NCBI GenBank assembly: GCA_021794275.1
Contig: JAJYRD010000010.1
Coordinates: 1 to 64,000 of the forward strand
Length of the DNA stretch: 64,000 bases
From: Pseudomonadota bacterium
GTDB taxonomy: Bacteria > Pseudomonadota > Gammaproteobacteria > Acidiferrobacterales > Acidiferrobacteraceae
Direction: 5' to 3'
Shown piece after piece: positions 1 to 64,000 of this stretch; within the stretch, counting starts at the first letter, position 1, and the number at the start of each line of letters is the position of its first letter. The notes beneath the pieces were generated by a model that worked only from the letters and a program-made list of their open reading frames with translations, did no database searches and was not told the origin of the DNA. The translations under genes and the position numbers were made by a program.

Positions 1-58
1 GGGTGGCCAGCATCTTGCGGATCACCGACTCCTTCCGTTCTTTGGCGTAGCGCATCAT
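1..58 (-). CDS. Transposase, N-terminal end only (runs off window)
   Basis: The minus strand opens with two ATG codons after an AAAGAGAG ribosome-binding stretch and encodes MMRYAKERKESVIRKMLAT before the window edge. This resembles the first residues of the helix-turn-helix OrfA-type transposases of the IS3/IS911 group, in which basic residues precede the HTH. Only about 19 codons are visible, so whether the gene is intact cannot be judged. It suggests that an insertion sequence lies just left of the window, next to the other accessory genes here. Confidence 0.5.
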   Translation of the reverse strand, partial: MMRYAKERKESVIRKMLAT

Positions 59-135
59 GGTTGTCGACTCTCTTTCTGCCCCCAAGGGTTTCATACAAGA
101 GGCGACAGGTAGTCTGACAGCGGGGGCCTGATCTA

Positions 136-390
136 GTGTCCAAGAATCGGGGTCCATTACTGTTTGCTCCGGCGCCTGCGAACCGGTCGGTGTCGAGTGC
201 CGCCCCCTTCCGGAAACAGATCCTCGCCTGGCACGGTCAGGGGATCACCGCGAAGGCCATCCATTGGGCGCTGGTGCGCAAGGTCCGCTTCACCGGCAGC
301 GTGCACACCATCTACCGCCTGCTCGATCGGATAGTGGACTTGCCTGTCGCCGCGCGCCAATCACTGCGCAGCTGTCGCCCTTACCAATGA
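136..390 (+). pseudogene. Fragment of IS21-like transposase (HTH region)
   Basis: An 84-codon GTG-initiated frame. Its central part, FRKQILAWHGQGITAKAIHW followed by a second basic helix, resembles the DNA-binding N-terminal region of IS21-family IstA transposases. Nothing of a DDE catalytic domain follows, and the frame ends inside the toxin gene encoded on the other strand. It is best read as an insertion-sequence remnant. The family assignment rests on one short segment and is tentative. Confidence 0.35.
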
Positions 391-873
391 TTCCTGCATC
401 CGCTGCGATTCTTTCTGCGCCTCAGCCAGAAGCCGATCCCAGGCGTCAGGCGGATGCCCGCTTTCCAGCATCTTGCGAAACACCCAGTAGGCGTCGTCGT
501 TACTTTGGTAGGCACGTTTGGTGTCTTCGTCATTCACCCAGGCGTAGACAATCACCTTGCTCGGGGCGTGGTAGCGGAAGAATAGTCGGTACTGCTGGAA
601 GAACTTGGCCCGAAACCAGTGTTTGTGATCGTCACCGAGCGTCGCGCCCTGGCGGTACTCCGATCGCGTCGGATCATGCGGAATGACATCGAACGCGAGC
701 TTGATGATCGCGGCCAGTCGCTTACTGGCGTTCTTCTTCACATAACCGACTGGGTCTTTTTGCCTAAGGGTCTCGACCTGCCGCGCCAGCGCTTCGATCT
801 GCACCAGGAACAGTGGATGAGCAAAGACCGTCCAGCCATGAATGACCAGGGGCTCGGGCTTCCCTGCGCTCAT
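361..873 (-). CDS. yhaV: Type II toxin YhaV (RelE-like ribonuclease)
   Basis: A 170-residue protein of the YhaV family, the toxin partner of PrlF. Known members are RelE-fold ribonucleases that cleave mRNA and stop growth until antitoxin rebinds. Recognisable parts are the N-terminal GWTVFAHPLF, the basic KNASKRLAAI helix and the FFQQYRLFFRYH strand, with the typical C-terminal segment that follows WVFRKMLESG. Length is normal for the family, and the ATG overlaps the antitoxin stop by four bases (ATGA), so the two are translationally coupled. It sits among transposase fragments, which fits an accessory module. Confidence comes from the family pattern and the partner gene. Confidence 0.88.
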   Translation of the reverse strand: MSAGKPEPLVIHGWTVFAHPLFLVQIEALARQVETLRQKDPVGYVKKNASKRLAAIIKLAFDVIPHDPTRSEYRQGATLGDDHKHWFRAKFFQQYRLFFRYHAPSKVIVYAWVNDEDTKRAYQSNDDAYWVFRKMLESGHPPDAWDRLLAEAQKESQRMQESLVRATAAQ

Positions 874-1199
874 TCATCGTCTGCCGACAGCGCGGCATCG
901 AGATCGAGATCGACGCCGCCGACCAGCGACTGGAGGCGTTGGACGAGGCCGGCATCCACAACTTGCAGCCGCTCGGGATGGCGCGTGATGTCGGCGACCA
1001 GAAAGCCGAGGAACTGACCGAGCACCGGGTCGTCACCGCCGGATGCTTCGACGCGCGTCAGCACCACCTCTCCGCTGGGGCGAACGGTGTAGTGAATCTT
1101 GTCGCGCTTGCCCAGCTTGAGGGCACGACGCACGATTTCCGGCACCGTGGTCTGGTAGCGATCGGTGAGTGTGGATTCGACTTCGAGGGTCGCGGCCAT
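870..1199 (-). CDS. prlF: Type II antitoxin PrlF (SohA/AbrB-like)
   Basis: Antitoxin of the PrlF/YhaV pair, about 109 residues from the preferred start. The N-terminal part (TLTDRYQTTVPEIVRRALKL) is an AbrB/SpoVT swapped-hairpin DNA-binding domain; the acidic C-terminus (DLDLDAALSADDE) is of the kind that binds the toxin. An upstream ATG at 1256 exists, but it would lie inside the promoter palindrome. The ATG at 1199 has an AGGAG site 6 bases upstream and begins at the homologous position. It probably represses its own promoter through the palindrome just upstream, as PrlF is known to do. Confidence 0.87.
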   Translation of the reverse strand: MAATLEVESTLTDRYQTTVPEIVRRALKLGKRDKIHYTVRPSGEVVLTRVEASGGDDPVLGQFLGFLVADITRHPERLQVVDAGLVQRLQSLVGGVDLDLDAALSADDE

Positions 1200-1232
1200 G
1201 GCAGTCTCCTGCGGATCTGGGTTGACGCTTGA

Positions 1233-1276
1233 ATGGTAATGCACGCGCATTGCCATGTCAATGCGCGTGCATTACC
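1233..1276 (-). promoter_or_regulatory. prlF-yhaV promoter embedded in an 18-bp perfect inverted repeat
   Basis: Two perfect 18-base arms (1235-1252 and 1259-1276, GGTAATGCACGCGCATTG and its complement) flank a 6-base centre. On the minus strand a consensus -35 TTGACA (1261-1256) straddles the centre and is followed after exactly 17 bases by a -10-like TACCAT (1238-1233). The promoter is thus inside the dyad, 34 bases upstream of the antitoxin start, as expected for an autorepressed toxin-antitoxin operon. The repeat and spacing are read directly; binding by PrlF is inference. Confidence 0.75.
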
Positions 1277-1281
1277 TGCCG

Positions 1282-1737
1282 ATGGACACAGCCGCGGAGC
1301 GCTATGAGGTGAAGATAGGGTTCATCGCCCCGCTCATCGATCGGCGCCCGGAAACTCGGGTACAACATCACGGTCGTGCCGCCCGGTAAGCGCGCATTTT
1401 CGCAACATAACCATCACGCGAACAAAGAGATGTTCTTCGTGCTGCAAGGTACCGGGGAACTTCGCGTCGGCGCGAATACTTGGCCTCTCCGCGCCGACGC
1501 CGTGATCGCGCGCCCCCAGGCGGCAAAGAAACGGTGCACCAGATCGCCAATACCGGCGTCGAGGAATTGCGGTACTTGGCCGTGAGCACGAAACTGTCGC
1601 CGGAACTTGTCGAGTATCCGGACTCCGGCGAGTTCGGCGTGCTGGCCGAGCTGCCCGCAAGCGCCGAAGGCAGACCGCAACGCTTCATATTCATCGGGCG
1701 CGAAAGCCAGTGCCTCAACTATTGGGACGGCGAGTGA
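1282..1737 (+). pseudogene. Cupin-domain protein, frameshifted
   Basis: Pieces of a cupin metal-binding protein occur in order but in different frames. ATG 1282 starts MDTAAERYEVKIGFIAPL. Another frame then continues from about 1348 (ARKLGYNITVVPPGKRAF, then HNHHANKEMFFVLQGTGELR, the first cupin motif). A third frame takes over near 1510 (PPGGKETVHQIANTGVEELR through to YWDGE). At least two frameshifts are needed to read through. Known relatives are mannose-6-phosphate-isomerase-like cupins with a conserved EYPDSG motif, also present here. The gene is almost certainly inactive unless these are sequencing errors. Confidence 0.75.
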
Positions 1738-2042
1738 CGAACGAGCGGTCTTTGGGCGCCTGCTGAGGCAACTGGGCGGCGACGGCACCGCCAATCGGTC
1801 GTCGCAAGGGCCGCAAGCACGATACAAGACGACGGGCCCGCGATTCTATCGCCGCCATCGCGGCGTATCGAGTCGGCGAAGATCGCCCGCGCCGGCGCGC
1901 GCCTGACGTGCGATGTGGGCCCTGCCGAAGACCGCGCGCGGCATGGACTCGTCGCGGCGCCCGAGACCTGGTCTGCCACGGGCAATCGGGACAACGCCGG
2001 TGCTGGGCGCACGACCTCCGATCGAGCGCCTTCGCGACCGCT
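1738..2042. other. Gene-free stretch between cupin remnant and Type III mod
   Basis: About 305 bases in which no frame shows a recognisable protein, and no clear hairpin terminator was seen. A Type III res gene would be expected immediately downstream of mod (leftward), but nothing resembling a DEAD-box helicase/nuclease is present. Confidence 0.5.
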
Positions 2043-4025
2043 TCAGAGACTCCGCACTTGGGTGGCGGGCGACACGCGCTTCAATATCTGGGCGACCGCG
2101 GTCCGCACGGCACTATCCCTGAACCCCGCATCGCGGAACACCACACGCAAGGGTCGGCGCTTCACGAGCTCCTCCGCAAAGCCCTCATCGACACCACCGT
2201 CGGCGCCGAAGCACGCCGCAAGCGCGCCGTTACCGACAAAGAACACCTCTTGACCGCCCATGGTCTCGCAGGCGATGGGTGAAGCCGGATCGACACCCCA
2301 ATCCAGCATCACCTGGAACAGGAGGTCTTCCGGCGTGCGGTCAGGCTTTATGGTGTCCAGAAGCGAAGCCGGGTGCGCCTCGTCCAGCGCATGGGGTGTG
2401 CAATAGACATCGGCCATGTTGGACGTATCGACCTTCAATACCCGAAATCCCTCATCCAGGGGCGTCCCACGGGAGGCCAGGACATCGGCATGGTCTTTCA
2501 GTATCTTGGCCCCCGCGCGACGCAGCCGTTCCTTGCCGATTTCGGCGATGTTCCTGTAGCCCGCATGGAAGGCGGCGGAGTTTTTTCCACAGGGCTCCGG
2601 CCATTGCACCATGATGAAGCGCCGATCCGCGCCATCTTCGGCATTCAGTTGCAGCAGTGCGTGCGCGGTCGTGGATGCGCCTGCGAAGAAATCCAGAACG
2701 ATACCCTCATTGCCGCATACCGCCTGGATCAACCGCTTGGCCACGGTAACGGGCTTTGGGTTGTCGAATGGGACACCAAGCCCGGCGAGAAGCGCGTCAT
2801 CGCTTCCTGCAAAGTACAAGAGCGAAGGTACATTCTCCAGGAGATTGTCCTTGAGCCGATATTTACGGGTCGGCTGGACCGTCTCGTCGGCGCCGAACAG
2901 TATTTGCCCGGACCTCAGGAGCTCCTGCATGGTCGACGGGGGATTTCGCCAGCCGCGCCCGGGTACGGGACAGGGCTTTCCGGTAACGGGGTGAATGAGG
3001 GGCTGGAAATACTCGTCCGGAGCCCTCTTCTTGTTGGGCCAGGCCATCGATACACGGCGAAAGACGTCGCCGTTTTCGTCGATTTGGTTGTAGGCCTTCT
3101 CACCCCCCGTCAGATCCTGCTGCTTGACCCAATTCCGGTATTCCTTTCTTGCGCGCTCAGTCACGCCGCCCGCCCGCGTCACGATCTGCCGGGCGCGCGC
3201 GAGCATCCTGTCGGCGTTCTCCTTGGGACGCTTCAATTCGCACGCCCGCTTGAACGCTTCCCGGTCCTTACAGTAAAGGCATATGAGCTCGTGTTGCTGC
3301 GCCACCCCCACGGCATCGCCCTTGGGATTTCTCTTGTCCCAGACAATCGTGCCCAGATTGTTGGCTTCACCGAATATTTCCGCGAGGAGCTTTTCCAGGT
3401 TCGGATATTCGTTCTCGTCGATATGCACGACGATGACACCGTCAGCTCGCAAGAGATGGCGCGACACCTTAAGCCTGGAGAACATCATCGACAGCCAATG
3501 GGAGTGGAGACGACCGCTTGCCTCGGCGTCCGTTACCGGCCGGTCGCCCAGGTCATCTCCGCGACAGGAGCGCGCAAGGAAGGCATCGACGCGTTCGGCG
3601 AAGTCATCGGCGTAGACGAAGTCGCTTCCGGTGTTATAGGGGGGGTCGATATAGATCATCTTGACCTGGCCCCGGTAGGGTCCCTGGAGGAGCTTCAGCG
3701 CATCCAGATTGTCGGCTTCAATGAAGAGATTCTTTGTGGTGTCGAAATCGACGCTCTCTTCGCGGCACGGCCGCAGCGCCTTGGTGATCGGTGTATGGGC
3801 GGCAAGCAAGGCCTCGCGCTTGCCCGGCCAGTCCAGCTGGTAGCGCTCTTGTGACCCCTCGATGATCGACCCCGAAAGCTCCTGGCGCAGCCGATCGAAG
3901 TCCACGGCAAACCGCACCGTTCCATCGTCACCACGGCCTTCCGTCACGCAACCGGGGAAGAGCTCGCCCAGGCGCGCAATGGCGTCCTGGGTAAGTCCGG
4001 GGGAATGCATCATGAGTTTTTCCAC
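2043..4025 (-). CDS. Type III restriction-modification DNA methyltransferase (Mod), no Res partner
   Basis: A 660-residue N6-adenine methyltransferase. The catalytic motif IV (MIYIDPPYNTGSDFVYADDF, around residue 130) precedes the AdoMet-binding motif I (LDFFAGASTTAHALLQLN, around 440), the beta-class order used by Type III Mod subunits. The target-recognition region lies between. The C-terminus (RPLRVVFRDAGF to the end) is the conserved Mod tail, so the gene is full length. I chose GTG 4025 because GAGGG lies 7 bases upstream and the ATG frame further out is low-complexity. No restriction subunit gene follows. It may act as a solitary methyltransferase; its target cannot be told from sequence. 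Confidence 0.87.
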   Translation of the reverse strand: MEKLMMHSPGLTQDAIARLGELFPGCVTEGRGDDGTVRFAVDFDRLRQELSGSIIEGSQERYQLDWPGKREALLAAHTPITKALRPCREESVDFDTTKNLFIEADNLDALKLLQGPYRGQVKMIYIDPPYNTGSDFVYADDFAERVDAFLARSCRGDDLGDRPVTDAEASGRLHSHWLSMMFSRLKVSRHLLRADGVIVVHIDENEYPNLEKLLAEIFGEANNLGTIVWDKRNPKGDAVGVAQQHELICLYCKDREAFKRACELKRPKENADRMLARARQIVTRAGGVTERARKEYRNWVKQQDLTGGEKAYNQIDENGDVFRRVSMAWPNKKRAPDEYFQPLIHPVTGKPCPVPGRGWRNPPSTMQELLRSGQILFGADETVQPTRKYRLKDNLLENVPSLLYFAGSDDALLAGLGVPFDNPKPVTVAKRLIQAVCGNEGIVLDFFAGASTTAHALLQLNAEDGADRRFIMVQWPEPCGKNSAAFHAGYRNIAEIGKERLRRAGAKILKDHADVLASRGTPLDEGFRVLKVDTSNMADVYCTPHALDEAHPASLLDTIKPDRTPEDLLFQVMLDWGVDPASPIACETMGGQEVFFVGNGALAACFGADGGVDEGFAEELVKRRPLRVVFRDAGFRDSAVRTAVAQILKRVSPATQVRSL

Positions 4026-4440
4026 GGTCGATCCCTCGCGCGGCCTGCCGACTGCGCCCGGACGGTGCCGGCCCACGGGAAGCCTCGTTCCGGCCGGATC
4101 CGGCCGGAACATCCTCCTGGAGCACCCGGCCCGCGCCTCCGCCACCCCGCCCTCATGGGGGTCGCCATCGCCGCCACCGCCCGCGCTGTCAACGGCTTCA
4201 CATCGCGGAGATGTCCGGGGCCCTTCGAGGGGGGTCGGCGCGCGGCGGACATGGTGACACCCGTCCCCTACCCCTTCCCCCGACGAAGTCGGACCCTTGG
4301 CCGGAAAACGAGGGCCCCCGGGCGCGCGCAATGCCAGGCCCCCGCCTCGTGATGGAAGATCGACGGGGATCGCTGCGCCCCGACGGCATCCCGTGCCGGC
4401 CTATGCCCGGGGCGTGTCCTTGCCTCGGAGATGATGCATA
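4026..4440. other. Gene-free GC-rich spacer upstream of mod
   Basis: About 415 bases of very GC-rich sequence between the start of mod and the end of ppa, both on the minus strand. Open frames here are long only because stop codons are rare; none shows a recognisable motif or a good ribosome-binding site. It presumably contains the mod promoter, but I could not identify convincing -35/-10 boxes. Confidence 0.45.
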
Positions 4441-4989
4441 CTAGAAACGCGGCTTGTGGCGCGAGACGTGATAGCGCTCGATACCGTTCGTGATCTCGGC
4501 GCCCACGGACTCGCCGTCCACCCAACCATCGATCTTCACCCACTTACCGGCCTCGAGATCCTTATAGTGCGCAAAGAAATGGCTGATCTGATCGAGCAGA
4601 TAGCCCGGTATGTCCTTCAGGGACTGATAGTGGCGATAGGACACGCACAGCTTGTCCGCCGGTACCGCGAGGATCTTCATGTCGAGACCTTTCTCGTCGG
4701 TCATCTTCAGCATGGCAACAGGGCGGCAGCTTATGACCGATCCGCTTATGAGCGGCGCGGGCGTCACGACTAGGACGTCCACCGGGTCACCATCGTCCGA
4801 CAAGGTGTGAGGAACGTAGCCGTAGTTGCAGGGGTAATACATGGCGGTGTTCATGAAGCGGTCCACGAACATCGCCCCTGTATCCTTATCCATCTCGTAC
4901 TTCACGGGCGGCCCGTTGGCCGGGATCTCAATAACGACATTGACGATCGCCGGGGCCTTATCACCCGGGCCCACTCGATCCAAATTCAT
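4441..4989 (-). CDS. ppa: Inorganic pyrophosphatase
   Basis: A soluble family I pyrophosphatase of 182 residues that hydrolyses pyrophosphate to phosphate and pulls biosynthetic reactions forward in the cytoplasm. The family signature [10 protein letters not shown], with its metal-binding aspartates, lies near residue 65. The upstream [16 protein letters not shown] and [11 protein letters not shown] segments and the downstream FFAHYKDLE are also typical. Start ATG 4989 has AAGGAG seven bases upstream; a longer frame to 5046 has no such site. It is followed by a long spacer and preceded by the MscS gene on the same strand. Confidence 0.95.
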
Positions 4990-5060
4990 CGCAGGACTCC
5001 TTGGAAAAATGCTTTTCAGTTGCGTGCCCCGCCGCGCCCCGGACACCGCCGGTAGGGGCT

Positions 5061-6083
5061 TCAGGTGGATTTGGCAGGATACACGATCGGCAGGATGTCC
5101 GTGAAGAAGTCCGCCTTGGCCCGATCACGCAGGCGTTGCGGGACGGAGGCCCGCACCTCGAGACTCATAGCGGTGAGTGAAATGTCCACGATCAAGACGA
5201 GGGGCGGGTCCCAACCGAATGGGGGCGCGGCCTCGTCGCCTTGGGGAGAATCGGAGGGCGGGATCGGTTCCTCGGGACGGGGCCGGAAATGGCGTCGTGC
5301 CACCTCATCAAGTTTGCGCGAGATATCCGCCGGATTGCCCGAGATCGCCACGTCGAAACGAAAGACGATGCGCGCCCAGTCGTCCGGCAGCGATCGTATG
5401 AGCCCCCCGGTTATCACCACCCCGTTGGGCACCCGGAACAACTGGCCATCGTCCAGACGCAGCTCAGAATAGAAGAGATTGATGTCCCGTACGACACCAC
5501 GATAGCCCTGGGCCCGCAACTGATGCGGGTAGGTCTCCGGCATCATCGGGAACTGCCAGGCAACGATCTGAACATGGTCGCCGACATCGAAGGGCTTGAA
5601 GAGCGCCACCGCAAGGCCACCGAAGAAGTTCCCGAAGAACGACTGACCCGCGACGCCAAGCACCACCGAAAGCATCGTGCCGCCGACCAGGACGCCACTG
5701 AATGTCCCTCCGACGACCATAATAATAAGGAGCACGAGGCCTGCGTAGAGCAAAAGCCGGATGAGATAGATGCCGGTGACAGAATCCTGCCACGACAACT
5801 CGTAGCCGTGCCCCGAGCGCGCCATCTGCTCGAGCCGGGCGGTCCTGTGACGCGCCATGGCGTGCTCAATGCCGCGGATGACGCGCAGTCCGGCGAGCCC
5901 CACCACCAAGATCCGCAGAAGGCTTACCTCCTCGGGTGGAAGCTTATAATGCTGAGCGGCGAATCCGATACCAAACAAGAGCCCGACTGCAAGCGCGATC
6001 CATACCGCAGTCGTCCACGGGAGCGCACGCAGCAGACGGCGCAACTGCCATTTGTCGGGGGTGTGTCCATTGGTCATGCGCAT
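5061..6083 (-). CDS. MscS-family mechanosensitive channel
   Basis: A 340-residue inner-membrane protein. Predicted membrane segments lie at about residues 23-43, 55-70 and 105-130. The TM3-like pore segment ([20 protein letters not shown]) follows and leads into the MscS beta domain ([12 protein letters not shown], then [13 protein letters not shown]). Such channels release osmolytes on hypo-osmotic shock. Two start codons are possible, 6083 and 6077. A perfect TATAAT sits at 6091-6086 on the same strand, so a transcript from it would begin close to the second ATG, which would make the message almost leaderless. Confidence 0.85.
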
Positions 6084-6195
6084 TTATTATACAGCACCGA
6101 CGATCCCGATAAAGTCCGACCCCAGCCGACCACCGGCGGAATTGACGGTTTCGGGTCGTTGCAGTAGGGTGACAGCCCACAGATGAGGATGACCT

Positions 6196-6441
6196 GTGAC
6201 CGAAAACACACCCCTTCCCGACTTCGAAGCCGCATTGGCCGAACTTGAGCAGATCGTGCATCAAATGGAAAACGGCCAACAATCGCTGGAGGACGCGCTC
6301 TCCACATTTCAGCGCGGAATGGAGCTCTCGCGGCTGTGCGAGGCCGGCCTGAAGAACGCCGAACAGCGCGTGGAGCGACTCGTCTCCGAAAACGGGAGCT
6401 ATCGCGTGGAGCCCCTCAAGGCCGGCGAACAGGGCGAGTGA
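6196..6441 (+). CDS. xseB: Exodeoxyribonuclease VII small subunit
   Basis: An 81-residue protein matching XseB, the small helical subunit that coats the XseA nuclease and is needed for single-strand DNA degradation to oligonucleotides. The core LPDFEAALAELEQIVHQMEN and LEDALSTFQRGMELSRLCEA form the paired helices of the family. It starts at GTG 6196 after GAGGATGACCT. It overlaps the next gene, ispA, by four bases (GTGA), giving the classical xseB-ispA-dxs operon. Confidence 0.93.
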   Translation: MTENTPLPDFEAALAELEQIVHQMENGQQSLEDALSTFQRGMELSRLCEAGLKNAEQRVERLVSENGSYRVEPLKAGEQGE

Positions 6442-7316
6442 ACGCAGTGTCCCATGATCATTTGAAGCGCTATCGCGGGCGAGCAGAGGATGTGTTGGCG
6501 CGTGTCCTACCCTCCGCCCAGACCTCGCCTCCAGACCTTCACGAGGCCATGCGTTACGCCACCCTCGGGGGCGGCAAGAGGCTGCGGGCGTGCCTCGTTT
6601 ATGCCACAGGCGAGGCCTTGGGCGCGCGCCTCGAGGCGCTCGACGCGCCCGCCGCCGCGGTCGAATTGATTCACGCCTACTCTCTTGTGCACGATGACCT
6701 GCCGTGCATGGATGACGACGACATGCGCCGCGGGCGCCCAAGCTGTCACAAGGCCTTTGGGGAAGCCACCGCCCTGCTTGCAGGCGACGCCTTGCAGACC
6801 CAGGCCTTCGTGGTCCTTGCCGGCGCGGAACCCGTGTCGCCGCACGCCCGCATCCGTATGGTCGAGGAACTAGCACGAGCGTCCGGATCACTCGGTATGG
6901 CCGGCGGCCAAGCGCTCGACCTCAAGGCCGGGCCTGAGGCCACAGTCGAGATTCTGGAAGAACGACATAGCCGCAAGACCGGCGCCCTTATCCACGCAGC
7001 GGTACGACTCGGAGCGTTGGCCGCGAACCTTGAGATCCCCGTGGCCCTCGATGACTACGGTCGTGACCTGGGGCTTGCCTTCCAGATCGCAGACGACCTG
7101 CTGGACGTAGAGGGCGTGGCGCTCGTAGTCGGCAAGACCATCGGCGCCGACGCGGCGGCCGGCAAGGCGACCTTCGCCTCGGTTCTCGGCATCGAGGAGG
7201 CACGCAGGCGGGCCCGCGCACTCCACGACAATGCCCTCGCCAGTCTCCGCTTTTTGGGAGATAATGGCGGGCTCCTTGCGACCATCGCGCAATACGCCGT
7301 CGAGCGAGATCACTGA
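6438..7316 (+). CDS. ispA: Farnesyl diphosphate synthase / geranyltranstransferase
   Basis: A 292-residue polyprenyl synthetase that condenses IPP with DMAPP/GPP to farnesyl diphosphate for quinones, undecaprenyl phosphate and hopanoids. The first aspartate-rich motif is DDLPCMDDDDMRRG near residue 92, the second is DDLLD near 227, and GGGKRLR near residue 44 binds diphosphate. The start is GTG 6438, overlapping the xseB stop, rather than the longer frame to 6336, which would lie inside xseB. Three bases separate it from dxs. Confidence 0.94.
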   Translation: MNAVSHDHLKRYRGRAEDVLARVLPSAQTSPPDLHEAMRYATLGGGKRLRACLVYATGEALGARLEALDAPAAAVELIHAYSLVHDDLPCMDDDDMRRGRPSCHKAFGEATALLAGDALQTQAFVVLAGAEPVSPHARIRMVEELARASGSLGMAGGQALDLKAGPEATVEILEERHSRKTGALIHAAVRLGALAANLEIPVALDDYGRDLGLAFQIADDLLDVEGVALVVGKTIGADAAAGKATFASVLGIEEARRRARALHDNALASLRFLGDNGGLLATIAQYAVERDH

Positions 7317-7319
7317 GGT

Positions 7320-9200
7320 ATGATGAAGACCGGGCAATCGCTGCTGTGCTCTATCGATTCTCCCGCAGACCTCAGACGGCTGCCCGAGACTGTCCTCCCA
7401 CAACTTGCCGATGAGCTGCGCGAATTCCTTATCACGAGCGTGAGCCAGACCGGCGGCCATCTCGCGGCCGGGCTCGGGACCGTCGAGCTCACGATCGCAT
7501 TACACTACGTGTTCGACACGCCGGAAGACCGTCTCGTATGGGATGTCGGCCACCAGACCTATCCCCACAAGATCCTGACCGGGCGTCGCGATCAGATGGG
7601 GACGCTGCGTAAGGCCGGCGGACTCGCCGGCTTTCCGAAACGAGCGGAAAGCCCCTACGACACCTTTGGCGTCGGGCACTCCAGCACCTCGATCAGCGCC
7701 GCACTCGGCATGGCAGTGGCCGCCAAAGAGGCGCAGAAGGCGCGCCAAGTCGTGGCGGTCATCGGCGACGGCGCACTTACCGCGGGCATGGCTTTCGAGG
7801 CACTGAACAACGCCGGCAGCATGGACGCCGATCTGCTCGTGGTCTTGAACGACAACGACATGTCCATATCACCCAACGTAGGCGCCCTCTCAAGCTATCT
7901 CGCCCGCATCCTGTCGGGGCGCGCCTACACGAGCGTGCGCAGCGGCAGCAAGACGGTCTTGAGTACCGTTCGTCCGGTGTTCCAGTTCGCCAAGCGGATC
8001 GAGGAGCATATGAAGGGCATCATCATGCCCGGCACCTTGTTCGAGGAACTCGGCTTCAACTACATAGGCCCGATCGACGGACACGACCTCGCGACCCTGA
8101 TCCCGACACTCAGAAACATGCGCGACCTGAAGGGCCCGCGCTTCCTGCATGTCGTTACCCGCAAAGGTAAGGGCTACACGCCCGCAGAAGGCGACCCCTG
8201 CGTCTATCATGGGGTAACCCCCTTCGATCCGCGCACAGGCAAGATGGAGACCAAGGCCTCGGGCAAAACTTACACGCAGATATTCGGCGACTGGCTGTGC
8301 GATATGGCGGCCGAGGACTCGAAGCTGATCGGCATCACCCCGGCCATGCGGGAAGGCTCGGGGCTGGTCGCGTTCTCCGAACGCTTCCCAAGCCGCTACT
8401 TCGATGTGGGTATAGCCGAACAGCATGCCCTGACATTCGCGGCCGGGATGGCCTGCGAGGGCCTGAAACCCGTGGTCGCGATCTACTCGACCTTCCTGCA
8501 GCGCGGCTACGACCAGGTCATCCACGACATCAGCCTGCAAAACCTTCCTGTCATGCTGGCCGTGGACCGAGGCGGCTTGGTCGGGGCCGATGGGCCGACC
8601 CACGCGGGCAGCTTCGATCTGAGCTTCATGCGCTGCCTGCCGCACTTCGTCATCATGGCCCCGAGCGACGAGAACGAATGTCGGCAGATGCTCTACACGG
8701 CCTATCGGCACGACGGACCAACCGCAGTCCGCTACCCGCGCGGGACCGGACCTGGCGCGACCGTGGAACGCGTCATGACCTCGTTACCCATCGGTAAAGC
8801 CGAAGTCCGCCGGCAGGGCGCGCGCGTGGCGCTGCTCGCCTTCGGTCCACTCCTTGCCGCGGCCCTGACCGCCGGCGAGACCTTGAACGCTACGGTCGTT
8901 AACATGCGTTTTGTGAAGCCGCTGGACGAAGCGCTGCTTGTGCGGCTCGCTCGCTCCCATGAGCTCTTCGTCACGATCGAAGAAAATGCGGTGGCGGGAG
9001 GTGCCGGAAGCGGTGTGGGCGAGCTCGTGGGACAGCTGCAGCTACCCGTGCGGGTGCTGAACCTGGGCCTGCCGGATTGTTATTTGGAGCACGGCGCGCC
9101 CGCGCAGATGCTGGCGGACGTCGGGCTCGACGCCACCGGTATCGCCCGGCAAGTCCGCGACGTCCTTCCCGAGCTTGCTCGCACATCGGAATCGGCCTAG
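7320..9200 (+). CDS. dxs: 1-deoxy-D-xylulose-5-phosphate synthase
   Basis: A full-length 626-residue DXS, the thiamine-diphosphate enzyme that joins pyruvate and glyceraldehyde-3-phosphate in the first step of the MEP isoprenoid pathway. Visible are the N-terminal [17 protein letters not shown], the TPP/Mg motif [20 protein letters not shown], the central [14 protein letters not shown], and the transketolase pyrimidine domain with [18 protein letters not shown]. It follows ispA by three bases, so substrate supply and prenyl-chain synthesis are co-expressed. Confidence 0.96.
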
Positions 9201-9213
9201 AATACCGATTCGT

Positions 9214-9228
9214 TGAGCAAATTACTCA
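9214..9228. promoter_or_regulatory. Imperfect dyad upstream of folE2
   Basis: A 15-base near-palindrome with TGAG and CTCA ends around an AT-rich centre lies 16 bases before the folE2 start. It could be an operator or chance. FolE2 genes are often controlled by the zinc repressor Zur, but this sequence does not look like the usual Zur box, so I make no assignment. Confidence 0.2.
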
Positions 9229-9244
9229 GGATTAACATCCCGCT

Positions 9245-10063
9245 ATGATCGTTGCGCCTCCCGGTGCGCGAGCCGACTGTATCGCCGATGTGCAAAACAG
9301 TGCCGACTCGCGTCAGATCGCCATAGATAAGGTCGGCATAAAGGACATCCGTCACCCCGTGCGCGTCAAGGACCGCAGCCAGGGGGAGCAACACACGATC
9401 GCGCTTTTTAACATGTACGTCGAGTTGCCCCACAATTTTAAGGGCACGCACATGTCGCGGTTTGTGGAGATCCTGAACCGCTACGAGACCGAGATATCGG
9501 TCGAGTCGTTCCAGGACATGCTTGCTGAGATGGCGCGGCGACTCGAGGCCGACGCAGGCCACATCGAGATGAGCTTCCCCTACTTCGTGACAAAGACCGC
9601 GCCGATTTCAGGCGTGCGCAGCCTCATGGATTACGAGGTGGGCTTTCTGGGTGAGATTCGCAATGGGCACAGCGTGACCACCATACGCGTGGTTGTCCCG
9701 GTGACGAGCCTCTGCCCTTGCTCGAAAGAGATTTCGGAGCGCGGGGCCCACAACCAACGTTCGCATGTCACCGTGACGGTCAAAACCAACCAGTTCGTCT
9801 GGGTCGAGGACCTGATCGATATCGTAGAAAAACAGGCGAGTTGCGAGTTGTACGGGCTCCTGAAGCGCCCGGATGAAAAATTTGTGACGGAACGCGCCTA
9901 CGACAATCCACGGTTCGTGGAGGATATGGTGCGGGAGGTCGCGGGCGTGCTGAACGCTGACCCGCGGATAGATGCCTACATGGTCGAGTCCGAGAATTTC
10001 GAGTCCATACATAATCATTCGGCCTACGCACTCATCAAAAAGGACAAGACCGCGGCTCCCTAG
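9245..10063 (+). CDS. folE2: GTP cyclohydrolase FolE2
   Basis: A 272-residue GTP cyclohydrolase IB, the zinc-independent isofunctional replacement for FolE that makes dihydroneopterin triphosphate for folate (and queuosine) synthesis. The family pattern is clear: [20 protein letters not shown] at the N-terminus, [13 protein letters not shown], the metal/catalytic cysteine segment [20 protein letters not shown], and [10 protein letters not shown] near the end. Start ATG 9245 is the only one matching the family N-terminus; its ribosome-binding site is weak. No folE was seen in the window. Confidence 0.93.
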
Positions 10064-10075
10064 GCCTTCGGGCCT
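10062..10075 (+). terminator. Short TTCG-loop hairpin after folE2
   Basis: A five-base stem AGGCC/GGCCT closes a TTCG tetraloop and overlaps the folE2 stop codon. There is no T-run after it, so it is at best a weak or factor-assisted terminator. Confidence 0.3.
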
Positions 10076-10104
10076 TGCGCGGCGCCGGGGATATCTGTTA
10101 GCCT

Positions 10105-10117
10105 CCTAATAGTTAGG
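10105..10117. promoter_or_regulatory. Candidate MarR operator
   Basis: A palindrome of CCTAA and TTAGG arms around TAG lies 19 bases before the MarR-family gene start. Short AT-rich dyads of this kind are usual autorepressor sites for MarR proteins. The palindrome is seen; the binding is inferred from position. Confidence 0.4.
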
Positions 10118-10136
10118 TTAAAAAAGGGGGCGAGCA

Positions 10137-10565
10137 ATGGGGCTTCCTCAAGAATCCTTCGCAGGGATACTCCACGAAACCGCCCGGCTATGGCGAACCG
10201 AGCTGGATCGCCGCCTGCGGCCGCTCGGCCTCAGCCAAGCCAAGTGGCGTATGCTGCTCCACATCTCCTGCAGCGAAGAGTGTACGCAGGCTGAACTCGC
10301 GGCGCGGCTCGGAGTCGAGGCACCGACCGTCGTAGGCCTGCTGGATCGTTTGACCGCCGATGGCTTGGTGGAGCGCAAGGAATCACCGCACGACCGCCGC
10401 AGCAAGACCGTCCATCTCTGCGAAGAGGGCCGCGCGCTCATGCGCCCCATAAGTGAGATGGCCGAGAGCCTGGGGCGCGAGCTTCTGGCAAACCTCACGG
10501 AGGAGGAAGTGGCGGTAAGCACCGCGACCCTAAAAAAAATCCGCGACCGCCTCCACGCCCTTTAA
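10137..10565 (+). CDS. MarR-family transcriptional regulator
   Basis: A 142-residue winged-helix repressor. The HTH and wing (CTQAELAARLGVEAPTVVGL, then DGLVERKESPHDRRSKTVHL) are the MarR signature; the flanking helices would form the dimer. It is the first gene of an apparent operon with an EmrA-like periplasmic adaptor, a universal stress protein and an EmrB-like exporter, so it most likely represses this efflux system until a small aromatic or lipophilic ligand binds. The dyad at 10105-10117 is a plausible operator. Confidence 0.88.
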   Translation: MGLPQESFAGILHETARLWRTELDRRLRPLGLSQAKWRMLLHISCSEECTQAELAARLGVEAPTVVGLLDRLTADGLVERKESPHDRRSKTVHLCEEGRALMRPISEMAESLGRELLANLTEEEVAVSTATLKKIRDRLHAL

Positions 10566-10600
10566 GTTGAAGACAGCCTTCACACAGGTCTGACCCACAC

Positions 10601-11488
10601 ATGTCCCGACTGTCGCCAATAGTCCGTGCCGTAGTCCGCCAGAAGGCCCTACTGGCCTTCATCGCCATACTGCTGCTCTATGGAGCGTATGTATATTGGC
10701 GCAGCCTCCAGAATTACGTCAGCACGGATGATGCCTACGTGGGCGCGCATGTAGTCTCTATGGCCGCGCAGGTCGCGGGACCGGTCGCGCAACTCTTTGT
10801 TCATGACAACGAAATGGTGCACGCCAAGGAGCGTCTCTTCGAGATTGATCCGCACCCCTACAAGATTGCAGTCCAGGCCGCCGAGGCCTCGGTGCAACAG
10901 CGTAAAGCCCTGCTCATCAACGCCGAGTCCATAAGCGGCCGGACGCGGCGCATGGCGGCGCACCGGTTTCTGTCATCTCAGGCCTCGGAGACCGCGCAGG
11001 CGACGGTGAAGGCCGATCAGGCCGCGCTTGCCGCCGCCCGGGCCGCGCTCGCGCGCGCAAAGCTCAATCTCGCACATTGCCTGGTACGGGCCCCGACCGA
11101 AGGTTTTCTTAGCAACATGAGATTGCGTCCCGGCGCCTACATCCAGGCGGGTACGCCCCTCTTTGCCCTCATCGCGAGCCGCACCTATTGGGTGACGGCC
11201 AACTTCAAGGAGACCGCCCTGAGCCACATCGCGGTAGGGGATCGCGCACACATCCACATCGACATGTACCCAAACCATCGCTTCCGCGGTAAAGTGATCG
11301 GCATAAGTGGCGGGAGCGGCACGGCTTTCTCGCTACTGCCGCCCGAAAACGCGACGGGCAACTGGGTCAAGGTCACGCAACGCGTGCCGGTACGCATCCT
11401 GATCCTGAACCCGAGCCCCCGCTGGCCACTGCGTATCGGTACGAGCGCGAACGCAACGGTCTTTTTCCGTAAAGCGCATCAACGCTGA
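10601..11488 (+). CDS. HlyD/EmrA-type periplasmic adaptor of a multidrug exporter
   Basis: A 295-residue membrane-fusion protein with one N-terminal membrane anchor (about residues 17-33). Next come the first half of the lipoyl domain (VSTDDAYVGAHVVSMAAQVA), a short coiled-coil hairpin, the second lipoyl half (LVRAPTEGFLSNMRLRPGAY) and a beta-barrel. These are typical of EmrA, which connects an inner-membrane DHA2 exporter with an outer-membrane channel. The matching EmrB-like gene is two genes downstream; no TolC-type gene is nearby. It is shorter than E. coli EmrA because the coiled coil is reduced. Confidence 0.87.
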   Translation: MSRLSPIVRAVVRQKALLAFIAILLLYGAYVYWRSLQNYVSTDDAYVGAHVVSMAAQVAGPVAQLFVHDNEMVHAKERLFEIDPHPYKIAVQAAEASVQQRKALLINAESISGRTRRMAAHRFLSSQASETAQATVKADQAALAAARAALARAKLNLAHCLVRAPTEGFLSNMRLRPGAYIQAGTPLFALIASRTYWVTANFKETALSHIAVGDRAHIHIDMYPNHRFRGKVIGISGGSGTAFSLLPPENATGNWVKVTQRVPVRILILNPSPRWPLRIGTSANATVFFRKAHQR

Positions 11489-11501
11489 CGGGGGACAACC
11501 G

Positions 11502-11957
11502 ATGGTCTTTCGCACCATGCTCCTCTGCTACGACGGCACACGCGAAGGCCGAACGGCCCTTAAGCAAGGGGCTGAACTTGCCGCTGCCTGCGGCGCCTTC
11601 GTGCACCTTCTGGCCGTCGTTCGTACGAGCGCCACGGTGATCGTCGGCGAGTCCTTGTCGAGCGACGCACCTTTTGCGCAGCAGACCCGCTACATCGAAG
11701 AGATCCTGAACGAGGGCGTGGCGAAGCTCACCGAGCGCGGCGTCAAGGCCCAGGGCCACGTGGCCCTGGGCGAGCCCATAGACGAGATCGCGCGGGCCGC
11801 AAAGAGCTTCCGGGTCGACCTGATCGTCCTAGGCCATCGCACGCAGTCGGCCTTCGCCCGCTGGTGGCACGGCTCGGTCGGAGTAACACTCCTTGACCTG
11901 TCCTCATGCAGCATCCTCGTGTGTATCGAAAATCCCGTTACTGAAACCGGGCCGTGA
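11502..11957 (+). CDS. Universal stress protein (UspA family)
   Basis: A 151-residue single-domain Usp protein: TMLLCYDGTREGRTALKQGA at the N-terminus and the nucleotide-binding motif VLGHRTQSAFARWWHGSVG near residue 110. Members bind ATP or AMP and affect stress survival; the exact role is rarely known. It lies 13 bases after the adaptor gene and overlaps the exporter gene by four bases, so it is translated as part of the export operon, an unusual insertion between two pump subunits. Confidence 0.9.
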   Translation: MVFRTMLLCYDGTREGRTALKQGAELAAACGAFVHLLAVVRTSATVIVGESLSSDAPFAQQTRYIEEILNEGVAKLTERGVKAQGHVALGEPIDEIARAAKSFRVDLIVLGHRTQSAFARWWHGSVGVTLLDLSSCSILVCIENPVTETGP

Positions 11958-13471
11958 GTCCGAGGCAGCGACTCCTCATCACCATCGCGGTCATGGCGAC
12001 GACCGTGATGCAAGTGCTCGACACCACCATAGTGAACGTGGCCTTACCGCATATGGAGGGCCAACTCGAGGCCACTCCCAACCAGATCACCTGGGTGCTC
12101 ACAAGCTACCTCGTGGCCTCTGCGATCTTCATGCCGCTCACAGGGTTTTTCATGGACCGGCTCGGCCGGCGCCGTTATCTCCTCGTCAGCATTTTCGGTT
12201 TCGTCTTGTTCTCCGCGCTCTGCGGCCTTGCGATGTCCCTCCGCCAGATCGTGATCTTCCGCCTGCTGCAGGGCGCCTTCGGGGCCTCCTTGGTCCCGCT
12301 CTCGCAGGCCATCCTGGTCAGCGTCTACCCGATCGAGGAGCGCGGCCGGGCAATGGCGATCTGGGGCATCGGCGTCATGATAGGCCCCATTCTCGGGCCT
12401 ACGCTCGGGGGTTATCTCACGGAAGTGCTGAGCTGGCGCTGGACCTTTTTTATCAATCTACCGGTCGGTATCCTCTCCTATGTGCTCGCGCTCACCTCCG
12501 TACCGGACACTCCGCGCGAGGACCGCAACATGGATTGGGAAGGTCTCATCTATCTCGGCGTGTCCATAAGCGCCCTCCAGTTCCTGTTAGACCGCGGGAG
12601 CGAGTACGGATGGTTTGGCTCGATGCGCATCCAACTCGCGGGCGTGATCACGGTCGCCGGTCTCGGGGCCTTCATCGTCCATAGCCTTTCACCCAGCGGG
12701 CGGCGACTCTTTGATCTGCGCATCCTTGCCGATCGCAACTTTACGGTCGCAAGCCTTCTGCTCGCGATCTTCGGGCTCGGCATGTATGGCTCCATGGTCA
12801 TGCAGCCGCTGTTTCTCGAGGAACTCCTTCATTACCCGACCCTCACGACCGGACTTGTCATGGCGCCGCGCGGCATCGTGAGCGCCGTCAGCATGCTAAT
12901 CGTGGGTCGCCTCATCACGCGGATGAGCCCGCGCGTCCTGATCACCGCCGGCATCCTGCTAAGCGGGCTTGGGACTTGGGGTATGACGCGCTACGACCTC
13001 CATATCAACGAGTGGGACGTCATGTGGCCGGTACTCATCCAGGGGTTGGGCTTAGGGATGATCTACGTGCCGCTCTCCACCGCGGCCTTTGCAAGCCTCC
13101 CGCGCGAGTCGGCATCCGAGGCGGCCGGGCTCTTCAGTCTTATGCGTACGGTAGGCTCATCGGTCGGCATCTCGCTTGTCACAGCCGTGTTCATTCGCCA
13201 CGGCCAGATCGCCTGGAATGCGATCGGCGGACACATCACCTCCTTTGGCACCGCAACTGCCGCCTACCTGGCGCCGCTTCATCTCCTCCCCCAGACGCCA
13301 CGTGGCGCCGCGGTGCTCGCCAACACACTAAGCCGACAGTCCCAGATGGTCGCCTTCGATGCCGCCTTCTTGTTCATCGCGATGAGTTTCGCCGCCATGC
13401 TGCCTCTCGTTCCGCTCGTCGGCGGACGGCGGCTGGGCGGAGAAGCGGCGCCCACCGTCGCCACTGACTAG
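11954..13471 (+). CDS. EmrB/QacA-family (DHA2) multidrug exporter
   Basis: A 505-residue MFS antiporter with about 14 predicted membrane helices. The DHA2 motif VMQVLDTTIVNVALPHMEG opens helix 1; motif A (GFFMDRLGRRRYLL) follows helix 2 and motif C (WGIGVMIGPILGPTLGGYL) lies in helix 5. It is proton-driven and probably exports hydrophobic compounds or fatty acids together with the adaptor encoded upstream. The GTG start at 11954 overlaps the usp stop (GTGA). Confidence 0.9.
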   Translation: MSPRQRLLITIAVMATTVMQVLDTTIVNVALPHMEGQLEATPNQITWVLTSYLVASAIFMPLTGFFMDRLGRRRYLLVSIFGFVLFSALCGLAMSLRQIVIFRLLQGAFGASLVPLSQAILVSVYPIEERGRAMAIWGIGVMIGPILGPTLGGYLTEVLSWRWTFFINLPVGILSYVLALTSVPDTPREDRNMDWEGLIYLGVSISALQFLLDRGSEYGWFGSMRIQLAGVITVAGLGAFIVHSLSPSGRRLFDLRILADRNFTVASLLLAIFGLGMYGSMVMQPLFLEELLHYPTLTTGLVMAPRGIVSAVSMLIVGRLITRMSPRVLITAGILLSGLGTWGMTRYDLHINEWDVMWPVLIQGLGLGMIYVPLSTAAFASLPRESASEAAGLFSLMRTVGSSVGISLVTAVFIRHGQIAWNAIGGHITSFGTATAAYLAPLHLLPQTPRGAAVLANTLSRQSQMVAFDAAFLFIAMSFAAMLPLVPLVGGRRLGGEAAPTVATD

Positions 13472-13594
13472 GGGAGAGCCCCTCGTGCCGCTATACTGAA
13501 GACCCTGAGCACGGCGGGTTTTTGTCACATAGCCGCGCGGACGGCGACACGGCGCGTGCGCCCCCGAATCCATGGCCGAGATCTCTCTTCACTC

Positions 13595-14299
13595 ATGAAA
13601 CCTTTTGCGATTTTCCGACACGCACCCGGTGAGGGCCCAGGTTATCTGGCCGAGGTCCTGAATCGTGAGGGCCTGCCTTACACCATCATACGAGTCGATC
13701 AGGGCGACGCGATGCCTGGGACCGCAAGCGACTATGCGGGCCTTGTCTTCATGGGGGGGCCCATGAGTGTAAACGATCCGCTCCCGTGGATCCCCCAGGC
13801 CTTGGCGTTGATCCGTGAGGCTTGCCAAACGGACCTGCCGATCCTGGGCCATTGCCTGGGGGGTCAGCTGATCAGCAAAGCGCTGGGCGGCACGGTCGGG
13901 CCCAACCCCGTAATGGAAATCGGCTGGGGCATGGTCGAAGCGGTCCCGGGGAAGGCCTCGGCGCAGTGGTTGGAGGGGCTCCCCGACCGTTTTGAGGTCT
14001 TCCACTGGCATGGCGAGACCTTCACCCTCCCCCACGGCGCCTCCCCCCTTCTGACCGGCCCCTTCTGCCGTCATCAGGGCTTCGTCATCGGACGGACGCT
14101 GGCGCTGCAATGCCACATCGAGATGACCGCCAGGATGATCGACTCGTGGGTGAACAGTCCGGCGGGCCGGGCGCTTGTCGCATCACCGTCCGTACAGACC
14201 GCGGATACGATACGCGACGGCGCGGCTCGCAAACTCGCAGCCCTGCACAAGGTCGCGGACATCCTCTACGCCCGCTGGCTTGCCGCAGTATGCGCATAG
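13595..14299 (+). CDS. Class I glutamine amidotransferase-like protein
   Basis: About 234 residues of a stand-alone GATase1 domain. The nucleophile elbow GHCLGGQLISKALGG carries the catalytic Cys, and the His-Glu pair is in QCHIEMT near residue 172; HWHGETFTLP is also typical. Such GMP-synthase-like proteins hydrolyse glutamine or gamma-glutamyl compounds, with unknown acceptor. The ATG at 13595 begins at the homologous residue; the longer frame to 13556 adds nothing recognisable. It overlaps the following sugar kinase by ten bases. Confidence 0.85.
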   Translation: MKPFAIFRHAPGEGPGYLAEVLNREGLPYTIIRVDQGDAMPGTASDYAGLVFMGGPMSVNDPLPWIPQALALIREACQTDLPILGHCLGGQLISKALGGTVGPNPVMEIGWGMVEAVPGKASAQWLEGLPDRFEVFHWHGETFTLPHGASPLLTGPFCRHQGFVIGRTLALQCHIEMTARMIDSWVNSPAGRALVASPSVQTADTIRDGAARKLAALHKVADILYARWLAAVCA

Positions 14300-15180
14300 G
14301 GATCGATCTCGGCGGCACGAAGATCGAAGGCATAGCCCTGGATGCGGCGGGGCGCGAGATCGCCCGTAAGCGCATACCCACGCCTGCCGCCGCCGGCTAC
14401 GACGCCATCCTGGAAGCGATTGCGAACCTCGTCGTCGCGCTCGAGACCGCGGTCTCCGAACCCTGCACGGTGGGCATAGGCGGCCCGGGGGCGATCTCCC
14501 ACAAAACGGGCCTGCTCAAGAACTCCAATACGACCTGCCTGAACGGGCGACCCCTGCGCGAAGACCTGGCCTCCCGCCTCGATCGCCCGATCCGTCTGGA
14601 GAACGACGCCAATTGCCTGGCCTTGAGCGAGGCCCGCGACGGCGCAGGCCGCGGCCTGCGATGCGTCTTCGCGGTCATCCTCGGCACCGGCGTCGGCGGG
14701 GGGCTCGTCATCGACGGCGCGCTGTGGCCTGGTCGGCAGCACATCGCCGGCGAATGGGGACACAACATCCTCGAAGCCAACGGTCCGCCCTGCTATTGCG
14801 GGCGCTTTGGGTGCGTCGAGACCCTGCTTTCCGGTCCTGGCTTTGCAGCAAGCTACAGGGCCCTGGGTGGGCAAGACGGGCTTGCCGCCGCCGAGATCGT
14901 AGCGCGCGCGCCGCGGGACCCGATCGCGCAGGCAGCGCTCGAAAAATATGGCGCGCGCCTCGGGCGAGCGCTCGGTCTGGTCGTCAATATCCTGGATCCG
15001 GACGTGATCGTGCTCGGTGGCGGTTTGAGCGCGGTGGAGGCACTCTATGCGCTGGCCCCGAAGACTCTGAGGGAAACCGCATTCACCGATGAGTTGACGA
15101 CGCCCATCGTGGCGGCCCACCACGGGGCCGCCTCCGGGGTGCGGGGCGCCGCCCATCTATGGTCAGCCCACGCCCCCTAG
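14290..15180 (+). CDS. mak: ROK-family fructokinase (Mak-like)
   Basis: A 296-residue ROK sugar kinase, closest in pattern to E. coli Mak, which phosphorylates fructose and mannose with ATP. It has the phosphate-binding loop MRIGIDLGGTKIEGIAL, the substrate aspartate in LENDANCLALSEA, the catalytic GEWGHN motif and the ROK zinc-binding cluster CYCGRFGCVET. The ATG at 14290 overlaps the amidotransferase stop, so the pair is coupled. Sugar specificity is inferred from similarity only. Confidence 0.85.
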   Translation: MRIGIDLGGTKIEGIALDAAGREIARKRIPTPAAAGYDAILEAIANLVVALETAVSEPCTVGIGGPGAISHKTGLLKNSNTTCLNGRPLREDLASRLDRPIRLENDANCLALSEARDGAGRGLRCVFAVILGTGVGGGLVIDGALWPGRQHIAGEWGHNILEANGPPCYCGRFGCVETLLSGPGFAASYRALGGQDGLAAAEIVARAPRDPIAQAALEKYGARLGRALGLVVNILDPDVIVLGGGLSAVEALYALAPKTLRETAFTDELTTPIVAAHHGAASGVRGAAHLWSAHAP

Positions 15181-15339
15181 GCGCTTCGGAGATTCACGTG
15201 CCGGCGCGAAGCGCGCCCCCGCCTCCGGGATCGGATTCGTATATCATTGAGATTAAGGCGATCGCGAGCGACGCGCCAGCTGTAGCCTTAGGGCACGGCC
15301 CCATCGAACCACACTCTTTAAAAGGATGCTCGTACACCT

Positions 15340-17040
15340 ATGCGGACACAGGCGTTGCTGCTTGCCACTCTAAAAGAAACCCCGGCGGATGCCGAGATCG
15401 TGAGCCACCGCCTCATGTTGCGCGCCGGCATGATCCGTAAGCTCGCCTCGGGGCTCTACACATGGCTACCCATAGGCCTGCGGGTGCTACGCAAGGTGGA
15501 GGCGGTGGTGCGCGAGGAGATGAATCGGGGGGGCGCCCAGGAAGTCCTGATGCCGGCGGTCCAACCCGCCGAACTTTGGGAGGAATCCGGGCGCCTGCAG
15601 CACTATGGACCCGAGCTCCTGCGGCTGACCGACCGCCACGACCGACCTTTCTGCTTCGGGCCCACCCACGAAGAGGTCATTACCGATCTGGCGCGGCGCG
15701 AGATCAAGAGCTATCGGCAGCTGCCCATGAATTTCTACCAGATCCAGACCAAGTTCCGCGATGAGGTGCGCCCGCGGTTCGGGGTGATGCGCGCTCGCGA
15801 GTTCCTCATGAAGGACGCTTACTCCTTCCACGCCGACAAGGCGTCCCTCGTAGCCACCTACGAAGTCATGTACGAGACCTATCAACGCATCTTCACGCGC
15901 CTTGGCCTGCGCTTTCGACCGGTGCGCGCCGACACCGGCAGCATCGGGGGCGATGCCTCCCATGAGTTCCATGTCCTGGCCGACACGGGCGAAGACGCGA
16001 TCGTCACCTGCCCCGCCTGCGACTATGCGGCCAATGTGGAACTCGCGCGAAGCGGTGCGGGCGCGCCGCGGGGACCGGCTTCGGCGGCGCTTACCGAGGT
16101 GGACACCGGCAGCGCGCGCACGGTCGAAGAGGTGGCGCAGGCCCTCTCAGTCCCGCCCGCCCGCATCCTGAAGACGCTCTTCATTCGCGGCGCGCGCGGG
16201 CCCATTGCCCTCTATGTGCGCGGCGATCGCGAGATCAACCCGATCAAGGCCGCCAAGGTGCCGGAGGCCTTGATCCCTCTGGCCTTCGCGAGTCCCGCAG
16301 AGGTGCGCGGCGCAGGCGGTGTCCCGGGCGCGGCGGGGCCACAAGGACTCGTCGTTCCGGGCTACGCCGACCCCGAGGCCCTCGCCCTTTCTGATTTCGT
16401 GTGTGGCGCGAACCGCGAAGACCGGCATCTCACGGGCGCAAACTGGGGGCGCGACCTCCCGGAACCGCAGGCCTTCGACCTGCGCGAGGTCACGGCCGGC
16501 GATCCCTGCCCGCAATGCGGAACGGCTCTCGAACGTGGCCGCGGCATCGAGGTGGGCCACATCTTCCAGCTCGGCACCAAGTACAGCGGCGAGATGAAGG
16601 CGACCTTCCTGGACGATGCCGGGCGCGCCCAGCCCTTCGTCATGGGCTGCTATGGGATAGGCGTCTCACGGGTCGTGGCCGCCGCCATCGAGCAAAACCA
16701 CGACGAGCGCGGCATTATCTGGCCGACACCCATCGCGCCCTTCACGGTCGCCATCGTTCCCATAGGACTCCACAAATCCCCGGAGGTGGCGGAGGCCGCA
16801 CGAGCGCTCTACGAGGGCCTGCGCGCTGACGGGATAGACGTCCTCCTGGATGATCGCGACGAACGCCCGGGCGTACTGTTCGGCGACATGGACCTGATCG
16901 GCATACCGCATAGGCTCGTTATCGGCGACCGGGGACTGAAGACGGGCACCATCGAATACAAAGGCCGCACGGACACCGAGCCCCAAAACTGGCCGATCGC
17001 GGATGCGCGCACCCTCATCGCCCAAAAGCTGGCGCGCTAG
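15340..17040 (+). CDS. proS: Prolyl-tRNA synthetase
   Basis: A 566-residue bacterial-type ProRS. Class II motifs are visible: motif 1 near [20 protein letters not shown], motif 2 in [20 protein letters not shown], and motif 3 in [13 protein letters not shown]. The editing INS domain (about residues 230-395) contains the conserved ILKTLFIRG and the deacylation [10 protein letters not shown] region follows. The anticodon-binding domain is at the C-terminus. A frame beginning at 15159 is a shadow of the upstream region. The transglycosylase gene starts inside the last codons. Confidence 0.96.
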
Positions 17041-17572
17041 GGCGCTTGCGCTCGCCGTCGCGATGCTCGCGGCGGGCGCGTGCGTTGCCCACACGGGGCC
17101 TTGGGGCCATATCCCCGTCCATCGCGACGCCTTCCGCGACCGCTTCGCGGCCGAGGTGTGGCTCGCCGACATGTCGCAACGGCTGTCCGTCCTCGTCCCG
17201 GCCCGGCGCTTCCGCCTCCGGCTGCTCGAGGAAGTCCGCTATGCGGCGCTACGCGAAGGCCTGCGACCACGCATCGTGCTCGCCGTGATCGAAGTGGAAA
17301 GCAGCTTCGATCCTTACGCAGTTTCCCCGAAGGGGGCGCTCGGGCTCATGCAGGTGATGCCGTTTTGGAAAAAGCGGCTCGGGAAGCCGACCGCCAACCT
17401 CTTTCAGGTGCGCACCAACCTACGCATCGGCTGCCATATCCTTCGGCATTACTTGAACCGCCACCAGGGCGATCTCTTCGCCGCGCTCGCCGCCTACAAC
17501 GGCAGCAATGGCCTGCCCTATTATCCGGACCGCGTCTACCGCGTATTCCACGCGCGTTGGTTTCGTCAATGA
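17003..17572 (+). CDS. Lytic transglycosylase, SLT domain
   Basis: A 189-residue secreted murein hydrolase. An arginine-rich start and hydrophobic stretch ([19 protein letters not shown]) form a signal peptide. The catalytic domain contains [20 protein letters not shown] with the active-site Glu, then MQVMP and AAYNGS, all standard for family 1 lytic transglycosylases that cleave peptidoglycan to 1,6-anhydromuropeptides. It begins 38 bases before the proS stop in another frame; later in-frame starts would remove the signal peptide. Confidence 0.85.
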
Positions 17573-18001
17573 ACCGCCCCCGCCAAGCCTAGACGGCTAG
17601 GGCGAAAGTTACGTGCTTCCTCACGGCGAGCCCTCCACCGCTCCACACCGCGGACGGCCCCCCGGGGGGGGCCGGAACCGCCGGCCACTCTTTTTTCCAA
17701 CCAACGCAACAACGCCCGCGCCGCGCCCTCATCGCGGCCACAGTGGGCGCCGCAATACGGGCACTGATGTTGCCTATCCGAGAGGGTTTTCTTCGCGCCC
17801 GGCAACTTCCCGCACGCCTATTGTGGACCGCGCGGCCCATGGCAACGTTGCGTGGGGTTTTGGCATCTGCCTAGGCAGTTCCTCGTACCAGGACCCAGCC
17901 TCTTGCGCTTTGGTCCTAAACCTCTTGAGGAAGACCGCAGGCGACGCCGCGTGAATCTCGCGGTTCAAGCGCTTTTTACGGACTCCGCCGCGCTTGACCA
18001 T
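17566..18001 (-). pseudogene. TnpB-like nuclease remnant of an IS607-type element
   Basis: Two pieces in different frames of one TnpB/OrfB protein: RKKRLNREIHAASPAVFLKR with following KAQEAGSWYEELP, then CGKLPGAKKTLSDRQHQCPY and CGAHCGRDEGAARALLRWLE. The second piece is the C-terminal zinc ribbon with the last RuvC aspartate (GRDEGAA). The N-terminal two thirds, with the first RuvC motif, are missing. With the TnpA fragment upstream on the same strand this is a heavily deleted IS607-family transposon. Confidence 0.7.
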
Positions 18002-18022
18002 AGTACGCCGGTTCGCTTCGTC

Positions 18023-18185
18023 CTAAGCGCGGAACATCCCCGGCTTGCGTTTCGCGAGATCATAGCGGCGATGGCCGCCCGCCGTGTGCTCGGCGGCCCG
18101 CTTGCCCGATGCCTCCCAGCGGCGCAGGGTCCCGAGACACCCCCAGCGCCTGCGCGGCTTCACTGATCCTCACCGATCTCTCCAT
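18023..18185 (-). pseudogene. IS607-type serine recombinase (TnpA) remnant
   Basis: MERSVRISEAAQALGVSR begins at ATG 18185; after a one-base shift the next frame continues GTLRRWEASGKRAAEHTAGG and HRRYDLAK. This is the MerR-like HTH found at the N-terminus of IS607-family TnpA serine recombinases. The catalytic resolvase domain is absent; a stop follows at 18023. The frameshift was found by translating the reverse complement by hand. It pairs with the TnpB remnant just downstream. Confidence 0.75.
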
Positions 18186-18317
18186 TTTGGCGAGCCTAGG
18201 TTCGCTATGGATGACTCTCAGGCGAACCGCTAGAACCCTCCTCGGATATCGTGAGGTTGATGACAAGGACATCGCAAATCACCGAGCGCGGCCATGGGTC
18301 GCCCGACGCGCCTCTGC

Positions 18318-18602
18318 TCAATCCTCGTCATAACGCACGAGAAAGCTCTCGGGAATGCGCGCTTCCGCAGGTCCTGGTTCCTGCTCCACACGCGCAACCT
18401 GCGCACCGATAGGGCCTCGGGAGACAAACCCCGCGAGACTCTCGAGCGCCGCCTCGGATCCACATGCCAGGACCTCGACCGACCCATCCGCACAGTTGCG
18501 GACCCAGCCTGTCACACCCAGGCCGCGCGCCTGGTCGCGTACATAGGCACGGAATCCGACGCCCTGGACGCTACCCCTGACCATCAATCGGACGCAGTCC
18601 AT
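18318..18602 (-). CDS. acyP: Acylphosphatase
   Basis: A 94-residue acylphosphatase that hydrolyses carboxyl-phosphate bonds such as those of carbamoyl phosphate or 1,3-bisphosphoglycerate. The signature GSVQGVGFRAYVRDQARGLG holds the phosphate-binding loop and catalytic Arg, and GWVRNCADGSVEVLA the catalytic Asn. ATG 18602 follows a strong GGGGGGAGG site; the longer upstream frame has no family similarity. It is divergent from the peroxiredoxin gene. Confidence 0.93.
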   Translation of the reverse strand: MDCVRLMVRGSVQGVGFRAYVRDQARGLGVTGWVRNCADGSVEVLACGSEAALESLAGFVSRGPIGAQVARVEQEPGPAEARIPESFLVRYDED

Positions 18603-18691
18603 ATCCTCCCCCCTAAGACTCTTCGCGCCCCGGCGCCTCGCGCCTATCCTCGCACACGATCTTCCCCTTATCCAGACGACGGAGAGTTCAC

Positions 18692-19330
18692 ATGAGCCTG
18701 CATCTCGGTGATACCGCACCAGACTTCACCCAGGATTCCACGGTAGGACCGATACAATTCCACAAATGGATCGGCTCGCACTGGGCAGTCCTGTTTTCGC
18801 ATCCAGCCGACTACACGCCGGTGTGCACGACTGAGCTTGGAAGCGCAGCGAAGCTCATGGAGGAGTTCAAGCGCCGCGACGTCAAAGTCCTTGCCGTGAG
18901 CGTCGATCCGGTTGACACCCATAGAGACTGGATTAAAGATATCGATGAGACGCAAAAGACCCACGTCGATTTCCCGATCCTGGGCGACCAGGACCGCAAA
19001 GTGTCCACGCTCTATGACATGATCCACCCCAAGCAGAATGACACGCTCACGGTCCGATCAGTGTTTCTCATCGACCCAAAGAAGGTGATACGTACCATAC
19101 TCACCTACCCGGCGAGCACCGGGCGCGACTTCGGGGAGATCTTTCGGGTCATCGACTCACTGCAGCTCACCGACAAATACCAGGTCGCCACACCCGCCAA
19201 TTGGCGTAGCGGCGATGATGTCGTGATATCGCCCGCACTGAAGGACAAGGCGGCGCTCGCCGCCAAATTCCCCAAAGGCTACCAGGAAATCAAGCCGTAT
19301 TTGCGCATGACACCACAGCCCACGCATTGA
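18692..19330 (+). CDS. 1-Cys peroxiredoxin (Prx6 type)
   Basis: A 212-residue peroxiredoxin of the AhpC/TSA superfamily that reduces hydrogen peroxide and organic hydroperoxides in the cytoplasm. The peroxidatic cysteine lies in SHPADYTPVCTTELG (near residue 46). The long C-terminal domain (VATPANWRSGDDVVISPAL) is specific to the Prx6 subgroup, and there is no resolving cysteine at the usual 2-Cys position. It is preceded by a GGAG site and has its own divergent promoter region. Confidence 0.92.
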   Translation: MSLHLGDTAPDFTQDSTVGPIQFHKWIGSHWAVLFSHPADYTPVCTTELGSAAKLMEEFKRRDVKVLAVSVDPVDTHRDWIKDIDETQKTHVDFPILGDQDRKVSTLYDMIHPKQNDTLTVRSVFLIDPKKVIRTILTYPASTGRDFGEIFRVIDSLQLTDKYQVATPANWRSGDDVVISPALKDKAALAAKFPKGYQEIKPYLRMTPQPTH

Positions 19331-19340
19331 GCCGGGTCTA

Positions 19341-20225
19341 TCAGCGGGCGGCGGGGAAAAGCCGGCGCGCCTCGCGCACTGACTTCCAGAAGGCGAAACC
19401 CGCCACTGGAACGAGCACGAACACCACCAGAACGAGACCTATGCTCACGTGCGCGAGGTTATGGACGTGCAGTCCGGTCGAAACCGATACGGAGGCGAGC
19501 CTGGGATCCGCGAGTCCCAGGGCGCCGACAAGGACGAAGCCCACGCCGCCGCCGCCCAGGGTGCGGCCCGCCATTTTACGCGCCACGTAGACCCGCGCCC
19601 TATCGTCCAGCTTGCGTCGTGCCATCCAGCCGCCAAAGAGCGCGCCCAGGAGCATTTGCGTAAGCGTCGTGCCCAGACCAAAAAGGAGGCCAGGCAAAAA
19701 GCCGAAATAGGGGCCCGGCATGGCGGGAGCCAAGACCGTATAGACGATGATCGCGAAGGCCCCCGTCCCCCAACCGGCGAGAAAGCCATGGACGAGCGGC
19801 ATATAGGTAGGCAGGGCCGAAGGGGTTTGTCCGCCCGCCTCCTGCTCGAGGGCATGGCTGTGGAAGATATGCGGGATGCGCCCCTTGCGTAATATGAAAA
19901 GTCCGGAGGCTGCCATGACGAGCCCCACGATGAGATAGACCGCGAAATTCCAACGCATGCCAGCCAGGAAACTCGTCATGGCGAAATAGGCGAACTCGGA
20001 GGCGATCGCCCGCTGGGCGGTAAAGGTGAGCGAAAACAGGAGACCCGCCCTGAGCCCGCCCCGGATGGAATAGGATCCGATGGCGTAATTAAAGGTAATG
20101 GGCCAGGTATGCTCGTCGGGCGTCACCCCATGCACCATGCCAAGAAAGAAGGCAGTGGCGAGCGCAAGCCCTATGCTGAGACCAGCAAGCCCCGGATTCC
20201 AGAGGTTCAAATCCCCGATCACCAC
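19341..20225 (-). CDS. Polytopic membrane protein with HGVTPDEH motif (metal or sulfite transporter-like)
   Basis: A 294-residue inner-membrane protein with about seven or eight hydrophobic segments. The first helix carries FFLGMVHGVTPDEHTWPITF, reminiscent of the HAxDADH signature of NiCoT nickel/cobalt permeases and of related UreH/TauE-like families. A central cytoplasmic histidine-containing loop (IPHIFHSHALEQ) and a second glycine-rich half follow. The substrate cannot be decided. It is convergent with the peroxiredoxin gene (11 bases apart) and lies just downstream of epmB on the same strand. Confidence 0.6.
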   Translation of the reverse strand: MVIGDLNLWNPGLAGLSIGLALATAFFLGMVHGVTPDEHTWPITFNYAIGSYSIRGGLRAGLLFSLTFTAQRAIASEFAYFAMTSFLAGMRWNFAVYLIVGLVMAASGLFILRKGRIPHIFHSHALEQEAGGQTPSALPTYMPLVHGFLAGWGTGAFAIIVYTVLAPAMPGPYFGFLPGLLFGLGTTLTQMLLGALFGGWMARRKLDDRARVYVARKMAGRTLGGGGVGFVLVGALGLADPRLASVSVSTGLHVHNLAHVSIGLVLVVFVLVPVAGFAFWKSVREARRLFPAAR

Positions 20226-20261
20226 CCTACCGTGCCTCGTCCATTCGCAGAATCGGCTACT

Positions 20262-21293
20262 TTAGCGACAACTGGCGCCCGCGCCAACCGCGAGCACGGG
20301 GAGTTTGGCCGTGGCACCCGCCTCCTCGCGCACCAGACGCGGGACGAGATAACCTGGAAGTCGCGCGCGCAAAGCCTCCAAGAATCCCGTCGCGCAGGAC
20401 TCGTCGACTGCAAAATGCCCAGCCCCTTCAACGCGATCGAGCATATGGAGGTAATAGGGAAGGACACCGGCCTCGAACAGGCGCTCACTCAACTCTGCGA
20501 GGGTTTGGACATCGTCATTCACGCCGGCCAACAAGACCGCCTGGTTCAAGAGGGTTACTCCCGCCTTGCGTAATCGCTCGCAGGCTCCAGCGACCGCCTC
20601 ATCGATTTCGCGCGCATGGTTCGCGTGCAGGACCATGACGACTGGGAGCGACGTCCGGCCAAGCCAGTCGAGGAGCCCCTCATCGACCCGGTTGGGAATC
20701 ACGACCGGCACGCGAGTATGGAGCCGCAACCTTTTTATGTGTGGCACGCCCTCCAGGGCCCGCGTCAGCGCGCCAAGCTTATCATCGCCCAACATCAAGG
20801 GGTCCCCGCCGCTCAGGATCACCTCCCGAATCGACGGATCGTTGGCGAGGTGGGAGATGGCAGGGCGCCACCGGTCCCGCGCGGCGTTGGCCTTCGCATA
20901 CGGAAAGTGTCGGCGAAAGCAGTAGCGGCAGTGGATTGCGCAGGCACCAGTGGTGGTGAGCAACGCTCGGCCTTCGTATTTGTGGAGCACGCCCGGTACG
21001 GCCTGGGCGCCGAGATCGCCGACCGGGTCCTTGGAGTAGCCGGGCGCGGCGACCTCCTCAAGGTCGAGCGGCAAAACCTGGCGCAGCAAGGGGTCCCGCG
21101 GATCGCCTGGGAGGATGCGCGCGAGATAGGCGCGCGGCACGCGCACGGGGAACAGGCGGTGGGCCCTGCGCGCCGCTGGAAGGAGATCTTCGGGCAACGC
21201 GAGAGCCCGCAACAATTCTTCCGGATCACAGACGGCGGCGGCGAGTTCGGCCCGCCAGGGCGCCTGCCCCGTTTGGGGAGTTCCATGTATCAT
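20262..21293 (-). CDS. epmB: EF-P (R)-beta-lysylation protein, lysine 2,3-aminomutase EpmB
   Basis: A 343-residue radical-SAM aminomutase that converts (S)-alpha-lysine to (R)-beta-lysine for attachment to EF-P. The 4Fe-4S motif is in [18 protein letters not shown] (CxxxCxxC) and [15 protein letters not shown] is the AdoMet-binding loop. PLP-binding and C-terminal features match the YjeK branch. ATG 21293 matches the family start. It is divergent from efp (75 bases), and epmA follows efp, so the modification enzymes flank their substrate. Confidence 0.93.
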
Positions 21294-21368
21294 AGGCGCG
21301 CACTGTCCGTGTTCGGCCCGCAAAAGGCAAGGGATGGCGGCCGGACCCCACTCAAACCCGAGATCACC

Positions 21369-21938
21369 ATGAGCACCTATAGCACCAACGAATTCAAAAA
21401 CGGCCTCAAGATCATGCTGGATTCCGATCCTTGCTCGATCATCGAGAACGAGTTCGTGAAACCCGGAAAGGGTCAGGCATTCAATCGCGTCAAGATTCGT
21501 AACCTGAAGACCGGACGCGTCGTCGAGCGCACGTTCAAATCAGGCGATAGCGTCGAGGGCGCCGATGTCGTCGATGTGGAAATGCAATACCTCTATAGCG
21601 ACGGCGAGTTCTGGTATTTCATGTCGCCCGAGACCTATGAGCAACTGGGGGCCGACAAGACCGCGGTGGGCGACTCCGCCAAATGGCTGAAAGAGCAGGC
21701 TCTATGTCTGGTGACGCTGTGGAATGGCGTGCCGCTTAGCGTCGAGCCGCCGGTCCATGTGGTCCTCAAGGTCGCCGAGACCGACCCCGGACTGCGTGGC
21801 GACACCAGCGGCGGCGGCGGCAAGCCTGCCACGCTCGAGACAGGGGCGGTCGTGCGGGTACCGCTTTTCATAAACGTGGGCGACAGCCTGAAAGTGAACA
21901 CCCAGACCGGCGAATACATTGCCCGCGCCAAGGAATAG
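21369..21938 (+). CDS. efp: Translation elongation factor P
   Basis: A 189-residue EF-P that rescues ribosomes stalled on polyproline. The modification site KPGKGQAF has Lys34, the residue beta-lysylated by EpmA, and the context resembles E. coli EF-P rather than the arginine-rhamnosylated type. [20 protein letters not shown] and the C-terminal GEYIARAKE are conserved. ATG 21369 is the family start; a longer frame upstream is antisense to epmB. Confidence 0.96.
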
Positions 21939-22911
21939 CAGCCAGAGCAGGCGCGAGGGTAGGCGCGGCCCGCTCACGCAACTCGAAGCCTTGCGCGGCC
22001 GCGCCGCCCTCCTTGCGCAAGTACGCACCTTCTTCACGGGACGGGGCTACCTGGAGGTCGAGACGCCGGTGCTGGGACGCTCGGGGGCAGCGGATGCCCA
22101 GCTCGCCCAGTTTGCCCTGAGCGACCCGGTCTATGGCAGCCTCTATCTGCAGACCTCGCCCGAGTACACCATGAAGCGCCTGCTCGCGAGCGGGAGCGGA
22201 TCGATCTTCCAGATCACGAAAGCGTTTCGGCAAGGCGAGGTGGGGCGCTTCCATAATCCCGAGTTCACGCTCGTGGAATGGTACGGCGTAGGTTACGACC
22301 ACCGGCGCCTCATAGAAGAGGCCTGTACCTTGATCGGGCGACTCATTCCATCTCTGGAGCCCGGGGCGCGCCTCGTGAGCTTCCGCCAGGCCTTTCGCGA
22401 TTTGCTCGGTATCGACCCCATCGAAGATCCGATGGACCTCCTGCAGGAGTGCGCACATACCCGCCTCCCGTCGACGCGCGGATTGGTGCTGGACGACCGG
22501 GACGCCCTTCTCGATCTTCTCATGAGCCATGCCGTGGCGCCGTTCTTTCCAAGCCACGGACTGACCGTGATAACCGACTACCCTGCAAGCCAGGCGGCTC
22601 TTGCGCGCATCAACCCGCAGGGGCTCGCGGACCGCTTCGAGATCTACTGCGGGGCACTGGAACTGGCCAACGGATTCCACGAGGAGACTCGTCGCGACGA
22701 GTACGCCGCGCGGTTCGCCGCGGAGGCGCGCAAGAGACGCGCGCGGGGGCTACCGGCGATTGCGCAAAACGAGCACCTGCTCGCGGCGCTCGCCCTCGGC
22801 GACCTCCCCGACTGCGCGGGCTGCGCGCTCGGCTTCGACCGCGTCTTGATGCTGGCCACAGACGCCGCGCACATAAACGAAGTCCTGGCCTTTCCGACCG
22901 AGCACACTTGA
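21919..22911 (+). CDS. epmA: EF-P beta-lysine ligase (LysRS-like)
   Basis: A 330-residue truncated class II lysyl-tRNA synthetase paralog (PoxA/GenX) lacking the anticodon-binding domain; it activates (R)-beta-lysine and ligates it to Lys34 of EF-P. Motif 2 is in [20 protein letters not shown] and motif 3 in [27 protein letters not shown] is the early conserved block. The only in-frame start near the conserved N-terminus is TTG 21919, which overlaps the end of efp by 20 bases. Confidence 0.92.
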
Positions 22912-22933
22912 TGACCCTAAACACCCCCCATAA

Positions 22934-24007
<1,074 letters not shown>

Positions 24008-24061
24008 GCCCTGCCGGCATCCCTGATATCCCTTGACGCCCCGCGGGACCGGCCTCGCGGA

Positions 24062-24137
24062 GACGCAACATACGCAGGGGCCACCCGCCGTCAGCGCCAC
24101 CGCCGCGCGCCCCGCCGGGTGCGGGCGGGGTTGCGTC
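24062..24137. repeat. Long-range inverted repeat enclosing a GC hairpin, downstream of the OYE gene
   Basis: An 8-base perfect inverted repeat, GACGCAAC (24062-24069) and GTTGCGTC (24130-24137), encloses 60 bases. Near its right arm lies a compact hairpin, CCCCGCC/GGCGGGG (24110-24116 and 24124-24130), that shares one base with the outer arm. This is the only structure I see in the 345-base gap between the OYE gene and the next operon. It may be a terminator or structured RNA, but no T-run follows directly. Confidence 0.3.
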
Positions 24138-24285
24138 CTTATCTCGCCGCACCCCCAACGACGCGCCTTTGCCCTCCATCGGTTTGCGTCGATTATCCGA
24201 GTCCGAGAAGGCCGGATCTCGCCAGGCAAACCGTAGGCTTCGGCCCTCCACACGGGCACGTCGGCCCCATGCCTTGCGAGCGGGA

Positions 24286-24341
24286 TTGACAGCAGCCCCT
24301 CTCAGGCCCTAGATTGTTAAGGAGTTCATTAACTCTTTAAC
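24286..24341 (+). promoter_or_regulatory. Promoter with overlapping palindromic operator for the MBL-ArsR-MFS operon
   Basis: A consensus -35 TTGACA (24286-24291) is followed after 18 bases by TAGATT (24310-24315). Immediately downstream is an inverted repeat with 11-base arms GTTAAGGAGTT and AACTCTTTAAC (10 of 11 positions match) around CATT, 24316-24341. It would cover the transcription start. The ArsR-family gene in the operon is the obvious candidate to bind it. Boxes and dyad are seen; the regulator assignment is inference. Confidence 0.7.
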
Positions 24342-24353
24342 CGAGGAGGCTTT

Positions 24354-25091
24354 GTGTTCTTCAGACAGCGCATGAGCGCCGACGGGACCTTGTCCTACCT
24401 GTACGGCTGCGGCGGCCACGGCCTCGCAGTCGCCGTGGACCCGGTGGCAGGCGATGAAGACTGGTTTATGGTGGAGGCGCAAAAGAGCGGGGTCCGCATC
24501 ACCTATATCATCGATACCCATATCCATGCCGATCACCTCTCCGGAGGACGCGCACTGGCGGCCCGAACGGGCGGCTCTTACTGCCTCCATGCAAGCGATC
24601 GGGACAGCGTGCGTTTCCCCATACACGCCTTACACGACGGCGACGCCCTAACGACCGGCAATGTCGTCACGCATGTGCTCCACACGCCAGGCCATACACC
24701 CGACAGCGTCTGCCTGTTGGTCGCGGACCTGCGTCGGGGCCCCGATCCATGGTTTGCACTGACCGGGGACACCCTTTTCGTGGGGGGCGTCGGCCGCCCG
24801 GATCTTGGCGGGGCACCCGCCGAAATGGCGGCGCGCCTGTACGATACCCTCCACGAGCGTATTCTGACCTTGCCAGACGACCTCGAGATCTTCCCCGGGC
24901 ATGCCGCGGGCAGTGTCTGCGGGGCGGGACTTTCAGGCAAGCCCTCGTCGACACTCGGCTTCGAGCGGCGTTTCGACCCTTACTTGAAGTTAGGGCGCGA
25001 CACCTTCGTAACGCGGCTGATCGAAGAGACGCCGGCACGACCAGCCGCCATGGACCGCATAGTAGCTGTCAATCTTGGGGATGCGTCATGA
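24354..25091 (+). CDS. Metallo-beta-lactamase-fold persulfide dioxygenase-like protein
   Basis: A 245-residue MBL protein of the ETHE1/Blh group. THIHADHLSGG is the metal motif, followed by HTPGHTPDSVCLL, the bridging GDTLFVGGVGRPDLGG and the last ligand in FPGHAAGSVCGAG. Members are mononuclear iron enzymes that oxidise glutathione persulfide to sulfite in sulfide detoxification. GTG 24354 follows GAGGAGG. It is the first gene of an operon with an ArsR regulator (four-base overlap) and an MFS transporter, and has an operator-like dyad in front. Confidence 0.85.
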   Translation: MFFRQRMSADGTLSYLYGCGGHGLAVAVDPVAGDEDWFMVEAQKSGVRITYIIDTHIHADHLSGGRALAARTGGSYCLHASDRDSVRFPIHALHDGDALTTGNVVTHVLHTPGHTPDSVCLLVADLRRGPDPWFALTGDTLFVGGVGRPDLGGAPAEMAARLYDTLHERILTLPDDLEIFPGHAAGSVCGAGLSGKPSSTLGFERRFDPYLKLGRDTFVTRLIEETPARPAAMDRIVAVNLGDAS

Positions 25092-25447
25092 CCGACGACG
25101 CGGGACCCTTTACACCCTTCGCCGAGATCTTCGCGGCGCTCGCTCACCCCAAGCGCCTGGAAATCGTCCACCTGTTGGGCAACGGCGAACATACGGCGGG
25201 CGAGATCGTGGAGAAAACCGGGCTTTCCAAGGCCAACGTCTCCCAGCACATCAATCTCTTGAAGGCCCGCGGCCTGGTTCACTGCGAAAAACGCGGGACC
25301 TACTGCCATTACCGGCTGACCGACCCGGCCGTGTGGGAAACCTGCGAGCGGATCCGCCACATCATTCTCGGCCGAATGGAACTCACCGCTCGGCGGCGCA
25401 CGGAACTCGCCCGGCCACTCCGCCCGCGCCCGGATACCCAGGGATGA
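25088..25447 (+). CDS. ArsR-family regulator (sulfur- or metal-responsive)
   Basis: A 119-residue winged-helix repressor: LAHPKRLEIVHLLGNGEHTA, then the recognition helix GLSKANVSQHINLLKARGLV and the wing. It has three cysteines (66, 73, 86), two in HCEKRGTYCHYRL. They do not fall at the two positions described for the persulfide sensors BigR/SqrR, so the sensing mode is open. It overlaps both neighbours by ATGA, so it is coupled to the persulfide-dioxygenase-like enzyme and the MFS transporter and probably regulates them through the dyad at 24316-24341. Confidence 0.85.
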   Translation: MTDDAGPFTPFAEIFAALAHPKRLEIVHLLGNGEHTAGEIVEKTGLSKANVSQHINLLKARGLVHCEKRGTYCHYRLTDPAVWETCERIRHIILGRMELTARRRTELARPLRPRPDTQG

Positions 25448-26697
25448 ACGGCGCCGCACACGCGGTCCGTGGCATCCGCGCCAATATTAGCCAGTTCAGC
25501 CTTCAGGGCGCCCAGGTGTTTTTCGTGGGCCTCATCATCGGCATGGAGCGCAACGTCCTGCCGGCCATGAGCCACCACTTCGGGGTGAAGACCCACGCCT
25601 TCCTGTTTTTGGCATCGTTTGTCATGTCCTTCGGCTTTGTGAAGGGCGCCTTGAATTTTGTGGCGGGCGGCCTCTCCGACAAGTTGGGCCGTAAACGGGT
25701 CTTGCTGTACGGCTGGCTTGCCGCGATCCCCGTCCCGCTCCTGATCGAACTTGCCCCGAACTGGTGGTGGGTCATAGTCGCCAACGTCTTCCTTGGGATT
25801 AACCAGGCCTTCACCTGGACGATGACCGTCACAAGTCAGATCGACTTGGCGGCAAACGACCAACGAGGGCTGGCCGTTGGCATCAATGAGGCGCTCGGCT
25901 ACATCGCGGTCGGCACCGCGGGGCTCGCCACGAGCTACGCGGCACTCGCCTATGGGGCGCGGCTCACGCTGCTCGTCTTTGGCCTGACCACGATTGCCTG
26001 CGCCCTGCTCGTCCTAACACGCATCGAGGACACCATCGGGTGGGTGCGGGCCGAGCATACCCAAACACGCGACGAGGGCCAAAGCGCGCCACCCGTGCCG
26101 CCTTGGACCACGTTCAAAAATGTCTCTTTCCGTGACCCCACTTATCGGGCTATTTGCCAAGGTGGCGTCGCCAACAAGATTGCCGACACCCTTGTCTGGG
26201 TATTATTGCCCATATACTTTAAAGGGCGCGGCCTCGAACTCGCGGACATCGGTTGGATCACCGGACTCTATGCAGCCGTATGGGGCTTCGCGCAGCTTAT
26301 AACCGGACACTTGGCCGACCGCCTCGGCCGCAAGATCCCGGTCGTGGCCGGTTTCGTCCTGCTCGCGCTCGCACTCGCGGCGGTGGCCATCCTGCATACC
26401 TTTCAGGAATGGCTCGGTGCCGCGGTCGTCATGGGCGTCGGCATGGCGCTCTTGTATCCAAACCTCATTGCCGCGATGTCGGATTTGGCCCCGCCGCTCG
26501 AGCGCGGCCGCATCCTGGGCGTGTATCGCTATTGGCGCGATACCGGCTACGCTCTGGGCGCCATCCTACTTGGGCTTGTGGCGCAGAATACCCGGCACAC
26601 CGCACCCGCGATCTGGTTGACGGCGGCACTTGTGGCAGCCTCCGGCCTCTGGATCGCGCTCAGCGTGCGCGAAACGCGCGGCAGATCCCGATCCTGA
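25444..26697 (+). CDS. MFS transporter in sulfur-type operon
   Basis: A 417-residue major-facilitator protein with about 12 membrane helices. The motif A copies are GGLSDKLGRKRVLLYGW and GHLADRLGRKIPVVAGF, one per six-helix half. Helices 2 and 11 contain uncommon charged or polar residues (GMERNVLPAMSHHF). The ATGA overlap with the ArsR gene shows co-translation. A role in exporting a product of persulfide oxidation such as sulfite is possible from context only. Confidence 0.82.
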   Translation: MNGAAHAVRGIRANISQFSLQGAQVFFVGLIIGMERNVLPAMSHHFGVKTHAFLFLASFVMSFGFVKGALNFVAGGLSDKLGRKRVLLYGWLAAIPVPLLIELAPNWWWVIVANVFLGINQAFTWTMTVTSQIDLAANDQRGLAVGINEALGYIAVGTAGLATSYAALAYGARLTLLVFGLTTIACALLVLTRIEDTIGWVRAEHTQTRDEGQSAPPVPPWTTFKNVSFRDPTYRAICQGGVANKIADTLVWVLLPIYFKGRGLELADIGWITGLYAAVWGFAQLITGHLADRLGRKIPVVAGFVLLALALAAVAILHTFQEWLGAAVVMGVGMALLYPNLIAAMSDLAPPLERGRILGVYRYWRDTGYALGAILLGLVAQNTRHTAPAIWLTAALVAASGLWIALSVRETRGRSRS

Positions 26698-26757
26698 GCC
26701 GGCACGCAGCGCCGTAAAGGGGGCTGAAGACGTGCACCGCGTGACGCACGGGGAATG

Positions 26758-27522
26758 CTAACCCATGTGGTAGATGAGATTCAGCGTGGTAAAGGTCGTG
26801 GTCTGCGCGTAATGGACGAGGGCCGTCGACGGCAGCCACGTGTAATGGATAACCTGCTCGGAGAACTTGAGCGCCAGATCGAAGATGAGGGTGGTCGTCA
26901 CGCCGCTCGTCGATGTTATGAGCGTTCCGCTCGGGGTACCCATGACACTTAGGTGCTCGCTAAAACGCGTACCCGGACGCATGTGCCACACGTAGTCCAT
27001 AGCAAGATCCGCCACGGGCTCGTCCTGTGCGGTGTCGCTCGCCGGAAAGAAGTTCTGCCTGGCGCCTCCGCCGATCTCGAGATCGAGATGCGTCGTCCGT
27101 GTATCGATGACCTTGCGTCCCGCATTCAGGGTTTCAACAAAGTAGTGATCATAACCGTCGAAGAGGTTGTGATCATAGCGCACAGCCCCGACGATGAAGT
27201 TGACGGGCGCTGCTCTGAGGGCACGCCGGACATTAACCGTGGCGAGCAGACGATTGGCCCCCGCCACGCCATTGTAGGAAAAGTAATTGTAGGCGAGGTT
27301 CGCCCCGTAGCTCCACACGCCCACGTTGTCGCGGACGCGGTCGGCCGAATTGAGGCTCGTTGTGAACGCAAGCCCCGAAGATGACGAGAGACCGGCCCCG
27401 AACGCACCATGCCAGCCAGGCCGCGGAAGGCGCTTCGCGGCGCTCGCGCGACCAGCCACGACGAGCACCATGAGAACCCCGGCGGCCACGGAGAGCCGCA
27501 GGGCACATAATCGAACACTCAT
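26758..27522 (-). CDS. DUF481-family outer-membrane beta-barrel protein
   Basis: A 254-residue secreted protein with an N-terminal signal peptide (LSVAAGVLMVLVVAGRASAA). Alternating amphipathic strands follow with the pattern VRYDHNLFDGYDHYFVETLN, IDTRTTHLDLEIGGGARQNF and FSEHLSVMG, typical of YdiY-like DUF481 outer-membrane proteins. Their function is unknown; some are salt-induced. It is convergent with the MFS gene. A C-terminal aromatic is missing (ends YHMG), slightly unlike usual barrels. Confidence 0.7.
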   Translation of the reverse strand: MSVRLCALRLSVAAGVLMVLVVAGRASAAKRLPRPGWHGAFGAGLSSSSGLAFTTSLNSADRVRDNVGVWSYGANLAYNYFSYNGVAGANRLLATVNVRRALRAAPVNFIVGAVRYDHNLFDGYDHYFVETLNAGRKVIDTRTTHLDLEIGGGARQNFFPASDTAQDEPVADLAMDYVWHMRPGTRFSEHLSVMGTPSGTLITSTSGVTTTLIFDLALKFSEQVIHYTWLPSTALVHYAQTTTFTTLNLIYHMG

Positions 27523-27898
27523 GCCTCTGTGGCGGCCAGACCGGGACCAGGTCTATCGATCACCAGCGGGGCAATCCCGGGACTCAGAAGCCACCGAGCA
27601 CGCCCCCTCGAAACCAGGAGCTGAGCCTTGCACACGGCGTGCGGCCGCCCGTCGACGACATGCTCAAGTTCCGCACGATCTCGGGCCTTGGCGCCACAGT
27701 GCCGGCGCGTAGGGTCTTCTTGTTGGCTTTCCAAAATGAGGGTTGTCCGTCTTTTCTAATGGGACTTCTCGCCACCCCGAAGGTTCCCGTGAGCCGGAAA
27801 ACACCGCGGCGACGACTGAGACCCAGTCACGACCCCATGAAGCGATCCCGATCACCCACTTTCCGCGCATTCCAGGAAATCAGGGAAGGCAGACCCTC
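27523..27898. other. Gene-free stretch
   Basis: About 376 bases between two minus-strand genes. The short frames present have no ribosome-binding sites or recognisable motifs, and I see no tRNA-like cloverleaf or T-tailed hairpin. It must include the promoter of the DUF481 gene, not identifiable by eye. Confidence 0.45.
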
Positions 27899-29173
27899 TT
27901 AGGCCCCGCGCCCGGACCCTGCCATCCTGCGCAAGGCGGCGATGGCGGCTTCGAGACCCAGGTGACGACGGGTGTCCAGAAACTCGAGCAGCACCGCAAG
28001 ATCCGATGCCAACAAATCCAAAAAAGGCTCTATTTCGCCTCCGCGCCCGTCAGCCACATACCACAAAGCCCGATCGAGACCCATCAGCGTAGCGCGCGCA
28101 CTGCCGCCCCGCTCGGCGACGGCAAACGTGGACGGTGACGCCGGCTCCGGCAAAAATTCGGGCTCGAACAAGACCTCGGCCACGGCATCCGCCTCGGGCT
28201 CGGCCTCCTCCGCCAGCGCCACGCCGTCCAAAACCAACTCCTCGGCCCCGCCCAGGGTATCACTCAACGCCGAGCCGCTCGCGCGATTCCCACCCAAGGC
28301 TACCGCGCGCTTCAGGCGCTCCTCGGCGATCTGGCGAAGACCCTCGAAGGTGTTCGCGCCCTCCTCCGATGAGGCCACGCCCACGCTGATACTCAAGGTT
28401 TTGCCGTCGGGCGCCGGGCGATTTGCGAAAACGCCCACCAAACTTTGCCCCAAGGCAAGCGCACGGCCTTTCGACACGCCGCTTGCCAGTATCCCAAATT
28501 CGGTGCCACCGAGCCGGGCAAGCGCCACGGCCTCCGCGCCCGCCTCATCTCGCAGCACGGCACCCACGTGGCGCACAACCCCTTCCATCCGCTCGTCCCC
28601 GTATTCCCGGTAGAGTATCCGGACCCGATCAAGGGTCGCGAGCAAGAGGGTGAGCGGTCGCTCCGTCGACGCCCCGCGCCACAAGGCCTCTCCCTGGTCA
28701 TAAAAGGCACGCCGGCCGAGAAGGCCCTCGTGAGCGGCGAGGTCCTCGGGTACCGGCTGCTCGAAGCGCATGTAGGCCTGGGTGCATGCCTGGAGTTGGG
28801 AGAGATTCAAGGGTTTTGTGATGAAGTCGGTGGCGCCACAGGCAAACGCGCGGGCCTTGGTCTCGTCGTCATCGGCGCCCGTGATGACGATAATGGGAAG
28901 GTCGCGTATACGTGGCTCGTCGCTTGCGCGCACCCGGCAGATAAAGGCGTAGCCGTCGAGCCGCGGCATCTCGATATCGGTGATCAGCACACCGACATCC
29001 GAGGCCTGCGACAAGGCCTCCCACCCCGCCTCGCCGTCCCCTGCGACAGCGACGTCGAAGTCTACTTTCAACATCTTGCTGATGGCCTGGCGGATAACCG
29101 CGGAATCGTCCACCACGAGAACCCGGCCACTATTACGCGCCGTCACCACCGCCGTAGTCGCACTCACACTCAC
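27899..29173 (-). CDS. Response regulator with degenerate GGDEF-like domain
   Basis: A 424-residue protein. Residues 16-133 form a receiver domain with DD (22-23), phosphoacceptor Asp66 in LITDIEMPRLDGYAF and Lys120 in FITKPLNLSQ. Residues about 150-285 fold like a diguanylate cyclase, but the active-site signature is GGTEF (222-226) in place of GGDEF/GGEEF. The tail has a Glu-rich linker and a C-terminal helical segment of unknown kind. It may be a phospho-switch that binds rather than makes c-di-GMP or GTP. No sensor kinase is adjacent. Confidence 0.82.
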   Translation of the reverse strand: MSVSATTAVVTARNSGRVLVVDDSAVIRQAISKMLKVDFDVAVAGDGEAGWEALSQASDVGVLITDIEMPRLDGYAFICRVRASDEPRIRDLPIIVITGADDDETKARAFACGATDFITKPLNLSQLQACTQAYMRFEQPVPEDLAAHEGLLGRRAFYDQGEALWRGASTERPLTLLLATLDRVRILYREYGDERMEGVVRHVGAVLRDEAGAEAVALARLGGTEFGILASGVSKGRALALGQSLVGVFANRPAPDGKTLSISVGVASSEEGANTFEGLRQIAEERLKRAVALGGNRASGSALSDTLGGAEELVLDGVALAEEAEPEADAVAEVLFEPEFLPEPASPSTFAVAERGGSARATLMGLDRALWYVADGRGGEIEPFLDLLASDLAVLLEFLDTRRHLGLEAAIAALRRMAGSGRGA

Positions 29174-29313
29174 CCCTAATTAGCGGCGAAGCTTTAAGGC
29201 CCACGAATCAAGACCTTGCCTCCGCATATCCGTCCTTTGACCTTAGAACGAAAATCGCCAAAGTCAAATGACGGCGACGGGGGATCCGCCGCCTGGGGCT
29301 GCGGATCACAGCC

Positions 29314-29577
29314 TTAAGCGACTCGAGAACCAGGGGCCAGCTTGGCCTCAGCGACGAGATCGACGAGCCCGTTCAGGGTGCGCGCCTCCACGAACCGCGT
29401 GTCGTCTATCGTCGTGCCCAAGCGGCTCTCGAGGGCCAACAAAATGCTGATCGCATTCACGGACTCGACACCCAGGTCACTATAGAGATCCTTATCGGGA
29501 GGGATCGGCCCCGCGAGCTTCCCGCAGGTCTCGACGATCGACATCACATCCTTGCGTATATCGCTGATATCCGGCAT
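29314..29577 (-). CDS. Stand-alone acyl carrier protein
   Basis: An 87-residue ACP-like protein. DLGVESVNAISILLALESRL contains the serine expected to carry phosphopantetheine (LGVES) and helix II. It differs from AcpP, which has DSL at this site, so it is probably a specialised carrier (lipid, amino-acid or polyketide-like). ATG 29577 follows AAGGAG. No ketosynthase or ligase is next to it, so its partner cannot be inferred. Confidence 0.8.
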   Translation of the reverse strand: MPDISDIRKDVMSIVETCGKLAGPIPPDKDLYSDLGVESVNAISILLALESRLGTTIDDTRFVEARTLNGLVDLVAEAKLAPGSRVA

Positions 29578-29710
29578 AAAGCAACTCCTTACTACGGTTC
29601 CTGTCCTTTAAAGTGACGCCCCACTCCACGAAGCCCGGCGACCCGCAGGCCATCCCTGACCCGAAGGGTGCGGCCACTCTAGGAGCGCGCGTCGCGACTG
29701 TCAATCCAAC

Positions 29711-29857
29711 TCAGATGGCATGACCCTGGACGAGATTCACGATCAAGAGCACGAGCGCAATGACAAGCAAAATATGAATGAAGCCACCAAGCGTGCGCGC
29801 GCTCACGACGCCTACGAGCCATAATACGAGTAGAATAACGAAGATGGTCCATAACAT
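29711..29857 (-). CDS. Small lmo0937-type membrane peptide
   Basis: A 48-residue hydrophobic protein: MLWTIFVILLVLWLVGVVSA then GGFIHILLVIALVLLIVNLV and a short tail. It matches small two-helix proteins annotated as lmo0937-family or DUF5670 membrane proteins, whose function is not known. ATG 29857 follows AGAAGGAG with good spacing. It was found by reading the reverse complement of a stretch otherwise empty of genes. Confidence 0.72.
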   Translation of the reverse strand: MLWTIFVILLVLWLVGVVSARTLGGFIHILLVIALVLLIVNLVQGHAI

Positions 29858-29954
29858 AGCAGCTCCTTCTGCATTGTCGGGAGCCCACCTTAGGACGTGC
29901 CGTAAGCGGGGTCAATCAGCCCTCCGGAAAGACGTATAATGAGGCTGGAGCGTG

Positions 29955-30356
29955 ATGGCGAGCGAGCGTACCATGGCAAATGACGACCGCAAACAGACGA
30001 TCCGGTTCTTCACCGAAGAGGAACTCGATGCGCTCGAGGAGACAGATCCGGACATGGCCTACCGCATCGCCCGGGCCCAGGCGATTGCCGCTCGTGACCG
30101 GCTCGCGCCGACCCAGGCCAGCGAGACAGGACCACCGGACCGCGCCGCGGTCGAACGCGCCATCGAGGATGTCCGCCGCATCCTGCAACGCGACGGCGGC
30201 GACATCGAACTCATAGGCATCGACGGGACGCGGGTCCAGGTTCGCATGAAAGGCGCCTGCGCCGGCTGTCCGAATTCAGTCCTGGATCTACGCCACGTCG
30301 TGGAGAAGATCGTATGCGCGGTCCCTGGCGTATCCTCCGTCGTCAACACGTTCTGA
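29955..30356 (+). CDS. NifU C-terminal domain Fe-S scaffold/carrier protein
   Basis: About 133 residues: a charged N-terminal part (TIRFFTEEELDALEETDPDM) followed by the Nfu domain VERAIEDVRRILQRDGGDIE with the cluster motif GACAGCPNS (two cysteines) that holds a 4Fe-4S cluster shared between two subunits. It delivers Fe-S clusters to apoproteins. Start choice is uncertain: GTG 29952, ATG 29955 and ATG 29973 are in frame; a TATAAT at 29935-29940 would start transcripts near 29947. Confidence 0.82.
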   Translation: MASERTMANDDRKQTIRFFTEEELDALEETDPDMAYRIARAQAIAARDRLAPTQASETGPPDRAAVERAIEDVRRILQRDGGDIELIGIDGTRVQVRMKGACAGCPNSVLDLRHVVEKIVCAVPGVSSVVNTF

Positions 30357-30403
30357 GCGGGGCACACCTGACCGGGACCGAGCGATCGGGGTAGAATGGA
30401 GGC

Positions 30404-30721
30404 ATGGAGAACTACATAGACCCTGACGTCCACTGCCCGGGCCCGGACACTCTCAGATCGGACGCCGTCATCATTGAGGGGCGGACGCACACCGGGCGCA
30501 GCTGCCGAATCATCGACAACACCTGCTCGGTAGCGCGCAAGGATCTCATCGAGGTCCTGGAGGGCCTCATTGCCGCCCGCCGCTTCGGGACTGCGGCGCT
30601 CTCGGCGCATGGCGGCCATACCCTGGCCATCGGACAGCCGACCGCGACCCATATTCAATTCGGCGACACCCTCTACCGCCTGCTCCTCTATCCTTACGAG
30701 GCTCGTATCGAGCGCTTCTGA
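30404..30721 (+). CDS. Conserved-looking hypothetical protein
   Basis: A 105-residue protein I do not recognise. It starts at an ATG with GGAGG directly upstream, and its composition is that of a soluble cytoplasmic protein with no signal peptide or membrane segment. It has two histidine/glycine-rich segments (SAHGGHTLAIG) and two cysteines (11 and 41). It follows the NifU-domain gene by 47 bases, possibly as an operon, and its last 28 bases overlap the end of the convergent kdoO gene. Confidence 0.6.
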   Translation: MENYIDPDVHCPGPDTLRSDAVIIEGRTHTGRSCRIIDNTCSVARKDLIEVLEGLIAARRFGTAALSAHGGHTLAIGQPTATHIQFGDTLYRLLLYPYEARIERF

Positions 30722-31620
30722 AGAGCATCTCCCGACGGGCGCGCCGTAAGCGATCGCCCGAGCAGGCGCTCAAGAACCGCGAGCGGCGCGGTGGCTGGGT
30801 CCTGCAGGCACTGGACCGGTACATGAAAGGTCTGCTCGAACAGGTACTGGCCGGCCATGGCTGCGTGCGGGACCTGGTCTGTGAAGACCATCCAGGTCGT
30901 AGCAGCCGGAAACGACACCTCGCATTGGCGACAGTGGCGCTGATAATGGTCGTCGCCTTTCATGGTGTCATGCAGTGCCAACATGTAGTGATCATAATCG
31001 CTGCGGTAGCCCGCCGTGAGCCCCGTGGCACGCAACAACCAGCGCTGTCCAGGGAACGGGCGCCGCAGACTCGGCAAAAACCGCTGGGCGCAGATCTCAA
31101 AGGGTTCGCCCAGTCGCCAGATCCGGCCACGACCGGCGGGATTTACGTTACTGAAGACGCGCAGGATGCGTTCGCCCTGATTGGGGCGGGTTGGGAAGGC
31201 ATCCACATGCAGCCGGCTGTCATCCTTGCGATAGGACGAGGGGCGATCCTTCACCTCGACCGGCCGATAGCTGGTCCGCCCCACGCGCAACTGTCTTTCA
31301 TACATTGGGAGGAGCGTGGCAACGAGGGCGCGGGCCGTCTGCGCGAACCGAAGCATCATCGCCTGCATGCGGTCGCGCTCGCCGCCTGCAAGGGTGGTCC
31401 CTTTCAGGACCCCGGAGGAGAGATCGTAGCTCACGTTCTTGGACCGCCCGTCCGAACAGCGAGGATCAAGAAACCCGCGCTCATCGGCGTTCAGCGCAAA
31501 CGCAAGGCGCGGAAAGAACAAAACCTTTCCCCCCTCAAGGGCGTGCGCCGCCCGATCCATGACCGGCACCGGGAAAACGCCGTCGAAGCGGTCCCCATCA
31601 ATGTTCTCCAACGGATCCAT
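30694..31620 (-). CDS. kdoO: Kdo hydroxylase (KdoO) of lipopolysaccharide
   Basis: A 308-residue Fe(II)/2-oxoglutarate-type dioxygenase of the KdoO family, which hydroxylates Kdo in the LPS inner core to form Ko. Family blocks are present: KNVSYDLSSGVLKGTTL, the iron-binding RLHVDAFPTRPNQGERILRV, the FSNVNPAGRGRIWRLGEPFE block and WMVFTDQVPHAAMAGQ. ATG 31620 has AAGGAGG six bases upstream and is preferred over GTG-type starts further out. It is separated by 88 bases from the TPMT gene on the same strand. Confidence 0.88.
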   Translation of the reverse strand: MDPLENIDGDRFDGVFPVPVMDRAAHALEGGKVLFFPRLAFALNADERGFLDPRCSDGRSKNVSYDLSSGVLKGTTLAGGERDRMQAMMLRFAQTARALVATLLPMYERQLRVGRTSYRPVEVKDRPSSYRKDDSRLHVDAFPTRPNQGERILRVFSNVNPAGRGRIWRLGEPFEICAQRFLPSLRRPFPGQRWLLRATGLTAGYRSDYDHYMLALHDTMKGDDHYQRHCRQCEVSFPAATTWMVFTDQVPHAAMAGQYLFEQTFHVPVQCLQDPATAPLAVLERLLGRSLTARPSGDALQKRSIRAS

Positions 31621-31708
31621 GAGCGCCTCCTTGGTCACCATATTGGCACAACCGAAGGCCGATATCCGAGCCCGTTCGGCGGCGTGCGCCTACCGGCGAG
31701 ACCGGTCT

Positions 31709-32362
31709 CTAAAGCCTGATTAACCGGTAAACCGTCTCCTCACGCCACTCGAGCCCCTGCTCCGCGAGCCCCGGATCCTCGGCGGCCGTCTTGCGCTCGC
31801 TCTCGAGGATCTCGATTGCGAAATGGTCCGCGTAGATATCCCGCACCTCTGTTTCCGAGACGGCAAAGGGCGGACCGCTGTCCGGATCCTTCAACGAGAA
31901 CGGGGCCACCAAAAGGACCACTGTCCCCGGGTCAGTCAATTGCGCCATCTTCGCCGCATAGTCGCGCCGCATTGAAGGCGGCATTGCGATCAAAGCTGCG
32001 CGGTCGTAGACCGCCGCCACGGGCCCCAGCAATTCCCGGGTGAGGTGGAAGTAATTGCCGAGCAGGACCGTGATGCCCAGGGATTGGTATTCAAGGAACT
32101 CACCGCGACCAACGCGGTCGACCGGGATCTCCTGCTCGCGGAAAAATGCCTCCACCGCAAGCGGGCTCAATTCGATGCCCAAAACCGGTCGCCCCTGGTC
32201 GCGCAGCCACACCATGTCCTGGGTCTTGCCGCAGAGCGGCACGAACACCATCCCTTGAGGGCCTAACGCGTCGAGGTGCCGGCGCAAAAAACGGTTGATC
32301 TCGGCCTGATGAAAGCCGATCCGGTTTTCATGCCAACGGTTGTGCCAAAACCCGGGCTTCAT
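31709..32362 (-). CDS. Thiopurine S-methyltransferase family protein
   Basis: A 217-residue AdoMet methyltransferase of the bacterial TPMT family, which includes enzymes that methylate selenium and tellurium compounds. MKPGFWHNRWHENRIGFHQ is the characteristic N-terminus, VFVPLCGKTQDMVWLRDQG with GIELSPLAVEAFF is the AdoMet site, and YDRAALIAMPPSMRRDYA is the third motif. ATG 32362 lies eight bases after the stop of the upstream phosphatase gene, so the two form an operon. The true substrate is unknown. Confidence 0.9.
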   Translation of the reverse strand: MKPGFWHNRWHENRIGFHQAEINRFLRRHLDALGPQGMVFVPLCGKTQDMVWLRDQGRPVLGIELSPLAVEAFFREQEIPVDRVGRGEFLEYQSLGITVLLGNYFHLTRELLGPVAAVYDRAALIAMPPSMRRDYAAKMAQLTDPGTVVLLVAPFSLKDPDSGPPFAVSETEVRDIYADHFAIEILESERKTAAEDPGLAEQGLEWREETVYRLIRL

Positions 32363-32370
32363 AATCCCCC

Positions 32371-33165
32371 CTATGCGTCTGTCAGTAAGGCCTTGACGGC
32401 GGCTACCGCCGCAGGTCTCCCAAAAACGACCTGATAGCGCCCGGGCGGCCCCTCCAAAGACTCGAACGCCGCCCCCGCCTCGAGCGCCACGGCCCAGGCC
32501 GCGCACACATCCCAAAGCTTCGCGTGCCAATCGATGGCAACCACGCCCTGGCCGCGAAGGACGGCGCTATGGGCGTAACAGTCGCGATAGACCCGCAGAT
32601 TGGGATAGGCGTCCGCCAATCGGCAAAAGAGCTCACCGCGTCCACCCTTGACGAAGTTCTCAGGGGCCGTGGCCATGACCATGGGTATACCCGCTTCCTT
32701 GCGGTCCGTGACCCGCAGCTCCCGCCCATTGCACGAGGCGCCAAGCCCGCAGGCCGCACTCACGCGCACATCAAGCCGCGGGTGATCTATGACCCCAAGG
32801 ACTGGATGGCCTTCATGGCGCAATGCGATCAGGGTCCCGAAGGTCGGCACCCCGTGGACGAAATTGTCGGTCCCATCGATCGGGTCCAGCACCCACTCCC
32901 AGGCGCTGCCCCGCCCCTCGGGCGGATACTCCTCGCCGGTCAGGTCGTGGTCCCCGAAATTTGCTGCGATGGCCTCCCGCCAAGCCGCTTCTATGCGCTG
33001 GTCGGCGACACTCACATAAGAGCCATCCGCCTTCACGGCGATATCGGCCTCGCTCAAAGGGGTTTCAGCCACGAGCTTGCGGCCCAGATCGGCGAGCGAC
33101 ATGGCGAAGTGAAGGAAACGGCGACTGTCGGCGGCGCTTATACGCGGAGGGGTCGAGTTTTTCAT
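32371..33165 (-). CDS. Inositol monophosphatase-family phosphatase (HisN-like)
   Basis: A 264-residue Mg-dependent, lithium-sensitive phosphatase. The metal motif GEEYP precedes WVLDPIDGTDNFVHGVPTFG (DPIDGT signature), and IDWHAKLWDVCAAWAVALEA is the second signature with the catalytic Asp. Relatives include inositol monophosphatase, CysQ and histidinol-phosphate phosphatase HisN; the overall pattern is most like HisN, but I cannot fix the substrate. It is probably the promoter-proximal gene of the pair with TPMT. Confidence 0.8.
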   Translation of the reverse strand: MKNSTPPRISAADSRRFLHFAMSLADLGRKLVAETPLSEADIAVKADGSYVSVADQRIEAAWREAIAANFGDHDLTGEEYPPEGRGSAWEWVLDPIDGTDNFVHGVPTFGTLIALRHEGHPVLGVIDHPRLDVRVSAACGLGASCNGRELRVTDRKEAGIPMVMATAPENFVKGGRGELFCRLADAYPNLRVYRDCYAHSAVLRGQGVVAIDWHAKLWDVCAAWAVALEAGAAFESLEGPPGRYQVVFGRPAAVAAVKALLTDA

Positions 33166-33179
33166 AGGGCCGGACGATA

Positions 33180-33233
33180 CCGACTCGATGGGCCACATAC
33201 AAGATTCGGACCCGCGACCGAGTCGGTTATACT
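33180..33233 (+). promoter_or_regulatory. Candidate promoter with 8-bp inverted repeat, upstream of the aspartase-like gene
   Basis: CCGACTCG (33180-33187) and CGAGTCGG (33219-33226) form a perfect dyad with a 31-base gap. TATACT (33228-33233) follows at once, with a weak TTCGGA 17 bases before it. This is in the 309-base gap between two divergent genes. If used, the rightward message would have a leader of about 240 bases. Confidence 0.3.
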
Positions 33234-33474
33234 AGCACCTCAGGCGATCCGGCCGGCCCCCGCGAGACCGAGGGGCCGGCCACCGCCCAGGCCCCGCCCG
33301 GTCGTGCACGACATGCAAGGCCGGACACCGGATCCGAACCCTAGAGACCGCCCCCAACGTAAGATTTCAAGGAGGACGCGGAGACCGGCGTAAAGCAAGG
33401 GACGACCCCCCGAAGCGGCCCAGGGCCTGTACCGTGGACCGCTCGCGACCCGAACGCGCCATTTCCCGCAAGGC

Positions 33475-35462
<1,988 letters not shown>

Positions 35463-35529
35463 AGAATGGCGCGGGAATACCCATCCTCTTCAGGGGATGG
35501 GATGAAAGCGTCGCCGCCCAGATGGGCGG

Positions 35530-35640
35530 CTATTTCCCCTGGCATTCCTGGATAGAGCGGCGGACGACCTCCGCAGATACCGCGGCCGCCGTTCCCACGT
35601 AGCAGGCCTGCGTCCAAGACGGTACCCACGGACTTCCCGG
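35530..35640 (-). pseudogene. C-terminal remnant of Y1 transposase TnpA (IS200 type)
   Basis: The minus strand reads VPSWTQACYVGTAAAVSAEV then VRRSIQECQGK and a stop at 35530. This is the closing segment of IS200/IS605 TnpA, where an S-Y-F/Y-V-G/A motif is followed by a helix and the terminal R/K-Y-I-x-x-Q. The HUH and catalytic tyrosine parts are missing. The assignment rests on about 30 residues. Confidence 0.5.
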
Positions 35641-35654
35641 GCCTCGAGACGACC

Positions 35655-36440
35655 AGCCGCCATGCGACGGTCGATCTCGGCCAGATCCATCTGGCCGCCG
35701 TGGCCACCAACGAGGGGGATGCGCTGATCGTCTCCGGGCGCGGTATCCGCTCCTTGACGCGCCAACATAGCCAACAGTTGGGGGAGATCGCTCGCAAGCG
35801 TTCCCGCTGCACCCAAGGCTTGCGACGTTGGCGGACACTGGGGCGGGTGCGGGCGAAACTGACCCTGCGCCAGGAGCGCCGCGTCCGGGATCTCCGCCAC
35901 AAGGGCACGCGCCAGGTGGTGGATTTCTGTAAGGAGCACGGCGTCACCGCCCTTTTCGTCGGCAACCCCGATGGCGTCCGGCGCAAGAACTGTGGTCGTC
36001 ACCACAACCAGCGCATGAGCCAGTGGGCGTACGGCCGGGATAGCGATTCCCTGCACCAGAAGTCGGAACAAGACTGCATCGTGTGCTTCATTGGCGACAA
36101 ACGAGGAACATCCAGCCCACATTGCCCCCGCATGGGGGTGTCCCGTATGCGGCCATCGTCATAAGCCCAGAGGGCGAACGGGCGATGCCAGGCCTGGGGA
36201 TTCACAGGCCACCGAGACCTCGTGGGTGCGACCCACATGCATCCGCGGGCCTTCGGTCAAGTGGTGCCGTTTCCCCAACGCATCACGTATCTCCGTCCGG
36301 GACATCTCCGGCGGAGTAGTCGCCTGGATACGGGCCACCGGACGGATATCCGGCGTTGTCTTGCCGCGGCACGGAATCAAGCACCGCAGGATGTGTGTGC
36401 GGGCTCCCTGGAGCAGGCCCATGAACCGTGTCATTCAGTA
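35655..36440 (+). pseudogene. TnpB (IS605 OrfB/IscB-like nuclease) pseudogene
   Basis: Readable pieces in order: VDLGQIHLAAVATNEGDALI (first RuvC aspartate), QQLGEIARKRSRCTQGLRRW, HGVTALFVGNPDGVRRKNCG (second RuvC region), KHHNQRMSQWAYG-type text as HHNQRMSQWAYG, then in a shifted frame CPVCGHRHKPRGR (zinc ribbon), and in a third frame GATHMHPRAFGQVVPFPQRI. The N-terminal bridge helix/REC part is absent, and at least two frameshifts break the C-terminal half. It cannot encode an active guide-RNA nuclease. Confidence 0.75.
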
Positions 36441-36448
36441 AGAAGCTT

Positions 36449-36464
36449 ACCCGCTTGAGCGGGT
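36449..36464. terminator. Hairpin at the IS right end / downstream of hda
   Basis: Seven perfect base pairs (ACCCGCT/AGCGGGT) with a two-base loop, 8 bases beyond the hda stop. It is likely the right-end hairpin of the IS605-type element (the 3' region that gives guide RNA in active elements). It might also serve as hda's terminator, though the following minus-strand sequence is only moderately T-rich. Confidence 0.4.
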
Positions 36465-36472
36465 TGGGGGTG

Positions 36473-37177
36473 TCACGACCCGGAATCGCCCTGGTCGCGG
36501 GCAAGGACGGCGCGCAGATAGGGAACGGTAAGTCTGCGCCCATCAGCCAAGGTCTCGCGATCCAGCGCCTCCAGTAACTGGAAAAGTGCCCGCGGATCGC
36601 GCGGTCCGTGGGCCAGCAGATAGGCGCTCGCCGCATCGTTCAGACTGAGACCTCGTAGGGACGCGCGGTGACGCAGGGCTTGGGCCTTGGCCTCGTCCGA
36701 GAGTCTCTGCATGGCCACGATCGGGCCACTCGCAAGTCGTGTCCGCAGATCGTCGCGGGACACCGCGAGACCCCCGGGGTTGCTGCGACCGGCAAGCACG
36801 ATGCGCCTATAGGGCGCAAGCGCTTCGAAAAGGACGAAGAGGCGGCGCTCGCCATCAGCGTGGTCCGCCAGCGCATCCATATCGTCCACACACACCACGC
36901 TGTCTTGCGGCAGATCGACGAGCCCCTCCCAAATCGCGGGATGGGCGTGCGCGAGCGACAGGAAGGCACAGGGCCCGTTTCCCTGGGCCTCGCGCGCGAC
37001 CGCCGCCAGGAGGTGGGTCTTCCCGCAGGCCTCCGGGCCAAACAGATACAGGGGGCCTGCGCGCCCAGCCGCGATGGTGCGCGCGGCCTCGAGGGCGGTC
37101 CCGTTCTCACCCGCCCAGAAGTTTTCGAATGAAGGGTGATCACGCACCGACAGATCGAGTGGGAGCTGACGCGTCAT
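36473..37177 (-). CDS. hda: DnaA regulatory inactivator Hda
   Basis: A 234-residue AAA+ protein homologous to domain III of DnaA. With the DNA-bound sliding clamp it stimulates DnaA-ATP hydrolysis and prevents over-initiation. The N-terminal clamp-binding motif is QLPLDL; Walker A is GPEACGKTHLL; Walker B is VVCVDDMDALA. ATG 37177 overlaps the permease stop (ATGA). It ends close to the IS605 remnant, which apparently inserted just behind the gene. Confidence 0.92.
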   Translation of the reverse strand: MTRQLPLDLSVRDHPSFENFWAGENGTALEAARTIAAGRAGPLYLFGPEACGKTHLLAAVAREAQGNGPCAFLSLAHAHPAIWEGLVDLPQDSVVCVDDMDALADHADGERRLFVLFEALAPYRRIVLAGRSNPGGLAVSRDDLRTRLASGPIVAMQRLSDEAKAQALRHRASLRGLSLNDAASAYLLAHGPRDPRALFQLLEALDRETLADGRRLTVPYLRAVLARDQGDSGS

Positions 37178-38217
37178 TCGGACCACGCGCTTTGTCTGTA
37201 GCGCTCGTGCGCGCGCTTGATCCAGACCATCAGCACGGCGGAAACCGGCAAAGCGAGCAAAACTCCGGCAAAACCGAACAAGCGCCCCCCCGTCAATACT
37301 ACGAAGATCACAAGGACCGGGTGCAAGCCAATGGAGCGACCGACAAGCCTGGGCCCGAGTACCATGCTTTCCATCATCTCACCAAAACCGAATGCCGCGA
37401 ACACGAACAGGAGGTGCTCGAGATCGTGGTACTGCAGCAAGACCGCAAGGCTCGCAGTGAGCAGCCCCGTGAAAAACCCAAGATAGGGAATAAAGCTCAG
37501 CAAGCCTGTCATAACGCCGATCGGCAAAGCCAAATCGAGGCCTGCCAGGCTCAGGCCGATCGTATAGATGATCGCAAGCGCGGTCATGACCGTAAGTTGT
37601 CCCCGCAAGAGTCGGCCGAGTTGCGTATCGACCTCCTTGGCAAAGCGGACCACACCGTCGCGATAACGACCCGGAAGGATCTCGATTGCGGTCATACGTA
37701 TACCGTCCCAATCCCGGAGCAAGTAGAAGGTGACTACAAGGATCAGCGTAAGTCGCGCGAGCACCACCACGATATGGAGGCCGGATGCGGTCGCAAGCGG
37801 CAGGAGTCGTCCCATGTCGGCGCCCGCGCTTTGCCACTGCGCAAGGATCCGCTCTTTCATCTCGTGAAGGTCGAGGGTATAGCGGCCATGGGTGGCGCGC
37901 AGAATCCGTGCCTGCAACCAATCCATGTAATGGGGGGCGTGCGCGGTAAAGGTCGCAAACTCCTTTTGCGCCATGGGTACGAGCGCAAGCGCCAAGGCCG
38001 CGACCGCGACTACCACGAGCAGCAGCAGAAAGAGGATGGTCGCACTGCGTGGCACGCCGATGCGCGCCCCATAGGAGACCAAGGGATTGGCGATATAGGC
38101 GATGAGCGCGGCGAGCAAGAACAGGGTGATGACTGGGGCCAGGACATAGATCACCGCGCCCGCGGCGAGCAGGCCCGCAACCAAATACAGGATGCGGCGT
38201 TCAGTCTCTCCCAGCAC
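37174..38217 (-). CDS. AI-2E family (PerM-like) transporter
   Basis: A 347-residue inner-membrane protein with about eight hydrophobic segments: three near the N-terminus, a periplasmic region, then a C-terminal cluster with the family motif FGEMMESMVLGPRLVGRSIG and LHPVLVIFVVLTGGRLFGFA. The family includes the TqsA autoinducer-2 exporter and ion antiporters. GTG 38217 has GAGG six bases before it and overlaps the preceding phosphatidyltransferase gene by 17 bases. Confidence 0.88.
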   Translation of the reverse strand: MLGETERRILYLVAGLLAAGAVIYVLAPVITLFLLAALIAYIANPLVSYGARIGVPRSATILFLLLLVVVAVAALALALVPMAQKEFATFTAHAPHYMDWLQARILRATHGRYTLDLHEMKERILAQWQSAGADMGRLLPLATASGLHIVVVLARLTLILVVTFYLLRDWDGIRMTAIEILPGRYRDGVVRFAKEVDTQLGRLLRGQLTVMTALAIIYTIGLSLAGLDLALPIGVMTGLLSFIPYLGFFTGLLTASLAVLLQYHDLEHLLFVFAAFGFGEMMESMVLGPRLVGRSIGLHPVLVIFVVLTGGRLFGFAGVLLALPVSAVLMVWIKRAHERYRQSAWSE

Positions 38218-38767
38218 GCCCTGCCTCGGTCTCCCGCACAACTCCCCAAGTCCAGAGATAGTGTCCACCGCTTGCGATCGTGGTGACAAGGACCGCAAAG
38301 ACGAGCGCCGCCTGGATATGGTCGACATGAAACCCGAAGGCGCGCTCGGCGAGCAGGAAGATCACAAGCAGTATTTGCGTAAAGGTGTTGAATTTGCTGA
38401 CCCGGCTCGGCCGCATGGTCACGGGGCCATAAAGCGACGTGTAGACCAGATAGCCGCCGACTATGAGGACATCACGGAACGTCACCACGAGCACGAGCCA
38501 GAAGGGCACGAGGGTCAGCAAGGCCAGCATGACGTAGGCGCTCACCAGCAGGATCTTGTCGGCCAGGGGGTCAAGGATCGCGCCGAGCTGGGTCACGAAC
38601 CCGAAACGCTTCGCGATATAACCGTCGAGGCCATCCGACACCCCGGCGATCAGAAAGACCCACAGGGCATCGAGGTAGCGATGATTCCTCAATACGAGAA
38701 TCAGCAGCGGCACGAACGCCATGCGCAGCAGGCTGATCATGTTGGGAAGGTGCTGCAATCTCTTCAC
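38201..38767 (-). CDS. CDP-alcohol phosphatidyltransferase (PgsA-like)
   Basis: A 188-residue membrane enzyme with the CDP-alcohol motif DGLDGYIAKRFGFVTQLGAI then LDPLADK; the third metal aspartate pair is present, and the usual AR is AK here. It begins LPNMISLLRMAFVPLLILVL like phosphatidylglycerophosphate or cardiolipin synthases of this family. The acceptor alcohol is not certain. It is the first gene of a minus-strand unit with the AI-2E permease and hda, and is divergent from purM. Confidence 0.82.
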   Translation of the reverse strand: MKRLQHLPNMISLLRMAFVPLLILVLRNHRYLDALWVFLIAGVSDGLDGYIAKRFGFVTQLGAILDPLADKILLVSAYVMLALLTLVPFWLVLVVTFRDVLIVGGYLVYTSLYGPVTMRPSRVSKFNTFTQILLVIFLLAERAFGFHVDHIQAALVFAVLVTTIASGGHYLWTWGVVRETEAGRAGRD

Positions 38768-38857
38768 GTACGCTCCTCGGGTTCGCGGCGCAGACGCCCG
38801 TAGGGGTTGCGGCGCGCCGCCGCCCCGTTTACCGTCCCCAGCCGACCGAAGTCAAGG

Positions 38858-38886
38858 TTTACTTGCAAGACCCCAAGCTCTAACAT
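38858..38886 (+). promoter_or_regulatory. Candidate purM promoter
   Basis: TTTACT (38858-38863) and TAACAT (38881-38886) are separated by exactly 17 bases, each matching the sigma-70 consensus at four of six positions. The predicted start near 38893 would give a 17-base leader. No PurR-like box was seen. Confidence 0.45.
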
Positions 38887-38909
38887 AACGCGCATCTCGG
38901 AGTCCGCTT

Positions 38910-39947
38910 GTGACAACACCCAAAAACCCGCCCCCCCTGACCTATCGCGCCGCCGGCGTCGACATTGAGGCCGGCGACGCGCTGGTCGAGGCCCTGAAGC
39001 CGATCGCCGCGAAGACTACCCGCCCGGGCGTCCTCGCGGGCCTCGGCGGCTTCGGCGCGCTCTTCTCACTGTCCGGCCGCTATCGCGATCCCGTCCTGGT
39101 CTCGGGCACCGATGGCGTGGGCACCAAACTCTTGCTCGCCATTGCCCTCGATCGACACGACGACATCGGCATAGACCTCGTTGCCATGTGCGCCAACGAC
39201 ATTGTGGTTCAGGGGGCCGAGCCGCTGTTTTTCCTCGACTACTTCGCCTCCGGCAGACTCGACACCAGGAAGGCCGAGCGTATTATCGCCGGAATCGGGC
39301 GCGGGTGTGAATTGGCCGGCGCGGCCTTGGTCGGCGGCGAAACAGCGGAGATGCCGGGCGTCTATCGCGACCAGGACTATGACCTCGCCGGCTTTTGCGT
39401 GGGGGCCGTGGAGCGCGAACGCCTGATCGACGGCTCGCGCGTTCAGGCGGGCGATGTCATCGTCGGCCTACCCTCCTCGGGGCTTCACTCCAACGGCTAC
39501 TCGCTGGCGCGGTCGGTCATCGCCCGATGCCAGAGCGACCTCACAGTCGCGCTGGAGGGCCGCGCACTCGCCGACATCCTGCTTGCGCCGACGCGCATCT
39601 ATGTGAAGGGCCTGCTCGCCCTGCATGGGGCGCTGGACGTGCATGCCATGGCCCACATAACAGGCGGCGGTCTGCCGGGAAATGTGCCGCGCGTCATCCC
39701 CGACGGGTTGCGCGCCGTCATCGACCGGTCCTCCTGGCGGTGGCCGGCGATCTTCCGCTGGCTTCAGGACGGTGGAGAGATCGCCGAAGAGGAGATGTAC
39801 CGGACCTTCAATTGCGGCGTCGGCATGATCGTGATCATCAGCGCGAAAGATGTGGAGGCCGCCCAGACCATCCTTCGCGACCAAGGCGAAGAGCCCTTCG
39901 TCATCGGGCGCATCGACGCGGGGCCCGGCGAATTCGCGTGGGCCTAG
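38910..39947 (+). CDS. purM: Phosphoribosylformylglycinamidine cyclo-ligase (AIR synthetase)
   Basis: A 345-residue ATP-dependent PurM forming aminoimidazole ribotide in purine synthesis. [20 protein letters not shown] opens the protein; [20 protein letters not shown] and [20 protein letters not shown] are the nucleotide-binding motifs; [16 protein letters not shown] lies toward the C-terminus. It starts at GTG 38910 and overlaps purN by ten bases, the usual purMN operon. Confidence 0.95.
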
Positions 39948-40528
39948 GCCCCTCGCTCAAGGTCGCAGTCGTAGTCTCGGGACGCGGCACCAATCTGCGC
40001 GCGCTCCATGAGAAGGCTTCGAAAGGCAATTACAGCATAGCCGGAGTCGTGAGCAACAATCCGATGGCGCCAGCCCTCGACTACGCCTCCCGTCAGGGCT
40101 TGCCGGCATGCGCGGTCGATCATCGCGTATACGCGACGCGCGCGCTCTTCGAGGGCGCCCTGGCTGAGGCCCTCGACCGTCTGAGCCCTGACGTCATTGC
40201 CCTCGCGGGGTTCCTGAGAGTCCTGGGTACGGATTTCGTCCGCCGCTATCAAGGGAGGCTCCTGAACATCCACCCATCCCTCCTACCGTCGTTTCCAGGG
40301 CTCGACACTCATCGTCGCGCCCTGGAGGCCGGCGCGCGCGAACACGGCGCGACCGTGCATTTGGTCACTGACGCCGTGGACGGCGGCCCGATCATCGCCC
40401 AGGCCGGCCTGCGCGTAGCACCGGGCGAGGATGTCGCCACCCTGGAGGCGCGTGTACTCGCCCTGGAGCATGAACTCTACCCCTACGTGCTCGAGCGGTG
40501 GGCGCGCGGCGAGGTGGTAACCCATTGA
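39938..40528 (+). CDS. purN: Phosphoribosylglycinamide formyltransferase
   Basis: A 196-residue PurN that transfers the formyl group from 10-formyl-tetrahydrofolate to [17 protein letters not shown] binds phosphate; the catalytic Asn and His are in [20 protein letters not shown], and the Asp in [17 protein letters not shown] 39938 is the in-frame start nearest the conserved N-terminus and overlaps the purM stop. Confidence 0.95.
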
Positions 40529-40596
40529 GCCGGCCCCATGCAACGCTTCCCCTGCCCACGCGAGCGGCATAAACTGGGCTTGGCAATACATAATCA

Positions 40597-40622
40597 GGAA
40601 TAAATAACGATAGGGCATCGTC
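40597..40622 (+). promoter_or_regulatory. Candidate ECF-type autoregulated promoter
   Basis: GGAAT (40597-40601), 17 bases, then CGTC (40619-40622): close to the GGAAC-N16/17-CGTC pattern of many extracytoplasmic-function sigma factors. It lies 21 bases before the sigma-factor start, so transcripts would begin next to the ribosome-binding site. A sigma-70-like TTGGCA is also nearby, so a housekeeping promoter may coexist. Confidence 0.4.
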
Positions 40623-40643
40623 CCACCACCCGAGGAGATCATT

Positions 40644-41192
40644 ATGCGCATCAGCCAGCTCTTTTGCCGCTCGCGGGAGTTGAAAAAGACTCTGGAGGCG
40701 AGTCGTTCGCGCCTCTACCGCATCGCCTACGCCTGGACGCACAATGCCGCCCTCGCCGATGATCTGGTCCAGGAGACGCTTACCAAGGCTTGGCAGAAAC
40801 ACGACCAGCTCCGCGATCCAGGGGCCGAAGAGGCCTGGCTCTTTAGCATAATGACCAATTGTTTCCGCGATCATCATCGCCGCGAGCGCGAGACGGACGA
40901 CATCGATGACATGGACATTCCCTGCGAACACTGCTTGGAGACCGAACACATGCGCTCGGAGCTCGTGGTGCGAGTGCGGGCGGCGATCGCCAAACTCCCC
41001 CAGGGCCAGCGACAGGTCGTGACCCTGGTTGATCTAGAAGGTTTCTCTTATAATGAAGTATCTTCGATACTCGGGATACCGAGCGGAACGGTCATGAGCC
41101 GCCTGTGTCGGGCGCGGGCCGCCTTAAAGGGCATGTTACTGCCCGAAATCGCCGCGTCCGACCAGGCGCCGCGGATACGGAGGGTAAAATGA
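40644..41192 (+). CDS. ECF RNA polymerase sigma factor
   Basis: A 182-residue sigma-70-family protein with only regions 2 and 4. Region 2 includes LYRIAYAWTHNAALADDLVQ and ETLTKAWQKH; region 4 includes LPQGQRQVVTLVDLEGFSYN and EVSSILGIPSGTVMSRLCRA. An HCLETEH-type insert sits between them. AGGAG precedes the ATG. It overlaps the anti-sigma gene by four bases, and a secreted beta-propeller gene follows, forming a three-gene signalling operon. Confidence 0.92.
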   Translation: MRISQLFCRSRELKKTLEASRSRLYRIAYAWTHNAALADDLVQETLTKAWQKHDQLRDPGAEEAWLFSIMTNCFRDHHRRERETDDIDDMDIPCEHCLETEHMRSELVVRVRAAIAKLPQGQRQVVTLVDLEGFSYNEVSSILGIPSGTVMSRLCRARAALKGMLLPEIAASDQAPRIRRVK

Positions 41193-41908
41193 CAGAAACG
41201 GAAGGACCCGGGCTCTCGGATGAATTCCTCAACGCCTTCGTCGACAACCAGATCGACAGCGATGAGAAGGGCCGCGTCTATCCGCTCATAAACGCTGATC
41301 AGGACCTGAACCGCAAGGTCTGCGAACTGCGCAAGGTCTCGGACTTGGTGCGGCTTGCCTACGATACGCCACCGCCCGCTGGACGGAGCGAACGACCGCG
41401 CCGGCGCTTGGCGGCCCGGCTCGCGCCACTGCTCGCCCCCTTCGTCCTGCTTCTCGGGGTCACACTCGGCTGGTGGCTGCGCAGCTTTTGGGCGCCGGCT
41501 GCGCCCCTGCCGACCACGGCCATTGCGGCGGCGGCGGGCACCACCACCAAGGTCCTGTTCCACCTGGACAACGGCGATCGCGCCCATATGCGCCAAGTGC
41601 TCGAGGAGGCGAAGCACCTCCTCGCGCGTTATCGGGCGGATCATAAGCGCGCCAAGGTCGAGATCCTGGCCGATGGACCGGGCTTGGCGCTCTTGCGTCG
41701 CCATTTGTCCCCATTTTCGGCGCGCATCGCGCGACTTCAGGCACGCTATCCGAATCTCATATTCGCCGCCTGTCAGGATACGATCAACCGGCTCGAACGA
41801 CGCAGGGGCGTGGACCCCCACCTCTTGCCGCAGGCGGTCGTGGTCCCCTCGGCCATTGCCGAGATCGTCCGCCTCCAACACCGCGGCTGGACCTATATCC
41901 GTGTCTGA
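41189..41908 (+). CDS. Membrane anti-sigma factor with C-terminal DsrE-like domain
   Basis: A 239-residue protein. Residues 8-60 (DEFLNAFVDNQIDSDEKGRV and following helices) look like a cytoplasmic anti-sigma domain. About 76-99 (ARLAPLLAPFVLLLGVTLGW) is one membrane helix. Residues 118-239 are a DsrE/YchN-like domain (TKVLFHLDNGDRAHMRQVLE) with a single cysteine, Cys195, in IFAACQDTIN, ending PSAIAEIVRLQHRGWTYIRV. That ending closely parallels the secreted DsrE protein encoded at 54461. The predicted topology puts the DsrE domain in the periplasm, where it could sense a sulfur or redox signal and release the sigma factor. Confidence 0.75.
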   Translation: MTETEGPGLSDEFLNAFVDNQIDSDEKGRVYPLINADQDLNRKVCELRKVSDLVRLAYDTPPPAGRSERPRRRLAARLAPLLAPFVLLLGVTLGWWLRSFWAPAAPLPTTAIAAAAGTTTKVLFHLDNGDRAHMRQVLEEAKHLLARYRADHKRAKVEILADGPGLALLRRHLSPFSARIARLQARYPNLIFAACQDTINRLERRRGVDPHLLPQAVVVPSAIAEIVRLQHRGWTYIRV

Positions 41909-43070
41909 ACAGCCCCATGCGCCCGCCCGGGCGGGCGGGGGGCAAAGACGCCTCCTCGCAAGCCTCGGGCTTTGTCTCCTAAGCGGGCTCACAAAGGCCC
42001 ATACCTTCGTCTATGTGGCCAATTACAACAACAGCACGATAGGAGTCTATGCCGAACATGACAAAGGCCGCTTGACGCGGTTGCAGATGGTACGCACGCC
42101 CGGGGGGCCGGAGGCGGTCGTGGCCGACAGGCTGGGCTTCGTCGTGACCGCCGACAGCCTTGCACAGGCAATCAGCGCCTACCGCGTGAACCCTGCAAAC
42201 GGCCGGCTCACCCAGGCGGCCGTCCGTCTCGAAGGGCCCGGCACCAACCCCTTCAGTCTGACGGCGAGCCCAAGCGGCCGCTTCCTGTATGTAGCAAACA
42301 GCGGCAATGGCACGATCGGCATTTATCGTCTTCATTCCAGGCAGGGCACACTTACGAGCGCGGGGCGCGCCCACGAAGCGCCCGGTGCCAAGCCGTATGA
42401 CTTGGCCTTTACGCCTAACGGGCGCTACGCCTACGTGGCGAACTACGGAAACGCCACCATAGGCATGTTCCGACGTAAACCCGGCCATGCGGCCCTCACA
42501 TCCCTTGGCGTTTTTCATGAGCCACCGGGCGACGGGCCCTACGGCCTGTCCGTGGGACCCGACGGTCGTTTCCTTTACGTCGCGGATTTCCGAGCGAACG
42601 TGCTCCTCGTGCTGGCCATCGGGCCCCATGGCCGGCTGACTTTGAAAGATCGGGTGACCGAGCCCTACGACCACCACCCGGACTCTCTCGTCATCGATCC
42701 GAGCGGGCGCTACCTTTTCGTGGCGAACACCAGCGCCAACGATATCTCCGTCTTTCATGTCGACCAGGCGAGCGGCCGCATCACCCACGTTGCGCGCGTC
42801 CCGACCGGAAGCTATCCCTTCTCTTTGACCCTCGACCGCGCCGCGCGCTTCGTGTTCGCGGTCAATTTCGGGAACAGCACGATCAGCCGCTATCGCCTCG
42901 ACCCCGATCACGGCACTCTGAGCGCCATCGGAACCACGCCCGAGCCTTCCTACGCGGACCCCTACGGGATTGCCGCCCTCACACTGCGGGCAACGGCCGC
43001 TCCCCCGATTCCCAAAAGCGGCGATAGTCGCCTAGGATCCGGGGGTGGTCGAAAACGACCGGCACAGTGA
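41901..43070 (+). CDS. Secreted lactonase-like seven-bladed beta-propeller
   Basis: A 389-residue protein with a signal peptide (RLLASLGLCLLSGLTKAHT) and repeating blades of the form GRFLYVANSGNGTIGIYRLH, GRYAYVANYGNATIGMFRRK and GRYLFVANTSANDISVFHVD. This matches the Pgl/YncE lactonase-type propeller family. Catalysis is not evident; binding or scaffolding is possible. GTG 41901 overlaps the anti-sigma stop by eight bases and is the only plausible start. Its last 92 bases are antisense to the Nudix gene. Confidence 0.82.
   Translation: MSEQPHAPARAGGGQRRLLASLGLCLLSGLTKAHTFVYVANYNNSTIGVYAEHDKGRLTRLQMVRTPGGPEAVVADRLGFVVTADSLAQAISAYRVNPANGRLTQAAVRLEGPGTNPFSLTASPSGRFLYVANSGNGTIGIYRLHSRQGTLTSAGRAHEAPGAKPYDLAFTPNGRYAYVANYGNATIGMFRRKPGHAALTSLGVFHEPPGDGPYGLSVGPDGRFLYVADFRANVLLVLAIGPHGRLTLKDRVTEPYDHHPDSLVIDPSGRYLFVANTSANDISVFHVDQASGRITHVARVPTGSYPFSLTLDRAARFVFAVNFGNSTISRYRLDPDHGTLSAIGTTPEPSYADPYGIAALTLRATAAPPIPKSGDSRLGSGGGRKRPAQ
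41920..41937. repeat. 18-bp perfect GC palindrome at the start of the propeller gene
   Basis: CGCCCGCCC and its complement meet without a spacer, 11 bases after the anti-sigma stop and inside the signal-peptide codons. A very stable hairpin here could limit translation or cause partial transcription termination between the regulator pair and the propeller gene. Confidence 0.4.
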
Positions 43071-43413
43071 CATCGCGAATGTCGAATACCCGACAGGTCC
43101 GTGCATCATCCCCGGCACGGGGGACGCCGCAGGCCCGCGCCACATAAACGATAGATACCGTGTGGCCGCGGGGATCGCGAGCGGGATCAGAGTAGCAACC
43201 GAGCAAGGTTTCCAGGGTAACGGCGAGGCCCGTCTCCTCCAGGGCCTCGCGACAAGCGGCGTCCTCCACCCGCTCGCCGACGTCGACGAAACCGCCGGGC
43301 AAGGCCCAGCCAAGCGGGGGGTGGCGGCGCTCGATCAGGATCAAGCTCTCAGGGTGAGCGTCCAGACGGATGATGATATCGACCGTCAGGAGGGGGGTCT
43401 TGGGGGCCGTCAT
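42979..43413 (-). CDS. Nudix hydrolase
   Basis: A 144-residue Nudix pyrophosphatase. The complete Nudix box GGFVDVGERVEDAACREALE-ETGL lies at about residues 40-62, with the ADP-ribose/NADH-type lead-in LILIERRHPPLGWALP. It hydrolyses a nucleoside diphosphate linked to another group; substrate unknown. The 3' end overlaps the convergent propeller gene by 92 bases, and it is divergent from the small hypothetical gene at 43445 (31 bases between starts). Confidence 0.9.
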   Translation of the reverse strand: MTAPKTPLLTVDIIIRLDAHPESLILIERRHPPLGWALPGGFVDVGERVEDAACREALEETGLAVTLETLLGCYSDPARDPRGHTVSIVYVARACGVPRAGDDARTCRVFDIRDVTVPVVFDHPRILGDYRRFWESGERPLPAV

Positions 43414-43444
43414 TTGACTTGGTTCATGCTATGATATCCTCCGT

Positions 43445-43651
43445 ATGGAACAGATTACCGCGCCATCAGGGCAAGTAATAGAACTGCGCCAGATCTTCCA
43501 CGAGACGGGCGTACGCCTCTTGCGGATTATCATACGCGACGGCGTCAGGTATTCTACGATCGAGCTCGATGCCGCGACCGCCTTCGATTGGGGGACACAG
43601 ATGCGGGACTGGGCGCGCGATGGTGCCGAAGATACGCAATCGGGCCCGTAA
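43445..43651 (+). CDS. Small hypothetical protein
   Basis: A 68-residue soluble protein that I do not recognise. It begins at an ATG preceded by ATCCTCC/GTATGG-type sequence without a strong ribosome-binding site. The pattern (LRIIIRDGVRYSTIELDAAT) suggests a small beta-rich fold. It is divergent from the Nudix gene and lies 70 bases before the desaturase. Confidence 0.5.
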   Translation: MEQITAPSGQVIELRQIFHETGVRLLRIIIRDGVRYSTIELDAATAFDWGTQMRDWARDGAEDTQSGP

Positions 43652-43721
43652 TGGGTGGGCCGCGCCGGCAGGGACCGCAGAGGCGCTGGCGTGGTCGTCT
43701 TAAATCATGAGAGGAACTAGC

Positions 43722-44912
43722 ATGCTTCAGGGTCTTATCGTCTTGCCGTGGTGGGGCTATGCGCTGGTCGCGCTTGCCTTGACGCACGTCACCATAGTCT
43801 CGGTCACGATCTATCTGCACCGCCACCAGACGCATCGGGCCCTCGACCTGCACCCGGCCATCGCGCACTTCTTCCGGCTGTGGCTGTGGCTCACGACTGG
43901 CATGGTCACCAAGGACTGGGTCGCCATCCACCGAAAGCATCACGCGCGCTGCGAGACGGAGGACGACCCGCACAGCCCGCAAGTGCTCGGTTTGAGAAAG
44001 GTTCTATGGCAAGGCGCCGAGCTTTACCGCGCCGAAGCCAAAAATACCGAGACGCTCGCCAAGTTTGGACACAATACCCCGGACGATTGGCTGGAGCGGC
44101 GCGTGTACTCGCGCTTCAGCGCCTACGGCATAGTCATCACCCTGATCGCCAACCTGATCTTGTTCGGGCCGATCGGGCTTACGATCTGGGCCGTCCAGAT
44201 GCTTTGGATACCGTTCTTCGCCGCGGGCGTCGTAAACGGCGTGGGCCACTATTACGGTTACCGCAATTTCGAGTGCGCGGACGCCGCCACCAACATCTCG
44301 CCGATCGGCATCTTGATTGGCGGTGAAGAGCTCCACAACAACCATCACACCTACGCGAGCTCGGCGAAGTTTTCCTGCAAGCCCTGGGAGTTCGACATAG
44401 GCTGGGGCTATATCCGGACGCTTGAAATCCTCGGCCTTGCGACAGTCAAAAAGGTCGCGCCCGTCCCAACCTATGCCGCACCCAAAGAGGCCTGTGACCT
44501 CGAGACCGTGAAGGCGGTCATCCATCACCGCTTCCAAGTCATGGCGCGGTTCGCAAACGAAGTCCTGCATAAGGTTCATGACGAAGAGGTGCAAAAGGCT
44601 GCCGCCGCGAACCGTCAAGCGGCCAAACTGCTAAAGAGCGCCAAGCGCCTCATGGTGCGTGAGAAGGCGCTCATAGGCGAGGCCGGCCACCGTCAGCTCC
44701 AGGAGATCCTGGCGACCAACAGCACCCTGCATACGGTCTACATGATGAAAGAGCGGTTGCAAGATGTGTGGCGGCGGTCCGCCACCACCCAAGACCAGCT
44801 GCTCGAGGCCCTGCAGGAATGGTGTCGCCAGGCCGAGTCGACGGGAATCCAGGCCCTGCACGATTTCTCGGCCGCCATCAGGACCTACGCCACGAAATCG
44901 GTCGCGGCCTAG
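43722..44912 (+). CDS. Acyl-CoA/acyl-lipid fatty acid desaturase (DesA/Ole1-type) with extended C-terminus
   Basis: A 396-residue membrane di-iron desaturase. The three histidine boxes are HRHQTHR (33-39), HRKHH (70-74) and HNNHH (205-209), with GVGHYYGYRN contributing a further ligand. Hydrophobic segments lie around 10-30, 45-62, 136-165. It introduces a double bond in acyl chains to keep membranes fluid. The last ~140 residues are soluble and helical (QLLEALQEWCRQAESTGIQA), not part of the desaturase fold. GAGAGGA precedes ATG 43722, preferred over ATG 43707. Confidence 0.88.
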   Translation: MLQGLIVLPWWGYALVALALTHVTIVSVTIYLHRHQTHRALDLHPAIAHFFRLWLWLTTGMVTKDWVAIHRKHHARCETEDDPHSPQVLGLRKVLWQGAELYRAEAKNTETLAKFGHNTPDDWLERRVYSRFSAYGIVITLIANLILFGPIGLTIWAVQMLWIPFFAAGVVNGVGHYYGYRNFECADAATNISPIGILIGGEELHNNHHTYASSAKFSCKPWEFDIGWGYIRTLEILGLATVKKVAPVPTYAAPKEACDLETVKAVIHHRFQVMARFANEVLHKVHDEEVQKAAAANRQAAKLLKSAKRLMVREKALIGEAGHRQLQEILATNSTLHTVYMMKERLQDVWRRSATTQDQLLEALQEWCRQAESTGIQALHDFSAAIRTYATKSVAA

Positions 44913-44933
44913 AAGGCCATACCCGCCGTTTCG

Positions 44934-44970
44934 AAAGGTCGCGGCATGAGCCTCTGCCGCGACCTTTTTT
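44934..44970 (+). terminator. Rho-independent terminator of the desaturase gene
   Basis: Thirteen perfect base pairs (AAAGGTCGCGGCA with its complement) close an 8-base loop, and the stem runs into six T residues (44965-44970). It lies 22 bases after the desaturase stop and is the clearest intrinsic terminator in the window. Confidence 0.93.
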
Positions 44971-45024
44971 GCCTGTTATGCCGACAACCAGCGACCCGGC
45001 AGGCGAGGGTCCCTTGACGCGCCC

Positions 45025-45624
45025 TTAAGCGCCGTGCGCCAGCCGCTCATGCAAAGGGCTCGTGCGCGGGAAATGGGCCTTCAGGAAGGCCATCTGATCG
45101 GCCAGCACCCGGCGCCCCTGCAAATAGATGTATTCCGCATGGGTCGGGATGAAGGGCACCGCGAGCAAGGCCATATCCGCCTCTTCAGGGGTACGCCCGG
45201 CCTTGTGGTTATTACACCGCTTGCAGGCCGTCACGACGTTGCTCCATACGTCCTTCCCGCCACGGCTCAAGGGCGTCACGTGGTCACGCGAAAGATCCCG
45301 TACCGTGAAACGCGACCCGCAGTAGAGACAGAGCCGCGCGTCGCGGGCGAACAGGGCCGGGTTACTAAGCGGGGGAACATAGCGGTCCCGCTGCCGGGTC
45401 AGCTGGCCGTTTTCCCCATAGGTGGCAAGGATCGAGTTGACCTCGACGATGCTGCGCCGCCCGGTGGCGGCATTAAAACCGCCGTGGACCCGGTACAAGA
45501 GGATGCCGCAGGTATACGCCACCTGCCCGAGATGGCAGATGCGTACCGCCTCGCGGAAATCAATCCACTCGAGCGGCATGCCAGCGACATCGGTACGCAA
45601 GACTTGTTGACTGAGCGGGTACAT
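45025..45624 (-). CDS. HNH endonuclease domain protein
   Basis: A 199-residue protein with an HNH nuclease domain: CLYCGSRFTVRDLSRDHVTP has the first Cys pair and catalytic His, and SNVVTACKRCNNHKAGRTPE the Asn/His and second Cys pair. The N-terminal 90 residues (MPLEWIDFREAVRICHLGQV) are characteristic of a widely conserved free-standing HNH family of unknown role. GAGG precedes the ATG. It converges with the desaturase gene, whose terminator lies between. Confidence 0.88.
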   Translation of the reverse strand: MYPLSQQVLRTDVAGMPLEWIDFREAVRICHLGQVAYTCGILLYRVHGGFNAATGRRSIVEVNSILATYGENGQLTRQRDRYVPPLSNPALFARDARLCLYCGSRFTVRDLSRDHVTPLSRGGKDVWSNVVTACKRCNNHKAGRTPEEADMALLAVPFIPTHAEYIYLQGRRVLADQMAFLKAHFPRTSPLHERLAHGA

Positions 45625-45778
45625 GGCAACCTCGGGCGGCCCCGGCCGCCATCTGCAGCAATGGACCTCAACAGAGGGCTCCCGCTAATATACCGATCAC
45701 TGGACGCAGCGACAAGGGCGCCTGTCCGGCCTCCCGCAACGGGAAGGCGGACGCGCCTTGAGCTTGAAGGGGTTTGGC

Positions 45779-45815
45779 CGTTCCCGCGACCAGCCTGATG
45801 GCCGCCATGGGAACG
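45779..45815 (-). terminator. Possible hairpin after rpmG
   Basis: CGTTCCC (45779-45785) and GGGAACG (45809-45815) form a 7-base inverted repeat with a small inner dyad, 11 bases beyond the rpmG stop. There is no T-run, so a termination role is uncertain. It is the only structure seen between the HNH gene and rpmG. Confidence 0.3.
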
Positions 45816-45826
45816 AAGGGGGACGG

Positions 45827-45982
45827 TTACTTAATCTTCGCCTCGCGGTAGGCTACGTGCTTCCGAGCAACCGGATCGAATTTTTTGATCTCGAACTTCT
45901 CGGTCATGGTCCGCTTGTTCTTGGTCGTCGTGTAGAAATGGCCGGTATCGGCCGTCGACACAAGCTTGATCTTGTCGCGCAT
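45827..45982 (-). CDS. rpmG: 50S ribosomal protein L33
   Basis: A 51-residue protein beginning [20 protein letters not shown] and ending [18 protein letters not shown], the standard bacterial L33. It lacks the zinc-binding cysteines, so it is the C-minus form that does not need zinc. It is nine bases downstream of rpmB. It was missed by a 60-codon cut-off and read from the reverse complement. Confidence 0.95.
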
Positions 45983-45991
45983 ATCCGTCTC

Positions 45992-46228
45992 CTAAACCGA
46001 TTCGCCGCGGGCACGCATTTCGGCCAGCACCGCATCGACGCCCTTCTTATCGATGGTGCGCAACGCGTGGTGGGACAGACGCAACCGTACCCACCGCTTT
46101 TCACTTTCGACCCACAAGCGCCGGTAATGCAGATTGGGCAAGAACCGCCGGCGCGTCTTGTTGTTCGCGTGCGACACATTGTTGCCGCTCATAGGCCGCT
46201 TGCCGCTGACCTGGCATACCTTGGACAT
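45992..46228 (-). CDS. rpmB: 50S ribosomal protein L28
   Basis: A 78-residue L28: [20 protein letters not shown] then [20 protein letters not shown]. Only one cysteine is present, so this too is a zinc-independent form. It forms the rpmB-rpmG operon, which in many gammaproteobacteria lies next to radC; here the formate dehydrogenase genes separate them. Confidence 0.96.
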
Positions 46229-46460
46229 GGTGACCCCCTAATGAATCCGCAGATTTTGCCACAGTGAGCGGCTGCTGCCAATCCCCCGCCACCGAGAGAG
46301 ATCCTGCGCGCAGGCCCGAGAAGGGGAACGACAGCCGTCCTTGCCTGGTCTCGCACCTTTTGCCGATAACAACAGCGGACGTGCGCGCCTTAAAGTGGCC
46401 GGATCATCCTGAGCGGAATCTGGCGCATCGCCAGCCCGCCTACGAGCCTAAGGAGGCTTT

Positions 46461-49436
46461 GTGTCCGCCGATCCGCACCTGCATCCCTGCGTCATACGTG
46501 TCGACGAGCAAGACATTGCGACTCATGTAGGCGAAAATCTGCTCGAGGCCGTGGTCCGCGCCGACCGTTACATCCCGCACCTCTGCTACAACCCAGCCCT
46601 GGGCCCCATAAAAACCTGCGACACCTGTTTCGTCACGGTCGACGGTGCCCTGATCCGCGCCTGCACCCTGCTCGCCCATGACGGCCTGGAGGTCAGCACC
46701 AAGGATGCGCCTTCAGAAGCGGCACGCCGCGAGGGCCTGGACCGTATCCTCGAAAAACACGAACTCTACTGTTCGGTGTGTGACAACAACAATGGCGACT
46801 GCGAGATCCACGATGCGGTCGACAGACTAGCCGTTCGCCATCAGCGCTATCCCTACAGGCCAAAGCCTTACAGCCCCGACGCGTCGAACCCTTTCTACAC
46901 ATACGACCCGCTTCAATGCATACTCTGCGGGCGCTGCGTGGAGGCCTGCCAGAACGTACAAGTCAACGAAACCTTGAGTATAGGCTGGGAACTGGAACAT
47001 CCCCGCGTCCTATGGGACGGGGGCCGGCCGATCAATGAGTCGAGCTGCGTGTCCTGCGGTCACTGCGTGACGGTATGCCCCTGCAATGCACTTATGGAAA
47101 ACACCCTACTCGGAAAGGCCGGCCCATTCACCGGCTGGCCCGCGCCCGTGAAACGCGAGATGATCGAGTTCGTGAAGGGTGTGGAGCAAACCACGACCTT
47201 CATTCCGATCACCGCCATCTCGAAGATCGACGAATGCCTGCGCCATGCGGAACAGAAGATCACAAAGACCGTCTGCACCTTCTGTGGGGTTGGCTGCTCC
47301 TTCGATATCACGACCCGCGGCCGCCATATCCTGAAGATCCAGCCGGAACAGGGGCCGGCCAATGGCATATCGACCTGCGTCAAGGGCAAGTTCGGGTGGG
47401 ACTTCGTAAACAGCAAGGACCGCCTCATCAAACCCCTGATCCGCGAAGGATCCTCATTCCGCGAGGCAAGCTGGGACGAGGCCTTGGGGCTTGTTCACGA
47501 GCGGTTTAGCGCAATTCGCGCAAGCCATGGGGCCGACGCCCTGGGCTTCGTCGCCACAAGCAAGGGCTCGAACGAGGAAGTCTATCTCACGCAAAAGTTC
47601 GCGCGCGCCATCGTCGGTACCAACAATGTCGATTGCACCTCCCGCTACTGTCAAAGTCCGGCCACCGAGGGGCTCACGCGCACCGTGGGCTATGCTGGCG
47701 ACTCGGGCACCATGGATGACATCGACGACGCCGAACTCCTGCTTATGATCGGCACAAACACAACCGACAGCCACCCGGTGCTCGCGACCCGCATCAAGCG
47801 CCGCCTGAAACGCGGCGAGGTGAAAGTGATCGTCGCAGACCTCCTGCGCCACGAAATGGCCGAGCGCGCCACCGTCTTCCTGCGGCCCAGACCCGGCACC
47901 GACCTCGTGTGGCTTTGCGCCGTGACGCGCTACATCCTCGACCGCGGGCTTCAAGATCAGGCCTTTCTCGAAAAGCGCGTGAATAACCTCGACGCCCTGC
48001 GCGCCTCGCTCGCTCCGTTCACGCTCGCCTACGCCTGCGCCGAGACCGGCATCCCTGAAGCCCAGATCGTGCGTATCGCCGAAATGATTGTCGATGCCTC
48101 AGGCGTGTGCGCCCTCTGGGCGATGGGTGTGACCCAGCGCACAACGGGCAGCGACACGAGTACCGCCATCTCAAATCTGCTCCTAGTCACTGGAAACTAC
48201 GGAAAGAAGGGCTCGGGGGCCTACCCCTTGCGTGGCCACAACAACGTCCAGGGCGCAGGCGACTTCGGTGCGTTGTCCGACAAGCTACCAGGGTACTTGA
48301 AGATCTCGGACGCGAAGGCGCGCGAACGCGTCGGCCGTGCCTGGGGGGTCAAGATCCCCGTAAAAGCCGGCCTCAATAATCACAGCATGATAGAAGCCGC
48401 ACACGCGGGCGAACTCAAGGCCATGTACATCATAGGGGAGGATACAGCAGTGGTCGATGCTGATGCCCGCCATACCCAGGCGGCGCTGGAGAAGCTCGAC
48501 TTTCTGGTTGTCCAGGACATCTTCATGACCACCACCGCGCGGTTCGCCGACGTCGTGCTACCGGCGTGCCCCAGCCTCGAAAAGGAAGGCACGTTTGTGA
48601 ATACGGAACGGCGCATCCAACACTTCGAGCCTGCGTTCGATCCGCTCGGTGAATCCAGGCCTGACTGGTTGATACTCTGCGAACTCGCAAAGCGCTTCGG
48701 GCACCGCTGGGATTATGCGGGACCCCAGGAGATCATGTCGGAGGCCAGCAAGGTTGCGCCTATCCTGGCCGGGGTCACCTACGATCGCCTCGAGGGCTAC
48801 AACTCCCTCGTGTGGCCCGTCGACGCCGAGGGACACTCCGAGACGCTCCTTTACACGAAGAGCTTCCATACCGAGGACGGCAAGGCCACGCTCTATCCCG
48901 TCCATTGGCACGCCCCGATAGAGCAGGCCGATGGCGAGTACGACCTCACTTTGAACAATGGGCGCGTACTAGAACATTTCCAGGAGGGCAACCTCACCGC
49001 GCGCGTCCCTGGGATCGTCTCCAAGGTCAACCAGTTTTATGTGGAGGTATCGCGCGAACTTGCAGATGAGTTGGGCATAAAGACCGGGGCGTGCGTGACG
49101 CTCACTTCACGCCGTGGCAGTGTGGATGCTGGTGTATTGGTGAGCCCTCGCGTCACCGGGCGTGAACTCTATACCGTCGAATTCTCCCTAAAAGAGCCCA
49201 TCAACCGCTTGACCGGCAATCACGTCGACGCGGCGACCCAGACGCCCGCCTTCAAAGAGCTTGCGGTGAAACTCAAGGTGCTAACACGGGAAGGCCCCTC
49301 GCCGGTGCCGCGTTCGAACCCTCGTTTCGGTGCGCGCACCCCGCAATCCGGCGTCGAAGTCGAACGGAAATGGAAGCGCCGCGAGTACCGGCCCGTACCC
49401 GAAACGATTACGACCCGCGCGGGGGGCCAATCATGA
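46461..49436 (+). CDS. Molybdenum formate dehydrogenase-like oxidoreductase, YjgC/YrhE type
   Basis: A 991-residue protein. An N-terminal 2Fe-2S domain has Cys42, 53, 56 and 68; a His-Cys3 cluster motif (HELYCSVCDNNNGDCEIH) and two 4Fe-4S ferredoxin motifs (CILCGRCVEAC, CVSCGHCVTVCPC) follow. The molybdopterin domains then begin with CTFCGVGCSFDI. The active-site residue is Cys397 in SRYCQSPATEGL. It should oxidise formate to CO2 with Mo- or W-bis-MGD. AAGGAGG precedes GTG 46461. A DUF1641 gene overlaps its end; no separate NAD- or quinone-reactive subunit is adjacent. Confidence 0.9.
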   Translation: MSADPHLHPCVIRVDEQDIATHVGENLLEAVVRADRYIPHLCYNPALGPIKTCDTCFVTVDGALIRACTLLAHDGLEVSTKDAPSEAARREGLDRILEKHELYCSVCDNNNGDCEIHDAVDRLAVRHQRYPYRPKPYSPDASNPFYTYDPLQCILCGRCVEACQNVQVNETLSIGWELEHPRVLWDGGRPINESSCVSCGHCVTVCPCNALMENTLLGKAGPFTGWPAPVKREMIEFVKGVEQTTTFIPITAISKIDECLRHAEQKITKTVCTFCGVGCSFDITTRGRHILKIQPEQGPANGISTCVKGKFGWDFVNSKDRLIKPLIREGSSFREASWDEALGLVHERFSAIRASHGADALGFVATSKGSNEEVYLTQKFARAIVGTNNVDCTSRYCQSPATEGLTRTVGYAGDSGTMDDIDDAELLLMIGTNTTDSHPVLATRIKRRLKRGEVKVIVADLLRHEMAERATVFLRPRPGTDLVWLCAVTRYILDRGLQDQAFLEKRVNNLDALRASLAPFTLAYACAETGIPEAQIVRIAEMIVDASGVCALWAMGVTQRTTGSDTSTAISNLLLVTGNYGKKGSGAYPLRGHNNVQGAGDFGALSDKLPGYLKISDAKARERVGRAWGVKIPVKAGLNNHSMIEAAHAGELKAMYIIGEDTAVVDADARHTQAALEKLDFLVVQDIFMTTTARFADVVLPACPSLEKEGTFVNTERRIQHFEPAFDPLGESRPDWLILCELAKRFGHRWDYAGPQEIMSEASKVAPILAGVTYDRLEGYNSLVWPVDAEGHSETLLYTKSFHTEDGKATLYPVHWHAPIEQADGEYDLTLNNGRVLEHFQEGNLTARVPGIVSKVNQFYVEVSRELADELGIKTGACVTLTSRRGSVDAGVLVSPRVTGRELYTVEFSLKEPINRLTGNHVDAATQTPAFKELAVKLKVLTREGPSPVPRSNPRFGARTPQSGVEVERKWKRREYRPVPETITTRAGGQS

Positions 49437-49912
49437 GCGCGCTCATCGACTACCGTCATGTACGGCCGGAGGAGGCGACTGCGGAAAAGGAGCTCTTCGA
49501 ACTGCTTGAGGCGCTTTCGCGACACGGTATCCTTCGCTTCTTCACGGCGCTTACAGGCGGCCTGCCGGACGCGGGACTCATAGTGGCCCGCGGCCTCAAT
49601 TCGGAGGCATCCCGTACCGCGGTTCAAAACATCGTCACCCTGTTGTCGGCCTTGGGGCGGGTGCCACCGCAGGACTTCTCGCGCTTCATGGATGCGGTGT
49701 CCCTCGCCACGCAAAACGTGGAACGTAAGACTGAAGCACCCCACGACGGGGTCGGCGATCCGCCCGGAATCACCGGTGCCTACCGGCTTCTCCAGGACGA
49801 TGCCCTCTGGCGCGCCTTAGGCCCCCTGCTCGACGGTCTGAAGGCCTTCGGCGAGAGCCTGGCGAAAGGAGCGCCTCCCAGGACACCACCACCGCGCGAA
49901 CCTCTGCTTTGA
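49433..49912 (+). CDS. DUF1641 protein, formate dehydrogenase partner (YrhD-like)
   Basis: A 159-residue helical protein of the DUF1641 family: ELFELLEALSRHGILRFFTA and ALTGGLPDAGLIVARGLNSE are family-like. In Bacillus, the homologous yrhD lies next to the yrhE formate dehydrogenase gene, and the same pairing occurs here with an ATGA overlap. Its biochemical role is unknown; a membrane-tethering or electron-transfer partner role is conceivable. Confidence 0.82.
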   Translation: MSALIDYRHVRPEEATAEKELFELLEALSRHGILRFFTALTGGLPDAGLIVARGLNSEASRTAVQNIVTLLSALGRVPPQDFSRFMDAVSLATQNVERKTEAPHDGVGDPPGITGAYRLLQDDALWRALGPLLDGLKAFGESLAKGAPPRTPPPREPLL

Positions 49913-49929
49913 GGCCGGAGTGGCTTGCC

Positions 49930-50604
49930 CTAGAGCCAGCCGCGTTCCTTGAAGGAGACGATGTGGCCGTCGCCCACAACGAGATGATCGACGACGCGTA
50001 CCCCGATCAAACCGAGCGCTGCGGCAAGCCGAACGGTGAGGTCCCGGTCGGCCAGACTCGGCTCAGCATGTCCCGAGGGGTGGTTGTGAACGAAGATGGC
50101 GGCGGCGGCGTTGTGGACCAGGGCTCGCTTTACGACCTCGCGCGGATACACGACCGCCGCGTCTATCGTGCCCTCAAAAAGGACCTCTTCCACGAGCAAG
50201 CGGTGGCGGATATCGAGAAACAGACAGGCGAAGACCTCGCGGGGACGATCACGGAAGGAGGCCGTGAGGTAGCGACGCGTCACCAGAGACGACGAGAGGA
50301 CGGTCTCACGGCGCAGACTTTCGCCCAGATGGCGCCGCCCCATCTCCAGAACAGCGCGCACCAGGGCGTACTTGGCGGGCCCTAGGCCCGGCGCCTCGCA
50401 AAACGCATCCTGTTCGACCGTAAGTAGGCCCCGCAATCCCCCGAATCGCGCAAGGAGCGCGCGCGCCAGGTCCACGGCGGTCTTGCCGCTCACCCCGGTT
50501 CTTAGGACAATGGCCAAGAGCTCCGCGTCAGACAGGGCCTCGGGGCCGTTCTGCAACAGGCGTTCGCGCGGGCGTTCATCTACGGGCCAGGCGGAAATGG
50601 TCAT
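49930..50604 (-). CDS. radC: RadC family JAMM-domain protein
   Basis: A 224-residue RadC. UPF0758 N-terminal region ([20 protein letters not shown]) with a helix-hairpin-helix, then a JAMM metal-protease-like domain with [18 protein letters not shown] (HxHxnD metal motif). Its function is still uncertain; it was named for DNA repair. It converges with the DUF1641 gene (17 bases apart) and is divergent from coaBC. Confidence 0.93.
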
Positions 50605-50691
50605 AGCGGCTCCTTGCCGCTACGATAGCAAGAGCAAGCACAAAGCGCCGTCCGGGAAATCGCCGGCTGGGCAAAGACATTGGAGAGGGAG

Positions 50692-51894
50692 ATGCGGGAT
50701 ATGGCGTCGCCTCGGGGTCGCCGGGTGGTGCTTGGCATCACAGGCGGCATAGCGGCCTACAAGGCCCCGGAACTGGTGCGTCAGCTACGCGCCGCCGGCG
50801 CCGAGGTGCGGGCGGTGCTTTCGCAGAGCGCCGCGCGTTTTGTCGCCGTGGGGGCGCTCACGGCCGTGGGCGCGGAAGTGGTCGATGACGAGGAGATGGG
50901 CATGCTCCACATCGACCTCGCCCGCTGGGCCGACATTGTGCTTATCGCGCCTGCGACCGCCCATCTCCTGGCGCGGCTTGCGATCGGCGCCGCGGATGAC
51001 CTGCTCACCACCCTCTGCCTGGCCACCGAGGCCCCCATCTGCCTGGCGCCCGCCATGAATCGCGTGATGTGGGAGCATCCGGCGACCCGCGCAAATCATA
51101 CGCAGCTTCTCGAGCGTGGCGTGCTTTTCGTAGGGCCCGACGAAGGCCCTCAGGCATGTGGCGAGAACGGGCCCGGGCGCATGAGCCAACCTGCCGAGAT
51201 CGCGGCCTTCCTCGAGCACCTCTGGGGTGAGGAAGGCCGCTTGCGTGGCGTCCGAGCGGTTGTCACCGCAGGCCCCACCTATGAAGCCCTGGATCCGGCC
51301 CGCGGCCTCACAAACCGAAGCTCCGGGAAGATGGGCTACGCAGTGGCGGCGGCGCTCGCTGAGCAAGGGGCGCAGGTGCTTCTCGTATCCGGCCCCACGG
51401 GCCTCACCGCCCCTCCGGGGGTACGAAGGGTCCTAGTCACGAGCGCGATCGAGATGCGCGAGGTAGTCCTCGCCCACCGCGACGGGATGCGACTCTTCGT
51501 AGGTGCCGCCGCCGTCGCCGACTATCGACCGGAAACGGTCTCGGCACAGAAACTGAAAAAGCAGGCGGGCACCCTTACGATCACCTTTGTCCGCAATCCC
51601 GACATCGTGGCCGAAGTCGCGAGCTGGACGCCACGGCCGTTTACCGTGGGCTTCGCGGCCGAGACCGAGGAACTCGAGCGCCATGCGCGCACCAAACTCG
51701 AAAAAAAGGGGCTCGACCTCGTGATCGCGAACCCTATAGGGGAACCGGGCGCTGGTTTCGGGGAAGACCACAACCGCGTCACCCTCATCGACAAAGACCG
51801 GACCGTCGCATGGACTGCCGCGCCCAAGACCGAGATCGCGCGCCAGATCGTGATGGAGATCATCAAACGCTTACCGAGGGACACGCACGCATGA
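50692..51894 (+). CDS. coaBC: Bifunctional phosphopantothenoylcysteine decarboxylase / phosphopantothenate-cysteine ligase
   Basis: A 400-residue two-domain enzyme of coenzyme A synthesis. The N-terminal flavoprotein CoaC has [20 protein letters not shown] and [20 protein letters not shown]; the C-terminal CTP-dependent CoaB has [20 protein letters not shown] and [30 protein letters not shown] lies before ATG 50692; ATG 50701 and TTG 50680 are alternatives. It overlaps dut by ATGA. Confidence 0.95.
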
Positions 51895-52352
51895 CGGGAC
51901 CCGTCGTCGATCTAAAACTTCTGGATGCGCGCTACGGGAAGGAATTCCCACTGCCCACCTACGCGACTGCAGGCTCTGCTGCCGTAGATCTGCGCGCCTG
52001 CCTGAAAGAGCCGCTTACGCTCGCGCCATCGGACTGCCGGCTCGTCCCGACGGGTCTCGCCCTCCATATCGCCAACCGCGCGTATGCCGCGCTCATCCTG
52101 CCGCGTTCAGGGCTCGGACACAAAGGGCTCGTCCTCGGGAACACCGTGGGCTTGATCGATTCGGATTACCAGGGCGAAATCAGCTTGTCCTGCTGGAACC
52201 GCGGGGGCGAGCCGTTCGCCATCAACCCCGGCGACCGCGTGGCGCAGCTTTTGATCGTCCCGGTCGTCGCGGCGCACTTCCGCATCGTCGACCAATTCCA
52301 TGAGGCGACCGAGCGCGGCGAGTCCGGTTTCGGCCACTCGGGCATCCGTTAA
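51891..52352 (+). CDS. dut: dUTP pyrophosphatase
   Basis: A 153-residue homotrimeric dUTPase. The five motifs are readable, including [52 protein letters not shown] and the C-terminal [10 protein letters not shown] that closes over the active site. It removes dUTP and supplies dUMP for thymidylate. It overlaps coaBC and precedes the phosphohexomutase by 48 bases. With dcd at 59.6 kb the window encodes both steps of dCTP to dUMP. Confidence 0.96.
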
Positions 52353-52400
52353 CATATAAACCTCGCCCGGCCACGGGCCCTATCAGGAGATACTTGACCG

Positions 52401-53810
52401 ATGACCCCCACGCCCACCGCACCAAGCCTCCAGCGCGCCGATCTTCCGCCAGCCAGCATTTTCAAATCCTATGACATACGGGGCATCGTCGATGTCGAGT
52501 TGAAGCCCGACTATGTGCGCGCCATCGGACAGGCGATCGGCAGCGAGGCGCGTGAGCGCGGTCGCTCCACGGTTGTCATCGCCCGCGACGGAAGACTTTC
52601 CGGGCCGACACTCCTTCAGGCCTTGAGCGAAGGGCTCACCGCAAGCGGCTGCGACGTCATCGACATAGGGCTCGTCCCCACCCCGCTACTCTACTTCGCA
52701 ACCCTGGCATTCGAGACCGGGTCGGGTGTCATGCTGACCGGGAGCCACAACCCTCCCCAATACAACGGTTTAAAGATCCTGCTCGACAGCGAGACCCTGT
52801 CCGGCGCGCAGATAACGGCGCTCTATCAACGCCTCGTTGAAGGCCGCCTTGCAAGTGGTGCCGGGACGCGCCGCGCCGCCGACGTCCGTCAGACCTACCT
52901 GGACCGCGTCACGGGCGACATCCACCTCGCGCGCCCCCTGAAGGTCGTGCTCGACTGCGGCAACGGCGCGACCGGCGAGATCGCGCCCACCCTCTTTCAC
53001 GCACTCGGCTGTTCGATCACCACCTTGTTCGGCGAAATCGATGGACACTTCCCAAACCATCATCCTGACCCGAGCCAGCCGGAAAACCTGAAAGACCTCC
53101 AGAAACGCGTAATTGAAGACGGGGCCGACGTTGGCCTTGCCTTCGACGGGGACGGGGACCGGCTGGCCGTGGTTGCGCCGGACGGGTCCATCATCTGGCC
53201 GGATCGGCAACTGATTCTGTTTGCCCGCGACGTCCTATCCCGACACCCCGACGGACAGATCCTCTATGACGTCAAGTGCTCGCGGGCCTTGGACGAGGCG
53301 ATACGAGAGGCGGGTGGCCGGCCGCTCATGTGGAAAACCGGGCACTCCTTCATAAAGGCCCGCATCCGACAGGGTGACGTACTGCTTGCGGGCGAGATGA
53401 GTGGACACATATTCTTCAAGGAGCGCTGGACCGCTTTCGATGATGGCTTATATGCGGGCGCCAGGCTTCTGGAGCTCCTCGCCAAGAGCCCCGTCCCTCC
53501 GGCCGAGGTATTTGGCGCGCTCCCCAATACCGTCAATACCCCGGAGATCCAGATCCCGGTCACGGCGGAAAGCCCGCATACCCTCGTGGACCTATTGGTG
53601 CAGGCCGCGCATTTCCCGGACGGCAAGGTCACGACCATAGACGGCCTGCGGGTCGATTTTCCCGACGGCTTCGGGCTCATACGCGCCTCCAACACGACCC
53701 CCATACTCGTACTGAGATTCGAGGGCACGACACAAGAGGCGCTCGGACGTATACAAACGCGTTTCCGCGATCTCATGAACGGCGTACGGCCGGCGCTCGC
53801 AACTTGGTAG
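52401..53810 (+). CDS. algC: Phosphomannomutase/phosphoglucomutase
   Basis: A 469-residue alpha-D-phosphohexomutase. The phosphoserine loop is GVMLTGSHNPPQYNGLKI, the metal site is DGDGDRLAVV, and GEMSGHIFFKERWTAFDDGL is the sugar-binding loop with TTPILVLRFEGTTQEAL as the phosphate site. It interconverts mannose- or glucose-6- and 1-phosphates for LPS and exopolysaccharide. It ends the coaBC-dut-algC run. Confidence 0.93.
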   Translation: MTPTPTAPSLQRADLPPASIFKSYDIRGIVDVELKPDYVRAIGQAIGSEARERGRSTVVIARDGRLSGPTLLQALSEGLTASGCDVIDIGLVPTPLLYFATLAFETGSGVMLTGSHNPPQYNGLKILLDSETLSGAQITALYQRLVEGRLASGAGTRRAADVRQTYLDRVTGDIHLARPLKVVLDCGNGATGEIAPTLFHALGCSITTLFGEIDGHFPNHHPDPSQPENLKDLQKRVIEDGADVGLAFDGDGDRLAVVAPDGSIIWPDRQLILFARDVLSRHPDGQILYDVKCSRALDEAIREAGGRPLMWKTGHSFIKARIRQGDVLLAGEMSGHIFFKERWTAFDDGLYAGARLLELLAKSPVPPAEVFGALPNTVNTPEIQIPVTAESPHTLVDLLVQAAHFPDGKVTTIDGLRVDFPDGFGLIRASNTTPILVLRFEGTTQEALGRIQTRFRDLMNGVRPALATW

Positions 53811-53948
53811 ACGCCCACAGCGACGCAAATATTCCAAGGAAATTTCCACGGATTGGACGCGTTCCGGGGTTGTCAGCGGGGGGATTTGGCGCCATCCTGT
53901 ACGGCTGTGGCACGACCCTCTAACCGAAAAGTGAGGAGAACAATTACC

Positions 53949-54455
53949 ATGCGTCGATTTCTCGTTGGAGCCGCGTTCGCACTTGGAACCGTCGGCACTT
54001 GCTATGCGCACAACCCCCTGAACGCCATCCACGGGCCCCACATCGACCTCGATAAGACGGTGATCAAGGTTCCGCTCGCAAAGGGGGTGTCCCCGGGTGA
54101 CGCGGTGCAGGCCATGAAAATTGAGGCCAATACCGTCAATATGAAATACGTGGGCGAGCTGCAGCTCTCGAAACAGCTCAAACTGATGGGCATCAAGTCG
54201 GGCGTCCTGACCGTCTACGAATTCTGCAGCCCGCCCATTGCACACGTCATGGTGGAAGCCGATCCGGCCTTCGCCGCCTACCTGCCCTGCCGCATCACCA
54301 TGGTCGCCGCGCACGGCCGCGTCTGGCTTGAAATGCTTAACTTGAACATGATCATCAATGGCGCGCACCTCAAAGGTAAGATGCGCACCCAAGCGCTGCG
54401 CGTGCGCAATGACCTCGATTCCATCCTCTGGGCCGGCGCCCGGGGCAACTGGTAA
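53949..54455 (+). CDS. Secreted DUF302-like protein
   Basis: A 168-residue exported protein with a signal peptide (MRRFLVGAAFALGTVGTCYA). The mature part, VYEFCSPPIAHVMVEADPAF and YLPCRITMVAAHGRVWLEML, follows the DUF302 pattern, whose function is not established. Two cysteines are present near the conserved core. GAGGAG precedes the ATG at a good distance. It lies five bases upstream of a DsrE-family gene, so the two are likely co-expressed in the periplasm. Confidence 0.7.
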   Translation: MRRFLVGAAFALGTVGTCYAHNPLNAIHGPHIDLDKTVIKVPLAKGVSPGDAVQAMKIEANTVNMKYVGELQLSKQLKLMGIKSGVLTVYEFCSPPIAHVMVEADPAFAAYLPCRITMVAAHGRVWLEMLNLNMIINGAHLKGKMRTQALRVRNDLDSILWAGARGNW

Positions 54456-54460
54456 AGGAT

Positions 54461-54868
54461 ATGCGTAAGGGCGGCGCGGCGTGGGCGCTCGCCGTCTTCC
54501 TGGCAAGCCCGGCGCCCGGGCACGCGGCGACCGGGGTGATCTTCCAGGTGAGTACGAACTCTCCCGTCTCCTGGGATGTTGCGGTCCATAACGTTCGCAA
54601 CCTTGAGCGCGCGACCGGATTGCCTGGGAAGCGCATCGAGGTCGTGGTCTTCTCCCGCGCATCGCGCATGCTCCTCAAGGACTCGCCCGTGGCCCCCAAT
54701 CTGGATGCCCTCCATGCGTCAGGGGTCACGATCGAGGCCTGCAAGGCGGCCATACGGAGGGCGGGACTCAAACCTTCGGCGATCCTCCCTTTCGTGCGCT
54801 ACATCCCCTCGGGCGTGGCCGAGATCGTGCGCCGTGAGCGGCAGGGCTGGGCCTACGTCCGACCCTAG
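54461..54868 (+). CDS. Secreted DsrE-family protein
   Basis: A 135-residue protein with a signal peptide (WALAVFLASPAPGHAA) and a DsrE/DsrF-like domain (ATGVIFQVSTNSPVSWDVAV), with one conserved-position cysteine (Cys94 in IEACKAAIRR). DsrE folds carry sulfane sulfur on such a cysteine in several sulfur bacteria. The end, PSGVAEIVRRERQGWAYVRP, is strikingly like the end of the anti-sigma factor at 41189. It pairs with the DUF302 gene and converges with the dehydrogenase. Confidence 0.75.
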   Translation: MRKGGAAWALAVFLASPAPGHAATGVIFQVSTNSPVSWDVAVHNVRNLERATGLPGKRIEVVVFSRASRMLLKDSPVAPNLDALHASGVTIEACKAAIRRAGLKPSAILPFVRYIPSGVAEIVRRERQGWAYVRP

Positions 54869-54877
54869 ACTCCACCA

Positions 54878-56083
54878 TCACGCCGCGCGCGCCCCCGGGA
54901 ACTGAATCAGGACCTTGGTGTAGCCGTCCACCCGCTGGTCGAATTTCTTGTACGCCTCGGGCGCCTGATCGATCGGGATGCGGTGGCTCACGATCTTGCC
55001 GGGCTTGGCGCGCCCGGTGATGATAAGGTCGCGCAGATACTCGTTGTAGAGCTTTACCGGGCATTGGCCCATGCCGACGGTGACAGCCTTGTCAAAGAGT
55101 TCCGCCATGGGCAGCGCGAATATCCCTTGCTTGGCCTCAGCCGTCTTCCCGCCCGGGTCCGGCGCCATGTATACCCCGACAATGCCGATGTGACCGGCGG
55201 GGTTGACGAGCCTGACCATGTTTTCCAGGACCTGGGTCGGTTTTTCACGGGCATAATCCCGGTCGTCCCGCGCCTGGTAACCCACCGCATCGATTACGCA
55301 CTCCACGCCCTTTAGTTTCTCTTCGCCCGGGCGCAGGCGCCCGCGCAGGCCGGGCATCTTAGCGCGCAGGGCAAAGATCTGCTCCACCGGATCACCATCG
55401 CGGGCGTTGATGGGGGTCGCGCCCAAATCCTTGACCTTGTCCAGACGCTCGGGCACGAAGTCGATGACATAGACCTCCGACGCGCCCTTGATCAGAGAAC
55501 TCAACGCGGCCATGAGGCCCACGGGGCCGGCACCGAAGATGGCCACGCTCTTGCCGGGCGCCACATGGGCAAGCTCCGCCCCGTAGAAGCCCGTCGGGAA
55601 TACGTCGGCCAGAAGAATGAAGTCTTCTTCCCATTGATCGAACGGCTTGCCGGGAAGCTTCAGGCAATTGAAATCGGCGTTCGGCACCAGGACATACTCA
55701 GCCTGCCCGCCACGATAGGGCCCCATGCCCGCATAACCGTAGGCCGCATGCGGCTTCTGTTCATTCATGGTGAGACACATATTGGTGAAGCCGCGGTGGC
55801 AGTTGTAGCAATAACCGCAGGCGATATTGAATGGCAGCACCACCCGATCGCCTGGCCTTATGCTCGTGACCGCCTCGCCCACCCGCTCGATGACGCCCAT
55901 GATTTCATGGCCCACCATCTGCCCCTTCGGGAGCGCCGTGCGTCCTTCGTACATATGGAGATCGCTCCCACAGATCGCCGAAGTCGTGACCCTCAGCACC
56001 GCGTCCTTGGGGCCCGCGACCCCGGGTTCCTTCTCGTCGGCCACACGCATCCGATTTTCCCCTTCGTATACCACGGCTTTCAT
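54878..56083 (-). CDS. Zinc-dependent alcohol dehydrogenase (glutathione-independent formaldehyde dehydrogenase-like)
   Basis: A 401-residue medium-chain dehydrogenase. The catalytic zinc site is TTSAICGSDLHMYEGRTALP with GHEIMGVIERVGE; the structural zinc cysteines are in ACGYCYNCHRGFTNMCLT; NAD binds at VAIFGAGPVGLMAALSS. The long insert (GYAGMGPYRGGQAEYVLVPN) resembles the glutathione-independent formaldehyde dehydrogenase branch. ATG 56083 follows GAGGA. It could link formaldehyde with the formate dehydrogenase, but substrate is not proven. Confidence 0.88.
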   Translation of the reverse strand: MKAVVYEGENRMRVADEKEPGVAGPKDAVLRVTTSAICGSDLHMYEGRTALPKGQMVGHEIMGVIERVGEAVTSIRPGDRVVLPFNIACGYCYNCHRGFTNMCLTMNEQKPHAAYGYAGMGPYRGGQAEYVLVPNADFNCLKLPGKPFDQWEEDFILLADVFPTGFYGAELAHVAPGKSVAIFGAGPVGLMAALSSLIKGASEVYVIDFVPERLDKVKDLGATPINARDGDPVEQIFALRAKMPGLRGRLRPGEEKLKGVECVIDAVGYQARDDRDYAREKPTQVLENMVRLVNPAGHIGIVGVYMAPDPGGKTAEAKQGIFALPMAELFDKAVTVGMGQCPVKLYNEYLRDLIITGRAKPGKIVSHRIPIDQAPEAYKKFDQRVDGYTKVLIQFPGARAA

Positions 56084-56276
56084 AGGCGATCCTCGCGACT
56101 TATCTTGTGAACGCATGCCCGTGGCCGCCAGCTGCGCGACCTTTGACGGGCCCCGTTCCCGAAGACCAGCGAAACTACGGGGAGTTCGGCGCCATCCGAC
56201 CTTGTGTCCCAACGCGCGGGCACGCATTCCCACCACTCCCAGTGGGCAGGAATGCGCGATGCCGGCGGGTTGCTAC

Positions 56277-57203
56277 TCAGGCGCGCAAGGGCGCGGCGCC
56301 CTTCGGACCATCGTAATGATAGCGCCGCAAAAGCGCCTGGCCGGCAGGCGCGCGCAGCCATTCGATGAAATGGCCGGCCGCCACGCGATTTCTGCTCGCC
56401 TTCAACACCGTCGCGTAGAACACCAGGGGGGACGGCCTGTGGACCTTCCCCTTCAACCGCAAGGACACTGCGGCATAGGCCTTGTCGTATGCCGCATCGC
56501 CCAGGTTGATCTGCGGCGGCAAGGACAGGTAGGGCAAGCCCATGGCCGCAGGCTGGGTCTTATAGGCGGAGCTCGCATCGAGTTGTCCGCCCTGAAGGCG
56601 CGCCATCACCTCGGGCTCCGGAAAGATCTGACGGTGATTGATGGTGGGCCCTAGGATACGGTGCGCGAGCGTCGGCTGGTGGTAGTAGCGCTCGGCGAGC
56701 TTCATCATAAAGACAATGTTCAGCCCCTGGGGATCGGTCAGTGGATCGGTACGCGCAAAGCGCACGCCCGGCTCTTCCAGTATCTGCCACCACGCTGCGT
56801 GTCCGGCCCTGTCCGCCTCACGGAATGCCGGCGTGAATCGGCTATGCGCGCTGTAGGCGATCACAAGTTCCGTGCTGGCAATGGCAAACGCCTCCTGCGC
56901 CTTACCCGAGGCGAGCACGAGATCCATCGGGCCGCGGGTGATCGATATGAACACGTCCGGATGAATGGCGCCGCCGACGATCATGTGCGCGAGACCGAGC
57001 GCCCCCTGCGCCCTCCCTTCTATCTGTGTGGAAAACTCTCGCACCATGACGGGCGCCACCCCGCCATGCATGAGCGCACCCATGGAACCGGCATAGGCAA
57101 CGCGTAAACGCGTCTCGATGCGTGCCTCGCCCAGCACAGGCACCGCAAGCGCGCCGATACCCATCGCCGCCGACTGTAGAAATGCCCTTCTCGTGATACC
57201 CAT
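56277..57203 (-). CDS. Periplasmic oxyanion-binding protein, ModA/WtpA-like, Tat signal
   Basis: A 308-residue protein. The leader MGITRRAFLQSAAMGIGALA has a twin-arginine motif. The mature part (RLRVAYAGSMGALMHGGVAP) and ASTELVIAYSAHSRFTPAFR match the molybdate/tungstate-binding WtpA/ModA group; DPQGLNIVFMMKLAERYY is also typical. AAGGAGG precedes ATG 57203. It follows the porin gene by 35 bases and modE further upstream, but no modB or modC permease genes are present here. Confidence 0.8.
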   Translation of the reverse strand: MGITRRAFLQSAAMGIGALAVPVLGEARIETRLRVAYAGSMGALMHGGVAPVMVREFSTQIEGRAQGALGLAHMIVGGAIHPDVFISITRGPMDLVLASGKAQEAFAIASTELVIAYSAHSRFTPAFREADRAGHAAWWQILEEPGVRFARTDPLTDPQGLNIVFMMKLAERYYHQPTLAHRILGPTINHRQIFPEPEVMARLQGGQLDASSAYKTQPAAMGLPYLSLPPQINLGDAAYDKAYAAVSLRLKGKVHRPSPLVFYATVLKASRNRVAAGHFIEWLRAPAGQALLRRYHYDGPKGAAPLRA

Positions 57204-57238
57204 AACCCCTCCTTGTAATATGTCATGTGGTGCGACGC

Positions 57239-58501
57239 CTAGAATTGGTATTGCAACATCACTCGGTTGTATATGAACTGGTGAAGGACTGGCATATCCT
57301 CCGCGATCGCCAGACGATCGCGGATTGATAGGCCCTTGAGCGTACCCCGCAGGAAATATGTGAGGTCGATGTTCGTCTCGCTGGTGTGCGACGCGGTATA
57401 CAGGGCCGTGCGCGCGCTGATGTAGCGCGCGTAACTCAGTATCGCCCGCAAGCGGTGACGCAGAAGGAATAGAGTGGCGCTCACCTTCCACGCGTGACCA
57501 GACGTGCGGTTATCAACAAGACTTTGGATGATGGAGGTCGTGTAGAGGGGGTCGGTGGCATAACCGCTCGTATATGGTGACACGAGATCGCCGTTGGCAA
57601 ACGTCCCCGGGTGCGCCGGCACGGCATCGTAGCCCAGCGTGAGCAGATCGCGATGGCGACGCACGCCAACCACCGCACCGTAGACGCTGGCGTTAACGGG
57701 TCCCAAATAGGCGCCGCCCGCGCCAGTCTCGCGCACGAGTTGCGCGCCGACAAGTGGCTGCACGCCGCCGGGTGCGCCAAAGGTATAGGAGCCCTCCGCC
57801 CACCCCATCTTGGCGAGATCATAGAACTCGTACCCCCAGGCCGCCACCTTGAGGCCCGCCGTCTGGTAACGCGCCCCCAGGGCCGCCGCCCCCGGTTCGG
57901 TGCGCCCCGGCAAACCGCCGATGCCGCCGATATTGTGGTTCGCCGTCGCGTTATAGAGATCGGTGGACGAAAAACCGTCGGAAGTACGACTTTTGAAGCG
58001 CGTGATGCGCAATGCCGAGACCACGAGACCCGGGAGTGGTCGAAAGGCGGCGAGCAGACCCTGATAGGTCTCCGGCACGATGCGCGAATCGCCCGGGTTG
58101 ATCCAGGGGGTTTTTATGAGCTGATCACCGGCGCGCAGCAGTACGGCGTCGCGCCGATACTGAAGATAGGCCTGCCCGAAGGTGTCGATGGCTCCATAGC
58201 CCGCCAATGTCCCGTCGACATAGGCGTGGTTGGCCGGGTTGAGGCCCAGGGAATGGGCTGTATAAAACGTGGCGTCCGCCGAGACGTGATGGAACGTCCC
58301 GGAACGGAGGTTGATCCCGCCACCGACGGCAAACGCGCGCCGATTAGGCGGCGAGCCACTGAAATAGCGGGTGAAATCATAAGCCCGCAACATGCCGCTC
58401 ACGCGCATGCCGCTCAAAAAACCCGTACCCGCCGCGCGCGCAGACCCGATGCCCACGACCAGCCACGCCGCCCCGACCACTAAACCCAAGCTATACCGCA
58501 C
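57239..58501 (-). CDS. OprD-family outer-membrane porin
   Basis: A 420-residue protein with a signal peptide (SLGLVVGAAWLVVGIGSARA) and an alternating beta-strand pattern ending in ...YNRVMLQYQF with the terminal Phe required for barrel assembly. Blocks such as RAGDQLIKTPWINPGDSRIV and YQGLLAAFRPLPGLVVSALR match OprD-type porins, which let specific small solutes enter. GTG 58501 follows GGGAGG. Placed between modE and the ModA-like gene, it may be a molybdate- or tungstate-linked channel; that is inference. Confidence 0.8.
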   Translation of the reverse strand: MRYSLGLVVGAAWLVVGIGSARAAGTGFLSGMRVSGMLRAYDFTRYFSGSPPNRRAFAVGGGINLRSGTFHHVSADATFYTAHSLGLNPANHAYVDGTLAGYGAIDTFGQAYLQYRRDAVLLRAGDQLIKTPWINPGDSRIVPETYQGLLAAFRPLPGLVVSALRITRFKSRTSDGFSSTDLYNATANHNIGGIGGLPGRTEPGAAALGARYQTAGLKVAAWGYEFYDLAKMGWAEGSYTFGAPGGVQPLVGAQLVRETGAGGAYLGPVNASVYGAVVGVRRHRDLLTLGYDAVPAHPGTFANGDLVSPYTSGYATDPLYTTSIIQSLVDNRTSGHAWKVSATLFLLRHRLRAILSYARYISARTALYTASHTSETNIDLTYFLRGTLKGLSIRDRLAIAEDMPVLHQFIYNRVMLQYQF

Positions 58502-58658
58502 GACGCCTCCCTTGTTGTCAAGAAAATGAACCGCCGGGGCGCTCTGCGGCACCCTCGCCGACTTACCGAAATACCCGCCCTCGTGATCTCCCATCACGCG
58601 CGGGCCTTGTGGGGCGCGCGAGACGCGCCCGTCATGGCTCCCCGCACCCGCACTCCGC

Positions 58659-59462
58659 CTAGACGGTGACCGCCAGGATGATGTGCGATGCCTTGATCAG
58701 GGCGCAGGCGCGCACGCCCTCCTTTAGCTGAAGACTTTCGATGCTCTCGTTGGTGATGATGGCGGCAATACTCTTGCCGCTATCGAGTTCGATCACCACC
58801 TCGCCGTTCACCGCGCCCGTCTGACAGCGCGTCACGACCCCACACAGGGTATTGCGCGCGCTGGTCCTTATCGGGCTATCGGCCGGCATCACGATGACCC
58901 ATGGGGCCTTGATGAGGGCATAGGCCTCGACGCCCGGGGCAAGCCCCAGGTTATCCACGCTTTCGTTGGTGATGATTGCCACTAACGCGAGACCGTTGCC
59001 GATATTGAGCACTACCTCGGCATTGACCGCCCCCTTCTTGACCGTCCGGACCTGGCCCAGAAACTCATTGCGCGCACTGGTCTTCATGTCGAATTTCCTC
59101 ATCAGCTGAAAGAAGCGATCGAAATCCTCATGCCCCTGCAGCGCCTCGAGAAAGCGTCGGTAATCGCCCTCGAGCCGTCGAAACGCAGACAGGGCCCGCA
59201 GGCCGAAGGGGGTCAGGACCGTGCCCCCTCCGCTCTTGCCCCCCGACACCCTCGCCAGCAACGGGGTGGCAGACAGATTGTTCATGCTCTCGACCGCCTC
59301 CCAGGCGCCTTTATAACTGAGCCCCAGAGCCTTGGCGGCGGCCGAGATCGATCCCAACTCCGCGATCTTCTCCAACAGCTCGATACGGCCCTTGCCACGC
59401 CGCCCACCCGACTCCGCCACGAACCGCATGGTCGAGGAATGCCGCTCTCCGCGCTCCTTCAT
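58659..59462 (-). CDS. modE: Molybdate-responsive regulator ModE
   Basis: A 267-residue regulator with an N-terminal winged helix (IELLEKIAELGSISAAAKAL, LGLSYKGAWEAVESMNN) and two tandem MOP domains (SARNEFLGQVRTVKKGAVNA and SARNTLCGVVTRCQTGAVNG), each the first strand of a molybdate-binding repeat. It binds molybdate or tungstate as a dimer and controls uptake and molybdoenzyme genes. GAGAGG precedes the ATG. It heads the cassette with the porin and binding protein; a palindrome lies just upstream. Confidence 0.92.
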   Translation of the reverse strand: MKERGERHSSTMRFVAESGGRRGKGRIELLEKIAELGSISAAAKALGLSYKGAWEAVESMNNLSATPLLARVSGGKSGGGTVLTPFGLRALSAFRRLEGDYRRFLEALQGHEDFDRFFQLMRKFDMKTSARNEFLGQVRTVKKGAVNAEVVLNIGNGLALVAIITNESVDNLGLAPGVEAYALIKAPWVIVMPADSPIRTSARNTLCGVVTRCQTGAVNGEVVIELDSGKSIAAIITNESIESLQLKEGVRACALIKASHIILAVTV

Positions 59463-59484
59463 AAGGCCTCTCTGACATATGGTT

Positions 59485-59501
59485 ATGTAGTTTTACTACA
59501 T
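59485..59501. promoter_or_regulatory. Candidate ModE operator
   Basis: ATGTAGT and ACTACAT arms with a TTT centre form a perfect 17-base dyad, starting 23 bases upstream of modE. ModE sites are AT-rich inverted repeats with TAT-type half-sites; this one is similar in layout but not identical to the E. coli consensus. Autoregulation is inferred from position. Confidence 0.5.
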
Positions 59502-59653
59502 GACGCGTGGTGCGTAAATACCGAACGGACCGATCGGTACGCGGAACTTTTCGATGGCGGCATAAAACGCGGACCCCCAGCGGTCGGGCCGCGCGGGCGG
59601 CGAGATGGCCTTCGGGGAACGGCGCCGGCCTCTTGCGGGTGAGGTCGCTACAC

Positions 59654-60952
59654 TTAGGTCTTGGGGAGAGTCACGCCCTTCTGGCCTTGATATTTCCCAC
59701 CACGGTCCTTGTAGGAGGTCTCGCAGGGTTCGTCGGCCTCGAAAAAGATCACCTGCGCCACGCCCTCGTTGGCATAGATCTTCGCGGGCAAGGGTGAGGT
59801 ATTCGAGAACTCGAGCGTGACATGGCCCTCCCACTCCGGCTCGAAGGGCGTCACGTTGACGATGATGCCGCAGCGGGCATAGGTCGAGTTGTGCACGACG
59901 AGCCCGTTCGCAACAAAGTTGTGCAATCCCGGGACCTCGATGTCGTAGACCGGCTCTTGGCCTGCGGGATGAATGGCGGCCACGCGGTCCCACTCGGTGG
60001 CACCGCGAGAGAAAATCCCGTCAGTGCCGTTGCCGCAACATTCGACGGCCGAGCCCCGTACGAGCAAGCGGGCGCCCACACCCTCCTCGACCGTCCGGCA
60101 GGACATGCCAAGGCGGGCCGCGAGGTGGCGTATCTCGTCTACCACGGGGCGCGGGGCACACAGACCCTCATTTTCGGAATCACCCATGACGGAGGTCACG
60201 AAACGGGCGATGTCGGCGCGCGGGGCGCGAAAGACCACGTCCGGGATGGCCTTGATCGTGCCCGCCTGCGCCTGCGCCCGCACCAGGCGCCCAAGCCGCT
60301 CGGGGGCAATCAAGGGCTTGCTTCCAAAGAATGGTGCCGACACCGCTGCTGCGAGCCTGTCGCCCACGGCCAGATCCGAAAGAGGCACCCACCCCGTAGG
60401 CGTGAGCAGGGGGTGATTTGCGGTCGCGGTGAGCGACAGGCCGCTTTCCGTGACGAGTCGCCATACCGGCTTGACCCCGTGGGAGGCAAGCGCCGATACG
60501 CGCGCCTGACGCATGCCTCCAGGGGCGAGCGCCGCCGTGCGTCGCGCACGATCCCAATCACTGATGCGCAGGTACTCGCCCGTGTCGGCGTCGAGCACAC
60601 GCGTATCGCCGGTCACGCACTTGCCTAGACAGATCGTAAGGACATTACGGGGGATGCGAAAGTATTCGACTGTCCGCGCAAGCGCGAAGGAGTTAGGGGG
60701 TATGATGCAGACCTCCCCGCGAAAATCCACGAAACTATTGGCGTCGAAGTTCTTCGGATCGACGATAGCGGAATTGATGTTCGTGAAAATCTTGAACTCG
60801 TTGGAGCAACGGATATCGTAGCCGTAGCTCGACGTGCCGAAGGATACGAGGCGCTCGCCCCCCCGCGACTTCACCTGACCGGGCTCGAACGGCTCAATCA
60901 TGCCGTGATCCTGGGCCATGCGCCGGATCCATTTATCGGATTTTATGCTCAT
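59654..60952 (-). CDS. dcd: dCTP deaminase precursor containing an intein
   Basis: A 432-residue precursor. Residues 1-111 (SIKSDKWIRRMAQDHGMIEP to LTICLGK) and 356-432 (STYARCGIIVNVTPFEPEWE to the end) together make a normal 188-residue Dcd, which deaminates dCTP to dUTP. The 244 residues between (112-355) are an intein. The insertion falls directly before the serine corresponding to E. coli Ser111, so deaminase activity should require splicing. GGTGAG precedes ATG 60952. mrp lies 45 bases upstream on the same strand. Confidence 0.93.
   Translation of the reverse strand: MSIKSDKWIRRMAQDHGMIEPFEPGQVKSRGGERLVSFGTSSYGYDIRCSNEFKIFTNINSAIVDPKNFDANSFVDFRGEVCIIPPNSFALARTVEYFRIPRNVLTICLGKCVTGDTRVLDADTGEYLRISDWDRARRTAALAPGGMRQARVSALASHGVKPVWRLVTESGLSLTATANHPLLTPTGWVPLSDLAVGDRLAAAVSAPFFGSKPLIAPERLGRLVRAQAQAGTIKAIPDVVFRAPRADIARFVTSVMGDSENEGLCAPRPVVDEIRHLAARLGMSCRTVEEGVGARLLVRGSAVECCGNGTDGIFSRGATEWDRVAAIHPAGQEPVYDIEVPGLHNFVANGLVVHNSTYARCGIIVNVTPFEPEWEGHVTLEFSNTSPLPAKIYANEGVAQVIFFEADEPCETSYKDRGGKYQGQKGVTLPKT
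59888..60619 (-). other. Intein within dCTP deaminase (244 residues, residual homing-endonuclease region)
   Basis: Starts with Cys112 in CVTGDTRVLDADTGEYLRIS (block A). Block B is GLSLTATANHPLLTPTGW with its TxxH. Blocks F and G are VYDIEVPGLHNFVANGLVVH followed by Asn355, then extein Ser356. All residues needed for canonical class 1 splicing are present. About 130 residues between blocks B and F include RAPRADIARFVTSVMGDSEN and LAARLGMS, which look like a decayed LAGLIDADG endonuclease with the catalytic motif lost. The gene stays in frame across the junctions. Confidence 0.92.
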
Positions 60953-60997
60953 AGCTCACCCGGACCGCGCCGGTCTCCTCCCAGAGCCCTGACGCCG

Positions 60998-62089
60998 TCA
61001 GGTGTTTTGAATGACGATATTCGGAAAACTGCCTGAGAAGTCCTTCTTCATGAGGGCAAGCCGGCCGCCGATGCGCCGCGCGATCTCCCGATATATCTGC
61101 GCGATGCGCCCCTCTGGATCGGCAACGACCGTGGGCCGGCCGCCGTCGGTGTCTGCGCGGATACGCAGGTCGAGGGGCAACGCACCCAGGAAATCGACAT
61201 CGTACTGCTCTGCCATCTTAAGCCCACCGCCAGCCCCGAAAATATGTTCCTCGTGACCGCACTGACTGCAGATATGGGTACTCATGTTCTCTACAATGCC
61301 GATCACCGGGATCTCGACCTTCTCGAACATCTTCAAGCCCTTGCGGGCATCGAGCAGGGCGATGTCCTGGGGGGTTGTGACGATCACGGCACCTGTCACC
61401 GGCACCTTCTGGGCGAGCGTTAGCTGGATGTCGCCCGTGCCCGGCGGCAGGTCGACCACGAGATAGTCGAGATCCTGCCAGTTGGTGTCGCGCAACAGTT
61501 GCTCCAGGGCCTGGGTGACCATGGGCCCGCGCCAGATCATGGGGGTCTCTTCGTCGATCAAATAGCCTATAGACATCGACTGCAGGTGATAGCTCGGAAT
61601 CGGCTCCATGCGCCGCCCGTCCTTGGACTCGGGCTTGGCGCGTGAACCGAGCATACGCGGCTGGCTCGGGCCGTAGATGTCCGCATCGAGAATGCCGACC
61701 TTCGCGCCCTCCGCCGAAAGCGCCAGCGCCAGATTCACGGCGGTCGTGGATTTGCCGACACCGCCCTTGCCGGAGGCCACAGCGATGATGTTCTTGACCC
61801 CGGCGATGGGTTTCACTCCCTTCTGGACGCCGTGGGTCACAATCCGGGACTCGACCGTCACGTTCGCCGTCTTGACACCCTTGACCCCCAGGACCTTGTC
61901 GCGCAAGCGCGCCGCAAGCGCGTCCTTAACCCCATTCGCGGGGTAACCGAGGACCACTTCGACCGAAACGGCGTCACCGTCGACTCTGATCTGCTTGACG
62001 GCCTTCGCGGTCACCAGATCCTGCTCCAAATACGGGTCTATGACCTCTTTCAAGGCCGTTTCCACCTGAAGCTGGGAGACATCCGCCAT
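60998..62089 (-). CDS. apbC: Mrp/ApbC Fe-S cluster carrier ATPase
   Basis: A 363-residue P-loop ATPase. An N-terminal MIP18-like domain (ETALKEVIDPYLEQDLVTAK) precedes the deviant Walker A ASGKGGVGKSTTAVNLALAL; Walker B is VVDLPPGTGDIQLTLAQKV; the cluster-binding CxxC is in STHICSQCGHEEHIFG. It carries Fe-S clusters to target enzymes. It is divergent from metG, a common neighbourhood, and upstream of dcd. Confidence 0.94.
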   Translation of the reverse strand: MADVSQLQVETALKEVIDPYLEQDLVTAKAVKQIRVDGDAVSVEVVLGYPANGVKDALAARLRDKVLGVKGVKTANVTVESRIVTHGVQKGVKPIAGVKNIIAVASGKGGVGKSTTAVNLALALSAEGAKVGILDADIYGPSQPRMLGSRAKPESKDGRRMEPIPSYHLQSMSIGYLIDEETPMIWRGPMVTQALEQLLRDTNWQDLDYLVVDLPPGTGDIQLTLAQKVPVTGAVIVTTPQDIALLDARKGLKMFEKVEIPVIGIVENMSTHICSQCGHEEHIFGAGGGLKMAEQYDVDFLGALPLDLRIRADTDGGRPTVVADPEGRIAQIYREIARRIGGRLALMKKDFSGSFPNIVIQNT

Positions 62090-62276
62090 ATTGTGCTTCT
62101 CCTGAAATGCCCTACCGGACCACTAGGTTTAGAGGCGCCATCCTACACCTGGCGGCGCGAAACCGGAACGGGTCCCGGCCGCCCGGTGCGGCCTCGGACT
62201 CTCACAAGGCGCCCCCCGCCGAACTTGGCCGCGCCTCCCTGATCTGCTACCTTTCGGCGTCCTAGGGGAAAATCAC

Positions 62277-64000
62277 ATGCCAAACGACCGCAAGGTGCTG
62301 GTGACGAGCGCGCTGCCGTACGCCAACGGGCCCATCCATATCGGCCACATGGTCGAATACATCCAAACTGACGTCTTTGTCCGCTATCAGCGGCTGCGCG
62401 GCCGCGTCTGCTACTACCTCTGCGCCGACGACACGCATGGCACGCCTATTATGCTGAAGGCCCAGGCCGAAGGGATCTCGCCGGAGCAGCTCATCACGCG
62501 TGTCGCCACTGAACACCTGCGCGACTTCACCGACTTCGGCATCTCCTTCGACCGCTTCGGATCCACACACAGTGACGAGAACCGGGTCCTGTCCGAGCAC
62601 TTCTACGCGCGGCTTGCGGCGGCCGGCCATATCGCCACGCGCACCATCGAGCAGGCCTTCGATCCGGTCAAGCAGATGTTCCTTCCGGACCGTTTCATCC
62701 GCGGCGAATGCCCGCGCTGTCACACCGCGGACCAGTACGGAGATTCCTGTGAGTCCTGTGGCGCTACCTACACCCCTGCGGAACTCATAAACCCGGTCTC
62801 GGCCTTGAGTGGGGCCGCACCGATCACCAAGAGCTCGGAGCACTATTTTTTCAAGCTTGGCGACTTCAGCGACGACCTCAAGGCCTTCACGGCGAGCAAC
62901 GCCCTGCCGAAGGAGGCCGGCCACAAGCTCGCCGAATGGCTGACTGAAGGTCTGAGCGATTGGGACATCAGCCGCGACGCCCCCTACTTCGGGTTCGAGA
63001 TCCCGGGCGCCAAAAATAAGTATTTCTATGTCTGGCTGGACGCCCCGGTCGGCTATATCGCGACCTTCTGGCAGCTGCGGTCGCGTCTCGAAGGACAGGC
63101 CCTCGATATCGATGCCGTGCGCTCGCAATGGTCGCAGTACGCCATCCATCACTTCATCGGCAAGGACATCCTGAACTTCCACGGCCTGTTCTGGCCCGCC
63201 ATGCTCAAGGCCGCCCGCTTCGCGCAACCCACGGCCATCCATGTGCACGGTTTTCTGACCGTGAACGGCAAGAAGATGTCGAAGTCGCGCGGGACCTTCA
63301 TAACGGCCCGCCGCTACCTCGATATCCTCCCGGCAGAGTATCTCCGCTACTATTTCGCCGCCAAGCTGAACGGTGCGATCGAGGACATCGACCTCAATCT
63401 CGACGACTTCCAGGCACGCATCAATGCCGATCTCGTAGGCAAACTCGTGAATATTGCGAGCCGCTCGGCGCAACTGCTCGCCCGGCACCTCGACAACACC
63501 CTGGCCGACGTCCTGCCTGATGCCTCTCTCTATGCCGAATTTCTGAAGGCGAGTGAAACCATCGAGGACTGCTACGAGGCCTGCGAATACAGCCGCGCCG
63601 TGAAGATCGTCATGGATCTCGCTGACCGCGCGAACCGCTACGTGGACGAGACGCGCCCGTGGGAGATCGCCCGCGCCCCGCAAAGGCGCGGGGAACTGCA
63701 GGGCGTCTGCACCCAGGCCCTGAACCTGTTCCGCGTCCTGATTGCCTACCTGAAACCCATCCTTCCGGAGACCGCGGCCAAGGTGGAGGCCTTGCTCGGG
63801 GGGCCGGAACTGAACTTCGAGAGCGTAAAAACCCCACGGCTTGCCTGCGCCATACAGCCCTACACGCATCTCATGCGACGCATAGAGGCGGCCGATCTCG
63901 CGCCCCTGATCGACGACGCGAGGACCGAGAGCGTCCCGCGCAAGGCGGCGCCGGAGCGTACCGCGCCCGCAAAGACGGAGGCGAAGGAGAACGGGGCTCC
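62277..64000 (+). CDS. metG: Methionyl-tRNA synthetase (3' end beyond window)
   Basis: 574 codons are visible before the window edge. The HIGH signature is PYANGPIHIGHM, the zinc-binding knuckle is CPRCHTADQYGDSCESCG (four cysteines), and the KMSKS loop is VNGKKMSKSRG. A linker rich in Ala, Pro and Lys follows the anticodon-binding domain and should lead to the C-terminal tRNA-binding domain, cut off here. AGGGGAAAATCAC precedes ATG 62277. Confidence 0.96.
   Translation, partial: MPNDRKVLVTSALPYANGPIHIGHMVEYIQTDVFVRYQRLRGRVCYYLCADDTHGTPIMLKAQAEGISPEQLITRVATEHLRDFTDFGISFDRFGSTHSDENRVLSEHFYARLAAAGHIATRTIEQAFDPVKQMFLPDRFIRGECPRCHTADQYGDSCESCGATYTPAELINPVSALSGAAPITKSSEHYFFKLGDFSDDLKAFTASNALPKEAGHKLAEWLTEGLSDWDISRDAPYFGFEIPGAKNKYFYVWLDAPVGYIATFWQLRSRLEGQALDIDAVRSQWSQYAIHHFIGKDILNFHGLFWPAMLKAARFAQPTAIHVHGFLTVNGKKMSKSRGTFITARRYLDILPAEYLRYYFAAKLNGAIEDIDLNLDDFQARINADLVGKLVNIASRSAQLLARHLDNTLADVLPDASLYAEFLKASETIEDCYEACEYSRAVKIVMDLADRANRYVDETRPWEIARAPQRRGELQGVCTQALNLFRVLIAYLKPILPETAAKVEALLGGPELNFESVKTPRLACAIQPYTHLMRRIEAADLAPLIDDARTESVPRKAAPERTAPAKTEAKENGA

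Follow-up and report, generated by a model that had tools for sequence, protein, structure and literature searches.

The described systems closest to the locus analyzed here are the WtpABC importers of Pyrococcus furiosus and Archaeoglobus fulgidus and the modE-modABC system of Escherichia coli. With WtpABC the locus shares the family of its binding protein, in which both coordinating carboxylates are kept, and a ModB/WtpB-type permease and a ModC/WtpC-type ATPase are likewise present in relatives of the draft genome; however, the genes are split over two loci, the binding protein carries a Tat-like signal, a porin gene adjoins, and the ATPase of the draft's relatives is without a TOBE domain. 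With E. coli it has in common a full-length ModE with two Mop domains, an operator half-site that is similar, and the placement of the regulator near a binding-protein gene, but here modE is grouped with the genes for a porin and a WtpA-like protein instead of lying beside modABC. OprP of Pseudomonas aeruginosa, a phosphate-specific outer-membrane channel, offers a precedent for a pore dedicated to an oxyanion, although its porin family differs from that of the OprD/Occ-like channel found in this cassette. In Desulfovibrio vulgaris, modA and modBC are likewise located in separate predicted operons, but both units there have a predicted ModE-type site and no porin is reported (PMC545781).

Here we describe a modE-oprD-wtpA cassette from an acid-loving Acidiferrobacter relative which, in our assessment, probably supplies, under ModE control, the outer-membrane and periplasmic parts of a split WtpA-type Mo/W ABC importer, the inner-membrane half being encoded elsewhere with the Moco genes. 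The window, i.e., the whole stretch of DNA analyzed, comprises 64,000 nt (positions 1 to 64,000 of contig JAJYRD010000010.1, assembly GCA_021794275.1; Acidiferrobacteraceae, Acidiferrobacterales). The draft genome (G000; 92.7% complete) was compared with 17 relatives, making 18 family genomes, one of which (G005) is a single contig of 3.4 Mb. A wider scan of about 85,000 genomes yielded 269 relatives, and the neighborhoods of the best 80 loci were read.

The cassette and its regulator

The three genes lie on the minus strand in the order modE, oprD, and wtpA-like gene, separated by gaps of 157 and 35 nt, and are predicted to be transcribed as an operon. The features are as follows.

59482..59504, no strand assigned: ModE-box-like inverted repeat, GTTATGTAGT-N3-ACTACATGAC on the plus strand, starting 42 bp upstream of the ATG of modE
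58659..59462, minus strand: modE, encoding a full-length ModE with a LysR-type winged helix and two Mop (TOBE) molybdate-binding domains
57239..58501, minus strand: gene for an oprD-family outer-membrane channel (PF03573) with a signal peptide; GTG start after AAGGGAGG
56277..57203, minus strand: gene for a wtpA-like tungstate/molybdate-binding protein; ATG after AAGGAGGGG, 35 nt after oprD

The initial annotation of this DNA had recognized a molybdate-type regulator at the head of a unit with an outer-membrane porin, and both identifications were confirmed. The regulator has the N-terminal winged helix and tandem Mop domains of the ModE family (NCBIfam PRK10676, 5.9e-50; Mop, 5.3e-44; PDB matches 1o7l/1b9m), shares 34% identity with the E. 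coli protein, and retains the TSARN and KAPWV motifs. The porin matched the OprD family profile PF03573 at 5.5e-15 (55.8 bits versus a cut-off of 25). TOBE domains are found in only 6 of the 18 family genomes, to which full-length ModE is therefore limited, and those of ModE are the only ones in the draft genome. At 59654-60952 (minus strand) is a dCTP deaminase gene split by an intein (DCD and Intein_splicing domains); genus relatives have a similar 431- to 432-aa gene at the place of this intein-bearing deaminase.

The inverted repeat, a near-perfect dyad missing from the initial annotation, is a predicted ModE operator to which the regulator would bind. Unlike the E. coli operator, it lies upstream of modE itself. 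A pattern search with the dyad GTYATGTAGT-N3-ACTACATRAC gave a single match in the window, before modE, and none in 100 shuffles (0.00 expected). The dyad is present in all six modE-bearing genomes (the draft and five relatives), with 8 to 10 of the 10 arm positions paired and a pairwise identity of 0.88, versus 0.46 in the 50 bp upstream. Its half-site resembles that of the E. coli modA operator, read as CGTTATATTGTCGCCTACATAACG, with a spacer one base longer (N7 instead of N6); the published ModE consensus is ATCGNTATATA-N6-TATATANCGAT (PMC545781). The region scanned contained no sigma-70-type promoters.

The binding protein is of the WtpA type

The binding protein had been described as "ModA-like," a label that the family scores do not bear out: it matched SBP_bac_11 at 3.9e-32 and NCBIfam WtpA at 1.5e-27 while reaching only 0.004 with modA, and its PDB matches are archaeal WtpA proteins (3cg1 at 1.2e-20). 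A true ModA was rejected on these scores. WtpA is the best NCBIfam match, but at 96 bits versus an equivalog cut-off of 355, i.e., by that model the protein is a distant relative and not an equivalog. Residues D157 and E196, numbered from the ATG (D158 and E197 when counted from the codon before it), align with Asp160 and Glu218 of Pyrococcus WtpA (PDB chain offset, 28 residues). Neither residue varies among 44 homologs. In P. furiosus WtpA these two carboxylates bond directly to tungsten, completing its octahedral coordination (PMC10221389). The ligand residues, which the initial annotation had proposed to predict, thus include both metal-coordinating carboxylates, and the pocket, far from being inconsistent with oxyanions, fits molybdate or tungstate, either of which the protein would bind judging from these residues.

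The N terminus carries a Tat-like signal, MGITRRAFLQ. Export by the Tat route, as claimed earlier, is suggested only by the TRRAFL motif; the scores with the Tat signal models did not reach the cut-offs.

Fifteen of the 18 family genomes have no strong SBP_bac_11 protein besides WtpA; the second, weaker match to this family in most of these 15 is presumably PstS. In four relatives (G001, G011, G014, and G008; loci L039, L040, L041, and L042), a WtpA of an Acidithiobacillus-like clade, which is not the clade expected for their ModBC, coexists with a ModB of the Acidiferrobacter type, and it is possible that the unlinked binding-protein gene was exchanged or displaced in these genomes.

A ModB-like permease and a ModC-like ATPase are encoded with the Moco genes in most relatives

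The WtpABC arrangement, with permease and ATPase genes next to wtpA, is not found here, as neither modB nor modC lies beside wtpA in this locus or in the family loci read. The draft genome encodes six PF00528 permeases (two Opp-type, PstC, PstA, and two Tau/Ssu/Nrt-type), none of them of the Mo/W type, and no TOBE-bearing ATPase. The absence of modB and modC noted in the initial annotation is therefore true of the cassette and of the draft genome, but 16 of the 17 family relatives have both, in the form of a further ModB-like permease encoded elsewhere with a ModC-like ATPase adjoining. Fifteen share the gene order AIM24 - ModB - ModC - MogA/MoaB - MoeA - MobA; in G015, ModB-ModC is found near a contig start and the rest of the Moco cluster was not seen. 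In the single-contig genome, the two loci map to 0.77 Mb (wtpA) and 3.27 Mb (Moco cluster). The one relative without ModB/ModC among the fetched loci, G017 (80% complete), has a short permease match outside the fetched set, and a search found no wtpA in it either.

The same three proteins are encoded together elsewhere. At 54 of the best 80 loci, including those of Binataceae, Acidobacteria, Eremiobacterota, Thiomonas, and Burkholderiales, a ModB-like gene adjoins wtpA, mostly followed by a ModC-like gene. The ModB and ModC of the Acidiferrobacter Moco clusters share 52 to 64% and 48 to 61% identity, respectively, with their counterparts encoded directly after the closest wtpA genes, which belong to Deltaproteobacteria, Binataceae, and Acidobacteria. 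In the annotation of a Burkholderia plasmid, the gene for a ModE-family regulator is oriented divergently from a set of wtpABC genes. Because the same WtpA, ModB, and ModC form intact operons in other phyla, the two Acidiferrobacter loci look like the dispersed halves of one system, and by analogy with these operons WtpA would be the partner of ModBC.

These genomes thus leave standing the gene cassette and the Mo/W reading of the initial annotation, but not its uptake route devoid of permease and ATPase, which relatives carry with their Moco genes; with modBC found in relatives, an orphan binding protein was dropped as the main reading. A second modABC operon with a modE of its own was not found. 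As to the earlier suggestion that modBC might lie elsewhere with ModE-like dyads, the genes were there but the dyad was absent from the fetched ModBC/Moco loci, even with up to four mismatches allowed. A shared dyad for both halves was rejected on this ground, and the two halves may therefore not be coregulated.

In the importer as we propose it, scarcity of Mo/W in the cytoplasm would cause ModE to leave the dyad upstream of modE, allowing modE-oprD-wtpA to be transcribed. The OprD channel would let the oxyanion through the outer membrane, WtpA would capture it at a six-coordinate metal site to which D157 and E196 contribute the last ligands, and the captured ion would be passed to a ModBC pump made up of the ModB-like permease and the ModC-like ATPase. 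Counting against this proposal are the limitation of full-length ModE to 6 of the 18 family genomes, the dispensability of the porin, the longer spacer of the dyad and its absence from the fetched ModBC/Moco loci, and the clade mismatch between WtpA and ModB in four relatives.

Two observations were made at the Moco loci. In 15 of the 17 relatives, the gene immediately preceding the ModB-like one belongs to the AIM24 family (L078:5605-6303) and occupies the position that wtpA takes in other phyla. The ModC-like gene of G009 (L079:7188-7882) is read in two overlapping frames, possibly reflecting a frameshift or a sequencing error.

OprD porins recur beside unlinked wtpA genes

A profile of the wtpA-linked OprDs matched Occ-channel structures at 1.9e-10. 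Possible elements of a basic Arg/Lys ladder in the barrel are a C-terminal RxR in register with 5dl7 and the residues R394 and R413, which are invariant in eight wtpA-linked OprDs. OprD adjoins wtpA in five Acidiferrobacteraceae (G000, G005, G009, G016, and G014) and adjoins a split wtpA in three Acidithiobacillus loci among the best 80; no OprD gene was seen next to wtpA in the remaining family relatives or at any of the 54 loci of the best 80 where modB adjoins wtpA. In three genomes oprD sits between modE and wtpA, and in three others (G002, G004, and G013) no porin is present between them. The porin is therefore dispensable, being absent from these units and from the vicinity of wtpA in most relatives. 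The wtpA-linked OprDs belong to at least three lineages in the OprD tree, whose long branches make the exact number of recruitments uncertain. A binomial estimate for at least three OprD in 24 loci, which assumes two OprD genes per 2,500 and ignores relatedness, gave 8e-6.

The recurrence of OprD genes of several lineages beside unlinked wtpA in two acidophile families makes it plausible that the porin is tied to Mo/W uptake, as initially proposed, and suggests that the pore may be reserved for molybdate or tungstate. We advance tentatively, as a proposition just short of evenly balanced, that this is a ModE-controlled, Mo/W-dedicated outer-membrane channel, recruited several times from OprD by acidophiles in which wtpA is split from the pump genes. 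No outer-membrane channel for molybdate or tungstate was found in the literature searched (openly licensed papers). A porin under predicted ModE regulation beside a Mo/W-binding protein is a testable candidate for such a dedicated route, which would serve organisms that may have difficulty obtaining Mo at low pH.

It is also conceivable, if unlikely, that the importer is split as proposed while the OprD channel is a general or carboxylate-type one that is merely co-located and not specific for Mo/W. A preference for carboxylates and a basic ladder are characteristic of known OprD/Occ channels (PMC3260308); general porins are believed to be the route by which molybdate diffuses into enteric bacteria, as stated for Salmonella (PMC8264917); and three close relatives do without the porin in their modE-wtpA unit. 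Mere co-location accords poorly, however, with the finding that split wtpA genes of two families have neighbors from at least three OprD lineages, with the insertion of oprD between the ModE and WtpA genes in three genomes, and with the tendency of OprD paralogs in the family to adjoin genes of other importers.

These other paralogs adjoin either PstB-PhoU or a Tau/Nrt-type SBP-permease-ATPase set, after which an OprD gene follows in G009, G003, and G007 (L211, L212, and L213). The phosphate importer of the draft genome also looks split, with PstS-PstC-PstA on one contig (L210, C33) and OprD-PstB-PhoU, with PhoB nearby, on another (L046, C83).

The ModBC/Moco block in the draft genome

In the draft genome, MoCF_biosynth (moeA, mogA) gave no match at all, against matches in 13 of 14 controls. 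No ortholog is present of the RND adaptor flanking the Moco cluster of G005 (best match, 35%). A DNA search for the 14-kb Moco block, with 40 of 204 candidates scored, found nothing, and the absence of the block is drawn from the protein and family searches. The draft nonetheless carries Fdh-alpha above the curated cut-off, and formate dehydrogenase needs the molybdenum cofactor. With MoCF_biosynth and the flanking RND ortholog both lacking and Fdh-alpha present, the ModBC/Moco block appears to be missing as a unit, likely because of an assembly gap, which is the simplest reading. An ABC importer encoded at two separate loci can seem incomplete when such a gap covers one of them.

The lack of any ModB or ModC in the draft could instead mean that this strain truly lost modBC and that the cassette operates without an ABC pump, with WtpA scavenging or sensing in the periplasm or cooperating with a different permease. 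We regard this as quite improbable, given that modBC is kept by 16 of 17 relatives and that the draft, despite its formate dehydrogenase, also lacks moeA/mogA and the flanking RND gene. About equally improbable is that the substrate of WtpA and the porin is a different oxyanion or small anion, with ModE marking coregulation only. In favor of this reading, Ala occupies the position of the second Ser of the GS motif of archaeal WtpA, both here and in 31 of 44 homologs; against it, both metal-coordinating carboxylates are invariant, the ModBC partners are located with Moco genes, and the ModE gene adjoins.

With the cassette taken as half of a split Mo/W importer, the two roles suggested for it at the outset, an adaptation to low-pH molybdate chemistry and the feeding of a formate dehydrogenase, are both consistent with the taxa and the gene content. 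The dehydrogenase gene, at 46461-49436 on the plus strand and about 7 kb from the cassette, encodes an alpha subunit of the NAD-type enzyme whose N terminus is NuoG-like.
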